A stretch of 40,008 nucleotides of DNA, from NCBI GenBank assembly GCA_025360845.1, contig JANYBJ010000203.1, positions 1-40,008 on the forward strand. The letters are read 5' to 3'. The stretch is from a bacterium. GTDB taxonomy: Bacteria > Verrucomicrobiota > Kiritimatiellia > RFP12 > UBA1067. This document shows, piece by piece, positions 1-40,008 of the stretch. The translations under genes were made by a program, and so were the position numbers. Within the stretch, counting starts at the first letter, position 1; each line of letters opens with the position of its first letter. Below the pieces are notes generated by a model. The model saw only the letters and a list, made by a program, of their open reading frames with translations. It did no database searches and was not told the origin of the DNA.

Positions 1-293
1 ATTTGACGGTTTTCGTTCGAAGCGTTATGCGCGAAAGCGCAGAAATCGGTTTTCAGGTCCAGACTCTTCTACATGCGTTATCCTTGTTAACGGAATCATT
101 CAATCAATTCAATCGTGTTGCAACGATACACCATTCCGGCACTCAAGTGCAAAGGATTTTATGCGTGTTTGAAAAATGGGAAACGCACGAGAACCGTACT
201 CCGACCTCGATGTGATTACGGGGCAAGAAGGTCGCGGGAAACAAGAGATCCACCCAGTCAAATCCCCGTGAAAGGTGGAAGTGTCACACGTGT
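1..293. other. Non-coding stretch at window edge
   Basis: I see no convincing gene here: the short open frames have no ribosome-binding site and no recognisable protein. It is the 3' flank of the minus-strand hydrolase that ends at 294. The only local structure is a perfect 5-bp hairpin with a GAAA tetraloop at 28-41 (TGCGC/GCGCA), which has no T-run and so is not a clear terminator. Confidence 0.5.
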
Positions 294-1595
294 TCAGTTG
301 TCCGGGGTTACTTGAACCTGGGTGGAGAGGCGGTAGTCGTTGCCCGAAGCGGTTGCGAACGTCATTTCGGCCATAAATGCGGTGAAGCCGTTGGTCGGTG
401 TCTTGACCTCTGCGGAGACGCGGGTCGCGTTCAGCTCCAGCGTCAGCGGCCGGCTGGCCCACTGCGCTTTGCGGAAGTCGCGGATAGGGGAAGAGGCGGT
501 CCAGAGCAACGCCTGCTTGGCTGGCCGGTCAGAAGTGACCGTGATAGACGCTCCCCCGTCGCCCTTCATCCGCCACGTCAGTTGCGGCGGCGCCTGGCGG
601 TCTGCCATCATCTGCAGGAAGGCGGCGAGGGTTTGGACGGCTTCAACTGTGCCGCCCGCGCCGTGCCCGGCGTTGGGAGACTGGTACACCAATTTGGGCG
701 CGGGCAGGTCGGCCCAGTAGTGGCGCAGGGCGTCGACGGTCCAGTAGGGGTCGTTGGTGCCGAGCAGGAGCAGCTTGGGCATGGTGAGGGAGGCGCGGTA
801 GCTGTAAGGATCGACAATGCCGCGCAGTTTGACCATCTCGGGCAGGTCCATCTTCTCCACGAGGCCGATGTCGGTGTAGTCGCTGATCTTCTCGCTCTGG
901 CGGCCGTAGACCCGCTGCGCCCACTGGGTCTGAGCCTTCATGTTCAGCATGTCGATCACGACCGGGGCGATGCCGCAGACGCGCTTGTCAACCGCTCCGG
1001 TCAGCCAGGTGGTCCAGCCGCGCTTAGACGCGCCGGAGACAACGAAGCGTCCGATTTTTTGTTGGCGCTCGGCCAACGCCCAGGCTTGGATGGCGTCCAT
1101 GGCGCGGATGGCGCTTTTGGTCATCGGCAGCAGCAGCGGCCATGTCTCGTCTCCGGTTTTCAGGTATTGGTCGAAGGTGTATGCGATGAGGCCATCCTCC
1201 TGCTTGTTGCCGAAAAGGGGCTGGTTGGGGACGCCGGACACGATGGCCACCCAGGCGCCGCTGCGCTCGGCCAGCAGTTTGACGGTCGGTAAAACATCTT
1301 CTCCGACTCCGGCCGTGATCTCCAGAAGGGCGATCGAAGGATTCCGCAACTCGCGGGGCCGGGCGATATAAAGCGTGTGGGTCCAGACGCCGCCGCGCCA
1401 GGTTTGCGAGGTCAAGTCGAGCGTGGCGACGGCGAGGTCGCCCATCATTTTGTTTTCGCGCACGCTCCACTTGAAGCTGGTGTCCGCATTTCGGACATAG
1501 TCTTCCAGCGCGCCCGCTTGCAGGGACGTGCCGGTGAGCAGAAGCAGTGTCACGCAGGCCGATGCGAACAGGACCGGCAGAGATCTTTTCGTCAT
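294..1595 (-). CDS. Secreted PqaA-family (PhoPQ-activated pathogenicity-related) alpha/beta-hydrolase
   Basis: The protein of about 433 residues starts with a typical signal peptide (Lys-Arg, a hydrophobic run, then a Leu-Gln-Ala cleavage-like site), so it is probably exported. The mature part has the alpha/beta-hydrolase layout of the PhoPQ-activated pathogenicity-related family (PqaA). A nucleophile-elbow segment GASKRGW follows a run of small hydrophobic strands. LLLGTNDPYW could hold the acid, and NAGHGAGG the histidine. The family has no firmly established substrate; it is named after a PhoP-regulated Salmonella gene, and that regulation need not apply here. I chose the ATG at 1595 because GGAA lies just upstream and it gives the cleanest signal peptide. 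An in-frame ATG at 1607 lies almost exactly where transcription should begin and could be used as a leaderless start. The gene is monocistronic and divergent from the HAD-PfkB cluster. Confidence 0.8.
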   Translation of the reverse strand: MTKRSLPVLFASACVTLLLLTGTSLQAGALEDYVRNADTSFKWSVRENKMMGDLAVATLDLTSQTWRGGVWTHTLYIARPRELRNPSIALLEITAGVGEDVLPTVKLLAERSGAWVAIVSGVPNQPLFGNKQEDGLIAYTFDQYLKTGDETWPLLLPMTKSAIRAMDAIQAWALAERQQKIGRFVVSGASKRGWTTWLTGAVDKRVCGIAPVVIDMLNMKAQTQWAQRVYGRQSEKISDYTDIGLVEKMDLPEMVKLRGIVDPYSYRASLTMPKLLLLGTNDPYWTVDALRHYWADLPAPKLVYQSPNAGHGAGGTVEAVQTLAAFLQMMADRQAPPQLTWRMKGDGGASITVTSDRPAKQALLWTASSPIRDFRKAQWASRPLTLELNATRVSAEVKTPTNGFTAFMAEMTFATASGNDYRLSTQVQVTPDN

Positions 1596-1614
1596 GAAAG
1601 TTTCCATTAAAGGC

Positions 1615-1644
1615 AGTTTACGCCAGGCGCCTCGTGGCCGTCAA
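1615..1644 (-). promoter_or_regulatory. Sigma-70-like promoter of the PqaA-family gene
   Basis: Read on the minus strand, TTGACG (1639-1644) and TAAACT (1615-1620) are separated by 18 nt. The expected transcription start, about 7 nt downstream, falls near 1607-1608. This leaves a 5' leader of only about 12 nt before the ATG at 1595, or none before the ATG at 1607. Confidence 0.6.
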
Positions 1645-1728
1645 TCGGATAAACCAGCGGTGTTTCTCCTGCCTGCCTTTCGGTCAGGAACTGCGCAAAA
1701 ACACCACAAAATTTGCGCAAGTGTTATC

Positions 1729-1757
1729 TTGAAAAAGGGGAACAAGGGCCGTATGGT
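1729..1757 (+). promoter_or_regulatory. Candidate promoter of the HAD-PfkB-DHS-like cluster
   Basis: TTGAAA (1729-1734) and TATGGT (1752-1757) are 17 nt apart, about 85 nt upstream of the TTG start at 1842. The -10 box is imperfect. No better match was seen in the divergent intergenic region 1608-1841. Just upstream is a TTGCGCAA palindrome (1713-1720), a possible operator half. Confidence 0.4.
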
Positions 1758-1841
1758 GTTACTCCGTTACGGATTCATGGGTGCGGGGTATGAGTTGAAC
1801 ATTACAAATCCTTTTCAGGAAACGGAAGTGGGAGGAACGGT

Positions 1842-2729
1842 TTGAGCGAACGCGATTATGTCCCTGTCTGGCCTGTGCCCGAGCGCACGAGCTTTTTATC
1901 CGGCACGGCGATCGAGATCGTGCGGCCCCGCGTCTTCGGGCATGTGCCGAAGCACGCGCTGTTCGATTTCGACGGCACCTTGAGCCTCGTTCGCGAGGGG
2001 TGGATGGACATGATGATGCCTCTGCTGATCGGACATCTCATGCCCTACGCGAGAACCGGCGAGACTCCGGAATCGATCACCTCGCTTGTGCGCAACTTTG
2101 TCACCGAACTCACCGGCAAGCAGACCATCTACCAGATGATCCGTCTGGCGGAGGAGATCCGTCTGCGCGGCGGCACGCCCGCAGATCCTCAGGCGTACAA
2201 GGCCGAATACCACGACTGCCTCATGGCCCGTATCGCCAGCCGGCGCGAGGGGCTGGCCGACGGTTCCCTTCGGCGCGAGGCGATGCTGGTCCCCGGTTCA
2301 ATCGAGATTCTGTCTGCCCTCCGTGAGCGCGGCACGGCCATTTACGTCGCCTCGGGCACGGACGAACAGTATGTCCTTGAGGAGGCGCATCTGCTCGGAA
2401 TCGACGAATTCGCGGAGGGTCGCATCTATGGCGCGCAGGCCGATCACGCGAGCTTTTCCAAGGAGATGGTGATCCGGCGCATCCTCAAGGAAAACGCGGT
2501 TGAGGGCGCGTCGCTGATCGCGTTCGGCGACGGCTACGTGGAGATCGCCGACTGCAAGGCGGTGGGCGGCATTGCGGTGGCGGTGGCAAGCGACGAGACC
2601 GCGCGCTCCGGCAAGTGCGACGCGTGGAAGCGCGAGCGCCTCATTGGTGCGGGCGCGGACATGGTGATTCCCGACTATCTTGAAACGCCCGCGCTGTTGG
2701 ACTACATCTGGAGGGGAGGCGCGACATGA
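1842..2729 (+). CDS. HAD-superfamily hydrolase
   Basis: This 295-residue protein carries all four haloacid-dehalogenase motifs. Motif I is DFDGTLS with the nucleophile Asp42 and acid/base Asp44. Motif II is ASGT, motif III a Lys in the SKE segment, and motif IV GDGYVEIADC. The long helical insertion between motifs I and II marks a C1-capped phosphatase or phosphonatase type. The substrate is unknown. The start is TTG at 1842, fixed by a strong GGAGGAA site 4 nt upstream. The last codons overlap the next gene by ATGA (2726-2729), so it is translationally coupled to the PfkB kinase. In this context it probably dephosphorylates a sugar phosphate or related intermediate made or used by its two neighbours; this last point is inference. 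Confidence 0.8.
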   Translation: MSERDYVPVWPVPERTSFLSGTAIEIVRPRVFGHVPKHALFDFDGTLSLVREGWMDMMMPLLIGHLMPYARTGETPESITSLVRNFVTELTGKQTIYQMIRLAEEIRLRGGTPADPQAYKAEYHDCLMARIASRREGLADGSLRREAMLVPGSIEILSALRERGTAIYVASGTDEQYVLEEAHLLGIDEFAEGRIYGAQADHASFSKEMVIRRILKENAVEGASLIAFGDGYVEIADCKAVGGIAVAVASDETARSGKCDAWKRERLIGAGADMVIPDYLETPALLDYIWRGGAT

Positions 2730-3781
2730 CCGGTGCCCTGCGTGCGTTTGATGCGGCCCGCCTCGAGGCGCTCACGACCCGTTTCCGCAATGTGCGCGTC
2801 GCGGTGTTGGGCGACTACTTTTTGGACAAGTATCTCGACATCGATCCGGCGCGTGCTGAGCCGTCGCTTGAAACGGGGCGGACGGCGCACCAGGTGGTGG
2901 GTATCCGACACGCTCCGGGCGCCGCTGGGACGGTCGTGAACAACCTCGCGTCGCTCGGCGCGGGACGCATCATCACCATCGGTTTCACAGGAAACGACGG
3001 CGAAGGCTGGGAACTGCGCCAGGACCTCGCCGCGTTGGGATGCGACCTGACGCATCTGCATGTCGAGCCTACCCGCGTGACGCCGACCTATCTTAAGCCG
3101 TGTGACCGCACGCGTCCCGGTCTCGAGGGCGAGCACGACCGCTACGACATCAAGAACGATCAGCCCACGCCGGCCCGCATCGAGCAGGCTCTGTTGGCAT
3201 CCTTAGACGCGACGCTTCCCAACGTCGACGCGCTCATCGTCATGGATCAGGTGAAAGAAGCTGACCGCGGCGCGCTGACCGCTCGGCTGATCGCCGCCCT
3301 GGCCGAACGGGCTCCGCGTTTTCCCAGGACGATTTTCTGGGCCGATTCGAGGGGGCGCATCCGGCTGTACCGCAACGTGATGGTCAAGGTCAACCAGTTC
3401 GAGTTGACGGACGAGGAGAATCCGGCGCCCGGCGCGTGCGTGCCCGACGCGGTGATCCACGCCGAGACCGAGGCGTTCGCCGCCCGGCTGGGCGCGCCGG
3501 TCTTCGCAACCGCCGGGGAACGCGGCGTACGCGTGTCGGGGCCTGACCCGGTGACCGTGCCCTCGGTCCGGGTGGCCGGACCGGTTGATCCCACAGGGGC
3601 GGGTGACTCCTTTACCGCAGGATCGGTTCTCGCCCTCGCGTCTGGCGCCACAAGGCCTGAAGCCGCGCTGGTCGGCAATCTCGTGGCCTCGGTCACGGTG
3701 CGGCAACTCGCCACAACAGGCACGGCTGCCCCCGGCGATCTTCTCTCGGCTTTGGCGCTCTGGAAGGAGCAGAACCCATGA
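2726..3781 (+). CDS. PfkB-family sugar kinase, similar to the HldE/RfaE kinase domain
   Basis: The 351-residue protein has the ribokinase/PfkB fold signatures. GDYFLDKYLDIDP near residue 30 and an APGAAGTVVNNLASLGA segment resemble the N-terminal half of the bifunctional heptose-7-phosphate kinase/adenylyltransferase. The family signature DPTGAGDSF near the C-terminus contains the catalytic Asp294. The cytidylyltransferase half of HldE is absent, so the protein is a kinase only. It probably phosphorylates a sugar hydroxyl with ATP; the substrate cannot be assigned. ATGA overlaps join it to the HAD hydrolase upstream and to the deoxyhypusine-synthase-like gene downstream. This implies a fixed stoichiometry and a shared pathway. 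A genuine ADP-heptose route is possible, but no heptose isomerase or heptosyltransferase is nearby. Confidence 0.8.
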   Translation: MTGALRAFDAARLEALTTRFRNVRVAVLGDYFLDKYLDIDPARAEPSLETGRTAHQVVGIRHAPGAAGTVVNNLASLGAGRIITIGFTGNDGEGWELRQDLAALGCDLTHLHVEPTRVTPTYLKPCDRTRPGLEGEHDRYDIKNDQPTPARIEQALLASLDATLPNVDALIVMDQVKEADRGALTARLIAALAERAPRFPRTIFWADSRGRIRLYRNVMVKVNQFELTDEENPAPGACVPDAVIHAETEAFAARLGAPVFATAGERGVRVSGPDPVTVPSVRVAGPVDPTGAGDSFTAGSVLALASGATRPEAALVGNLVASVTVRQLATTGTAAPGDLLSALALWKEQNP

Positions 3782-4902
3782 ACAGACTGTTCGACCGCGA
3801 CAGCATTTCAGTCAGACCCCTTGCCGAACGCAAGAACAAGCTCGATATCCGGCGGGACCTGATTGATCCCGAGGCTTTTCTTCCAACCCTTGACGCTGCG
3901 GCGACAGAGACCGTCGTCCGCGCCGCCGCGGAGGTCCGCCAAGCTCGGGGGTGCGGAAAACCGGTCATCATGGCTTTTGGCGCGCACTCGATCAAGAACG
4001 GCCTTTCCCGCGTCATGATCCGGCTCATGGAAGGCGGCTGGGTCACCCATTTCGCCGCCAACGGGGCGGGGGTTATCCACGACTGGGAGTTCGCGTATCA
4101 GGGGCAGTCCGGCGAGGACGTGAAGCGCTATGTCGCCGAGGGGCAGTTCGGAATCTGGGAAGAGACCGGCGCGTACCTGAACCTGGCTATCGCCGTGGGC
4201 GCGTACCGGGGTCTGGGCTACGGCGAGTCGGTCGGGGCGCTGGTGGCGAACGACGGACTCCTCATTCCCGAACGCGAGGAACTGGCCACAGCCATCGCGG
4301 CGGGGGCCTCTGCCACAAATGAAACGGACCTCACGCGGGCCGCGGCGGCAGCCGATCTGGCCACGTTGCTCGGACGCTTCGGGACGGTTCCGGGGTTTCT
4401 TCAGGTCGAACATCCTTACAAGGTCTACGGGCTGCAGGCGGCGGCCTATACGGCTGGCGTGCCCTTCACGGCTCATCCGATGTTCGGCCACGACATCATC
4501 TACACTCACCCCATGAACCTCGGTGCCGCGATCGGCAGGACGGCTGAGCGGGACTTCCTCTCGTTCACAGACTCGGTGAGCCAACTGGAGGGAGGCGTTT
4601 ACCTCTCCGTGGGGTCTGCGGTCATGTCGCCGATGATCTTCGAGAAGGCGCTATCGATGTCGCGGAACGTCGCGCGTTCCCGCGGCGGCGCGATCGAGGA
4701 TTTTTCGATTTATGTGGTCGACCTCGCGAAGTCCTCTTGGGATTGGACGCGCGACGGCGAGCCGCCCCAAGACAATCCCGCGTACTATCTGCGGTTCTGC
4801 AAGACCTTCTCACGCATGGGGGGCCGCATGACCTACTCCAGCGCGGACAACCGCTCTTTTCTCGTGGCGCTCCTCCGGGCGCTCGAATCCCGGTCTGCTT
4901 AG
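3778..4902 (+). CDS. Deoxyhypusine-synthase-like protein of unknown reaction
   Basis: The 374-residue protein resembles the bacterial relatives of deoxyhypusine synthase. It has an early GAHSIKNGLSRVMIRLM segment, then FAANGAGVIHDWE around Asn95, SGEDVKRYVAEGQFG, and a late LSVGSAVMSPMIFEKALS. These are the NAD-binding and core motifs of the family. The protein modified by true deoxyhypusine synthase (eIF5A) does not occur in bacteria, so the substrate must differ; homospermidine-type or other NAD-dependent aminobutyl-transfer chemistry is known in relatives. I do not see the eukaryotic active-site lysine segment. It is the third gene of a coupled HAD-PfkB-DHS-like unit (ATGA overlap at 3778-3781), which suggests a sugar- or amine-linked small-molecule pathway. 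Family assignment is fairly firm; function is open. Confidence 0.65.
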   Translation: MNRLFDRDSISVRPLAERKNKLDIRRDLIDPEAFLPTLDAAATETVVRAAAEVRQARGCGKPVIMAFGAHSIKNGLSRVMIRLMEGGWVTHFAANGAGVIHDWEFAYQGQSGEDVKRYVAEGQFGIWEETGAYLNLAIAVGAYRGLGYGESVGALVANDGLLIPEREELATAIAAGASATNETDLTRAAAAADLATLLGRFGTVPGFLQVEHPYKVYGLQAAAYTAGVPFTAHPMFGHDIIYTHPMNLGAAIGRTAERDFLSFTDSVSQLEGGVYLSVGSAVMSPMIFEKALSMSRNVARSRGGAIEDFSIYVVDLAKSSWDWTRDGEPPQDNPAYYLRFCKTFSRMGGRMTYSSADNRSFLVALLRALESRSA

Positions 4903-4927
4903 GTGATCCGGCAGCGGTTTCTTGACC

Positions 4928-4956
4928 TTGACGTTTGGCCGCCAGCTTGGGACAAT
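4928..4956 (+). promoter_or_regulatory. Candidate promoter of the hypothetical gene at 4980
   Basis: TTGACG (4928-4933) and GACAAT (4951-4956) are separated by 17 nt; a TTGACC lies 6 nt further upstream. Transcription would begin near 4963, just before the AAGGAGA ribosome-binding site at 4964-4970. The next gene therefore must begin at the ATG at 4980 and not further upstream. Confidence 0.55.
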
Positions 4957-4979
4957 CTCAGCAAAGGAGATTTTGCGCA

Positions 4980-5516
4980 ATGGTACTTTCCGATCAACAA
5001 CGTCAGGCTGTGAAAGAGTGGGTGGCGGCCGGCGCCTCTCTTTCCGATGTGCAGCGGAATTTGAAACGCGAGTTTGGCGTGACGATAACGTATATCGATG
5101 TGCGGTTGCTGGTGCTCGAGATCGGAGCCGAGGTTCAGGACAAGCCCGAACCGAAACCACCCAAGGAGGCCGCTCCGAAACCGCAGGCCGCGCCGCAGGC
5201 GGATGATCCGTATGCCGAGGAGTTTGAAGAGGACGCGGCAGGCTTGCCGGCCGAGTCTGCGGCTCCTGCCGAGCCGCAGCCGGACGGCAGTGCGGGTGTG
5301 AAAGTCACGCTTACGCTCGACCGGCTGGTGGTGCCGGGCGCGATGGTCAGCGGTTCTGTCACTTTCTCGGACGGGGTCAAGGCGCGTTGGATGATCGATC
5401 AGCACGGACGCTTCGGACTGGATGCCGAGACGCCGGGTTACCGGCCGTCGAACCCCGATTTGCAGTCGTTCCAGATGCAGTTGCGCGCGGAGTTGCGGCG
5501 GCACGGCTACGCATGA
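4980..5516 (+). CDS. Conserved hypothetical protein with acidic/proline linker
   Basis: I do not recognise this 178-residue protein. The N-terminal 45 residues (LSDQQRQAVKEWVAAGASLS onward) look helical and resemble a small helix-turn-helix or ribosome-hibernation-like fold. They are followed by a low-complexity linker rich in Pro, Glu and Ala (about residues 50-105). A compact C-terminal domain of about 70 residues then begins KVTLTLDRLVVPGAMVSG, looks beta-rich and ends RAELRRHGYA. There is no signal peptide or membrane segment, so it is probably cytoplasmic. The start at 4980 is chosen for its AAGGAGA site 9 nt upstream and the promoter position. It is followed by an inverted repeat and then proC, with no obvious functional link. 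Confidence 0.65.
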   Translation: MVLSDQQRQAVKEWVAAGASLSDVQRNLKREFGVTITYIDVRLLVLEIGAEVQDKPEPKPPKEAAPKPQAAPQADDPYAEEFEEDAAGLPAESAAPAEPQPDGSAGVKVTLTLDRLVVPGAMVSGSVTFSDGVKARWMIDQHGRFGLDAETPGYRPSNPDLQSFQMQLRAELRRHGYA

Positions 5517-5523
5517 TATTTCC

Positions 5524-5605
5524 TTAACACAAAGACCCGAAGCCACAATGAAGAGACACGGGCATAACGGATAGTTTGCTGCGTGACTTTGTGTCTTAGC
5601 GTTAA
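5524..5605. repeat. Inverted pair of TTAAC-ACACAAAG repeats
   Basis: Two inverted 16-nt arms at 5527-5542 and 5579-5594 match at 13 of 16 positions (ACACAAAG core). They are flanked by TTAAC (5524-5528) and GTTAA (5601-5605). The right arm read on the minus strand gives TTAACGCTAAGACACAAAG, a dispersed intergenic repeat type seen in many bacterial genomes. It fills most of the 128-nt gap between the hypothetical gene and proC and could form a long hairpin in RNA. Confidence 0.6.
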
Positions 5606-5644
5606 AATCACTCATCTGTGGCAATGCGGAAAAGGGAGACAAAC

Positions 5645-6448
5645 ATGAGAATCGGATTTTTGGGTGCGGGCAAGATGGCGGAGGCGATTCTGTCTTCGAT
5701 GGTTCAGGGCGGGCTGGCTGATCCGTGGGACGTGATGGCCTGCGACAAGGCCGAGGAGCGTCGGACGCTGCTGGAGAAGCAGTACGGCGTGATTGTCACC
5801 GACGATGTGGCGCAGACGGTGAAAGCGTGCAAGGTGCTGGTTTTGGCGGTCAAGCCTCAGGACCTCGACGCGCTGTTGGGCGAGGTCAAGAAACAGCTCA
5901 CCGACAAGCATCTGCTGATCTCGATCGCGGCGGGCAAGACGTTGGCGACGCTGAAAAAAGCGGCTGGACCGAAGCCGCGCATCGTGCGTGTGATGCCGAA
6001 CCTGGCGCTGATGGTGCAGGAGGGCATGAGCGCCTTTTGTGCGGCCAAAAACGCGAAGGCGGCGGATAAAAAGCTCGTGGCTCAGATTTTCGGCAGTGCG
6101 GGGTCGGTGCTGGAACTGGGCGAGAAGCATTTCGACGCGGTCACGGCGCTGAGCGGATCGGGACCGGCCTTCGTCGCTTACGTGATGCAGGCGATGGTCG
6201 AGGGCTCGGTTGCCTTGGGGTTGCCGAAGGACGCGGCGCGGCTGATGGCCGAGCAGACCCTGATCGGGACCGGCATCTATCTCCAGAACACGGGGCGCGA
6301 CGTGGGCGACTTCATCCAGGCTGTGGCCTCTGCCAAGGGCACGACCGCCGCGGGTCTGGCGGTTCTGGAGCAATCGTCTGTCAAAGCGGCGCTCGGCAAA
6401 ACGCTGGCGGCAGCGGCCGCACGCAGCGCGGAGTTGAGCAAGGTTTAG
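5645..6448 (+). CDS. proC: Pyrroline-5-carboxylate reductase
   Basis: ProC catalyses the last step of proline synthesis, the NAD(P)H-dependent reduction of 1-pyrroline-5-carboxylate to proline, in the cytoplasm. The 267-residue protein has the N-terminal Rossmann motif FLGAGKMAEAI, the AVKPQ turn and the MPN segment. The C-terminal dimerisation/substrate domain begins with ALSGSGPAFV and contains the late GTTAAGLAVLE stretch, all diagnostic of the family. Length is normal. The start ATG at 5645 begins directly with MRIGFLGAG and has AGGGAGA 8 nt upstream; an ATG at 5618 would add nine residues not found in the family. The gene appears to stand alone, between the inverted repeat at 5524-5605 and the 81-bp palindromic element at 6502-6582. 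Confidence 0.95.
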   Translation: MRIGFLGAGKMAEAILSSMVQGGLADPWDVMACDKAEERRTLLEKQYGVIVTDDVAQTVKACKVLVLAVKPQDLDALLGEVKKQLTDKHLLISIAAGKTLATLKKAAGPKPRIVRVMPNLALMVQEGMSAFCAAKNAKAADKKLVAQIFGSAGSVLELGEKHFDAVTALSGSGPAFVAYVMQAMVEGSVALGLPKDAARLMAEQTLIGTGIYLQNTGRDVGDFIQAVASAKGTTAAGLAVLEQSSVKAALGKTLAAAAARSAELSKV

Positions 6449-6501
6449 GATAAGGAAAAAGGTTACGTGCGGCGCGGGAGCGGGGCCGGGAGCGAGGGTG
6501 T

Positions 6502-6582
6502 CGGCTCACGGGGACGTTCGCCCTCCAGGTGCGATGAAGGTGGGTTTGGGACGTCATGGAGGGCGAGTGTCCTCACGAGCCG
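6502..6582. repeat. 81-bp palindromic REP-like element, intergenic copy
   Basis: A 26-nt left arm (6502-6527, beginning CGGCTCACGG) and a 26-nt right arm (6557-6582) are imperfect inverted repeats: 21 of 26 positions pair exactly. They enclose a 29-nt centre. Both arms are base-for-base identical to those of the copy at 30902-30982, while the centre is different. It lies in the proC to TM1266-like gap. There is no coding capacity of its own, so it is a non-autonomous element, presumably mobilised by a RAYT such as the one at 39706. Confidence 0.85.
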
Positions 6583-6634
6583 TACGGGTTGGTTGAAAAC
6601 GGGTTTCGGCTATGCGCCGGGTCAGGGGTTGGGA

Positions 6635-6904
6635 ATGGAGCGTCGGATCGGATTTGTCGGCGTCATCCTGGAGAGCCGTGACAGCGTCGATACGGTGAAC
6701 CATGTGCTCTCGGAGCATGCGGACCTGATCCTCGCTCGCATGGGCTTGCCCTGTCGCGATAAGGGAATCTCCGTTATCACGCTGGTCGTGGAAGCCACCA
6801 CCGACGAGTTGGGCATGTTGACCGGACGCCTCGGGAAGATCCAAGGCGTCTCGGTCAAGTCGGCGCTGGCGAAGTGTGAGAAGCAATTAAAGGGTGAAGG
6901 CTAA
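6635..6904 (+). CDS. TM1266-type putative iron-only hydrogenase system regulator (ACT-like)
   Basis: The 89-residue protein has the pattern of the TM1266/iron-only hydrogenase system regulator family. RIGFVGVILESRDSV is followed by VNHVLSEHADLILARMGLPCRDKGISVITLVVEATTDELGMLTGRLGKIQGVSVKSA. This is a single ACT/ferredoxin-like alpha-beta fold. Members usually sit beside [FeFe]-hydrogenase or its maturases and are thought to regulate them. No hydrogenase gene is in this window, so the partner would be elsewhere. The open frame extends upstream to 6467, but that part crosses the REP-like element and reads as low-complexity. ATG 6635, with AGGGG a few bases upstream, gives exactly the family length. 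The gene ends 10 nt before znuA and may be co-transcribed with it. Confidence 0.85.
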   Translation: MERRIGFVGVILESRDSVDTVNHVLSEHADLILARMGLPCRDKGISVITLVVEATTDELGMLTGRLGKIQGVSVKSALAKCEKQLKGEG

Positions 6905-6918
6905 AGGCTGAAGGATGA
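6896..6918 (+). repeat. Heptamer repeat array supplying the znuA ribosome-binding site
   Basis: Three degenerate 7-nt units, GAAGGCT, AAAGGCT and GAAGGAT, run through the stop of the preceding gene and into the znuA start (ATG 6915). The AAAGG of the middle unit lies 7 nt before the ATG and can act as Shine-Dalgarno sequence. Copy-number change would alter its spacing. This is too short to be a mobile element. Confidence 0.45.
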
Positions 6919-7796
6919 ATAATTACCGGTTTTTTGCGCGAGTCCTTCCGCTTCTTGCCTCACTGTTTGCCATGTCGCAGAAAACTGTGGCGGGCGAGAA
7001 GCCGGTTGTTTTTGTCTCGGTTCCGCCACAGGCATGGCTGGTGAAACGTCTGGCGGGTGAGGCGGTGGAGGTTCAGACCCTCTTGCCTCCGGGCGCGAAT
7101 CCGCATACCTTTGAGCCCACGGCGAAGCAAGTCAAGAAACTCGCCGAGGCCTCGGCGTATCTCACGCTCGGGATGCCGTTCGAGATGGCGATTGCCAAAC
7201 GCGCGGGAAGTTTGAACCCGTCGCTCAAGGTCGCTGGCATGGATCAGGGGATCGTGAAGATAACCGGGGAGGCCCACGATCATGAGGAGGGTCATGCCTG
7301 CGGCGTCGGCGGTGACCCGCACATCTGGCTTTCGCCTCGGCTGATGTGTGCGATGGCCTCCAATACGGTGGCCGCCTTGAGCCAGGCGCTGCCGCAGCAG
7401 CGTGCCGGCCTGGCCGAGCATCTGCCGGCAGCGGTGGCGGAGATTCAAGCGGCGGATGCCGTTGTGCGAAATAAAACGGGGACTCTGCGCGTGAAGACGT
7501 GGGTCGTGTACCATCCCTCTTGGAGTTATTTTGCGGCGGATTACGGCCTGTCGCTTCTGGTGATCGAGCAGGACGGCAAGCCGCCTGCGGCCAGACATTT
7601 GGCCGAGGTGATCGGTTTGGCGAAGGCCGCAGGCGTGAACATGGTCTGCGCCGAGCCGCAGTACGACAAGCGTCCCGCGCAGACGTTGGCGCAGCAACTC
7701 GGAGCGCGGCTGGAACTGATCGACCCGCTGCAGGAGGATTGGCCGGCGCTGATGCGCGACGTGGCGGAGAAACTGGCAGGTGGCGATGTCCGGTGA
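6915..7796 (+). CDS. znuA: Zinc/manganese ABC transporter substrate-binding protein (ZnuA-like)
   Basis: The 293-residue protein is a cluster A-I metal-binding lipoprotein/periplasmic protein of the ZnuA family. An N-terminal hydrophobic signal segment is followed by the first lobe. The metal ligands sit where expected: His64 in ANPHTFEP, His136 in GDPHIWLSP and His200 in YHPSWSYFAADYG. The fourth acidic ligand is probably near AEPQYD. The usual histidine-rich loop is present but short (AHDHEEGHACG, before His136). It binds Zn(II), or possibly Mn(II), outside the membrane and delivers it to the ZnuB permease. The ATP-binding gene overlaps its 3' end, so the three genes form an operon (znuA-znuC-znuB). 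No Zur-like operator was recognised upstream. Confidence 0.88.
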   Translation: MNNYRFFARVLPLLASLFAMSQKTVAGEKPVVFVSVPPQAWLVKRLAGEAVEVQTLLPPGANPHTFEPTAKQVKKLAEASAYLTLGMPFEMAIAKRAGSLNPSLKVAGMDQGIVKITGEAHDHEEGHACGVGGDPHIWLSPRLMCAMASNTVAALSQALPQQRAGLAEHLPAAVAEIQAADAVVRNKTGTLRVKTWVVYHPSWSYFAADYGLSLLVIEQDGKPPAARHLAEVIGLAKAAGVNMVCAEPQYDKRPAQTLAQQLGARLELIDPLQEDWPALMRDVAEKLAGGDVR

Positions 7797-8589
7797 GCGC
7801 ATGGCAACGGCAGAGCCCGCGATCGAGGTGAGCGACGTCTGCTTCGCGTATGGCGGGCAGGAGGTGTTGCATAACGTCTCGTTCCGTGTCGGGCGGAAGT
7901 CGTTGGTGGCGGTCGTCGGCCCCAACGGGGGAGGCAAGACCACGCTGCTGAAGCTTTTGCTGGGCGAACTGGAGCCGCGGTTCGGCACGGTCCGCGTCTT
8001 GGGCGGCACCCCTTCCGAGACCCGCGTGCGAATCGGCTACGTGCCGCAGGCCGTGCCGTTCGATCCGCGCTTTCCTGTTTCGGTGAGCGAGGCGGTGCTG
8101 ATGGGGCGAGTGGCCAAGAGCCGGTTCGGGCATTACGGGCCGACGGACCATGCGGCAGCGGCGGACGCGCTGGAGCGGGTCGGACTTGCGGGTTTCGGGC
8201 GGCGGTCGTTTGCGGAAATCTCCGGCGGCGAACGCCAGCGGGTGTTGATCGCGCAGGCGTTGGCGGGGGGATCGGAGCTGCTGCTGCTTGATGAGCCCGT
8301 CGCGAATGTGGATCCCGAACATGCCAGTCACCTGTACGAGCTGTTCAAGGCGCTCACGTCCGAGGTGACGGTGATGATGGTGTCGCACAACCTGAGTGTG
8401 GTGACGGGACATGCGACGCATGTGCTCTGCGTGAACCGTACGGCGGGTCTGCATGTGATCGGCGAGGTGGCTTCGGAGACCTTCACCGAGGCGTTCGGCG
8501 GCGTTTTGACTGCGATCCGCCACGATGCCGACTGCCACGTGCTGGACCCCTCGACGGCGATGCATGTGCCGCATCACGGGTGCGGATGA
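7786..8589 (+). CDS. znuC: Zinc/manganese ABC transporter ATP-binding protein (ZnuC-like)
   Basis: This cytoplasmic ATPase subunit has Walker A GPNGGGKT, a Q-loop in YVPQ, the ABC signature SGGERQ, Walker B LLLLDEP and the H-loop VSHN. The PFDPRFPVSVSEAVLMGR segment is typical of the metal-uptake branch. A histidine-containing tail (CHVLDPSTAMHVPHHGCG) may sense or hold metal; this is inference. Three starts are possible: GTG 7780, ATG 7786 (AGGTGG just upstream) and ATG 7801 directly after the znuA stop. I use 7786, which overlaps the end of znuA by 11 nt. It energises import through ZnuB. Confidence 0.88.
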   Translation: MSGERMATAEPAIEVSDVCFAYGGQEVLHNVSFRVGRKSLVAVVGPNGGGKTTLLKLLLGELEPRFGTVRVLGGTPSETRVRIGYVPQAVPFDPRFPVSVSEAVLMGRVAKSRFGHYGPTDHAAAADALERVGLAGFGRRSFAEISGGERQRVLIAQALAGGSELLLLDEPVANVDPEHASHLYELFKALTSEVTVMMVSHNLSVVTGHATHVLCVNRTAGLHVIGEVASETFTEAFGGVLTAIRHDADCHVLDPSTAMHVPHHGCG

Positions 8590-8689
8590 ACGGATTGAGG
8601 ACTAAGGTGAGGGCGGACCGCCGGGCCGACCGAGGCTGTGTGATGCGGCTCAGCGGTCGGGCACTGCCAAGGAGTTGCGGACATAGCAA

Positions 8690-9532
8690 ATGCTGACCTT
8701 TTTCAAAGATCTGTGGAGCTACCCCTTTCTGGTGAACGCGGTGTTGGCGGCGGTGCTGGCGTCGATTGCTGCCGGTCTGACCGGCAGCCTGGTGGTGGTG
8801 CGTCGGTCGACCTATCTGGCGGGTGCGGTGTCGCACAGCATCCTGGCGGGGCTGGGTCTGGCGCGGCTCTTGCAGCGGCGTTTCGGGTTCGACGGGCTGA
8901 CGCCCATGATGGGCGCGGTGCTGGTGGCGGTGGGCGTGGCGCTGCTGGCGGCCCGGCTGACGGCCCGCGGCAAGCATCGGGCCGACACGGTGTTGAGCGC
9001 GATTTGGACCGGCGGCATGGCGCTGGGCGTCTCCTTTGTGGCCGCCACGCCGGGGTACCAAGACGATCTGATGAGCTACCTGTTTGGCTCGATCCTGCTG
9101 GTTTCCGGTCCGGATTTGGCGTGGATGGCGGCGATGGACGTGCTGATTCTCGGGGTGATGGCGGTCTGCTACAACCGCTTTTTGGCGATCGCGTTCAACG
9201 AAGAGCTGGCGCGGCTGCGCGGGGTAAATACGGCGGTTTACGAGGTGGTCTACCATGTGGTGACGGCGCTGACGGTCGTGTTGCTGGTGCGCGTGGCAGG
9301 CATCGTGTTGGCGATCGCGCTACTGACCTTGCCCGCGGCGGCGGCGGGTCTGCTGACGCGGCGGCTGGACCGGATGATGGCGGCGGCGGTGGCCATCGGT
9401 GTCGGGGTCAGCCTGCTCGGCCTCGCGGTGAGCTATGGGCCGGGGTGGCCGCCGGGAGCCACAATCGTCGAAATCGCCGTGCTGGTCTATCTGGCGGCGG
9501 CGTATCTCGCGAAAAAGCGCGGCGGAAATTAG
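8690..9532 (+). CDS. znuB: Zinc/manganese ABC transporter permease (ZnuB-like)
   Basis: The 280-residue integral membrane protein has about eight hydrophobic segments and belongs to the ABC-3 permease family. LVNAVLAAVLASIAAGLTGS is the first membrane pass, followed by a VVRRSTYLAGAVSHSILAG segment typical of the family. Late in the protein, EVVYHVVTALTVVLLVRVAG and the LPAAAAGLLTRRLDRMM region provide the coupling helices. It forms the membrane channel of the ZnuABC importer. The start ATG 8690 is 100 nt after znuC. AAGGAG lies further upstream than usual (about 15 nt), so translation may be modest. An intrinsic terminator follows the gene at 9552-9578. Confidence 0.88.
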   Translation: MLTFFKDLWSYPFLVNAVLAAVLASIAAGLTGSLVVVRRSTYLAGAVSHSILAGLGLARLLQRRFGFDGLTPMMGAVLVAVGVALLAARLTARGKHRADTVLSAIWTGGMALGVSFVAATPGYQDDLMSYLFGSILLVSGPDLAWMAAMDVLILGVMAVCYNRFLAIAFNEELARLRGVNTAVYEVVYHVVTALTVVLLVRVAGIVLAIALLTLPAAAAGLLTRRLDRMMAAAVAIGVGVSLLGLAVSYGPGWPPGATIVEIAVLVYLAAAYLAKKRGGN

Positions 9533-9551
9533 ATTTTCCTTGAGTTTTTTG

Positions 9552-9578
9552 CGGGCTTGTAAGAGCGCCCGTGTTTTT
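9552..9578 (+). terminator. Intrinsic terminator after znuB
   Basis: A CGGGC/GCCCG stem (9552-9556 with 9567-9571) and a 10-nt loop are followed by TGTTTTT. It lies 19 nt after the znuB stop and overlaps the -35 region of the hom promoter, so the two operons are packed back to back. Confidence 0.6.
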
Positions 9579-9586
9579 ACTACACT
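9557..9586 (+). promoter_or_regulatory. Candidate hom promoter
   Basis: TTGTAA (9557-9562) and TACACT (9581-9586) are 18 nt apart, about 45 nt before the hom ATG at 9631. The -35 box lies in the loop of the upstream terminator. No leader peptide or T-box was recognised in the short leader. Confidence 0.45.
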
Positions 9587-9630
9587 ATGCGCTTCTCTTT
9601 TGAACAGAGTGTCAGGAAAGCAGGGCTTTT

Positions 9631-10935
9631 ATGAAGCAGATCGGTGTGGGACTATTGGGTTTCGGGACCGTGGGCGCGGGTGTCGCGGAAGGCTTGCAGC
9701 GTAACCGCAAGGTGATGGCGCAGCGGCTGGGCGTGGACGTGGTGCTCAATAAAATCGCGGATGTCGACATCGCGACAGACCGTGGCGTGGCTGTAGACAA
9801 GGCTTTGCTGACGACGGACGCGATGGCGGTGATCAACGATCCGGATATCCGTGTCATCGTCGAACTGATCGGCGGCACAGGCGTCGCCAAGAGATTCGTG
9901 CTGGCGGCTCTGAACGCGGGCAAGGCGGTCGTCACGGCGAACAAGAAGCTGCTGGCCGAATACGGCGAAGAGGTTTTCGGGACGGCCGAGCGCAATGGTG
10001 TGGACATCTATTTCGGCGCGAGCGTGGGCGGTGGCATCCCGATCATCCGCGTGTTGCGCGAGGGGCTGGCCGGCAACGAGATCCAGAGCATCCACGGCAT
10101 TCTGAACGGCACCTGCAACTATATCCTGACGCGCATGGAGAATGAGGGGCTGCCCTTCGCCGAGGTGCTGCTGGCGGCGCAGAAGGCCGGGTATGCCGAG
10201 ACCGAGCCGAGCTTGGATATCGACGGGTATGACACGGCCCACAAAGCGATCATCTTGGCGTCGCTGGCGTACGGCTTTCACGTCCCGCTGGAGAAGGTCC
10301 TGGTCGAAGGAATCCGCAACCTGGCGGGGCTGGACGTGCAGTATGCGGCCGAGTTCGGGTATCGCATCAAGCTGCTGGCCGTGGTGAGGCGCGACGGCGA
10401 CGAGGTCGAGGTCCGCGTCCACCCCACGCTGGTTCCTCTGACGCACATGCTGGCGTCGGTGAGCAACGTGTTCAACGCGGCGATGGTGCGCGGCGACCTC
10501 AGCGGCGACACGCTGTATTACGGGCGCGGGGCGGGACGCGAGCCGACGGCCAGCACGGTGATCGGCGACATCGGCGATATCGCGCGCAACCTGATGGCCG
10601 GGAAATCGCGTTACCGGCGCGGCGTGGGCGTGGCGAACGAAGGCCAGTTGCACATGCGTCCGGCCGCCGATATTGTGAGCCGCTACTATGTGCGGCTGAT
10701 GGTGCTCGACAAGGCCGGTTCTCTGGGTGTGATGACGACGATCCTCGGCAAACACGGGGTCAGCATCTTGGCGGCCACGCAGAAAGCGCAGCCGGAAGAG
10801 ATGGAGAACCCGGGCTATGTTCCGGTGGTGATTCTGACGCATGCGGCAAAGGGTTCGGAGATCGATGCGGCGCTGCACGAGATCTGCGCGGCTGGCGTGT
10901 TGAATGAAGAACCGGTGAAGTTGCGGATGATTTAG
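9631..10935 (+). CDS. hom: Homoserine dehydrogenase
   Basis: Hom reduces aspartate semialdehyde to homoserine with NAD(P)H, at the branch to threonine and methionine. The 434-residue protein has the N-terminal dinucleotide motif GFGTVGAG, then VELIGGTGVAK and VTANKKLLAEYG with the catalytic lysine region. The family signature ILNGTCNYIL and the substrate-binding AETEPSLDIDGYDTAHK follow. A C-terminal ACT domain from about residue 350 (YVRLMVLDKAGSLGVM) indicates allosteric control, probably by threonine. It is the monofunctional type. It is followed at 76 nt by lysC and then cimA, so aspartate entry and branch enzymes are made together. A REP-like pair separates hom from lysC. Confidence 0.95.
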   Translation: MKQIGVGLLGFGTVGAGVAEGLQRNRKVMAQRLGVDVVLNKIADVDIATDRGVAVDKALLTTDAMAVINDPDIRVIVELIGGTGVAKRFVLAALNAGKAVVTANKKLLAEYGEEVFGTAERNGVDIYFGASVGGGIPIIRVLREGLAGNEIQSIHGILNGTCNYILTRMENEGLPFAEVLLAAQKAGYAETEPSLDIDGYDTAHKAIILASLAYGFHVPLEKVLVEGIRNLAGLDVQYAAEFGYRIKLLAVVRRDGDEVEVRVHPTLVPLTHMLASVSNVFNAAMVRGDLSGDTLYYGRGAGREPTASTVIGDIGDIARNLMAGKSRYRRGVGVANEGQLHMRPAADIVSRYYVRLMVLDKAGSLGVMTTILGKHGVSILAATQKAQPEEMENPGYVPVVILTHAAKGSEIDAALHEICAAGVLNEEPVKLRMI

Positions 10936-10945
10936 GGGCAGGTTG

Positions 10946-10995
10946 GGGCGACCCGCCGGTCGCCCGTACGTAGGGGCGAGCCTGCGTGTTCGCCC
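10946..10995. repeat. Tandem REP-like palindromes between hom and lysC
   Basis: The first palindrome is perfect over 8 bp: GGGCGACC (10946-10953) with GGTCGCCC (10958-10965) and a 4-nt loop. The second pairs GGGCGA (10974-10979) with TCGCCC (10990-10995). The group ends just before the lysC ribosome-binding site (AGGAGG, 11002-11007). It is a different sequence family from the 81-bp element. It could slow or terminate transcription between two pathway genes, or protect the upstream mRNA. Confidence 0.65.
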
Positions 10996-11011
10996 TCGTT
11001 TAGGAGGTTCG

Positions 11012-12370
11012 ATGAAGGTTTGTAAGTTCGGTGGTTCGTCGGTCGCCAATGCGGAGCAGGTGACCAAGATCGTGGACATTGTGCTGGCCGACCCGGAGCG
11101 GCGGATCGTGGTGGTTTCGGCGCCCGGCAAACGCAACAAGGCGGACACCAAGGTGACCGATCTGCTGATCGCGTGTGCGGAGCAGGCGTTGTCGGACAAG
11201 GATTACGAAGACACCCTGTCTGCGATCGTGGAGCGGTATGCCGAGATCCAGCGCGAACTGAAACTGCCTGCGGGCATTACGGCGGAAATCGAGAAAGACC
11301 TGCGTCTCCGCTTGGCAGGCGACAAGTCGCACCGCGGCATCTTTATGGACTGCATGAAGGCGGCGGGTGAGGACAACAGCGCGAAGCTCGTCGCGCAAGC
11401 GTTTCAGGCCCGCGGCACCCAGGCGGTCTATCTCGATCCGCGCGACGCGGGCATGTTCCTGACGAGCGATTTCGGCAATGCGCAACTGCTCGAGGAGTCG
11501 TATCAGTTTCTCGAAAAGACCCTGAACAACCGCGAGGAGATCGTGATCTTTCCCGGCTTCTTCGGTTACACCAAGGACGGCAAGGTGGCCACCTTCCCGC
11601 GCGGCGGCTCAGATATCACGGGGTCGATCCTGGCGGCGGCGGTGAAGGCCGACGTGTACGAGAACTTCACGGATGTCGACTCGGTGTATCCGGTGGACCC
11701 GCGCCTGGTGCCGGATGTCAAGGCGGGTATTCCGGTGATGACCTACCGCGAGATGCGGGAGCTGTCGTACGCCGGGTTCGGCGTGTTCCACGACGAGGCG
11801 GTGATCCCGGCGGTGAAGGCGGGGGTGCCGATCAACGTGCGCAACACCAACCGTCCGCAGGAGCCGGGCACGCTGATCGTGCAGTCGCGCAATGTGTTGG
11901 CGGGCAGCGTGGTGGGCATCGCGAGCGACGACGGGTTCTGCAATATCTTTGTGGACAAGTACATGATGAACCGCGAGATCGGGTTCGGCCGCCACCTCTT
12001 GCAGATCCTGGAGTGGGAGGGGGTTTCGTACGAGCACATGCCCTCCGGTATCGACAACGTCTCCGTGGTGATCCGCGATAAGAACTTCGATCCGGCCTGC
12101 GAGAAGCGCGTGGTCGAGCGGATCAAGCGCGACCTGAAGCCCGACGCGGTGCTGGTCGAGCGCGGGTACGCGCTGGTGATGGTGGTTGGCGAGGGGCTTT
12201 ACTATACGGTGGGCATGGCCTCCAAAGCCACGCAGGCCCTGTCGGAAGCGGGCGTGAACATCGAAATGATGAACCAGGGGTCTTCCGAGATCAGCATGAT
12301 GTTCGGCGTCAAGGCCGAGCAGCGTGCGATGGCGGTGCAAGCCCTGTATAAGGCGTTTTTTCTAAAATGA
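11012..12370 (+). CDS. lysC: Aspartate kinase
   Basis: Aspartate kinase phosphorylates aspartate with ATP and commits it to lysine, threonine and methionine synthesis. The 452-residue protein opens with KFGGSSVAN (Lys5-Asn13) and contains FPGFFGYTKDGKVATFPRGG and SDITGS, the ATP- and aspartate-binding core. It ends with two ACT-type regulatory segments; the second includes GEGLYYTVGMASKATQALSEAGVNIEMMNQG. The open frame continues upstream, but the ATG at 11012 is supported by AGGAGG 4 nt before it and by the KFGGS motif position; the upstream part is REP sequence. It overlaps cimA by ATGA (12367-12370). Feedback inhibition by an aspartate-family amino acid is expected, but its identity cannot be read. 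Confidence 0.95.
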   Translation: MKVCKFGGSSVANAEQVTKIVDIVLADPERRIVVVSAPGKRNKADTKVTDLLIACAEQALSDKDYEDTLSAIVERYAEIQRELKLPAGITAEIEKDLRLRLAGDKSHRGIFMDCMKAAGEDNSAKLVAQAFQARGTQAVYLDPRDAGMFLTSDFGNAQLLEESYQFLEKTLNNREEIVIFPGFFGYTKDGKVATFPRGGSDITGSILAAAVKADVYENFTDVDSVYPVDPRLVPDVKAGIPVMTYREMRELSYAGFGVFHDEAVIPAVKAGVPINVRNTNRPQEPGTLIVQSRNVLAGSVVGIASDDGFCNIFVDKYMMNREIGFGRHLLQILEWEGVSYEHMPSGIDNVSVVIRDKNFDPACEKRVVERIKRDLKPDAVLVERGYALVMVVGEGLYYTVGMASKATQALSEAGVNIEMMNQGSSEISMMFGVKAEQRAMAVQALYKAFFLK

Positions 12371-13953
12371 GTACGAAAACAAAAGTCTTTCTCTACGACA
12401 CAACCTTACGGGACGGGGCGCAGGGCGAGGGCATTTCGTTTTCGGAAACGGGCAAGGTGCGTTTCGCGCATCTGCTCGACGACTTGGGCATCGACTTCAT
12501 CGAGGGCGGGTTCGCGGGGTCCAACCCGAGAGACCGCCGGTTTTTCGAGGACATCCGCAAGGAGAAGTTGGGGCACGCGCGCGTCACGGCCTTCGGCAGC
12601 ACGCGGCGCGTGGATGCGGACGCCAAAGACGATCCGCAGCTTGCGGGTCTGCTGGCGGCGGACACGGAGTGGGTGACGATCTATGGCAAGTCGTGGCTGC
12701 TGCATGTGAAGGACGTGCTGCGCACGACGGGCGACATCAACGTGCAGATGATCGCCGATACGGTCGGTCATCTGAAGGCGGCGGGCCGGCAGGTGTTTTT
12801 CGACGCGGAGCATTTTTTCGACGGGTACAAAGACGATCCGGCGTATGCGCTGCGTGCGCTCGGCGTGGCGGTCCGCGAAGGCGCGTCGGGCATTGTGCTG
12901 TGTGACACCAACGGCGGCAGCCTGCCGCACGAGGTGTTCGAGATCACGCATGCGGTGTGCGCGGCCTTTCCCGGCGTCGAGGTCGGCATCCACACCCATA
13001 ACGACAGCGGGCTCGCCGTGGCGAATGCATTGGAGTCCGTACGTGCGGGAGCGCGCCAGGTGCAGGGGTGCGTGAACGGTTACGGCGAGCGCACGGGCAA
13101 CGCCAATATCGTGAGCATTATCCCTTCTTTAGAGTTGAAGATGGGCTTCGGCTGCGTGGGAGAGGACCGGCTGAGGAAACTGCGCGAAATTTCGGCGGTG
13201 ACCGATGATTTGGCGAACCAGCGTCCGGACCCGCGGCAGCCTTTTGTGGGGCGTTCGGCATTCAGCCACAAGGCTGGCGCGCACGTCAACGCCATCCAGA
13301 AGAACCCCAAGACCTTTGAGCACATCGAGCCCGAGAGGGTCGGCAATCAGCGGCATGTGCTGATCTCCGAGCTGTCTGGAACGTCGAACGTGCTGATGAA
13401 GGCGTCGGAATTGGGGATGGACGTGTCGTCGCTGGACAAAGAGATGACGCATGCGATCCTTGACGAGGTCAAGAAGCGCGAGAACAGCGGTTACTCGTAC
13501 GAGTCGGCGGACGGCTCGTTCAAGATCCTGCTGCAAAAGGTGCTCAAGAAACACACACCGTTCTTCGAATTGGAGGGGTTCCGGGTGATCGTGGAGAAGC
13601 GCGGCCGCGACGAGCCGTGCATCTCCGAGGCGACGATCAAGGTGAAGGTGAACGGCGAAACCGAGCTGACGGCGGGAGAAGGACGCGGTCCGGTGGACGC
13701 GCTCAATGCGGCGTTGCGGCAGGCGTTGACGCGGTTCTATCCCGAAATCGAACAGATTTCCCTGACCGACTATCGCGTGCGCATTCTGGATCCGCAGGAG
13801 GCGACGCGTGCGGTGACGCGCGTGCTCATCGAATCGGGCGACGGCGTGCGGCTGTGGGGCACGGTGGGCGTTTCCGAAAACATCATCGAGGCCTCGTGGC
13901 AGGCGCTGCTGGACAGCGTGGAATACAAGTTGTACGAAGACCGCGTCAAATGA
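12367..13953 (+). CDS. cimA: (R)-citramalate synthase
   Basis: This enzyme condenses acetyl-CoA with pyruvate to citramalate, giving 2-oxobutyrate for isoleucine without threonine deamination. The 528-residue protein has the DTTLRDG motif (residues 11-17) binding the metal and oxo-acid and the HTHNDSGLAVAN motif from His209. NGYGERTGNANI is followed by a C-terminal LeuA-type allosteric domain (SEATIKVKVNGETELTAGEGRGPVDALNAALR). The long form with this spacing matches the CimA group of the isopropylmalate synthase superfamily (TIGR00977-like) better than LeuA. It is translationally coupled to lysC, so isoleucine and aspartate-family synthesis are joined in one operon. 2-Isopropylmalate or homocitrate synthase activity is the main alternative. 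Confidence 0.88.
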   Translation: MSTKTKVFLYDTTLRDGAQGEGISFSETGKVRFAHLLDDLGIDFIEGGFAGSNPRDRRFFEDIRKEKLGHARVTAFGSTRRVDADAKDDPQLAGLLAADTEWVTIYGKSWLLHVKDVLRTTGDINVQMIADTVGHLKAAGRQVFFDAEHFFDGYKDDPAYALRALGVAVREGASGIVLCDTNGGSLPHEVFEITHAVCAAFPGVEVGIHTHNDSGLAVANALESVRAGARQVQGCVNGYGERTGNANIVSIIPSLELKMGFGCVGEDRLRKLREISAVTDDLANQRPDPRQPFVGRSAFSHKAGAHVNAIQKNPKTFEHIEPERVGNQRHVLISELSGTSNVLMKASELGMDVSSLDKEMTHAILDEVKKRENSGYSYESADGSFKILLQKVLKKHTPFFELEGFRVIVEKRGRDEPCISEATIKVKVNGETELTAGEGRGPVDALNAALRQALTRFYPEIEQISLTDYRVRILDPQEATRAVTRVLIESGDGVRLWGTVGVSENIIEASWQALLDSVEYKLYEDRVK

Positions 13954-13955
13954 GT

Positions 13956-14507
13956 TCAGGGGGCTGCCGGAGGTGTCGCGGCGGCGCGGTCCTGACAGGG
14001 CGAAGCCGGGCAGCGGAAGGTGCGCGGGGGATGCGGCCAGAAACAGGTCAGCGCCGCCGCCACAACACTGCCGACGACCATGCCGGCGAAGACCTCCTTG
14101 CGCGTGTGCCCGAGCAGTTCCTTGAGGTGTATTTGACGCAACTTGTGATGCTTGAAAAGCTCATCGATCATCAGATTCAGGATTTTGGCCTGATGGCCGG
14201 CGGCGCGACGCACGCCTGCGGCATCGAACATGGTGATGGCGGCAAACCCGGCGGCGAGCATGGTGACAGGGGCGTCAAAGCCCTCGGTCAGCCCGATCGA
14301 GGTGCAGAGCCCGCAGACCATGGCGGAGTGGGCGCTGGGCATGCCCCCCGTGCTGAGCAGGTAACGGAAGTCGATCTGCCCGGTTTTGATGAACCCCGTG
14401 GTCATTTTTATCACCTGTGCCAAGGTCCAACCCGTGAAAGATGCCCAGAACCACGGCGTGGTGAAGAGATTAAAGGGGTTAGGGTCAGCGATCATGTTTG
14501 ACGTCAT
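13956..14507 (-). CDS. Divergent PAP2 (DUF212) family membrane protein
   Basis: The 183-residue protein belongs to the divergent PAP2/DUF212 family. It has the diagnostic GGMPSAHSA motif and a later GHTRKEV motif, with about four membrane segments (WFWASFTGWTLAQVI, VTMLAAGFAAITMFDAAG and VFAGMVVGSVVAAALTCF are clear). Members are related to phosphatidic-acid-phosphatase-type enzymes, but the exact substrate is unknown. The start is ATG 14507 (an in-frame ATG at 14495 is an alternative). The stop lies only 2 nt from that of cimA on the other strand, so the two transcripts converge with no room for a separate terminator. The last 30 residues are Pro/Ala-rich and unlike the family; they may be a read-through extension. 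Confidence 0.85.
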   Translation of the reverse strand: MTSNMIADPNPFNLFTTPWFWASFTGWTLAQVIKMTTGFIKTGQIDFRYLLSTGGMPSAHSAMVCGLCTSIGLTEGFDAPVTMLAAGFAAITMFDAAGVRRAAGHQAKILNLMIDELFKHHKLRQIHLKELLGHTRKEVFAGMVVGSVVAAALTCFWPHPPRTFRCPASPCQDRAAATPPAAP

Positions 14508-14774
14508 AATTCCCGAATGCTCGGTGACTCACCTGAAGACGCGCCAATCGGGTCATAGTATGACATGTGAATTGGGCCGCTGGCAAAGGTTTTCTGTTGT
14601 GAGACGTGCGGCCGAAAAACGGCCTTGCCCATTTTTCTGGCGTTTTCAGGCACATGGTGAAGTTTTTTCGTTTCTGTATTGCAATCTTAGCCACGCGGGA
14701 TTAAATTGTATCCGCTAAATGGTAAAAGCAGTCAAGGCGAGCGACACTTGGCCCAGGCATGGAGAAAGTAAGAA
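14508..14774. other. Divergent intergenic region with hairpin
   Basis: The 267-nt region separates the DUF212 gene from the pilus-like operon. It holds a perfect 5-bp hairpin GGCCG/CGGCC with an AAAAA loop (14610-14624) that lacks an adjoining T-run. It also holds the promoter at 14679-14707, described separately. No small gene was convincing. Confidence 0.5.
14679..14707 (+). promoter_or_regulatory. Promoter of the Amuc_1102-1098-like operon
   Basis: TTGCAA (14679-14684) and TAAATT (14702-14707) are 17 nt apart, giving a leader of about 60 nt before the ATG at 14775. The -35 box is the same TTGCAA used in both panD/IMP-cyclohydrolase promoters. Confidence 0.5.
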
Positions 14775-15473
14775 ATGAAAAGAAATTTTTGCGTGCAGGA
14801 ACGCGTCACCGTATGTGTGGCAACGACCATTCTTTTTATGGCGGGTTCGGTTTTTGCGCAGGTGAAACCGGCACAGCCGCGCTTGGCGCCGGCGGGCGGC
14901 CAACCGGTCGTCGCTCGAGGCGAGAAAGGCGATAAAAGCGAGGCCGTGGAGATCAAACGTATGCCGCCGCCCAACAAGACGGCGATGATCCGGACGCCCG
15001 AGTACAAATACAACGTTCAGAACACCATGCCCCCGGTCAGCAAGAAACCGCGCGAGTGGGCGCTTTTCGAGGTGAAGTATGAGAGCGCCGCCAAGTGGAC
15101 GGACGAGCTGACGTTCATTTATCATGTGATGACCAAGGGTAAGAACGAAGAAGGCAAGGAAGCGTACAGCTATTACACCGCAACCCTTCGTTATGTCGAC
15201 ATCCCCAAAGGGGAGCACATGAGCTGCGTGGCGATCGCTCCGAGTCAGATCGAGCGCTACGGCGAACCGGTGGCCTTGGCTTTGGAAATTACCAGCAAAG
15301 AGGGCAAGGTGCTGGACAGCAAGTCGGAAGCGGTTATGGCACTCCCCAAGGAGTGGTGGAAGGACAGCAACGTGTTAGACAAGCCGCAGGTGACCCGTCG
15401 TAACGGGTTGATGGATCGTTCGAAGACCCCGTTCGCGTTGGTTAACGTGGACGATTACGAGGTGGTGCAATAG
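14775..15473 (+). CDS. Amuc_1102-like exported protein of pilus-like locus
   Basis: The 232-residue protein starts with a signal peptide (MKRNFCVQ, a hydrophobic run, then SVFAQ). After a Pro/Ala-rich linker of about 60 residues it has a beta-rich domain (WALFEVKYESAAKWTDELTF, YYTATLRYVDIPKGEHM, VALALEITSKEGKVLD). This layout, and its place directly before the PilM-like gene, match Amuc_1102 of Akkermansia, whose product has an immunoglobulin-like fold. It is presumably a periplasmic partner of the secretin machine. GGAGAAAG before the ATG is the ribosome-binding site. Its stop shares one base with the GTG start of the next gene. Homology to Amuc_1102 is inferred from layout and position; I could not align it. 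Confidence 0.65.
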   Translation: MKRNFCVQERVTVCVATTILFMAGSVFAQVKPAQPRLAPAGGQPVVARGEKGDKSEAVEIKRMPPPNKTAMIRTPEYKYNVQNTMPPVSKKPREWALFEVKYESAAKWTDELTFIYHVMTKGKNEEGKEAYSYYTATLRYVDIPKGEHMSCVAIAPSQIERYGEPVALALEITSKEGKVLDSKSEAVMALPKEWWKDSNVLDKPQVTRRNGLMDRSKTPFALVNVDDYEVVQ

Positions 15474-17167
15474 TGTTCTCCTCTGACCGTATACTTGCGC
15501 TCAACGTTGGCGCGAGCAAGATCGTTTTAGCCGAGTATCTCGTCAAAAGCGGACGTCCGCCGGAGTTGATCAATTACGGCACGTCCGCCTTGGCCGTTGA
15601 TCCTGAAAACGAAAGCGGTGCGGGCGCCCATCTGCTCGCCGCTATCCGTGACGTCATGAAGACGCACGGGATACGCCCTGCGCCGTTGATGTTGTCGCTG
15701 TCGGGCCAGGTGGTTTTCCCCCGTTTCGTGCGGTTGCCTGCCGTGGGAGAAGACAAACTGTTGCAGATGGTGCAGTACGAGGTCGAGCAGAACGTCCCGT
15801 TCCCGATCGACGAGATCGTATGGAACCACCAGTTTATCGGCGACGCCTCCTCGGGCGAGCAGAGCGCGATGATCGTGGCGGCAAAGATCGAGAACGTGCG
15901 CGAGATCACGGACCGTGTGGTCGAGGCGGGCCTGGAGCCCGAAATTGTGGATGTGGCCCCGATGGCCCTGTACAATTGCCAGCGGTACAATTACGCCGAT
16001 TTGCCCGGCTGTACGGTTCTGCTGGACATCGGCGCGCGTTCGACGAATCTGATTTTCGCCGAGGATGAGAAGATCTACAGCCGCTGCATCCCGGTGGCCG
16101 GCAATGCGATCACGCAGGAGTTGGCCAAGAGTTTTCAGATCCCGTTTGCCGAGGCCGAAGCGCTGAAGCGCGAGAGTGCTTTTGTGGCGCTGGGCGGCGT
16201 GTATGCGACGGAAGACGAGACTTCGGAGCGCATCTCCAAAATCGTGCGCAACGTGGTGACGCGCCTGCATGCGGAGATCAGCCGCTCGGTGAATTTCTAC
16301 CGCAGCCAGCAGGGCGGCAGTGCGCCGGTGCGGGTGTTGCTGACCGGCGGCTCGTCGGTGTTGCCGCATTTGGACACGTTCTTCCGCGAGAAATTGCAGG
16401 TCGATGTGGCCTATCTCAACCCGTTCACGAATGTCGGATTGAGCAACCGCATCAACCGCGAGAAGGCGGGAATCGACGCGTTCGTGCTTGCCGAGACCGT
16501 GGGACTGGCCCTGCGGCGTTCGCTGGCCTGCCCGATCGAGATCAATCTGATGCCGCCCGAGATCGTCAAGCGCAAGTCGTTCAAAAAGCGCATCCCGTTC
16601 TTCGGCTTGGCGGCAGCGGGCATTTTCCTGAGTCTCGGCATCTGGACCATGTACGAAAAGCAGATGAACAAGTTGTACGAGTTCCAGAAAGAGCAGGTCG
16701 ATTCCAAATTGGCGGTGTGCAAGACGAAGCAGGCCAGCCTTGCCAAGGTCGAGAAGTCGAAAGCGGTTGTCCAGCGCAAGGCTGAGGCGGTGCGGAACGT
16801 GATGCAGGAACGGACCGTGTGGCTCAAACGGGTGGACGCGATACGCAAAAGCCTGTTTGACGGCATGTGGTTGACGGAAATGACGCCGGTGAAAGATGCG
16901 AACGGCACGGTCACCGCGGTGCGCATCATGGGCCGCGGTTGGGCGGACAAACTCAAGGCGATCGAAGAGAAGGCCAAGGCTGCGGGGCGTACCGCCACGG
17001 CGGTTGAGGAACTGCGCGACCGGCTGAAAACCCAGTCGGTGTTCGGCAAAGAGGCCCAGGACGTCAAGATCGTCGGCGTGAAAGATGTCGAGGCGTATTT
17101 GATTGAATTCACAATCGAGGCGGCTCTGGCGACGGCGGCTGACCCGAAGGATGCGACTGCACGATGA
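15473..17167 (+). CDS. PilM-PilN fusion protein (Amuc_1101-like)
   Basis: The 564-residue protein joins two type IV pilus assembly modules. Residues 1-350 are an actin-like PilM/FtsA-type ATPase (LALNVGASKIVLAEY, FPRFVRLPAVGEDKLLQMVQYEVEQNVPFP, LLDIGARSTNLI, LLTGGSSVLPHL). Directly after it comes EINLMPPE near residue 357, the peptide that in separate PilN proteins binds the PilM groove. A basic stretch, a single membrane segment (about 373-393), a coiled coil (395-450) and a periplasmic ferredoxin-like domain follow, as in PilN. The fusion therefore ties the cytoplasmic ATPase to the inner-membrane platform in one chain. The start is GTG 15473, overlapping the preceding TAG by one base. It overlaps the next gene by ATGA (17164-17167). 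It probably organises the Amuc_1100-like and 1099-like proteins. Confidence 0.85.
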   Translation: MFSSDRILALNVGASKIVLAEYLVKSGRPPELINYGTSALAVDPENESGAGAHLLAAIRDVMKTHGIRPAPLMLSLSGQVVFPRFVRLPAVGEDKLLQMVQYEVEQNVPFPIDEIVWNHQFIGDASSGEQSAMIVAAKIENVREITDRVVEAGLEPEIVDVAPMALYNCQRYNYADLPGCTVLLDIGARSTNLIFAEDEKIYSRCIPVAGNAITQELAKSFQIPFAEAEALKRESAFVALGGVYATEDETSERISKIVRNVVTRLHAEISRSVNFYRSQQGGSAPVRVLLTGGSSVLPHLDTFFREKLQVDVAYLNPFTNVGLSNRINREKAGIDAFVLAETVGLALRRSLACPIEINLMPPEIVKRKSFKKRIPFFGLAAAGIFLSLGIWTMYEKQMNKLYEFQKEQVDSKLAVCKTKQASLAKVEKSKAVVQRKAEAVRNVMQERTVWLKRVDAIRKSLFDGMWLTEMTPVKDANGTVTAVRIMGRGWADKLKAIEEKAKAAGRTATAVEELRDRLKTQSVFGKEAQDVKIVGVKDVEAYLIEFTIEAALATAADPKDATAR

Positions 17168-18129
17168 AACTTCATCAAATCATTTTGGTTGTCTGTGGTG
17201 TGCTCATGGCGGCCGTCTGCCTGGGAGCGGGCTGGTTCCTGTTTTCCGCGATGCTGGCCAAGAGCGCGGCGGCGTCGGAGCGCAATGAGAAGTATGACGA
17301 ACTTCGAGGCATCTACAACGCGAAGGTTTTCCCAAGCAAAGAGAATATCGTCCGGGTGAGCGAGGATCAGAAGGTGCTCGAGGCGTGGTTGGTCACGGCG
17401 TCGAACGTGGTCCATAAGGGGGACTTGCAGGTCGATCAAAAAACCCCGACCGGTTTCAAACAGGCGCTCCAGACGACGGTCCGGAAGTTGTCGGCGCAGC
17501 CGGGTGCGATCAACGGAAAGGTTGTTGCGGCAGGCTTCAATTTCGGGTTCGATAAATACCTCGGCTCCTCTGACAGTCTTCCCGCCTCCGAGCATGTGGA
17601 GCGGCTCAACCAGCAACTCACAATCATCGAGTTGTTGTGCAAGGAGCTGTATGCCGCCAACATTCTTTCATTGGCGACGGTGACCCGCGAGACGTTCGAC
17701 GAGGTGGGCGCTGACCAGAAACCGCAAGAGGAGACGGGCGGTCGCCGGAGCAAAAGAAATGCGAATAAGCCGTCCGCTCAGTCGGTGCCGTCTCCCCTGG
17801 CCGCGGGCGGCAAACAGAACGAGTTCTTCACGAAACAGCGTTTCACTTTCGAGTTCAATGCGCGCCCGCCGGCGTTCATTGACGCGTTGAACCGGTTGGC
17901 GGCGATGGACCTTTTTGTTGTTGTGGCCGAAACCGAGTTCCGTAAGACAGACGATGTTCTGGGAAAACGCGCCGCAGCCAAGCAAAAAAAAGCGGGCGTA
18001 AAAGAAGATGCGGCTGTCGTTGACCCGGCCACGCTGACGCATATCGAGCGGATCGTGACGGATCCCGAGCTTGAGCCGCCGGTGAGCGTGAAACTTGACA
18101 TCGATGTCTACTCATTTAACGGAGTGTAA
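17164..18129 (+). CDS. Amuc_1100-like pilus-associated membrane protein
   Basis: The 321-residue protein has the architecture and near-identical length of Amuc_1100, the Akkermansia envelope protein reported to signal through host TLR2. It has one N-terminal membrane anchor (residues 6-30), a helical/coiled-coil stretch, and a first alpha-beta domain (FKQALQTTVRKLSAQPG to LCKELYAANI). A disordered linker of about 40 residues rich in Gly, Ser and Asn follows. The second alpha-beta domain (FTFEFNARPPAFIDALNRLAAMD) ends SVKLDIDVYSFNGV. This is a PilO-like fold arrangement. It is presumably the partner of the PilN half of the preceding fusion, in the periplasm. The insertion 'GGRRSKRNANKPSAQ' in the linker is a local feature. 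Family assignment is from domain order, matching conserved segments and gene context. Confidence 0.8.
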   Translation: MKLHQIILVVCGVLMAAVCLGAGWFLFSAMLAKSAAASERNEKYDELRGIYNAKVFPSKENIVRVSEDQKVLEAWLVTASNVVHKGDLQVDQKTPTGFKQALQTTVRKLSAQPGAINGKVVAAGFNFGFDKYLGSSDSLPASEHVERLNQQLTIIELLCKELYAANILSLATVTRETFDEVGADQKPQEETGGRRSKRNANKPSAQSVPSPLAAGGKQNEFFTKQRFTFEFNARPPAFIDALNRLAAMDLFVVVAETEFRKTDDVLGKRAAAKQKKAGVKEDAAVVDPATLTHIERIVTDPELEPPVSVKLDIDVYSFNGV

Positions 18130-18132
18130 GTC

Positions 18133-19203
18133 GTGGCCTTGAAAATCAACTCTAACCTTCCTTTTCTGCGTCAGTACGACAAGCTCATTGCGGTCGTCGT
18201 TCTGATCTTCCTGCTGGTTTCGCTTTTCTATCTGACCAATGCCGGTGCGAGGCGCAAGCAAGGTGAGTCGAATTACATTCAGCAGCTCGATAACCTCAAG
18301 CCGAAATCCGTGGTTACCCCGCCGATGGACATGGCTGAGTATGAGGCGGCCGTCCGCACGGCGCGGACGCCCCTTCAGTTGGACGCGCCGGATGTTCAGC
18401 AGGCGGGCTTTCTGACACCCGAGCGGCGGGTCAGCTGCGTGTCGGTCACCTGTCAGAAACCGATTCCCTATGCGTCGGAGAAGTGCCCTTTCTGTGGCGC
18501 GGTACAGCCCACCCCGCCCGAGTTCAACACGGAGCGCGATTCGGATAATGACGGAATTCCTGACAAGGTCGAGATCGCATGGGGCCTCAACCCGTTGGAC
18601 CCGTCCGATGCGAAGGGTGATCTCGACAACGACGGCTTCAGCAACCTTGAAGAGTATCTGGCCAAAACCGACCCGAAAGATCCCAAGTCGCATCCGGCTT
18701 TGGTCAATCTGTTGCGCGTCAAAGAGTTGCGCGGTAAACGGCTGCCGCTGATCTTCAGCGCCGTGAACAAGATGCCGGACGGCAAAATGCAGTTGGTGTT
18801 CAACCAGATCGGCCCGAATGCACGCACGTTCTGGGTGCGCGAGGGCGATAAGATCGGGGAAACGGGTTATGTGGCCGGCAAGTTGGAGGCCAAAACCGAA
18901 AACCGGGAAAACGCCAACACGCCGGGCATCCCAAAGAAAGTCGATGTTTCGACGGTTGTTGTCAAACGTCTGTCTGACAACAAGGAAGTGACGTTGAAGA
19001 TCAACGAAGGCAGTAAAAACACAGATGTTGAAGCGGTCATCGTGTTGCCGTTGGACAACACCGAGTATACGGTGCTGGAAAACGGCACGTTCAAGATGCG
19101 CGATGAAACATACCGTGTTGTTTCTGTCAATACTGAGACGACGTCGGTTGTGATAGAGAACGAGGCGAGCGGCCAACAAAAAGTTGTGCGCAAGCTTGAT
19201 TAG
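18133..19203 (+). CDS. Amuc_1099-like protein with zinc ribbon and calcium-type repeats
   Basis: The 356-residue protein has an N-terminal membrane anchor (about residues 17-36), then a four-cysteine ribbon (SCVSVTC, later KCPFCG). Two thrombospondin-type-3/EF-hand-like calcium motifs follow: DSDNDGIPDKVE and DLDNDGFSNLEE. Two beta-rich domains come next (FWVREGDKIGETGYVAGKLEA and FKMRDETYRVVSVNTETTSVVIENE), which resemble PilP/GspC-type secretin-contact domains. The start is GTG 18133 with GGAG 8 nt upstream. It fits the Amuc_1099 position between the Amuc_1100-like and secretin genes. It probably bridges the inner membrane platform and the secretin. The zinc and calcium binding are predictions from the motifs; a periplasmic four-cysteine ribbon could instead form disulfides. 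Confidence 0.75.
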   Translation: MALKINSNLPFLRQYDKLIAVVVLIFLLVSLFYLTNAGARRKQGESNYIQQLDNLKPKSVVTPPMDMAEYEAAVRTARTPLQLDAPDVQQAGFLTPERRVSCVSVTCQKPIPYASEKCPFCGAVQPTPPEFNTERDSDNDGIPDKVEIAWGLNPLDPSDAKGDLDNDGFSNLEEYLAKTDPKDPKSHPALVNLLRVKELRGKRLPLIFSAVNKMPDGKMQLVFNQIGPNARTFWVREGDKIGETGYVAGKLEAKTENRENANTPGIPKKVDVSTVVVKRLSDNKEVTLKINEGSKNTDVEAVIVLPLDNTEYTVLENGTFKMRDETYRVVSVNTETTSVVIENEASGQQKVVRKLD

Positions 19204-19224
19204 TTTTCTGAATCAAGGTATATT
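19196..19224 (+). promoter_or_regulatory. Internal promoter of the secretin gene
   Basis: TTGATT (19196-19201) and TATATT (19219-19224) are 17 nt apart, one of the best matches in the window. The -35 box lies within the last codons of the preceding gene. TTGATT and AATCAA (19211-19216) form an inverted repeat across the spacer, a possible operator or weak hairpin. It would allow the abundant secretin to be made independently of the upstream operon. Confidence 0.6.
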
Positions 19225-19284
19225 GGGCTTTCATTTTACTGCTCATAGGTCAAAAAGCTGCCACACAAAGAGGAGTCTCCCCAG

Positions 19285-22200
19285 ATGACGCACAGTTCAA
19301 GGTGGTTGTTAGTTCTGAGTGTTTCTGTCGTTGCTTGCGGTGCAATGACTTGTCTGTACGCGCAAGATGACCTCGAAGCGCTGTTGAAGGATTTAGGTGG
19401 GAAACAGAAACCTGCGGAAGCTGTGCCCGCGCCCGCCGTGGCCGAGAAGCCTGCCGAGGCCGCGCCAGTCGCCGCTCCGGCCGCACCCGCGCCCGCGCCC
19501 GCCGTGGCCGAGAAGCCCGCCGCGGCCGCGCCTGTAGAGGCTGCGCCTGCCGCCGCTGCGGCACCAGACACAGGTGATACGGGAAGTCTCGTGTCCGAAT
19601 TGCTGACACTCGAGACCCTGCGTCGCAAGTCTTTGGACGATCATGGTTACGCGTCATTGGAGGTTGCCCGTAAAGCGTTGCGCGACGGCGATTACCCTTT
19701 GGCCCGCGAGCAGTATAAACAGACGCTGAATTTTATCGGCAACCGCCCGGACACGCTGGCGGCACGCGAGGAAGCCTCCGCAGGTATCGCAGAGGCGTTC
19801 TACCGTGACGCCAAGCTGGCGATGAAGAAGGGTGATTACGAAAAGGCGCTTCCCTTGGCGTCACAGGCGTTGGAGCGCGGCCATCCGCAAGCCGGACGTC
19901 TGGTCGAGACGCTTCGTAAAGAGCCCTCTAAGACAACCGCCGATGCGTCGAGCATCACTCACCGCATCAACGACCCGGAATATAAAGAGCAGAGTGAAGA
20001 GATCCGCCGCCTCCTCCGCCGTTCCCGTCAGTATTTCACGACGGCCGAATATGACAAGGCGTTGGAGCAGTGTGAGCTGGTGTTGCGCGATTATCCCTTC
20101 CATGTCGAAGCGATGGAACTGCGCGAACGCATTGCGGATCGCATGAAGGATGTGGCCGATGTGGAGTTTGAAGCCACCCGCAGCCTGATGATCAAGGATG
20201 TTCGCAAAACCTGGACACCGGAGCGTTACGCGATTGAAAGTTCACAACTGCCGAAGGGCAAAGGTGACGTGACCTCGAAGCAAAAGGTCGCCACGATCAG
20301 TGGAACCAAGACGTCCGAGCAGATGGTCCAGCAAAAGTTGCGCGACATTGTGATTCCAGAAGTTTCTTTCCGCCCGCCCGCCACGATCATTGATGCGGTT
20401 GATTTCTTCAAGCAGGCCAGCCGGGACTACGATAAGCCGGAGATTCCGGTGGAGCAGCGCGGTGTCAATCTGGTTCTGAAATTGGCCACGGGAGCGACTT
20501 CAGCACCCGCCGCAGATGCGGCCGCCAGCGCCGACCCGTTCGCGCCTCCCGCCGCTGCGGCTGGCGCTTCCGGCGCGCCGGCGATTCAGGCGTTGAGCGC
20601 CCGCTTCATCAACCTCTATGACGCGCTGAAGTTGGTCTGCGATGTGACCGGCATGAAGTTCCGTATCCGCGGCAACATCGTGATGATCGTGCCGGCGAAC
20701 GAGCCCGACGATGTCTTGGTGACCCGTTCGTATAACGTTTTGGCGACCTTGACGGAACGCGTCTCTTCGGCTCAGAACGAGCTGGGTGCAGCGGGCGGGG
20801 GTGAAAAAGGCGGCGACAACACCTTCATGAAAACGGCGAACATGGATTCAAAGGAAAACTGGAAAGTCTTCTTCCAGAAGATGGGCGTGGTGTGGCCCGA
20901 GGGCTCATCGATTTCGTACATGGCCTCCATCGGTAAGCTGCGCGTGACCAACACCTCGGATCAACTCGCCGTGTTCGAACAGGTGCTCGAGGATTTGAAC
21001 GTGACGCCGCGCCTGATCGAGATCGAGGCCCGCTTTGTGGAAGTCTCGCAGAAAGACCTCAATTCGCTCGGTTTTGAATGGTTGTTGAACAGCGATTTCA
21101 GTTTAGATGCGGGCGGGTTCTTGAGCAAGACGCTGGGTCTGCGCGGTTTCGGTTCTGAGGCGACTCCGCAAACGCAAGCGACATATATCGATGCGAACGG
21201 TGTTACCCAAGGGTTGACTGACTTGAACGGTAATCCGATTTTGACGTCCGGCAATCGTACTATTTCGAAATATCAGGCACCCGGTTATATTCCTCCGCAA
21301 TACAACACGCCGGGTGACCCATCGAGCGGACTTAATCCGAACACGGGTATTCCCGGGTATATGGTAGCCCCGAATCAGAATGCAAACGTGAATGCGATCG
21401 ACGGCGTTGCCTATAGCACGGGCACCCGTTATTTGAGCACGACGGGCAACCCGATCGCGGGTGAGGGCGCCAACATCAACGACAAGTTCATGCGCGTCAA
21501 CGCCTTCTTGGGCAATGCGGATGTTTCGATGATCCTTCATATGCTCAGCCAGCGTTCAGACACGGACCTGCTCTCCGCCCCCAAAGTGGTGACCAAGTCG
21601 GGGCAGGAGGCGGTGATGAAGGTCGTGACCGAGTATATCTATCCGACCGAGTTCCAGGTGACCGGTCTGCAGAGCGGCGGCGGCAACAACGGCGGCTCAT
21701 CGACGACGACGGGTGCCGTGGTCGAGCCTCAGAACTTCGAAATGCGTGAGGTCGGCGTGATCCTGCAGGTCGTGCCCGAGGTTTCCGCCGAAGGCCAGAT
21801 GATCAACCTGATGCTCAACCCGCAGGTGGTCTCCGAGCCGGTGTGGAAGAACTACGGCGCGAAGATCCCGATTCAGAAGCAGCCTACTGCGGTTTTAAAC
21901 CTCTCCGGCTTAACCGGCGCAAACCTTTCGCAACTTACAGGACTTACTGCGCCCGAGCCCACCTACATGGAGTTGCCGATGGAGCAGCCGTTCTTCCATG
22001 TGCGGTCGGTTCAGACCCAGCTCTCAATCTACAACGGCGCCACGGTGGTGATGGGTGGTTTGATAACCGAGGCGCGCACGACGATCGAGGATAAGATCCC
22101 GTTCCTGGGTGACCTGCCTTACATCGGACGCCTGTTCCGCAGCAAGTCCGAGCAATCGGAAAAGCGCAACCTGTTGGTATTCGTGACGGCGCGTCTTGTT

Positions 22201-22338
22201 GATCCTGCCGGGCGCTCGGTGCGCACGAGCGGCGGCGAGTCGGCGCTGATGTCCGGAGCGGGCGCGTCGGGCGCAGGTCAGGCACATACGCAGACGACGA
22301 CGACTCCTGCGGCGACGCCTGAAGCTGCAGCCAAGTAA
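19285..22338 (+). CDS. Large secretin with N-terminal TPR region (Amuc_1098-like)
   Basis: The 1017-residue protein begins with a signal peptide ending in YAQD. A Pro/Ala/Glu-rich stretch with a 22-codon duplication follows (residues 48-100), then tetratricopeptide-like helices (about 105-290). Secretin N domains come next: a PEVSFRPPATIIDAVDFFK N0-like strand, then ALKLVCDVTGMKFRIRGNIV and IEARFVEVSQKDLNSLGFEW. The C-terminal secretin pore domain spans about 830-965, with VPEVSAEGQMINLMLNPQVV and GGLITEARTTIEDKIPFLGDLPYIGRLFRS. It forms an outer-membrane ring channel. The N-terminal TPR region makes it much longer than PilQ (about 700) and matches the Akkermansia secretin. AGAGGAG lies before the ATG. 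A strong terminator follows the gene. Confidence 0.9.
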   Translation: MTHSSRWLLVLSVSVVACGAMTCLYAQDDLEALLKDLGGKQKPAEAVPAPAVAEKPAEAAPVAAPAAPAPAPAVAEKPAAAAPVEAAPAAAAAPDTGDTGSLVSELLTLETLRRKSLDDHGYASLEVARKALRDGDYPLAREQYKQTLNFIGNRPDTLAAREEASAGIAEAFYRDAKLAMKKGDYEKALPLASQALERGHPQAGRLVETLRKEPSKTTADASSITHRINDPEYKEQSEEIRRLLRRSRQYFTTAEYDKALEQCELVLRDYPFHVEAMELRERIADRMKDVADVEFEATRSLMIKDVRKTWTPERYAIESSQLPKGKGDVTSKQKVATISGTKTSEQMVQQKLRDIVIPEVSFRPPATIIDAVDFFKQASRDYDKPEIPVEQRGVNLVLKLATGATSAPAADAAASADPFAPPAAAAGASGAPAIQALSARFINLYDALKLVCDVTGMKFRIRGNIVMIVPANEPDDVLVTRSYNVLATLTERVSSAQNELGAAGGGEKGGDNTFMKTANMDSKENWKVFFQKMGVVWPEGSSISYMASIGKLRVTNTSDQLAVFEQVLEDLNVTPRLIEIEARFVEVSQKDLNSLGFEWLLNSDFSLDAGGFLSKTLGLRGFGSEATPQTQATYIDANGVTQGLTDLNGNPILTSGNRTISKYQAPGYIPPQYNTPGDPSSGLNPNTGIPGYMVAPNQNANVNAIDGVAYSTGTRYLSTTGNPIAGEGANINDKFMRVNAFLGNADVSMILHMLSQRSDTDLLSAPKVVTKSGQEAVMKVVTEYIYPTEFQVTGLQSGGGNNGGSSTTTGAVVEPQNFEMREVGVILQVVPEVSAEGQMINLMLNPQVVSEPVWKNYGAKIPIQKQPTAVLNLSGLTGANLSQLTGLTAPEPTYMELPMEQPFFHVRSVQTQLSIYNGATVVMGGLITEARTTIEDKIPFLGDLPYIGRLFRSKSEQSEKRNLLVFVTARLVDPAGRSVRTSGGESALMSGAGASGAGQAHTQTTTTPAATPEAAAK
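19425..19532 (+). repeat. 42-nt direct repeat in the secretin Pro/Ala region
   Basis: Two copies, 19425-19466 and 19491-19532, differ at two positions and are 66 nt (22 codons) apart. They encode repeated AVAEKPA segments. The in-frame period means slippage would change linker length without frameshift. Confidence 0.75.
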
Positions 22339-22349
22339 GGGTGATCGGT

Positions 22350-22385
22350 TCACGGCCCTGCTTGTTCAGGGCCGTGACTTTTTTG
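22350..22385 (+). terminator. Intrinsic terminator after the secretin gene
   Basis: A perfect 11-bp stem (TCACGGCCCTG with CAGGGCCGTGA) has a 6-nt CTTGTT loop and is followed by CTTTTTT. It starts 12 nt after the stop codon and ends the pilus-like operon. Confidence 0.9.
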
Positions 22386-22503
22386 GTTGCTCGTTTCATG
22401 GATGTTTTTTCAGAGCAGGCTCCAACACGCGGTTCTGAAAGGTTGGGAAGACGGTTCGGGGAATCGTCCCTAACGGATATCAGACAGGTGCCTTAGGCTG
22501 CGG

Positions 22504-22531
22504 TTGCAGTCCGCTGGGCATATCGTATAAA
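22504..22531 (+). promoter_or_regulatory. Candidate promoter of coaE-rho
   Basis: TTGCAG (22504-22509) and TATAAA (22526-22531) are 16 nt apart, giving a leader of about 95 nt before coaE. The leader contains a small CCAC-TTGT-GTGG hairpin (22557-22568). The rest of 22386-22634 has nothing else I can name. Confidence 0.45.
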
Positions 22532-22634
22532 TTCCCCGATATCACTCATGTGCCATCCACTTGTGTGGTTGTGAGCACTTCATGTTTTTCTTGACCGAAG
22601 GCAAAAGCCATCCCGGTATGTGCCGATTGTCTGA

Positions 22635-23231
22635 ATGATCATGCGAGTTGCCATAACAGGCGGCATTGCATGCGGCAAGAGTCTATTTTCCCACTATCTG
22701 AGTCGGTTGGGAGTAGACATTCTTGACGCAGATGACGTTGTTCATCGGCTGGAAGCGCCGCAAGGTGCGGCTGTGGACGCGATCGTCGGGCTTTTCGGTG
22801 AGGGTGTCCGTGGGGCGGATGGCGGAATCGACCGCTGTGCGTTGGGGGAGTTGGTCTTCCGGAGCGATGCGGCGCGTGTACGTCTGAACGGCGTTATCCA
22901 TCCGCTGGTGAAGGCTGCTTTCAAAGTGTGGCTGGCCGCTTCTGGCCAGCGGCTAAAGGCCGCGGTGATCCCTCTCCTGTTTGAGGTGGGATGGAATGTT
23001 GAATGGGACATGATTATCTGTCTCGCTTCGAGCGAGGCGGTTCAAATCGAGCGGTTAATGCGTGTCAGAGGGCTTTCCGAAGAGCAGGCCCGGCTGCGCA
23101 TCGCCGCGCAGATGCCGGTGGCGGAAAAAGCCGCCCGGTCGCACCTGGTGGTGAACAATGATGCTGACGCGACCGCGTTGGCGCTGGAGGCGTCCAGAGT
23201 GTTTCGCCTCCTTAGAGAGAGGTCCGAATGA
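22635..23231 (+). CDS. coaE: Dephospho-CoA kinase
   Basis: CoaE phosphorylates dephospho-CoA at the 3'-hydroxyl of the ribose, the last step of coenzyme A synthesis. The 198-residue protein has a P-loop TGGIACGKS (the usual form is GGIGSGKS), the DADDVVH substrate motif, an IHPLVKAAF segment and the lid region [19 protein letters not shown]. It ends with the family's VVNND motif. The length is normal. The start is ATG 22635, or ATG 22641 six bases later; neither has a clear Shine-Dalgarno sequence. It overlaps rho by ATGA (23228-23231), so the two are coupled. panD, another gene feeding coenzyme A, is 5 kb downstream on the other strand. Confidence 0.93.
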
Positions 23232-24907
23232 GTACTGAACAAGAGACCCCAAGCAGTCCTGAAAGTCAGCAGGGGCAACCCGCTAAGCAAGAGCCGGCCG
23301 GTGCGCCGACCTCGAGATGGGGACGCTTCGCCCCTCGCACGCCTACGAATCCGGTCGCCCGTCCCTCTTCTGACCGGGGCGAACGCCGCGAAGGCGGAGG
23401 GCACGGCGGAGGGCACGGCGGAAGGCGTCCTCAACGCCCGCAGAAGCACCATCCGCGCGGGGGGGGCATGCAGCGCGGTCTGGGGAAACCGCAGGCGCCT
23501 CACGGCATGATCGACTATGATCAGCAGCCGGCCACTCCTGCGGCGCCCTATGCGGGTCAACAGCCCGCGCCGGTGCAGGATGATGCGTCGCAGCCGCAGA
23601 ACCGGGGTCCGGCGGGGGAGGCTTGCCAGCCACCTGTTCATGAAAACCTTCCGGATCTTTACCTGACTGATTTGCAGAAGAAAGAGGTTTCGGATTTGCA
23701 GGCGCTGTTGCCGAACGTTATTCCGGAAGATCTCGCGCAGATGCGCAAGCACGAAATAATTTTCGAGATTATCCGCAGCTACCTGCGCCGCGGCGGCACG
23801 GTGATCACGAGCGGCGTTCTTGAAATTCTGCCGGACGGGTACGGCTTTTTGCGTTCGCCCAAGAGCAACTATCTGCAGTGTCCGGAAGATGTCTACGCCT
23901 CGCCGTCGCAAGTTCGGCGCTATGCGCTGCGGACGGGAGATCAGGTTGAGGGGCCTGTGCGTGACCCGAAGGAGAAAGAACGGTTTTTTGCCCTCGGGCG
24001 CGTGGATACGGTCAACGGAAAGCCCGCCGCCGATGCGCGGCGAATCATTCATTTTGAAAATCTGACGCCGCTCTTTCCTGATCGGCGGATCCGGTTGGAG
24101 ACGTCGCCCGACGAGGTGGCGATGCGTGTGATGGATATCTTTACGCCGATCGGCTTCGGTCAGCGGGGGCTGATTGTGGCACCGCCCCGGACGGGCAAGA
24201 CGGTGCTGCTGCAGAAGGTGGCCAATTCGATTTCGGAGAACCATCCCGACGCGATGCTGATTATCCTGCTGATCGATGAGCGACCGGAAGAGGTGACCGA
24301 TATGCAGCGCAACACCAAAGCCCAGGTGTTGAGTTCAACCTTTGACGAGGCCCCGGAGCGGCATGTGCAAGTTGCGGAAATGGTGATCGAAGTGGCGAAG
24401 CGTCAGGTCGAGAACGGCCGCGACGTGGTCATCCTGCTTGACAGCATCACGCGGTTGGCGCGCGCCTACAACACGGTGCAGCCGCACAGCGGCAAAATCC
24501 TCTCGGGCGGCGTGGACGCCAACGCGTTGCACAAGCCGAAGCGCTTCTTCGGCGCAGCCCGCAACATCGAGAACGGCGGCAGCCTGACGATCATCGCAAC
24601 GGCGCTGGTCGATACCGGCAGCCGCATGGACGATGTGATCTTTGAGGAGTTCAAGGGCACCGGCAACATGGAACTCTGCCTTGACCGCCAACTGGTTGAC
24701 AAGCGCGTGTTCCCCGCGATCAATATGGAGAAGTCCGGCACCCGCAAGGAGGAGTTGTTGCTCTATCCTGAAGAGTTGAACCGCACATGGATTCTGAGGC
24801 GCGCGCTCAACGGGGTGCCGCCGGTCGAGGCCATGGAAATGATCATCAAACGCATTAAAAACACCAAGAGTAACGGGGAATTCCTTGTGAGCATTAAAGA
24901 GGCCTAG
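23228..24907 (+). CDS. rho: Transcription termination factor Rho with long disordered N-terminus
   Basis: Rho is the hexameric RNA helicase that ends transcription of untranslated RNA. This 559-residue copy has about 140 N-terminal residues of disordered, Gly/Arg/Pro/Gln-rich sequence ([17 protein letters not shown]). The conserved part follows: the RNA-binding OB domain ([18 protein letters not shown], then the [12 protein letters not shown] segment) and the Walker A PPRTGKT (residues 319-325). Walker B is [10 protein letters not shown] and the R-loop/Q-loop region is [16 protein letters not shown]. Insertions of this kind are known in Rho of high-G+C and PVC bacteria and may give extra RNA binding or condensation. 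It is co-transcribed with coaE. Confidence 0.95.
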
Positions 24908-24951
24908 GCAAGTGAAATGGGGTCGGGAAACCGGAAGGGCGGGGTTAGGGA

Positions 24952-25069
24952 CGGCTCGTGACGTTTCGTGTTCTGTCGGCGGACATCGCGAGGGTGCCCA
25001 GTCACATACAATTTGTGCGTGAACTCCACCTGCGGGCGTGCTATTCTTACACCCCTTTTTTGTTTAGTG
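24952..25069 (+). promoter_or_regulatory. rho-tig intergenic region: possible terminator and tig promoter
   Basis: An extended -10 box TG-C-TATTCT (TATTCT at 25042-25047) lies about 50 nt before tig; no good -35 was seen. The same segment can fold as an imperfect GGG-TG/CACCC stem followed by six T (to about 25069), a possible terminator for rho. The two readings compete. CGGCTCGTGA at 24952-24961 matches one end of the 81-bp REP-like arm and may be a remnant. Confidence 0.3.
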
Positions 25070-25093
25070 GAACGTTTGTGAAAGGTTTTCAGG

Positions 25094-26386
25094 ATGAAAG
25101 TGGATACGCAGAATATCGGACCTTGCAAAGTCAAAGCGATTGTGAAGGCGGAGGCTGACGAGACACGGCCCGATTATGAGGACGTGATGAAGTCGTTCAT
25201 GCTGCACGGACGCGTCCCCGGGTTCCGCCAGGGAAAAGTGCCGCGCGAGATCATCAAGCGGGATTTTCACAAGGAGATTACCGAAGAGGTTCAGGGGCGT
25301 CTGTTCCGATCTCTTTACCGCAAGGCCATCGAACAGGAGAAAATCAAGATGGTGTCGCTGCGGGATGTGGGGGACATGCTGTTTTCGCCAGAGACGGGCA
25401 TGACCTTTTCGATGACGCTCGATGTGCAGCCCGAGTTTGAGTTGCCGAAATACACGAAGATTCCGGTCACGTTCGAAGATTCGGCGGTCACCGAGGAGCA
25501 GGTTGACGAACATCTCGACCGGTTGCGCAAGGCGTTTGCCAAATTTGAAGAGGCGCCTGTCGGCCACGGAGTCGAGGCGGGCGATTTGGTGAGTATCGAC
25601 TTCACAGGTCTGATCGACGGTCAGCCTGTTAAAGAGGTCGCGCCAGATGCCAAGGCGATCTCCGAAGGTACGGATTTCTGGATTCAGGTGGAGGAGGACC
25701 GCTTCCTGCCTGAAATCGTCCAAGCGATCAAGGGGATGAAGGCGGGTGAAGCTACCGAGGTCAAGTTCAAGTTTGACAAGGAGCAGCCGGTCGTGGCGTT
25801 GCGCGGCAAGAAGGCGGTTTACAATGTGACGATTAAGACGGTCCGCATGCGCGTGCTGCCGAAGGACGAGGATCTGCTCACGCAGGTGAAGATCGAGTCA
25901 ATGGATAAGTTGCGTGAGCAGACTCGCGTGAACCTGACCGAGTCGACGCAACAGGCCGAGAAGCAGCGCCGCGAACAGACGGTCGTCGATTTCCTGCTGA
26001 AGAAGACCGATTTCGAATTGCCAGAGTCTCAAGTCTCCGACGAGATCAACACCACGTTGGACCGAATGATGAATGAGGCGCATTACCGCGGTCTGACGAG
26101 GGAGGATCTGGAGAAGAACCGCGAGGCCATTATCGAAAACGCCACGGCGAGCGCCAAACGGCAGTTGCGGGTCCGGTATGTGCTTGGCCGTATAGCTGAA
26201 AAAGAGCAGATATCGGTGACGGATGACGAGGTGAATCAGAAGATCGCGGAGCTGTCGGTGGATTTCCGCATGAAGCCCGAGCAGCTTCGTGCCCAGATCG
26301 AAAAGAACGAGCGGATGGACACGTTGCGGTCACAGGTCCGTGACGAGAAAACGATGCGCTTCCTGATAAATGAGGCGAAGCGTTAA
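25094..26386 (+). CDS. tig: Trigger factor
   Basis: Trigger factor is the ribosome-bound chaperone for nascent chains. The 430-residue protein has the ribosome-docking loop GFRQGKVP (residues 43-50), a central FKBP-type prolyl isomerase domain beginning [17 protein letters not shown] (about 160-245), and the long helical C-terminal chaperone arms. The length is normal. Start ATG 25094 has AAAGG 8 nt upstream. It is followed by clpP and clpX, the common bacterial order tig-clpP-clpX, which links co-translational folding with proteolysis. Confidence 0.95.
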
Positions 26387-26399
26387 AGCGAGGAGCGAC

Positions 26400-27011
26400 A
26401 TGTACCCAATCCAAGCATCGATGCTGGTTCCGATCGTCGTCGAGCAGACGGGGCGCGGCGAGCGCTCGTATGACATTTATTCGCGGCTGTTGCAGGACCG
26501 CATCGTGTTCATCGGCACGGGGATCAACGACGACGTCAGCAATCTGATCATCGCCCAGTTGCTCTTCCTGCAATCTCAGGACGCGACCAAGGAGATCTCG
26601 GTTTACATCAACTCGCCCGGGGGGTCGGTCACGGCCGGTCTCGCCATCTATGACACCATGCAGTTCATCACGTGCGACGTGGCCACCTACTGCGTGGGGC
26701 AGGCTGCGAGCATGGGTGCCGTATTGCTTTCGGCGGGGCGCAAAGGCAAGCGGTTCTCGCTGCCGAACGCCCGCATCATGATCCATCAGCCGTGGGGAGG
26801 CGCCGAGGGCAAGGCGTCGGATATCAGCATCGCGGCCAAAGAGATTCTGCGGCTCAAAGACCGGCTGAACGAGATCCTTGCCTTCCACACGGGCAAGACC
26901 GTTGAGGTGATTGCGAACGACACGGAACGCGACTACTTCATGTCGGCTGAAGAGGCCAAGACGTATGGGCTTGTGGATGAAGTGCTCTCGAAACGCCTCC
27001 CGGAGAAATAA
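26400..27011 (+). CDS. clpP: ATP-dependent Clp protease proteolytic subunit
   Basis: ClpP forms the two-ring, 14-subunit serine protease chamber fed by ClpX. The 203-residue protein carries the catalytic triad Ser104 (GQAASMGA), His129 (MIHQPWGG) and Asp178 (ERDYFMS). It also has the [12 protein letters not shown] oxyanion strand. The open frame reaches further upstream into tig, but ATG 26400 has GAGGAG a few bases before it and gives the usual short propeptide. It is 13 nt after tig and 3 nt before clpX. Confidence 0.95.
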
Positions 27012-27014
27012 TGT

Positions 27015-28283
<1,269 letters not shown>

Positions 28284-28301
<18 letters not shown>

Positions 28302-28402
28302 ACTGTTAGGCTGTTAGTGGACGCCGGGAGCTGGGTCGCGCATCTCTTTGTCCGGAAGCACGTTCTGCCGAACAGCCGAACAGCCTAAACGCCTAACAGC
28401 CT
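28284..28402. repeat. 34-nt inverted repeat spanning the clpX 3' end
   Basis: Arms 28284-28317 and 28369-28402 match at 30 of 34 positions and are themselves built of repeated CTGTTAGG-like units. A 51-nt centre separates them. The element occupies the whole gap between the convergent clpX and panD genes and encodes the last five codons and stop of clpX. It may act as a bidirectional terminator or be a mobile palindromic element. Confidence 0.75.
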
Positions 28403-28409
28403 TTTCTCT

Positions 28410-28769
28410 TCACACCGCGGCGGCGACAATGCGGTTCTTCTCGTCGAGCCGCACGACCTTCGGGTAATGGTGCAGGCGTTCGGTTTCGTCGAGCTGACAC
28501 CACGTCATCACGATCAGGCGGTCGCCGATCACGCCTTTGTAGGCTGCCGCGCCGTTCAGGCACGCCACCCCGCTGCCGCGCGGTCCTCTGATCGCATAGG
28601 TCTCGAAGCGCTTGCCGTTGTCCAGGTTTGCGACGAGCAGCTTTTCGAAATTGAGAATGCCGACGGCATCCATCAGATCCTCATCGATGGTCAGGCTGCC
28701 TTCGTATTCCTTGTCGGCTTGCGTCACGCGCAGATGGTGCAGTTTGGCTTTTAGAAACGTAGAGAACAT
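28410..28769 (-). CDS. panD: Aspartate 1-decarboxylase
   Basis: PanD makes beta-alanine from aspartate for pantothenate and coenzyme A. The 119-residue protein has the self-cleavage motif YEGSLTID with Ser25 as the residue that becomes the pyruvoyl cofactor. Lys9 and the NGAAA active-site strand are also present. The length is normal for the proenzyme. AAAGGG lies before the start. It is divergent from the IMP cyclohydrolase gene, with matching promoters. Its 3' end faces clpX across the inverted repeat at 28284-28402. Confidence 0.95.
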   Translation of the reverse strand: MFSTFLKAKLHHLRVTQADKEYEGSLTIDEDLMDAVGILNFEKLLVANLDNGKRFETYAIRGPRGSGVACLNGAAAYKGVIGDRLIVMTWCQLDETERLHHYPKVVRLDEKNRIVAAAV

Positions 28770-28796
28770 GGTATCCCTTTGAAAAAAGAGGGCGAA

Positions 28797-28825
28797 AGAA
28801 TAAGCCGAACCCCGGAAATTTGCAA
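28797..28825 (-). promoter_or_regulatory. panD promoter
   Basis: On the minus strand TTGCAA (28820-28825) and TATTCT (28797-28802) are 17 nt apart, about 30 nt before the panD start. Both boxes are identical to those of the divergent promoter at 28843-28871, 17 nt away. Confidence 0.7.
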
Positions 28826-28842
28826 GTCATCTTAGTCGGCAG

Positions 28843-28871
28843 TTGCAAAACAACCCGCTTCTGCTTATTCT
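28843..28871 (+). promoter_or_regulatory. Promoter of the IMP cyclohydrolase operon
   Basis: TTGCAA (28843-28848) and TATTCT (28866-28871) have a 17-nt spacer, with the start about 32 nt before the AAGGAG of the first gene. It mirrors the panD promoter. Confidence 0.7.
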
Positions 28872-28910
28872 ATCCCTTCAGGCGGGCAAGGTGCCGCAAA
28901 AGGAGTTTTT

Positions 28911-29603
28911 ATGGCTTTGAACGTGGTGAATGAGATCGATGACCGCGTGGCGGTGCGTCATGTGTTGATGAGCGTTTCGGACAAGAGCGGGCTGGACACG
29001 TTTGTGACGGGACTGATCAGGGCTTGCCCGGGTGTGAAGATTTTTTCAACGGGCGGCACCTTTACGGCGGTGCGGCAGATGCTCGGGCCGGTCTTGGCGC
29101 GGCAACACCTGGTGGCGGTCTCCGACTACACGGGGCAGCCGGAGATGCAGGGCGGACTGGTGAAGACCTTGGACTTCAAAATCTACCTCGGGCTGTTGAG
29201 CGAGACCTACAACGCGGCTCACCAGAAGGACCTTGAGCGCACACAGGCTGTGGCGATCGACCTGGTTGTGGTAAACCTCTATCCGTTCAAGCAAACCGTG
29301 GCACGGCCCGGCGTGACGCCCGAGGAGGCCCGCACCAACATCGATATCGGCGGCCCCTGCATGGTGCGGGCCTCAGCCAAGAATTTCCTGCGCGTGGCGT
29401 CGGTGACTGATCCCGCCGATTATGCCGCCCTGCTCGGCGAACTGGACGCGCGGCACGGCACGCTGGGTCTCGCGACGCGCTTAGGCCTCATGAAGAAGGC
29501 CTTTGCCCATACGGCGCAATACGATACGGCCATTGCCGCGTTCTTCGCCGGGATCGCGCCCGAGACGGCGCGAAGTGCGTACACCGTACACGGAGCGCCA
29601 TGA
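28911..29603 (+). CDS. Stand-alone IMP cyclohydrolase (PurH N-terminal domain only)
   Basis: This 230-residue protein matches only the MGS-like N-terminal half of PurH, which closes FAICAR to IMP, the last step of purine synthesis. It has the FSTGGT loop and VVVNLYPF with the catalytic-type Tyr. NIDIGGPCMVRASAKNF supplies the Asp and Lys. The transformylase half is missing and no frameshift is visible: the frame closes with a stop overlapping the next gene, so it is a genuine single-domain form. One oddity is the loop GGLVKTLDFKIYLGLL, where bifunctional PurH has GRVKTLHP: the Arg is Leu here while the Lys is kept. AICAR transformylase must be encoded elsewhere. It is translationally coupled to the PHP gene. 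Confidence 0.88.
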   Translation: MALNVVNEIDDRVAVRHVLMSVSDKSGLDTFVTGLIRACPGVKIFSTGGTFTAVRQMLGPVLARQHLVAVSDYTGQPEMQGGLVKTLDFKIYLGLLSETYNAAHQKDLERTQAVAIDLVVVNLYPFKQTVARPGVTPEEARTNIDIGGPCMVRASAKNFLRVASVTDPADYAALLGELDARHGTLGLATRLGLMKKAFAHTAQYDTAIAAFFAGIAPETARSAYTVHGAP

Positions 29604-30478
29604 TCGATTTGCACGTCCATTCCACGTATTCAGACGGGTCGGAAACGCCGGAGGAGCTGGTGACCCGCGGGCGGAGGGCTGGACTGACGGCGATGGCTCT
29701 GACAGACCACGACACGATGGGCGGGACGGAGGCGTTTCTGGAGGCTTGCCGCCAGCAAGCGATGACCGGTATCGCGGGCGTTGAGATCAGCGCGGCGGTC
29801 GAAGAGGGGCATGGCGGGTTGCATCTTCTGGGCTACGGCCTGACCCCCGGAAACGCGGGGGTCAAGGATCGTCTGGAAAGCGTCCTGACCGGCCGCGCGC
29901 GGCGCAACGGGCAGATCTTCGAGAAGCTGAACGGGTTGGGACTGAAACTGGAATGGGCCGAAGTGCAGGCGTACGCGGGATCGGACATGATTGGACGTCC
30001 GCACTTCGCGCAGGCGCTGATTGCCCGGGAATATGTTTCTTCCGTGCGCGAGGCCTTTGACCGCTACTTGGCCAAAGGCCGTCCTGCCTATGAGGAGCGC
30101 TATCGGCTCTCGCCGGAGGCGTGTATCCGCACGATCCGCGAGGCGGGGGGAGTCGCCGTGATCGCGCATCCCTTCTCGTGGGAGACGGACGACGTGAAGT
30201 TGGAGGCCGGGTTGCGCGAGCTGAAGGCGTTGGGTCTTGCGGGCATCGAGGCTGTGTATTCGGAGTACAATCCGGAACAGACGGTGACCCTGCTGCGGTT
30301 GGCAAAAAAACTGGAGTTGCTGAAGACCGGCGGATCGGACTATCACGGGAAAGCCAAACCCGATATCGCGCTGGGGCGCGGCTTTGGTTCGCTGTGCGTG
30401 CCGGACGACTATCTTCAGCCGCTGCTACGGGCGTTGGGGGACGACAACCCTTGGGTGGTTGTTAGCGAAAGGCGGTGA
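29600..30478 (+). CDS. PHP-domain phosphoesterase (TrpH/RNase AM type)
   Basis: The 292-residue protein has the four PHP metal-binding motifs: DLHVHSTYSDGS near the start, LTDHDTMGG, an AHPFSW motif in the middle and GGSDYHG near the end. The length and spacing match the stand-alone TrpH/YciV group, whose members hydrolyse 3',5'-nucleoside bisphosphates or act as 5'-3' exonucleases on RNA ends. It is probably cytoplasmic with a trinuclear Mn/Fe/Zn centre. Its start overlaps the IMP cyclohydrolase stop (ATGA 29600-29603) and it runs into the fumarase alpha gene. The link between a nucleotide phosphatase and IMP synthesis is reasonable but unproven. Confidence 0.88.
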   Translation: MIDLHVHSTYSDGSETPEELVTRGRRAGLTAMALTDHDTMGGTEAFLEACRQQAMTGIAGVEISAAVEEGHGGLHLLGYGLTPGNAGVKDRLESVLTGRARRNGQIFEKLNGLGLKLEWAEVQAYAGSDMIGRPHFAQALIAREYVSSVREAFDRYLAKGRPAYEERYRLSPEACIRTIREAGGVAVIAHPFSWETDDVKLEAGLRELKALGLAGIEAVYSEYNPEQTVTLLRLAKKLELLKTGGSDYHGKAKPDIALGRGFGSLCVPDDYLQPLLRALGDDNPWVVVSERR

Positions 30479-31479
30479 TGCGCATGAACTGGACTGACCT
30501 TTTAACCGAGTTGATCCGCCGCACCACCAGCGACTTGCCCTCGGACGTGGAGGCCGCACTGCGGACGGCGGCAACCGCCGAGGCGGCGCAATCGCAGGCG
30601 TGCGTGTTGCTGCAGTCGCTTGTGGCGAACACAGGCTTGGCGCGGCAGCAGGCCACGCCGCTCTGCCAGGATACCGGCACCCTCACCTTTTTCTGGCAGG
30701 TGCCGCGCGGAACGGATACGCAGGCGCTGGAGCGGTCCGCGCGTGCGGCTGTGAGGAGCGCAACCGAGAAAGGGTGGTTGCGCCGCAACACGATCGATAC
30801 GCTTGCGGGCACGTCCGTCGACACCAATGTTGCCGAGGGTTGGCCCGCGTGCCATTTCGAGCAGGGTGAGAGTCCTCGCGAGCCGCTGGGCGGGCAGATC
30901 ACGGCTCACGGGGACGTTCGCCCTCCAGATTTGGCCGATGAGCTTCAGGGGCGGGATGGAGGGCGAGTGTCCTCACGAGCCGCCGGTTCTCCAGAACGTG
31001 GCTCTGTCGAGGTGTGGCTGATGCAGAAGGGCGGCGGCAGCGAGAATATGAGCGCCCAGTACAGTCTGCCCGACGAGGCGCTGGATGCAGGCCGCGACCT
31101 CGAAGGCGTCCGCAAATGTCTGTTGCAGACGGTGTGGCGCGCTCAGGGCTTCGGCTGCGCGCCGGGCGTGCTGGGCGTCTGTATCGGCTCGGACCGTGCC
31201 GAAGGTTTCATGACGGCGAAGCGGCAACTGCTGCGCCCTTTGTGCGACGCATCGCCGGTGCCTGAATTGGCCGCGCTGGAACGGCGCGTGCTGGACGAGG
31301 CCAACCGGTTGGGCATCGGCCCGATGGGCATGGGTGGCAAAACCACGTTGCTTGGCGCCAAGATCGCGGCGCGGCCGCGGCTGCCCGCTTCGTATTTTGT
31401 GACCGTTGCTTACATGTGTTGGGTCTGCCGTCGCCGTGGCGTGCGGGTGACAGAGGGCGTTGTAGAGTGGCTGGGGTAA
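30478..31479 (+). CDS. Class I fumarase/tartrate dehydratase alpha subunit with in-frame REP insertion
   Basis: The 333-residue protein is the iron-sulfur alpha subunit of a two-subunit class I fumarate hydratase (or tartrate dehydratase), which interconverts fumarate and malate. The cluster ligands can be placed at Cys63 (LCQDTG), Cys227 (GCAPG) and Cys314 (YMCW). KGGGSENMSAQ and GPMGMGGKTT are family motifs. The usual length is about 280, and the excess is explained by the 81-bp REP-like element at 30902-30982, which is exactly 27 codons. It adds a Gly/Arg/Asp-rich stretch between the HF and VEVW strands, in frame. Activity is likely kept because the insertion lies in a loop before the KGGGSEN core. 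I use ATG 30478; GTG 30475 and ATG 30484 are possible. Confidence 0.88.
   Translation: MRMNWTDLLTELIRRTTSDLPSDVEAALRTAATAEAAQSQACVLLQSLVANTGLARQQATPLCQDTGTLTFFWQVPRGTDTQALERSARAAVRSATEKGWLRRNTIDTLAGTSVDTNVAEGWPACHFEQGESPREPLGGQITAHGDVRPPDLADELQGRDGGRVSSRAAGSPERGSVEVWLMQKGGGSENMSAQYSLPDEALDAGRDLEGVRKCLLQTVWRAQGFGCAPGVLGVCIGSDRAEGFMTAKRQLLRPLCDASPVPELAALERRVLDEANRLGIGPMGMGGKTTLLGAKIAARPRLPASYFVTVAYMCWVCRRRGVRVTEGVVEWLG
30902..30982. repeat. 81-bp palindromic REP-like element inside the fumarase alpha gene
   Basis: Left arm 30902-30927 and right arm 30957-30982 are identical to those at 6502-6527 and 6557-6582. The 29-nt centre has the same length as in the other copy but an unrelated sequence. 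At 81 nt it keeps the reading frame and introduces no stop, encoding about residues 142-168 of the host protein. Confidence 0.9.
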
Positions 31480-31481
31480 AG

Positions 31482-32057
31482 ATGAAAGAACTCCGATATC
31501 CCTTTTCCGAAGAGGCGGTGCGCGCGCTGCGTGCCGGTGAGGTCGTTCAGGTGACCGGGCGTGTCTTCACGGGACGCGACCGCCTGCATAAGCATCTGGC
31601 CGGGGGCGGGGCCTGTCCGGTGTCTTTGCGCGACGGAGCGCTTTACCATTGCGGCCCTGTCGTGGTGCCGCAGGGCGAGGGGTGGCGCGTGGTGGCAGCC
31701 GGGCCGACAACCTCGGCGCGCGAGGAGCCGTATATGGCGGAGATCGTCGCACGCCATGGGGTACGCCTGATCATCGGCAAAGGCGGAATGGGCGCGGCCA
31801 CGAAGGCGGCCTGTGCGCGTTACGGCTGTGTGTATTTACAGGCCGTGGGCGGCGCGGCGGCGCTGATCGCGCAGCGGATCAAGCGTGTGGAAGGCGTGAG
31901 TTTCCTGGACACCTTCGGCGCGACCGAAGCGCTGTGGCAGTTGGAGGTCGAGGCGTTCGAGGCTGTGGTCGGCATCGACACCTGCGGGCGAGATCTTTTC
32001 GACGAGGTTCGCGCGGCCTCAGCCGAGGCGCTGCGTGAACTGTTGGCGCGCGGGTAA
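31482..32057 (+). CDS. Class I fumarase/tartrate dehydratase beta subunit
   Basis: The 191-residue protein is the C-terminal/beta component of class I fumarate hydratase. It contains GRVFTGRDRLHKHL, CGPVVVPQGEGWRVVAAGPTTSAREEPYM, the IIGKGGMG glycine motif and FGATEALWQLEVEAFEAVV. It provides much of the substrate-binding swivel domain and works with the iron-sulfur alpha subunit 2 nt upstream. The upstream open frame begins earlier, but ATG 31482 sits directly after the alpha stop and gives the family length. The last gene of the operon starting at 28911. Confidence 0.9.
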   Translation: MKELRYPFSEEAVRALRAGEVVQVTGRVFTGRDRLHKHLAGGGACPVSLRDGALYHCGPVVVPQGEGWRVVAAGPTTSAREEPYMAEIVARHGVRLIIGKGGMGAATKAACARYGCVYLQAVGGAAALIAQRIKRVEGVSFLDTFGATEALWQLEVEAFEAVVGIDTCGRDLFDEVRAASAEALRELLARG

Positions 32058-32162
32058 ACAGGTCTAAAGAAACGTGTTGTACAGCGGCGCGTTTTTCTGC
32101 ACGCCATTGGGCGGGCCATATGCTAAAATACATCCCATTTCGCAAGCAACAGGAAGTCGGGA

Positions 32163-33161
32163 ATGCGCATTGTTTTCATGGGTTCATCAGAAGCCTCGGC
32201 CACCGCGCTGAGGGCGATCCTCAAGTCACCGCTGCTGAAGGTTGTCGGCGTTGTGACTCAGCCGGACCGTCCCTCGGGCAGGCGGCAGCGCTTCACACCC
32301 TGCCCCTGCAAGGCCTACGCCACGCTGCGGGGGAAGCAGCCTGTCTTTTCCCCTGAGAAGGTCAATGCGCCCGAGGTGCTTGCGCAGCTCGAGCATCTCA
32401 AGCCCGACGTGATCGTGGTGGTGGCGTTCGGGCAGTTTCTCGGCAAGCGGCTGCTTTCGATCCCGCCGCACGGTTGTGTGAACGGCCACTTCTCGTTGTT
32501 GCCCAAATACCGCGGAGCGGCACCGGTGCAGGCTGCGGTCGCGGCGGGCGAAGAGGTGTCCGGCGTGACGATCATGCGGATGGCCGAAGGCATGGACGAC
32601 GGCGACATCTTGCTGAAGGCCATTGAGCCGATCTGCTCCGATGATACGGCCGTGACGCTCATGGACCGGTTGGCGATTTTGGGAGCGGTCACTATCGTCA
32701 AGGCGTTGAAGCTGATGATTGCCGGAGGGCTTACGCGTGAGCCTCAGGATCACTCGCAGGCCACCTTCGCGCCGAAGATGCATAAGAACGACGGGCTGAT
32801 CGACTGGTCGCTGCCGGCGGCCGTGATCGAACGCCGCATCCGGGCGTATGACCCGTGGCCGGGCGCGTTCACCTTCTTGCCGTTGCGCCTCTCTAAACCC
32901 GGATTTTCGGGGCGGCTGAAGGTGTTGCAGGCTGAGATTCTGAAAGAGTCGGTGACCGGAACGGAGGGGTTTCCGCCGGGGACGGTTTGCGCGCTTTCTC
33001 CGATCGGCCCGATGATCACCACGGGCGATACCCCCCTGTGCTTGACGGCGGTGCAGCCGGACGGCAGCCGCCGCATGGACGGGAAATCGTTTTTGAACGG
33101 GCATCCGATGCAGCCGGGCGACCGTTTCGGCGAATTGCCGCCGCCAGCGGCGGTACGGTGA
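32163..33161 (+). CDS. fmt: Methionyl-tRNA formyltransferase
   Basis: Fmt formylates initiator Met-tRNA using 10-formyltetrahydrofolate. The 332-residue protein has the N-terminal MRIVFMGSSEAS Rossmann start, the VVAFGQFL strand and the catalytic NGHFSLLPKYRGAAPVQ (Asn107, His109). It also has the catalytic Asp region MDDGDIL and a C-terminal OB-type tRNA-binding domain (FPPGTVCALS to LNGHPMQPGD). The conserved pattern is usually NxHxSLLP, as here. The start ATG 32163 has GGAAG upstream. The stop overlaps a possible GTG start of the pseudouridine synthase. No peptide deformylase gene is adjacent in this window. Confidence 0.95.
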   Translation: MRIVFMGSSEASATALRAILKSPLLKVVGVVTQPDRPSGRRQRFTPCPCKAYATLRGKQPVFSPEKVNAPEVLAQLEHLKPDVIVVVAFGQFLGKRLLSIPPHGCVNGHFSLLPKYRGAAPVQAAVAAGEEVSGVTIMRMAEGMDDGDILLKAIEPICSDDTAVTLMDRLAILGAVTIVKALKLMIAGGLTREPQDHSQATFAPKMHKNDGLIDWSLPAAVIERRIRAYDPWPGAFTFLPLRLSKPGFSGRLKVLQAEILKESVTGTEGFPPGTVCALSPIGPMITTGDTPLCLTAVQPDGSRRMDGKSFLNGHPMQPGDRFGELPPPAAVR

Positions 33162-33166
33162 TCCGC

Positions 33167-34126
33167 ATGATCCAAAGCAACACTTTTACGGTGGGCGAGG
33201 CAGCGGCAGGCCAGCGGCTCGACGCGGCGCTGCTCGCGCGCTTTCCGTCCTCCAGCCGCGCCTTCTGCCGTCAGGCGGTCGAGTCCGGACTGGTGTCGGT
33301 GAACGGCCGCCCGTGTCTCAAGGGGAACAAGCTGCGCGCGGGCGACACGGTCGCGGTCTTGGCGCTCAAAGAGGCCTGCGACAACCGCGTCCGTCCCGAC
33401 GCGACGGTGCCGGTGCGGATCGTGTTCGAGGATGACCACCTGATTGTCGCCAACAAGCCGGCCGGCATGCCGGTGCATCCGCTGACGAGCGAAGAGACCG
33501 GCACGTTGATGAACGGGCTGGTGGCGCGTTATCCCGAACTCGCAACGCTGGGCGACCAGCCGCTGATGGCGGGCGCGCTGCACCGGATCGACACCGGCAC
33601 TTCGGGGCTCGTGCTCGCGGCCCGCACGCAGGCGGCGTTCGACGCGCTTCGCGCGCAGTTCGCCGCGCAGGAGGTCGAGAAAATCTACCTCGCCTTGGTC
33701 GAGGGCCATGTCGCTGTGCCTGGCCGCCTGACGCACGAACTGGCGCACCATCCCGCGCTGCCGCACTGCAAGCTGGTGGACGCGCGGTCGCTGGCCGCGC
33801 CGGACCGTCGTATGCGTGCCGAGACCGCCTACAGGCCGCTGGAGCTGGTCGGCCGCAACACATTGCTGGAGGTGACCATCCGCACGGGAGTGACGCATCA
33901 GATCCGCTGCCAGCTCGCGCTGGGCGGATACCCCATTGTCAACGACACGCTCTACGGGGCCAAGCCCGTCGAAGGCTGCACGCGTCATTTCCTGCACGCC
34001 TTCGAGGTGCGGTTCAAGCATCCGGCACTGGGCCAGCCGTGTTGCATCCGGGCACCGCTGACCGACGATTTCCAAGCCTTCTTGAAAGGGAAACAAGGGG
34101 CGGACTGTGAAGGCGAAGTCTCATAG
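33167..34126 (+). CDS. RluA-family (RluD-like) 23S rRNA/tRNA pseudouridine synthase
   Basis: The 319-residue protein has an N-terminal S4 RNA-binding domain (QRLDAALLARFPSSSRAFCRQAVE) and the RluA-type catalytic domain. The active Asp142 is in HRIDTGTSG, and motif VANKPAGMPVHP precedes it. TGVTHQIRCQLALGGYPIVNDTLYG follows. It makes pseudouridine in large-subunit rRNA, or in tRNA; the exact site cannot be told by eye. ATG 33167 is used. GTG 33158, which overlaps the fmt stop, would add three residues. The pair fmt-pseudouridine synthase looks like one translation-related transcript. Confidence 0.9.
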   Translation: MIQSNTFTVGEAAAGQRLDAALLARFPSSSRAFCRQAVESGLVSVNGRPCLKGNKLRAGDTVAVLALKEACDNRVRPDATVPVRIVFEDDHLIVANKPAGMPVHPLTSEETGTLMNGLVARYPELATLGDQPLMAGALHRIDTGTSGLVLAARTQAAFDALRAQFAAQEVEKIYLALVEGHVAVPGRLTHELAHHPALPHCKLVDARSLAAPDRRMRAETAYRPLELVGRNTLLEVTIRTGVTHQIRCQLALGGYPIVNDTLYGAKPVEGCTRHFLHAFEVRFKHPALGQPCCIRAPLTDDFQAFLKGKQGADCEGEVS

Positions 34127-34135
34127 TCAATCCGC

Positions 34136-34164
34136 TTGCCCCTGCGCGGTGATTGGACTACATT
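34136..34164 (+). promoter_or_regulatory. Promoter of the type I restriction-modification operon
   Basis: TTGCCC (34136-34141) and TACATT (34159-34164) are 17 nt apart, about 40 nt before the hsdM ATG at 34203. The gap between the pseudouridine synthase stop and hsdM holds nothing else. Confidence 0.5.
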
Positions 34165-34202
34165 AGCCGGGATGCTGAACCATTGTGTAGGATGATCCCA
34201 TT

Positions 34203-36920
34203 ATGCCCCGATTGTCACTCGCCAAACTGGAACGACACCTCTATTCCGCTGCCGACCGCCTGCGTCAGGAGGGGCTGGATGCCGCCACGTATAAGGACTA
34301 CATCTTCGGGATGCTGTTTCTGAAACGCTGTTCGGACGTTTTTGACGCCGAACGCGGCCGGATCGTGGAGCGCAAGGTCGAACAGGGCATGGCCTCGCAT
34401 GAGGCGGAAGAGACCTACGGCGAGAATCCGGATTTCTATGACGGCTTCTTTGTCCCAGACCGCGCACGTTGGGAGCATCTGAGCATTAAGTTGAACGACG
34501 GCGCGGAAACCTATGGCAAAGTCCTTGATAAGGCGCTGGAGGCGCTCAGCGAGTCGAACGCGTCGCTGGAGCACGTGCTCGACCATATCAGCTTCATGCG
34601 CGTGCAGGGAACCAAGCGCATTATCTCCGACGATGCCTGCAAGGACCTTGTCCGCCTGTTCAGCCGCTACCGTTTGTGCAACGAGGATTTCCAGTTTTCC
34701 GACCTGCTGGGCGCGGCCTATGAGTTCCTGATCAACATGTTCGCCGAGTCGGCGGGCAAGAAGGGCGGCGACTTCTATACGCCGCGCGATGTGATCCGGC
34801 TCATGGTCCGCGTCCTCAAACCCGCCGAGGGCATGAAGGTCTACGACCCCACCTGCGGGTCGGGCGGCATGCTGATCATCACCCGCGAGTTTGTCGAGCA
34901 GTCCGGCGGCGACCCCTCCAACCTGCGCCTCTGCGGCCAGGTCAACGACGCCTCGGCCTGGTCCATCTGCCGCCTCAACATGCTCCTGCACGGCGAGTCG
35001 GGCGCGGACATCCAACTCGAAGACACGCTGTTGCATCCCCTGCACCGCGAGGGCGGGGAACTGGAACGGTTTGACCGCGTGATCGCCAATCCGCCCTTCA
35101 GCCAGAACTATACGAAGAGCAACATGGAGTTCCCCGAGCGCTTCCGCTGGGGCTGGTGTCCCACCACGGGCAAGAAGGGCGACCTCATGTTCGCCCAGCA
35201 CATGCTCGCGGTGTGCAAGCCGGGCGGCATGGTCGCCACCGTCTTGCCCCACGGCGTGCTCTTCCGCGGCGGCGCGGAAAAGGAGATCCGCAGGAAGTTC
35301 CTTGAGCAGGATCTCATCGAGGCGGTCATCGGCCTGCCGCAGAATCTCTTTTACGGCGCGGGCATCCCGGCCTGCATCATCGTGATGCGGCCCAACCTGA
35401 CCGGCCAGCCGCCCAATCCGCACAAGCCCGCTGACCGGCGAGGCAAGGTGCTCTTCATCAACGCCGATGCTGAGTTCCACGCCGTCCGCGCCCAGAACTA
35501 CCTGCGGCCCGAGCACGTCGAGAAGATCGCCTCCACCTTCGACCGCTACGAGGACATCCCCGGCTATGCGCGCGTCGTGCCGCTCACCGAGATCGCCAGC
35601 GAGGCCAACGACTTCAACCTTAACATCCGGCGCTATGTGGACAACTCGCCGCCGCCGGATGCGCACGACGTGCGCGCCCACCTGCTCGGCGGCGTGCCCG
35701 TGGCGGAAGTGGCCGACAAGCGCCCGCTGTTCGACGCCCTCGGCTTCGATCCGGCCCGCGCTTTCGCCAAGCGGGAGAAAGAGTCCGCCTACTGCGATTT
35801 CTCCTCCGCACTTCCGGACCGCGCCGCCATCCGTGCGCGGGTTGAAAACGATCCCGGCGTTCAGAAGCGTCTCGATGCCGTGCGGCAGCGGCTTATCGGA
35901 TGGTGGGCGGAGCATTCGCCCCGTCTCGCGGCCTTGCCGGAACGCCGCGACCTGAACCGCGTACGAACCGAAGTGCTCGACTCGTTTGTCGCGTCGCTTG
36001 CGCACGTAGAAGCGGCGCCCCCGCCGCTTGCCAAGAAAAGCGGCGAGACGCCGCTTCCACCTTGCCTCGACCGCTTCAAGCTCGCGGGTGTGATCGCCAC
36101 GTGGTGGACGGACAAGCTGCCGGATTTCAAGACCCTGATGGAGAACGGCTTTCCCGGCGTGATCGACGGCTGGGTGGACGCCATCGCCGACGCGGTGGCG
36201 GACGACGAGGCGGCTTGCCCGGCCTTTGACCCCTTCGGTCACAAGCTCGTGCGCCGCACCATGGCCGACTATCTGGCGCGCATCGCTGCGGCCAAAGCCG
36301 ATATCGCCCGGCTCAAGGGCGAGAAAGAGACCTTCGAACAGAGCAATGCGCCTGACGATCTGGAGGAAGAAGAGCTGGCTACGTGGAACTATGCCAAGGA
36401 GCTGGAGCGCCAGGCCAAAGAACTCAAGGCCGAGCACCGCGACGCACTTAAGGAACTGGCGAAGTCTGCAGGGGTAGGGACGCCTCCCCGAGGCGTCCGC
36501 AGGTCAAAGGCAGCGGCTCGCGGGGACGCTCGCCCTCCAGTTCTGACGGCCAAGGTCAAAGCTGTATTTGACCAGCTCGCCTCTATCGACGCGACGCTCG
36601 CGCCTTATGATGAGGCCAAAAAACAGCTTGCCGCCGCCCGCGCCCTCTATCGCACGCTGACCGCCGAGTTTACGGACGAACTTAAAGGCCGCTGCGTCGC
36701 AATGAGCGACGGCGAGAAACGCGCCCTCGTTCTTGAACTCTTCGAACAGGACGTGCAGGGTGGTCTTGATGCGGCCATGGCTGAAAAGCGGCAGGAGTTG
36801 GTGCGCTTTATCGAAGGCCTGTGGGACAAATATCAGGTGACGCTGACAGACTTGCAGGCTAAACGTGCGACGGCGGAAACTCTATTAGAGGAACACCTGC
36901 GAGAACTGGCTTATTTATGA
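34203..36920 (+). CDS. hsdM: Type I restriction-modification system methyltransferase subunit, long form
   Basis: HsdM transfers methyl groups from S-adenosylmethionine to adenine and, with HsdS, protects host DNA. The N-terminal helical domain is followed by the methylase core: DPTCGSGGML (from Asp215) for the cofactor and ANPPFSQ (from Asn296) for N6-adenine methylation. GKKGDLMFAQHML and GGMVATVLPHGVLFRGG are also typical. The usual length is about 500; the 905 residues here include a helical C-terminal half with strong coiled coil (about 690-755) and two in-frame REP insertions (residues 603-618 and 758-779). Long HsdM proteins of this sort are known, but the repeats are extra. It overlaps hsdS by ATGA. 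The restriction subunit hsdR was not found before the window end. Confidence 0.92.
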   Translation: MPRLSLAKLERHLYSAADRLRQEGLDAATYKDYIFGMLFLKRCSDVFDAERGRIVERKVEQGMASHEAEETYGENPDFYDGFFVPDRARWEHLSIKLNDGAETYGKVLDKALEALSESNASLEHVLDHISFMRVQGTKRIISDDACKDLVRLFSRYRLCNEDFQFSDLLGAAYEFLINMFAESAGKKGGDFYTPRDVIRLMVRVLKPAEGMKVYDPTCGSGGMLIITREFVEQSGGDPSNLRLCGQVNDASAWSICRLNMLLHGESGADIQLEDTLLHPLHREGGELERFDRVIANPPFSQNYTKSNMEFPERFRWGWCPTTGKKGDLMFAQHMLAVCKPGGMVATVLPHGVLFRGGAEKEIRRKFLEQDLIEAVIGLPQNLFYGAGIPACIIVMRPNLTGQPPNPHKPADRRGKVLFINADAEFHAVRAQNYLRPEHVEKIASTFDRYEDIPGYARVVPLTEIASEANDFNLNIRRYVDNSPPPDAHDVRAHLLGGVPVAEVADKRPLFDALGFDPARAFAKREKESAYCDFSSALPDRAAIRARVENDPGVQKRLDAVRQRLIGWWAEHSPRLAALPERRDLNRVRTEVLDSFVASLAHVEAAPPPLAKKSGETPLPPCLDRFKLAGVIATWWTDKLPDFKTLMENGFPGVIDGWVDAIADAVADDEAACPAFDPFGHKLVRRTMADYLARIAAAKADIARLKGEKETFEQSNAPDDLEEEELATWNYAKELERQAKELKAEHRDALKELAKSAGVGTPPRGVRRSKAAARGDARPPVLTAKVKAVFDQLASIDATLAPYDEAKKQLAAARALYRTLTAEFTDELKGRCVAMSDGEKRALVLELFEQDVQGGLDAAMAEKRQELVRFIEGLWDKYQVTLTDLQAKRATAETLLEEHLRELAYL
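36010..36056. repeat. Paired REP-like palindromes within hsdM
   Basis: Two 8-bp palindromes share the same arms, AAGCGGCG/CGCCGCTT. They lie at 36010-36029 (loop CCCC) and 36038-36056 (loop AGA). They are translated as a Pro/Lys/Gly-rich stretch between two otherwise helical regions. The block fits the reading frame without a stop. Confidence 0.75.
36478..36539. repeat. Composite REP-like insertion within hsdM
   Basis: A perfect 9-bp palindrome, GGACGCCTC/GAGGCGTCC (36478-36498), is followed by one 26-nt arm (36514-36539) of the 81-bp family. That arm differs from the full copies at two positions and has no partner. The insert is read in frame as a Gly/Arg/Pro-rich linker after the coiled coil. 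Confidence 0.75.
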
Positions 36921-38161
36921 GCGGCACCAGCCATACATCTGTGTTAGATGAACTGGTCGAGTTGCGACTGGAAAAGGTTGCAGGCAACAAAGACCCAAAT
37001 CTTCCCTACATCGGCCTTGAGCAAATCGCTCAAGGGCAGCCGAGATTGTTGGGCACGCTGCCAAGTAGTTCCTCTGTCAGCATTAATGGCCAATTTTCCA
37101 AGAATGATATCCTCTTCGGCAAATTGCGTCCTAACCTTCGTAAGAGTCTCAAGTCAAGCTTCGCCGGTTATTGTTCAACGGACATTCTGGTTCTCCGTTC
37201 GCGAATAGGTGTCCGACCAGATTTCGCAGGACATGTGCTCCAGTGGGAGAAGGTCTTTTCAGCGGCTGCTTCAACAGCTTCTGGCACAAAAATGCCGCGG
37301 ACTTCTTGGAACGAGTTGAAGAGATTTAAGGTCTTCAAGCCCTCATCTGAAAATGAACAGTTCCGTATTGCGGCGGTGCTCGACACTGTTGACGAGACGA
37401 TTGCGAAGATGGAGGCGGTGATTGCGAAATTGCGGCAGGTTCGGACTGGTCTGCTGCATGACCTGCTGACCTGCGGACTCGACGAGCATGGCCAGCTCCG
37501 CGATCCTGTCGCCCATCCCGAACAGTTTCAGGATTCGCCGGTCGGTCGGATACCGAAGGCATGGGAGATCGCAACACTTGTTAGCCGTATCTCTTTCCCT
37601 CAAGGACAGGTTGATCCAAAGCTTGAGCCCTATTGCACTTGGACGTTGATTGCCCCTGATCATATCGAATCGGGGACAGGTACGCTGCTTGCACGCATTA
37701 CGGCGCTGCAACAAGGGGCTATCAGCGGTAAATACATGTGTGAGCCGAACGACGTCATATACAGTAAAATCCGCCCGTATCTTCGGAAAGCTGTACTTGC
37801 CACAGAACGAGGACTCTGTAGCGCCGACATGTATCCGCTACGACCTAACGAAGGCGTTGACCCGCGATTCTTGTTGGCGGTCGTTCTATGCCAATCTTTT
37901 ACGCGATTCGCATCTGCCGTGTCGATGCGTAGCGGCTTTCCAAAGATCAATCGCGAAGAGATGGCCGGATACATGATGGGATGGCCGGACTCGGATGAGC
38001 AAAATCGGATCGCCGATGCGTTGGCGGCGACTGATGCCGTAGCTTCCGAATGTGCCAAAGAACTGGTCAAACTCAACCAGCTCAAATCCGGCCTGATGGA
38101 CGATTTGCTGACGGGCCGGGTGCGGGTGCCGGAACTCGACTTCACTGCAAAGGAGGGGTAA
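36917..38161 (+). CDS. hsdS: Type I restriction-modification system specificity subunit
   Basis: HsdS chooses the bipartite DNA target of the type I complex. The 414-residue protein has two target-recognition domains (about 10-150 and 215-350). Each is followed by a helical spacer with a DxxLTxG-type end (HDLLTCGLDEHG and DDLLTGRVRV). Both contain the N-terminal-type FSKNDILFGKLRPNLRK and VIYSKIRPYLRK strands. The recognition domains look lower in G+C than the flanking spacers and hsdM, as expected from swapping of these domains between genomes. It overlaps hsdM by four bases. The target sequence cannot be predicted by eye. Confidence 0.92.
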   Translation: MSGTSHTSVLDELVELRLEKVAGNKDPNLPYIGLEQIAQGQPRLLGTLPSSSSVSINGQFSKNDILFGKLRPNLRKSLKSSFAGYCSTDILVLRSRIGVRPDFAGHVLQWEKVFSAAASTASGTKMPRTSWNELKRFKVFKPSSENEQFRIAAVLDTVDETIAKMEAVIAKLRQVRTGLLHDLLTCGLDEHGQLRDPVAHPEQFQDSPVGRIPKAWEIATLVSRISFPQGQVDPKLEPYCTWTLIAPDHIESGTGTLLARITALQQGAISGKYMCEPNDVIYSKIRPYLRKAVLATERGLCSADMYPLRPNEGVDPRFLLAVVLCQSFTRFASAVSMRSGFPKINREEMAGYMMGWPDSDEQNRIADALAATDAVASECAKELVKLNQLKSGLMDDLLTGRVRVPELDFTAKEG

Positions 38162-38164
38162 ACT

Positions 38165-38770
38165 GTGCTCATGAATGTGCCTGTACCCATTCCATCGTGG
38201 AACCCAGAGGGATTGATACCGCCGGTTGATGCCGTAGACCCCACGTCGGCCAACCGGGCGCCATATCCGGTCGCATTGACGGATTTTGTGTTGCGCTTTT
38301 CCACCAGTGACGAGCGGCGGGCGATTCTTGCGGGCTTTCTGGACTATCGCGCGGCGCTCCATGGCCTCGGACTGGTGGCGGGTTTCCAGTGGGTGGACGG
38401 CAGTTTCGTGGAGCACATCGAGGTGGGAGAGCGCCACCGTGCGCCGGGCGATGTGGATGTGGTGAATTTCTGTCACCTGCCGCCGTCCCGCTCGGAAGAG
38501 GACCTTGTGAATCAGGCGCCGGAACTTTTCCCAGCCACTCATGATGAACAGCAAACGCTCAAGACCCGGTTCAAGGTCGACGGGTACACGGTCATATTGA
38601 ACAATGCCCCTGAACAACTGGTCGACCGGAGCGCATACTGGTACGGGCTTTGGTCACATCAACGAGGCTCTTTTAGGTGGAAGGGTTTTCTGCAGTTGAA
38701 TATGGATCCGACCGACGATGCCGCTGCCAGGGCACTGATCAATGCGGGAACACCGGGAGGTACACCATGA
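38165..38770 (+). CDS. Nucleotidyltransferase-like protein (resembles DUF6932)
   Basis: The 201-residue protein resembles, from memory, the DUF6932 family: a Pro-rich start (IPSWNPEGLIPP), a conserved RRAILAGFLDYRAALHGLG helix, then the core FQWVDGSFVE (Gly79-Ser80) and APGDVDVVNF (Asp96, Asp98). The Gly-Ser followed by Asp-x-Asp pattern is that of a nucleotidyltransferase fold, though catalytic activity is unproven. The start GTG 38165 is fixed by AAGGAGG 8-10 nt upstream; an ATG at 38171 is less well placed. It lies 3 nt after hsdS and overlaps its partner gene by ATGA (38767-38770), so the pair is read with the restriction-modification operon. It may modify a nucleotide, tRNA or protein, as MNT-type antitoxins do; this is inference. 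Confidence 0.6.
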   Translation: MLMNVPVPIPSWNPEGLIPPVDAVDPTSANRAPYPVALTDFVLRFSTSDERRAILAGFLDYRAALHGLGLVAGFQWVDGSFVEHIEVGERHRAPGDVDVVNFCHLPPSRSEEDLVNQAPELFPATHDEQQTLKTRFKVDGYTVILNNAPEQLVDRSAYWYGLWSHQRGSFRWKGFLQLNMDPTDDAAARALINAGTPGGTP

Positions 38771-39687
38771 CACGACAAGAATATGCCGATTTGCTTTCCC
38801 AGCGTTCCGCACTCGAACGGATGATCGCCGGTACGCCGGCATCTGCCGTGATTGATATGCGGTCGCTCAAAGCTCGGCTGGACACTGTCAACCGTCAACT
38901 GGCGGTCTGTACCGCCGATACCCGGATGCCAGCCAAGGCGCGTCTGACCTTTAGGGGTAAGCCCGTCGTTGGCAGTCACGGCATCTTCGCTGAGTTTGGG
39001 ATGTCGGCGACCAAGGCGTTTACGGATGCGGTCGCCCTGCTGGCCGCCGCAGCCGAACGGTCGGTTGCTGCGACGGGGCCGATTCCTAACCGTTCGCAGA
39101 ATCAGCTCCTGATCACGAGCACGGCGCTCGGCTCTTTTGGATTCGAACTGGAAGAGTATCGCGAGGGGCAACTGCTCATCGATGACGAGAGTCCCGTGGC
39201 ACAGGCGTTCTTGCAGGCTCAGGCGTTACTGCGCGGGGCCGCCGAAGGGAGCGACGACGAATTGACGGACGCGGCTAGCGGTCAAGATCCGCGCGCGGTT
39301 GAGACCCTGCGCGACTTTCTCAAGAATCTCGCGGACAACGAGGCTGTCTGTGCGTTTTCCGTCGGTGACAAGGTGTTCGGGTTCAGTGACGTGGGGGAGG
39401 TCAGAAGAAGTTGGGTGCGGCTCGGCTCGGACAACCTCCATGAGGATCGACAAACATTCAAAGGTGCGTTTGAAGGCGCGTTACCCAAGCGGCGCAGTTT
39501 CGAATTCAAAGTTGCCGCATCGGGAGATGTGATCAACGGCAAAATTGGGCCGGGCATCGAGGAACCGAACGCAATTAATAGGCACCTTTACCAACCTGTC
39601 GAGGTTCAGCTTGTCGCCACGCGCATCGGTCAAGGGCGACCGCGGTATGTACTCGACCAGATGCCTGCATGGCCGGATGCGAATTAG
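38767..39687 (+). CDS. Unknown partner of the nucleotidyltransferase-like protein
   Basis: I do not recognise this 306-residue protein. It starts with a helical coiled region (RQEYADLLSQRSALERMIAG to TVNRQLAVCT). A mixed domain (FRGKPVVGSHGIFAEFGMSATKAFTDAVALLAAAAERS, LLITSTALGSFGFELEE) follows, then helices with LRDFLKNLADNEAVC. The C-terminal part is beta-rich (FEFKVAASGDVINGKIGPGIEEPNAINRHLYQPVEVQLVATRI). No membrane segment or known catalytic motif is visible. ATG 38767 is chosen because it overlaps the preceding stop and removes upstream residues that are only the other frame. Being tightly coupled to the nucleotidyltransferase-like gene within a restriction-modification locus, it is likely the other half of a two-protein unit, possibly a toxin-antitoxin or a defence accessory. 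Confidence 0.6.
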   Translation: MTRQEYADLLSQRSALERMIAGTPASAVIDMRSLKARLDTVNRQLAVCTADTRMPAKARLTFRGKPVVGSHGIFAEFGMSATKAFTDAVALLAAAAERSVAATGPIPNRSQNQLLITSTALGSFGFELEEYREGQLLIDDESPVAQAFLQAQALLRGAAEGSDDELTDAASGQDPRAVETLRDFLKNLADNEAVCAFSVGDKVFGFSDVGEVRRSWVRLGSDNLHEDRQTFKGAFEGALPKRRSFEFKVAASGDVINGKIGPGIEEPNAINRHLYQPVEVQLVATRIGQGRPRYVLDQMPAWPDAN

Positions 39688-39705
39688 TGCCGGAAGGAGC
39701 GTGTT

Positions 39706-40008
39706 GTGGCGGCTGAGACGGGCCATCGCCGGTCGATCCGGTTGCGAGGGTACGACTACACGCGTCAGGGCGCGTATTTCGTGACCGTGTGTACGGAAGA
39801 GCGGCGGCGGGTGTTCGGCACGGTGGTCAACGGGCGCATGGCGTTGAACGACGCGGGACGGATGGTGAAAACCGTGTGGGACGAATTGCCGGGCCATTAT
39901 CCGGGCGTGGAAATCGATGCGTTCGTGGTGATGCCGGACCATGTGCATGGGGTGGTGCGGCTCGTAGGGGCAGGCCCCTGTGCCTGCCCTGCATGTGATG
40001 GGGATGGG
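39706..40008 (+). CDS. REP-associated tyrosine transposase (RAYT), 3' end outside window
   Basis: The frame starts at GTG 39706, has AAGGAG 6 nt upstream, and is open to the window end (101 codons). RLRGYDYTRQGAYFVTVCTEER and the HUH motif MPDHVHGVV are diagnostic of the IS200-like Y1 transposase domain of RAYT proteins. These move or maintain REP palindromes. The catalytic Tyr lies beyond the window. Just after the HUH motif, the reading frame passes through a palindrome of REP type (39968-39989), giving LVGAGPCACPAC. As a single chromosomal gene without flanking inverted repeats, it fits a host-domesticated RAYT rather than an IS. Confidence 0.9.
   Translation, partial: MAAETGHRRSIRLRGYDYTRQGAYFVTVCTEERRRVFGTVVNGRMALNDAGRMVKTVWDELPGHYPGVEIDAFVVMPDHVHGVVRLVGAGPCACPACDGDG
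39968..39989. repeat. REP-like palindrome within the RAYT gene
   Basis: GGGCAGGC (39968-39975) and GCCTGCCC (39982-39989) form a perfect 8-bp stem with a 6-nt loop, in frame within the transposase gene right after its HUH motif. It differs from the other palindromes in this window. Confidence 0.75.

Follow-up and report, generated by a model that had tools for sequence, protein, structure and literature searches.

Organization of the three-gene locus

Known activities of the deoxyhypusine synthase (DHS) fold are polyamine transfer to eIF5A, homospermidine synthesis and the cyclisation of ornithine, and the locus described here raises the question of what a protein with this fold might do beside a sugar kinase and a HAD-superfamily phosphatase. 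The locus lies in the window, i.e., the whole stretch of 40,008 nucleotides of bacterial DNA that was analysed. A first-pass annotation had described the three genes as joined by ATGA overlaps, and both junctions are found in the sequence, together with Shine-Dalgarno-like stretches ahead of each start:

1831-1835, + strand: Shine-Dalgarno-like GGAGG before the HAD start
1842-2729, + strand: HAD-superfamily phosphatase with a helical C1-type cap, 295 aa, TTG start
2710-2719, + strand: Shine-Dalgarno-like GGAGGGGAGG before the kinase start
2726-2729, + strand: ATGA stop-start overlap of the HAD and kinase genes
2726-3781, + strand: PfkB/ribokinase-family sugar kinase, nearest to HldA/HldE domain I, 351 aa
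3764-3769, + strand: Shine-Dalgarno-like AAGGAG before the start of the GSU2086-family gene
3778-3781, + strand: ATGA stop-start overlap of the kinase and GSU2086-family genes
3778-4902, + strand: GSU2086-family protein of the DHS/ornithine-cyclodeaminase fold superfamily, 374 aa, long type

The trio is kept in a congener at protein identities of 79-82%, and the arrangement is therefore not a product of chance; the HAD start codon, TTG in the window, is GTG at the same position there. Further, the 3' flank of the trio is syntenic between the two genomes and the 5' gene is a different one in the congener, and the three genes thus constitute a unit. Upstream in the window lies a divergently oriented gene (294-1607, - strand) for a protein of the PhoPQ-activated pathogenicity-related family (PF10142, 357.6 bits), and downstream a gene (4980-5516, + strand), syntenic in the congener, for a conserved 178-aa protein with a Pro/Ala-rich middle, for which a Pfam search returned no match. 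Elsewhere in the window, two genes at 34203-38161 look by eye like the methylase and specificity subunit of a type I restriction-modification system. A phage origin was considered and rejected, as phages gave no match.

The third protein as a member of the GSU2086 family

The third protein scores 329.3 bits against NCBIfam NF052581 (GSU2086_dom; cut-off 250) over positions 2-300 of the 301 in the profile, and is hence a member of this function-unknown family, which carries only the locus name GSU2086. It represents a long type, with about 60 residues more than the profile. A second, short-type paralogue (~33% identical) is encoded in the same genome on a 3.4-kb contig (C244; L031, 1346-2452), where it adjoins a frame resembling, by eye, an IS30-type transposase.

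The first-pass annotation had presented this protein as a DHS relative, which stands insofar as it is a remote relative by fold, and falls insofar as membership of the DHS family itself is ruled out. Neither the protein nor its genome yields a match to the Pfam DS model (PF01916, gathering cut-off 27 bits), and the WGK motif, part of the SWGK catalytic lysine motif, is absent from all the family rows in two alignments (0/63 and 0/15, i.e., 0/78) as against its presence in 9/9 DHS rows. Some GSU2086-family relatives reach 20-24 bits with the DS model, still under the cut-off, and the window protein likewise stays under the cut-off of the ornithine cyclodeaminase model TIGR00300 (11.1 bits versus 410.8).

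Remote relationships are nonetheless detectable in both directions. The AF2 model of the protein (pLDDT 93.8, pTM 0.91) retrieves DHS (7cmc, E=1.4e-7) and AgrE (6lrg, E=7.1e-7) as the leading Foldseek matches in the PDB, with DHS chains on top at a probability of 1.00 and a TM of only ~0.45 for this predicted model. The family profile finds ArgZ/AgrE at E=1.3e-4 and a methanococcal LOR/SDH protein at 0.036 over the same N-terminal stretch, across which the match to DHS (E=1.4) is non-significant. Reciprocally, the DS and TIGR00300 models reach family members at 6e-5 and 3e-5, respectively, both under the cut-off, and hhalign yields partial alignments, at E=8.4e-7 for the cyclodeaminase branch and at E=2.1e-5 for DHS. 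On account of these remote profile matches and the lead of DHS and the cyclodeaminase in the fold search, the GSU2086 family is, as judged from profiles and a predicted model, a third branch of the DHS/ornithine-cyclodeaminase superfamily. Within the family, K342, D239, E328, R339, H70, H101 and E104 are invariant in 63 aligned sequences. The invariant lysine lies directly ahead of the last strand and helix, and by this position alone may be the counterpart of the DHS catalytic lysine.

The kinase and HAD partners

The kinase matches PfkB (PF00294) at 74.5 bits (cut-off 25.8), and its GAGD motif (G291-D294) with the catalytic aspartate D294 is invariant in 30 relatives. Its best NCBIfam match by far is rfaE_dom_I (TIGR02198, HldE domain I) at 99.4 bits, and the best PDB match of its profile is the heptose-7-phosphate kinase HldA (4e84, E=1.6e-28; runner-up 1.3e-21). 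The initial description of the kinase as HldE-like is thus borne out; it is not an HldE, because it falls far under the HldE cut-off of 345. The HAD protein matches PF00702 at 38.5 bits (cut-off 26.4) and shows all four HAD motifs, with the catalytic residues D42, D44, S171, K207, D230 and E234 invariant in 32 relatives. Its model (pLDDT 90) displays a C1-type cap and matches structures of the beta-phosphoglucomutase and phosphoglycolate-phosphatase-like kind.

Co-occurrence across genomes

The three genes had been proposed to work as a functional unit, and the genomic survey agrees with this, the families co-occurring well beyond the window. The kinase and/or the HAD adjoin the GSU2086-family gene in 45 of 80 database loci, spanning Spirochaetes, Bacteroidetes, Planctomycetes, Lentisphaerae, Kiritimatiellae and KSB1, among others, and both adjoin it in 11 of the 37 loci from the window's phylum (the window counted); these adjacency counts are based on tblastn, and many of the loci are MAG contigs. 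Four gene orders are seen, namely HAD-kinase-DHS, fused kinase-HAD followed by DHS, HAD-DHS-kinase, and DHS followed by fused kinase-HAD, the kinase and HAD often being a single fused protein.

A survey of 289 genomes of the window's phylum recovered the GSU2086-family gene over its cut-off in 36 genomes and the specific HAD (E<1e-90) in 16, all 16 of which also carry the GSU2086-family gene (hypergeometric 1e-16, a value that ignores shared ancestry). This nesting extends to six of the 16 genomes in which the two genes are unlinked, on different contigs. Conversely, 20 of the 36 carriers have the GSU2086-family gene without the specific HAD, and the family must therefore have a HAD-independent role. 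In Hydrogenedentota and relatives, a long-type gene with no adjacent kinase or HAD lies near a gene that looks by eye like an alanyl-tRNA synthetase (cluster c18; loci L117, L129, L134, L140, L124 and L099).

Association with sugar genes

The trio had also been regarded as isolated from carbohydrate genes. Locally this is so, but carbohydrate operons are the usual setting of the family, and the statement already fails in a genome of the window's own family, where the trio directly follows two such genes in the run SIS isomerase, ROK kinase, HAD, kinase and DHS-like. In the window's own genome the counterparts of these SIS (78% identical) and ROK (58% identical) proteins are paired on another contig (C34), in a sugar-use cluster (L179, 178-7299) with a xylose-isomerase-like TIM barrel, two URO-D-like proteins and a Gfo/Idh/MocA protein. 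Across 93 neighbours, the commonest Pfam families are SIS, GlcNAc 2-epimerase (AGE epimerase), SSF symporter, ROK and LacI, and no polyamine family is found among the 25 commonest.

The composition of individual loci is in line with this tally. In Sphaerochaeta, the run comprises a LacI regulator, fused kinase-HAD, DHS-like gene, AGE epimerase, ABC sugar transporter, ROK and SIS, and the Mariniphaga and Draconibacterium loci additionally hold GH38 and GH92 mannosidases. For the AGE protein, a 535-bit match is found to PDB 8h1k, which we take to be the mannose 2-epimerase of Runella slithyformis. A paper on the latter enzyme is cited in PMC13363691. A Chloroflexota plasmid carries consecutive genes for a HAD (51% identical), a GSU2086-like protein, a PfkB kinase (36% identical) and SIS, and Solidesulfovibrio has a nucleotidyltransferase-kinase fusion, a GSU2086-like gene and SIS in succession. 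In Geobacter, where GSU2086 is flanked by hldE (GSU2085) and gmhA (GSU2087), all three genes are required on electrodes to a similar degree, with Tn-seq log2 values of -3.1 for hldE, -3.2 for GSU2086 and -3.7 for gmhA (PMC5585712), values which polar effects within one operon may explain. In a KSB1 locus (L101), the run is symporter, DHS-like, kinase-HAD and SIS; upstream of it are a gene (440-1696) that looks LarA-like by eye and, with it, a glucuronate-isomerase-like gene. The associated SIS proteins stay under the GmhA cut-off (TIGR00441, 209.45), with 117-171 bits for four neighbours and 113.6 for the protein of the window's genome. Additionally, the SIS protein of the window's lineage seemingly lacks the glutamate of the GmhA-type motif, and its role as an isomerase is therefore uncertain.

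A putative sugar-phosphate module

These observations make it quite likely that the kinase, the HAD and the DHS-fold enzyme share a sugar-phosphate module. In its full form, this consists of a GmhA-like SIS isomerase, an HldA/HldE-I-like kinase, a C1-cap HAD and the GSU2086-family enzyme, often accompanied by a ROK kinase. On the model of heptose activation, a ketose-phosphate and an aldose-phosphate of the manno type would be interconverted by the isomerase, after which the kinase would phosphorylate C1 and the distal phosphate of the resulting bisphosphate would be taken off by the HAD; the substrate might be a mannose-type hexose phosphate or a heptose phosphate. In the DHS fold, bound NAD oxidises the substrate and re-reduces it later. 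Read together, the heptose-activation-like company and this use of NAD by the fold suggest that the GSU2086-family enzyme might employ a bound NAD, possibly along with the invariant Lys342, in a redox-neutral epimerisation, isomerisation or elimination of one of these sugar phosphates. Such redox-neutral NAD chemistry, for which we infer cofactor, substrate and reaction alike, is a tentative reading that attracts somewhat more doubt than confidence, although recruitment of the fold to sugar chemistry as such is probable.

Taken as a whole and including the DHS-fold chemistry, the view that the trio represents an operon-encoded portion of a conserved module for sugar phosphates is the best explanation on offer, held at slightly less than even confidence. 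The fuller proposal of a new sugar-phosphate pathway, in which a third DHS/ornithine-cyclodeaminase branch would act NAD-dependently on a sugar phosphate and the kinase-phosphatase pair would proceed via a bisphosphate, is possible but should be read with some scepticism. One weakness is that the exchange of phosphates in operons which, with their mannosidases and epimerases, look catabolic would seem to waste ATP; another is the set of 20 carriers that have the GSU2086-family gene but not the specific HAD. The searchable papers contain no description of the module that we could find, and subscription journals could hold one; GSU2086 is named in one paper found, and literature on DHS and Sphaerochaeta, DHS and heptose genes, or nickel-pincer and cyclodeaminase had nothing on the module. 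If the explanation is true, it would extend DHS-fold chemistry to carbohydrates in several bacterial phyla, and would assign a role to a family linked to the growth of Geobacter on electrodes. In the phylum, every surveyed genome with the HAD also has the DHS-fold gene, and this, together with the frequent kinase-HAD fusion, offers a concrete lead for a substrate hunt.

Alternative explanations

A nucleotide-activated heptose or hexose pathway, in which the kinase and HAD would deliver an aldose 1-phosphate to a nucleotidyltransferase and the GSU2086-family protein would be an accessory, e.g., an epimerase replacing HldD, has a real if minor chance of being correct. Nucleotidyltransferase-kinase fusions adjoin the gene in Solidesulfovibrio and in locus L033, and in Geobacter GSU2086 sits between hldE and gmhA. 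Further, of the 36 genomes that carry the GSU2086-family gene, 8 have an HldD over its cut-off, versus 177 of the 253 that lack the gene (Fisher 8e-8, uncorrected for ancestry), a contrast that is possibly a lineage effect. In the window's own genome, which is 92% complete, the best HldD match (E=2.2e-31) is far weaker than those over the cut-off, and a congener has an HldD. Against this pathway, the fused kinase-HAD loci examined lack a nucleotidyltransferase, the Sphaerochaeta and Mariniphaga operons appear catabolic, and HldD is retained in the genome (G163) where an HldE-like fusion adjoins the gene, on account of which HldD replacement is treated only as a rival. A net dehydrogenase or ornithine-cyclodeaminase-like enzyme with a sugar acid or an amino compound as its substrate, or one using another cofactor, is unlikely: the sequence link of the family is stronger to the cyclodeaminase branch than to DHS (the hhalign and ArgZ matches above), and NCBIfam labels the related TIGR00300 family as nickel-pincer-nucleotide-dependent, but the match covers only ~72 residues and remains under the TIGR00300 cut-off, and none of the usual amino-acid families is prominent among the neighbours tallied.

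It is also conceivable, though quite improbable, that the genes share nothing beyond a mannoside regulon and that their products serve separate reactions. The occurrence of the DHS-like gene without kinase-HAD in many genomes and the variability of its neighbours would fit this, whereas the kinase-HAD fusion, the adjacency kept through several gene orders and the strict nesting even of unlinked genes speak for the shared module. The first-pass annotation had instead put forward aminobutyl or related transfer onto a sugar or small molecule, for which the enzyme would be a polyamine or aminobutyl transferase of the homospermidine-synthase-like kind. This has in its favour the DHS fold of the enzyme and the fact that other bacterial DHS homologues are, or have been proposed to be, homospermidine synthases (PMC8437039, PMC8594446). 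However, with the WGK motif missing from every aligned row, the DS score under its cut-off and the commonest neighbours devoid of polyamine families, we regard it as very improbable.

Comparison with known systems

The shared sugar-phosphate module that we prefer may be set against four known systems. Like the ADP-heptose pathway (GmhA, HldE, GmhB, HldD), it combines a GmhA-like isomerase, an HldA-like kinase and a HAD phosphatase in one set; it differs in that its kinase is under the HldE cut-off, its HAD is of the C1-capped type, its fused form lacks a nucleotidyltransferase and it adds a DHS-fold enzyme. In the GSU2086 family (NF052581), whose profile the window protein matches over almost its full length, relatives adjoin HldE- and GmhA-type genes, but the window protein is of the long type and its kinase partner has no nucleotidyltransferase. 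The likeness to deoxyhypusine synthase (PF01916) is one of fold and of the N-terminal region, and extends to an invariant lysine near the C-terminal strand whose equivalence is suggested by position; in contrast to that enzyme, the window protein has no SWGK motif or DS match, conserves other residues and belongs to a sugar-operon context. With the NAD-dependent ornithine cyclodeaminase domain of ArgZ/AgrE (TIGR00300) it shares both the fold and detectable sequence similarity, unlike which it lacks the N-terminal domains, stays under the family cut-off and is similar over a stretch of ~72 residues.

Follow-up and report, generated by a model that had tools for sequence, protein, structure and literature searches.

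The window, meaning the whole stretch of 40,008 nucleotides analysed here, carries a single uninterrupted frame of 564 codons plus stop at 15473–17167, whose domain matches mark it as a fused pilMN-type gene of the Amuc_1101 family; this and all features given below lie on the plus strand unless stated otherwise. PilM and PilN are two separate proteins in the best-studied bacteria. In the 564-residue protein encoded here, a PilM domain (residues 1–350) leads through a four-residue linker to an INLLP-type peptide (355–361), then to a membrane helix with a coil, and finally to a PilN/GspL-type periplasmic domain. The gene starts with GTG, which overlaps the upstream TAG stop by one base (AATAGTG), and its stop overlaps the start of the next gene in ATGA. 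That upstream gene is Amuc_1102-like (14775–15473; NF042424, 40.1 bits against a cut-off of 55). Downstream follow an Amuc_1100-like gene, proposed to encode a PilO-like partner of the PilN part (17164–18129; NF038287, 66.8 bits against a cut-off of 180, and a profile of 20 relatives), an Amuc_1099-like gene (18133–19203; NF042425, 91.2 bits, above the cut-off of 50) and an Amuc_1098-like secretin gene (19285–22338; PF00263, E = 1.1e-34; NF042912, 448.7 bits against a cut-off of 750). TSP3-type repeats (PF18884, E = 5.2e-9) occur in the Amuc_1099-like protein, where CVSVTCQKPIPYASEKCPFC also forms a short stretch resembling a zinc ribbon, with a UPF0547 match below cut-off. Two minus-strand frames, of 401 amino acids (16411–17616) and 280 amino acids (15527–16369), overlie the fused gene and are probably by-products of its codon make-up and not genes. 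The fused protein is present once in the host genome (5.17 Mb in 326 contigs), and its best named matches come from Verrucomicrobia and Kiritimatiellae metagenome bins, with a top identity of 91%.

We assigned the PilM domain to positions 15473–16522. The Pfam PilM model (PF11104) covers residues 52–349 (E = 5.1e-38; 131.3 bits against a cut-off of 27), and the pilM model TIGR01175 covers residues 10–348 with 157.1 bits, above its cut-off of 133. The Amuc_1101 family model (NF045709, Amuc_1101_fam) matches over 4–510 of 608 with 479–480 bits, below its cut-off of 650. The actin-like fold of the predicted structure is closest to solved PilM: the top three VIA-align rows are all PilM (Z 33.2–35.0), and 2ych_A aligns at Z 35.0 with an rmsd of 2.3 over 325 residues. 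PilM described as a separate soluble protein does not fit this chain, to which a membrane and a periplasmic part are attached. The preliminary description of this DNA spoke of a PilM ATPase domain, which goes beyond what we see, namely an actin-like fold and probable nucleotide-binding motifs. The window protein has N at residue 11 (15503–15505), which we take to be where the actin-like fold carries its first nucleotide-binding aspartate. Among 146 distinct family proteins, 82 have D at this position, 62 have N and two have E, and the branches may thus differ in how they handle nucleotide.

We then examined how far the fusion extends in the phylum. Among 288 genomes taken from the phylum, 264 contain a match to the fused protein at E ≤ 0.001 and 24 contain none. 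Leaving aside ten motor-gene loci and six comparator loci, we examined 180 loci; four frames run off their contig, and each of the 176 complete ones is at least 500 amino acids long. These complete frames, among which one genome may recur, reduce to 146 distinct proteins after deduplication. Most of the 146 either came out of searches that ordered their matches by resemblance to the fused protein or were picked by hand from those lists, so the set is not a random sample; 30 loci were drawn by the pilM model, independently of the PilN half. The same model, which is blind to that half, gave an over-cut-off match in 149 of the 288 genomes, and among the matches listed all lie in frames of 511–883 amino acids bar one of 404, which sits at the start of a contig (G247:C16) with its match beginning at base 6. 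No unfused PilM was found in the phylum among the complete loci and the pilM-model matches listed. The preliminary description had asked whether such proteins are always fused; all 176 complete relatives examined are. Its central proposal, that PilM and PilN are joined in one chain through the docking peptide, is thus borne out by the domain order, by this survey and by the conservation of the peptide. Unfused comparators from outside the phylum were few, comprising three plasmid-collection records, E. coli K-12 and three solved PilM sequences.

The junction consists of the linker, residues 351–354 (LACP; 16523–16534), which is extended in the model, and the PilN-type docking peptide, residues 355–361 (IEINLMP; 16535–16555), which aligns with the PilN part of the PilM:PilN chimera structure 5EOU. 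EINLMPPE had been placed near residue 357, correctly, as it lies at 356–363. Across an alignment of the 146 distinct proteins (about 70 effective sequences), L359 is invariant and P361 is present in 137. Position 357 carries I in 125 proteins, the rest having L, V or F, and position 358 is N in 101, S in 26, D in 13, E in 4 and A in 2. By conservation INLMP is the top 5-mer past residue 352 and number 39 among all 559 in the protein; positions 349–352 and 363 are far more variable, and the adjoining C353–P354 is conserved too. The stretch from residue 345 to 362 spans 18 positions in 143 of the 146 proteins, 19 in two and 17 in one. The N-termini of separate PilN proteins show the same pattern, with INLLPW in Acinetobacter and Aeromonas and INFLPW in E. 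coli HofN. The conservation of the peptide is beyond chance, and its retention at a near-fixed place makes the join look permanent and built in. Six relatives that have lost the proline (L023, L024, L025, L027, L028 and L118) carry INLVSQ or close variants; five of them belong to one genus in the same order as the window and form a natural set bearing on the role of this residue.

To place the peptide in three dimensions we used a structure model of the full protein (mean pLDDT 82.6, pTM 0.61, 18 sequences). The last PilM helix ends at residue 350, residues 351–361 are extended, and one long helix runs from 362 to 460; mean pLDDT is 79 in the block 351–360 and 83 in the block 361–370. The closest comparison is with 5EOU, named P. 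aeruginosa PilM:PilN1-12 with both names on its chain. A phmmer alignment crosses the junction of the chimera, the distance from ALR to the motif being eight residues here and nine there. With residues of 5EOU numbered as sequence index minus 3 (MLGLIKKK starts at index 4), assuming that PilM is numbered from 1, its INLLP falls at 361–365, and VIA-align pairs residues 5..362 of the model with 10..366 of 5eou_B, the register expected from the motif as judged from the range end points. The model fits PilM with PilN bound, both in 2ych (Z 35.0) and in the chimera (5eou_B; Z 33.2, rmsd 3.4), better than free P. aeruginosa PilM (5eox, 5eoy and 5eq6; Z 27.2–27.9, rmsd 5.2–5.3), which suggests that it is in the PilN-bound form, a reading that comes from a single monomer model and from a method, AlphaFold, that may be biased towards closed PilM whatever the sequence. 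In the study of the chimera, PilM is said to close on PilN binding.

From these features we favour constitutive docking in cis, with a probability of roughly 0.7, over a ring or filament built by domain swapping. The one-chain PilMN would serve a type IVa-like pilus machine as its PilM–PilN unit: its PilM domain would be cytoplasmic, the INLLP-type peptide, held after the last helix by a short and near-fixed linker, would most likely fold into the groove of its own chain, and the chain would cross the membrane once, with the PilN/GspL-type periplasmic end pairing with the downstream Amuc_1100-like (PilO-like) protein. We infer that PilM would be held in its PilN-bound form, with one PilM per PilN, so that there would be neither an on/off exchange of PilN nor self-association of PilM through its N-terminal tail.

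The preliminary description had left room for both outcomes, docking within the chain or swapped between neighbours into a ring or filament; the first part finds support in the monomer model, the 5EOU register and the short, near-constant linker, and the second finds none in the monomer model. A swap, in which the peptide docks into the PilM groove of a neighbour so that PilM domains assemble into a ring or filament at the membrane, would agree with the canonical machine, for which the available portions of PMC6916266 and PMC13039148 propose a PilM ring beneath the membrane. We nevertheless regard it as unlikely, as such a ring is possible without a swap, the monomer model reaches the PilN-bound form and matches the chimera register on its own, and a linker of near-constant length (143/146) is what a short reach within the chain would require. 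The chimera, moreover, is reportedly monomeric.

Docking in cis also makes a prediction about the other end of PilM, since a groove that is always filled would render the N-terminal tail useless. Free PilM reportedly dimerises through its own N-terminal motif in the same site. In 134 of the 146 fused proteins no possible start codon yields 15 or more residues before the residue-11 position, and in the remaining 12 a start giving 12 or fewer residues exists. PilM has 15 residues before the matching D in P. aeruginosa (MLGLIKKK...) and Acinetobacter, and more than 15 in Aeromonas and Acetoanaerobium. The pattern G-[LIMF]-[LIFYW]-x-[KR] occurs just before the residue-11 position in none of the 146 fused proteins; the Acinetobacter tail, LRLYRK, fails it as well, so tail length is the firmer sign. 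Judged from these sequences, among which the unfused proteins are few, the usual PilM N-terminal tail appears to have been lost, a sign consistent with docking.

Beyond the peptide, a probable membrane segment lies at about residues 375–394 (16595–16654), found with a hydrophobicity window and contained in the model helix 362–460; the best 19-residue hydrophobic window begins 18–23 residues past position 355 in 146 of 146 relatives. Residues 395–460 (16655–16852) are predicted by the model to form a long periplasmic helix, probably a coiled coil, and residues 461–556 (16853–17140) a ferredoxin-like periplasmic domain of the PilN/GspL type, assigned from the model, the VIA-align rows and the PilN matches. 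Residues 440–556 predicted alone reach a pLDDT of 94.6. That the residues after 350 should resemble PilN was a point on which the preliminary description had staked its reading, and three comparisons bear on it. With a threshold of E ≤ 0.1, the Pfam PilN model (PF05137) matches 13 of 36 relatives, the strongest at 4.5e-5, with no match in the window's own segment; hhalign of the C-terminal part against four unfused PilN-type proteins gives 93.9% (E = 1.6e-7); and the top five VIA-align rows for the periplasmic domain are PilO, PilO, XcpY, XcpY and a pullulanase-secretion inner-membrane protein (Z 8.0–8.8), a small margin given that unrelated ribosomal S6 circular permutants score Z 7.4–7.8. 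PulL, EpsL, PilO and Amuc_1100 appear in the rows below. Foldseek alone returned no match for the periplasmic domain at E ≤ 0.001, and the C-terminal half had no relative by sequence among solved structures in the PDB. Taken together, the evidence supports a PilN/GspL-type domain without deciding between PilN and GspL. A PF05137 search of the host genome found no separate PilN, an absence that counts for little because the same model misses the window's own fused PilN half.

The same domain raises the question of whether the protein is a type II secretion GspL, that is, a fusion of the PilM–PilN type serving secretion in which the peptide is a leftover. GspL has the same domain order in the accessible parts of PMC4471445 and PMC10191384, the periplasmic domain lies nearer to XcpY (Z 8.6), PulL (7.4) and EpsL (7.3) than to T. 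thermophilus PilN (5.5), and the GspL model TIGR01709 picks up a single relative out of 18 (E = 5.3e-5). Against this, the cytoplasmic part exceeds the pilM cut-off (157.1 versus 133 bits), Pfam T2SSL (PF05134) reaches only 12.8 bits against a cut-off of 25.5, and the host genome has a PilT above cut-off. In addition, the fused family retains an INLLP-like peptide, which is absent from E. coli K-12 GspL, the one GspL examined. We find a GspL somewhat less probable than even the swapped arrangement and did not adopt this identity, given the T2SSL score below cut-off, the missing peptide in E. coli K-12 GspL and the TIGR01709 match in only 1 of 18 relatives.

We dismiss as very improbable the idea that the peptide no longer docks and is kept merely to form a structural turn next to the membrane, where PilM leads into the membrane helix. 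This idea is favoured by the loss of P361 in 9 of 146 proteins, by the 45 proteins of the 146 in which S, D, E or A replaces N358, and by the conservation of the neighbouring C353–P354, unpredicted by docking alone, whereas the succession of a hydrophobic residue, an N-like residue, an invariant L, a hydrophobic residue and P is that of separate PilN and the model is in the bound form.

For a one-chain PilMN docked in cis, the proposed periplasmic partner is encoded immediately downstream. A frame of at least 150 amino acids starts between 40 bases before and 200 bases after the stop of the fused gene in 141 of 141 loci (five of the 146 were excluded for too short a flank), in 53 of them with a four-base overlap. 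Of these downstream proteins 20 were scanned, and the Amuc_1100 family model hits every one of them (E ≤ 0.001); a profile of the 20 finds solved Amuc_1100 structures (6kny, E = 7.6e-13); phmmer with the window's own downstream protein (17164–18129) found no relative among solved structures. This neighbour has one N-terminal hydrophobic segment, and the Amuc_1100 structures 6kny and 6lad surface in the search with the PilN domain (Z 6.6 and 5.9). The Amuc_1100-like neighbour looks like a PilO-like part of the inner-membrane platform, a reading at odds with the outer-membrane location published for Amuc_1100, as given in the available part of PMC5332112.

Elsewhere in the host genome, a PilT family protein scores 453.4 bits, above its cut-off of 319.1, and a PilB-type motor 635 bits, just below its cut-off of 675.65. 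A motor cluster on contig 230 (L197:3555-8056) encodes a PilB-type motor, PilT and a second PilB/GspE-type motor in a row, and another locus encodes a further PilB-type motor followed by a PilC-type protein. The second PilB/GspE-type motor has a weak MshE-like cyclic-di-GMP motif at its start (25.6 bits, cut-off 38). The motors and the PilC-type protein make a retractable type IVa-like pilus machine likely in the host, as far as gene content can tell.

Several known systems resemble parts of this arrangement. Separate PilM and PilN (P. aeruginosa 5EOX, T. thermophilus 2YCH, Acinetobacter L154) share with the fused protein the PilM fold and model score, the INLLP-type peptide and the PilN-type domain; they differ in forming two chains instead of one, and the PilM tail of the fused protein is shorter by about five residues and lacks the motif. 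The engineered PilM:PilN(1-12) chimera 5EOU likewise carries the peptide on the PilM C-terminus behind a similar linker (nine residues versus eight), but is man-made and has neither membrane nor periplasmic parts. GspL, PulL and XcpY combine a PilM-type domain, one membrane helix and a ferredoxin-like periplasmic domain in one chain, as here, and PilMN is named as the counterpart of GspL in the part of PMC4471445 available; the fused protein is set apart by a cytoplasmic part that scores as PilM and by the docking peptide missing from E. coli K-12 GspL. In Clostridioides difficile, PilM and PilN form a single fused protein according to the portion of PMC6916266 available, which also indicates a different PilN motif; this organism has no outer membrane, and the comparison is by description only. 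Another record, from Acetoanaerobium, a relative of C. difficile (L155, NZ_CP154629.1), has a separate PilM of 339 amino acids and a PilN of 186 starting MRDFNFF, and so differs from the C. difficile fusion; this 2.6-Mb record is labelled a plasmid, a label that may be wrong.

A PilM–PilN fusion as such is therefore already known, from GspL and from C. difficile PilMN. The literature we found on such fusions, as far as its accessible parts go, covers only GspL/PulL and C. difficile, with no phylum-wide version that has an outer membrane and the docking peptide. We see an even chance that the following picture holds as a whole: throughout a phylum with an outer membrane, PilM never parts from the PilN peptide in its own chain and no longer has the competing N-terminal tail, binding and release of PilN is not a required step of pilus action, and Amuc_1101/MUL2B is a PilMN that pairs in the periplasm with the immunomodulatory Amuc_1100. 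The dynamic model attributed to McCallum in 2016 reportedly has PilN going on and off PilM during pilus cycles. A natural, phylum-wide fusion that keeps the peptide would be evolution's own experiment on this point: if such pili extend and retract, exchange of PilN is not needed.

Also among the closest known systems is Amuc_1101 (MUL2B) of Akkermansia muciniphila. The window protein is collinear with its family, NF045709, over residues 1–510, the locus shares the neighbour families Amuc_1102, 1100, 1099 and 1098, and 18 of 18 relatives match the family model; the window protein, below the cut-off of 650, is a distant member. Amuc_1101 is called FtsA in the available parts of PMC5332112 and PMC6828834 and a PilM protein, MUL2B, in that of PMC13174399. 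"PilN" is not a term in the main texts of the Amuc_1101 literature that we found, and a search for Akkermansia together with PilN and PilM returned no paper. Our comparison suggests that Amuc_1101/MUL2B, so far FtsA or PilM, should be relabelled PilMN, and that the likely place of Amuc_1100, studied as an outer-membrane immunomodulator, is as its PilO-like partner in the inner-membrane platform.
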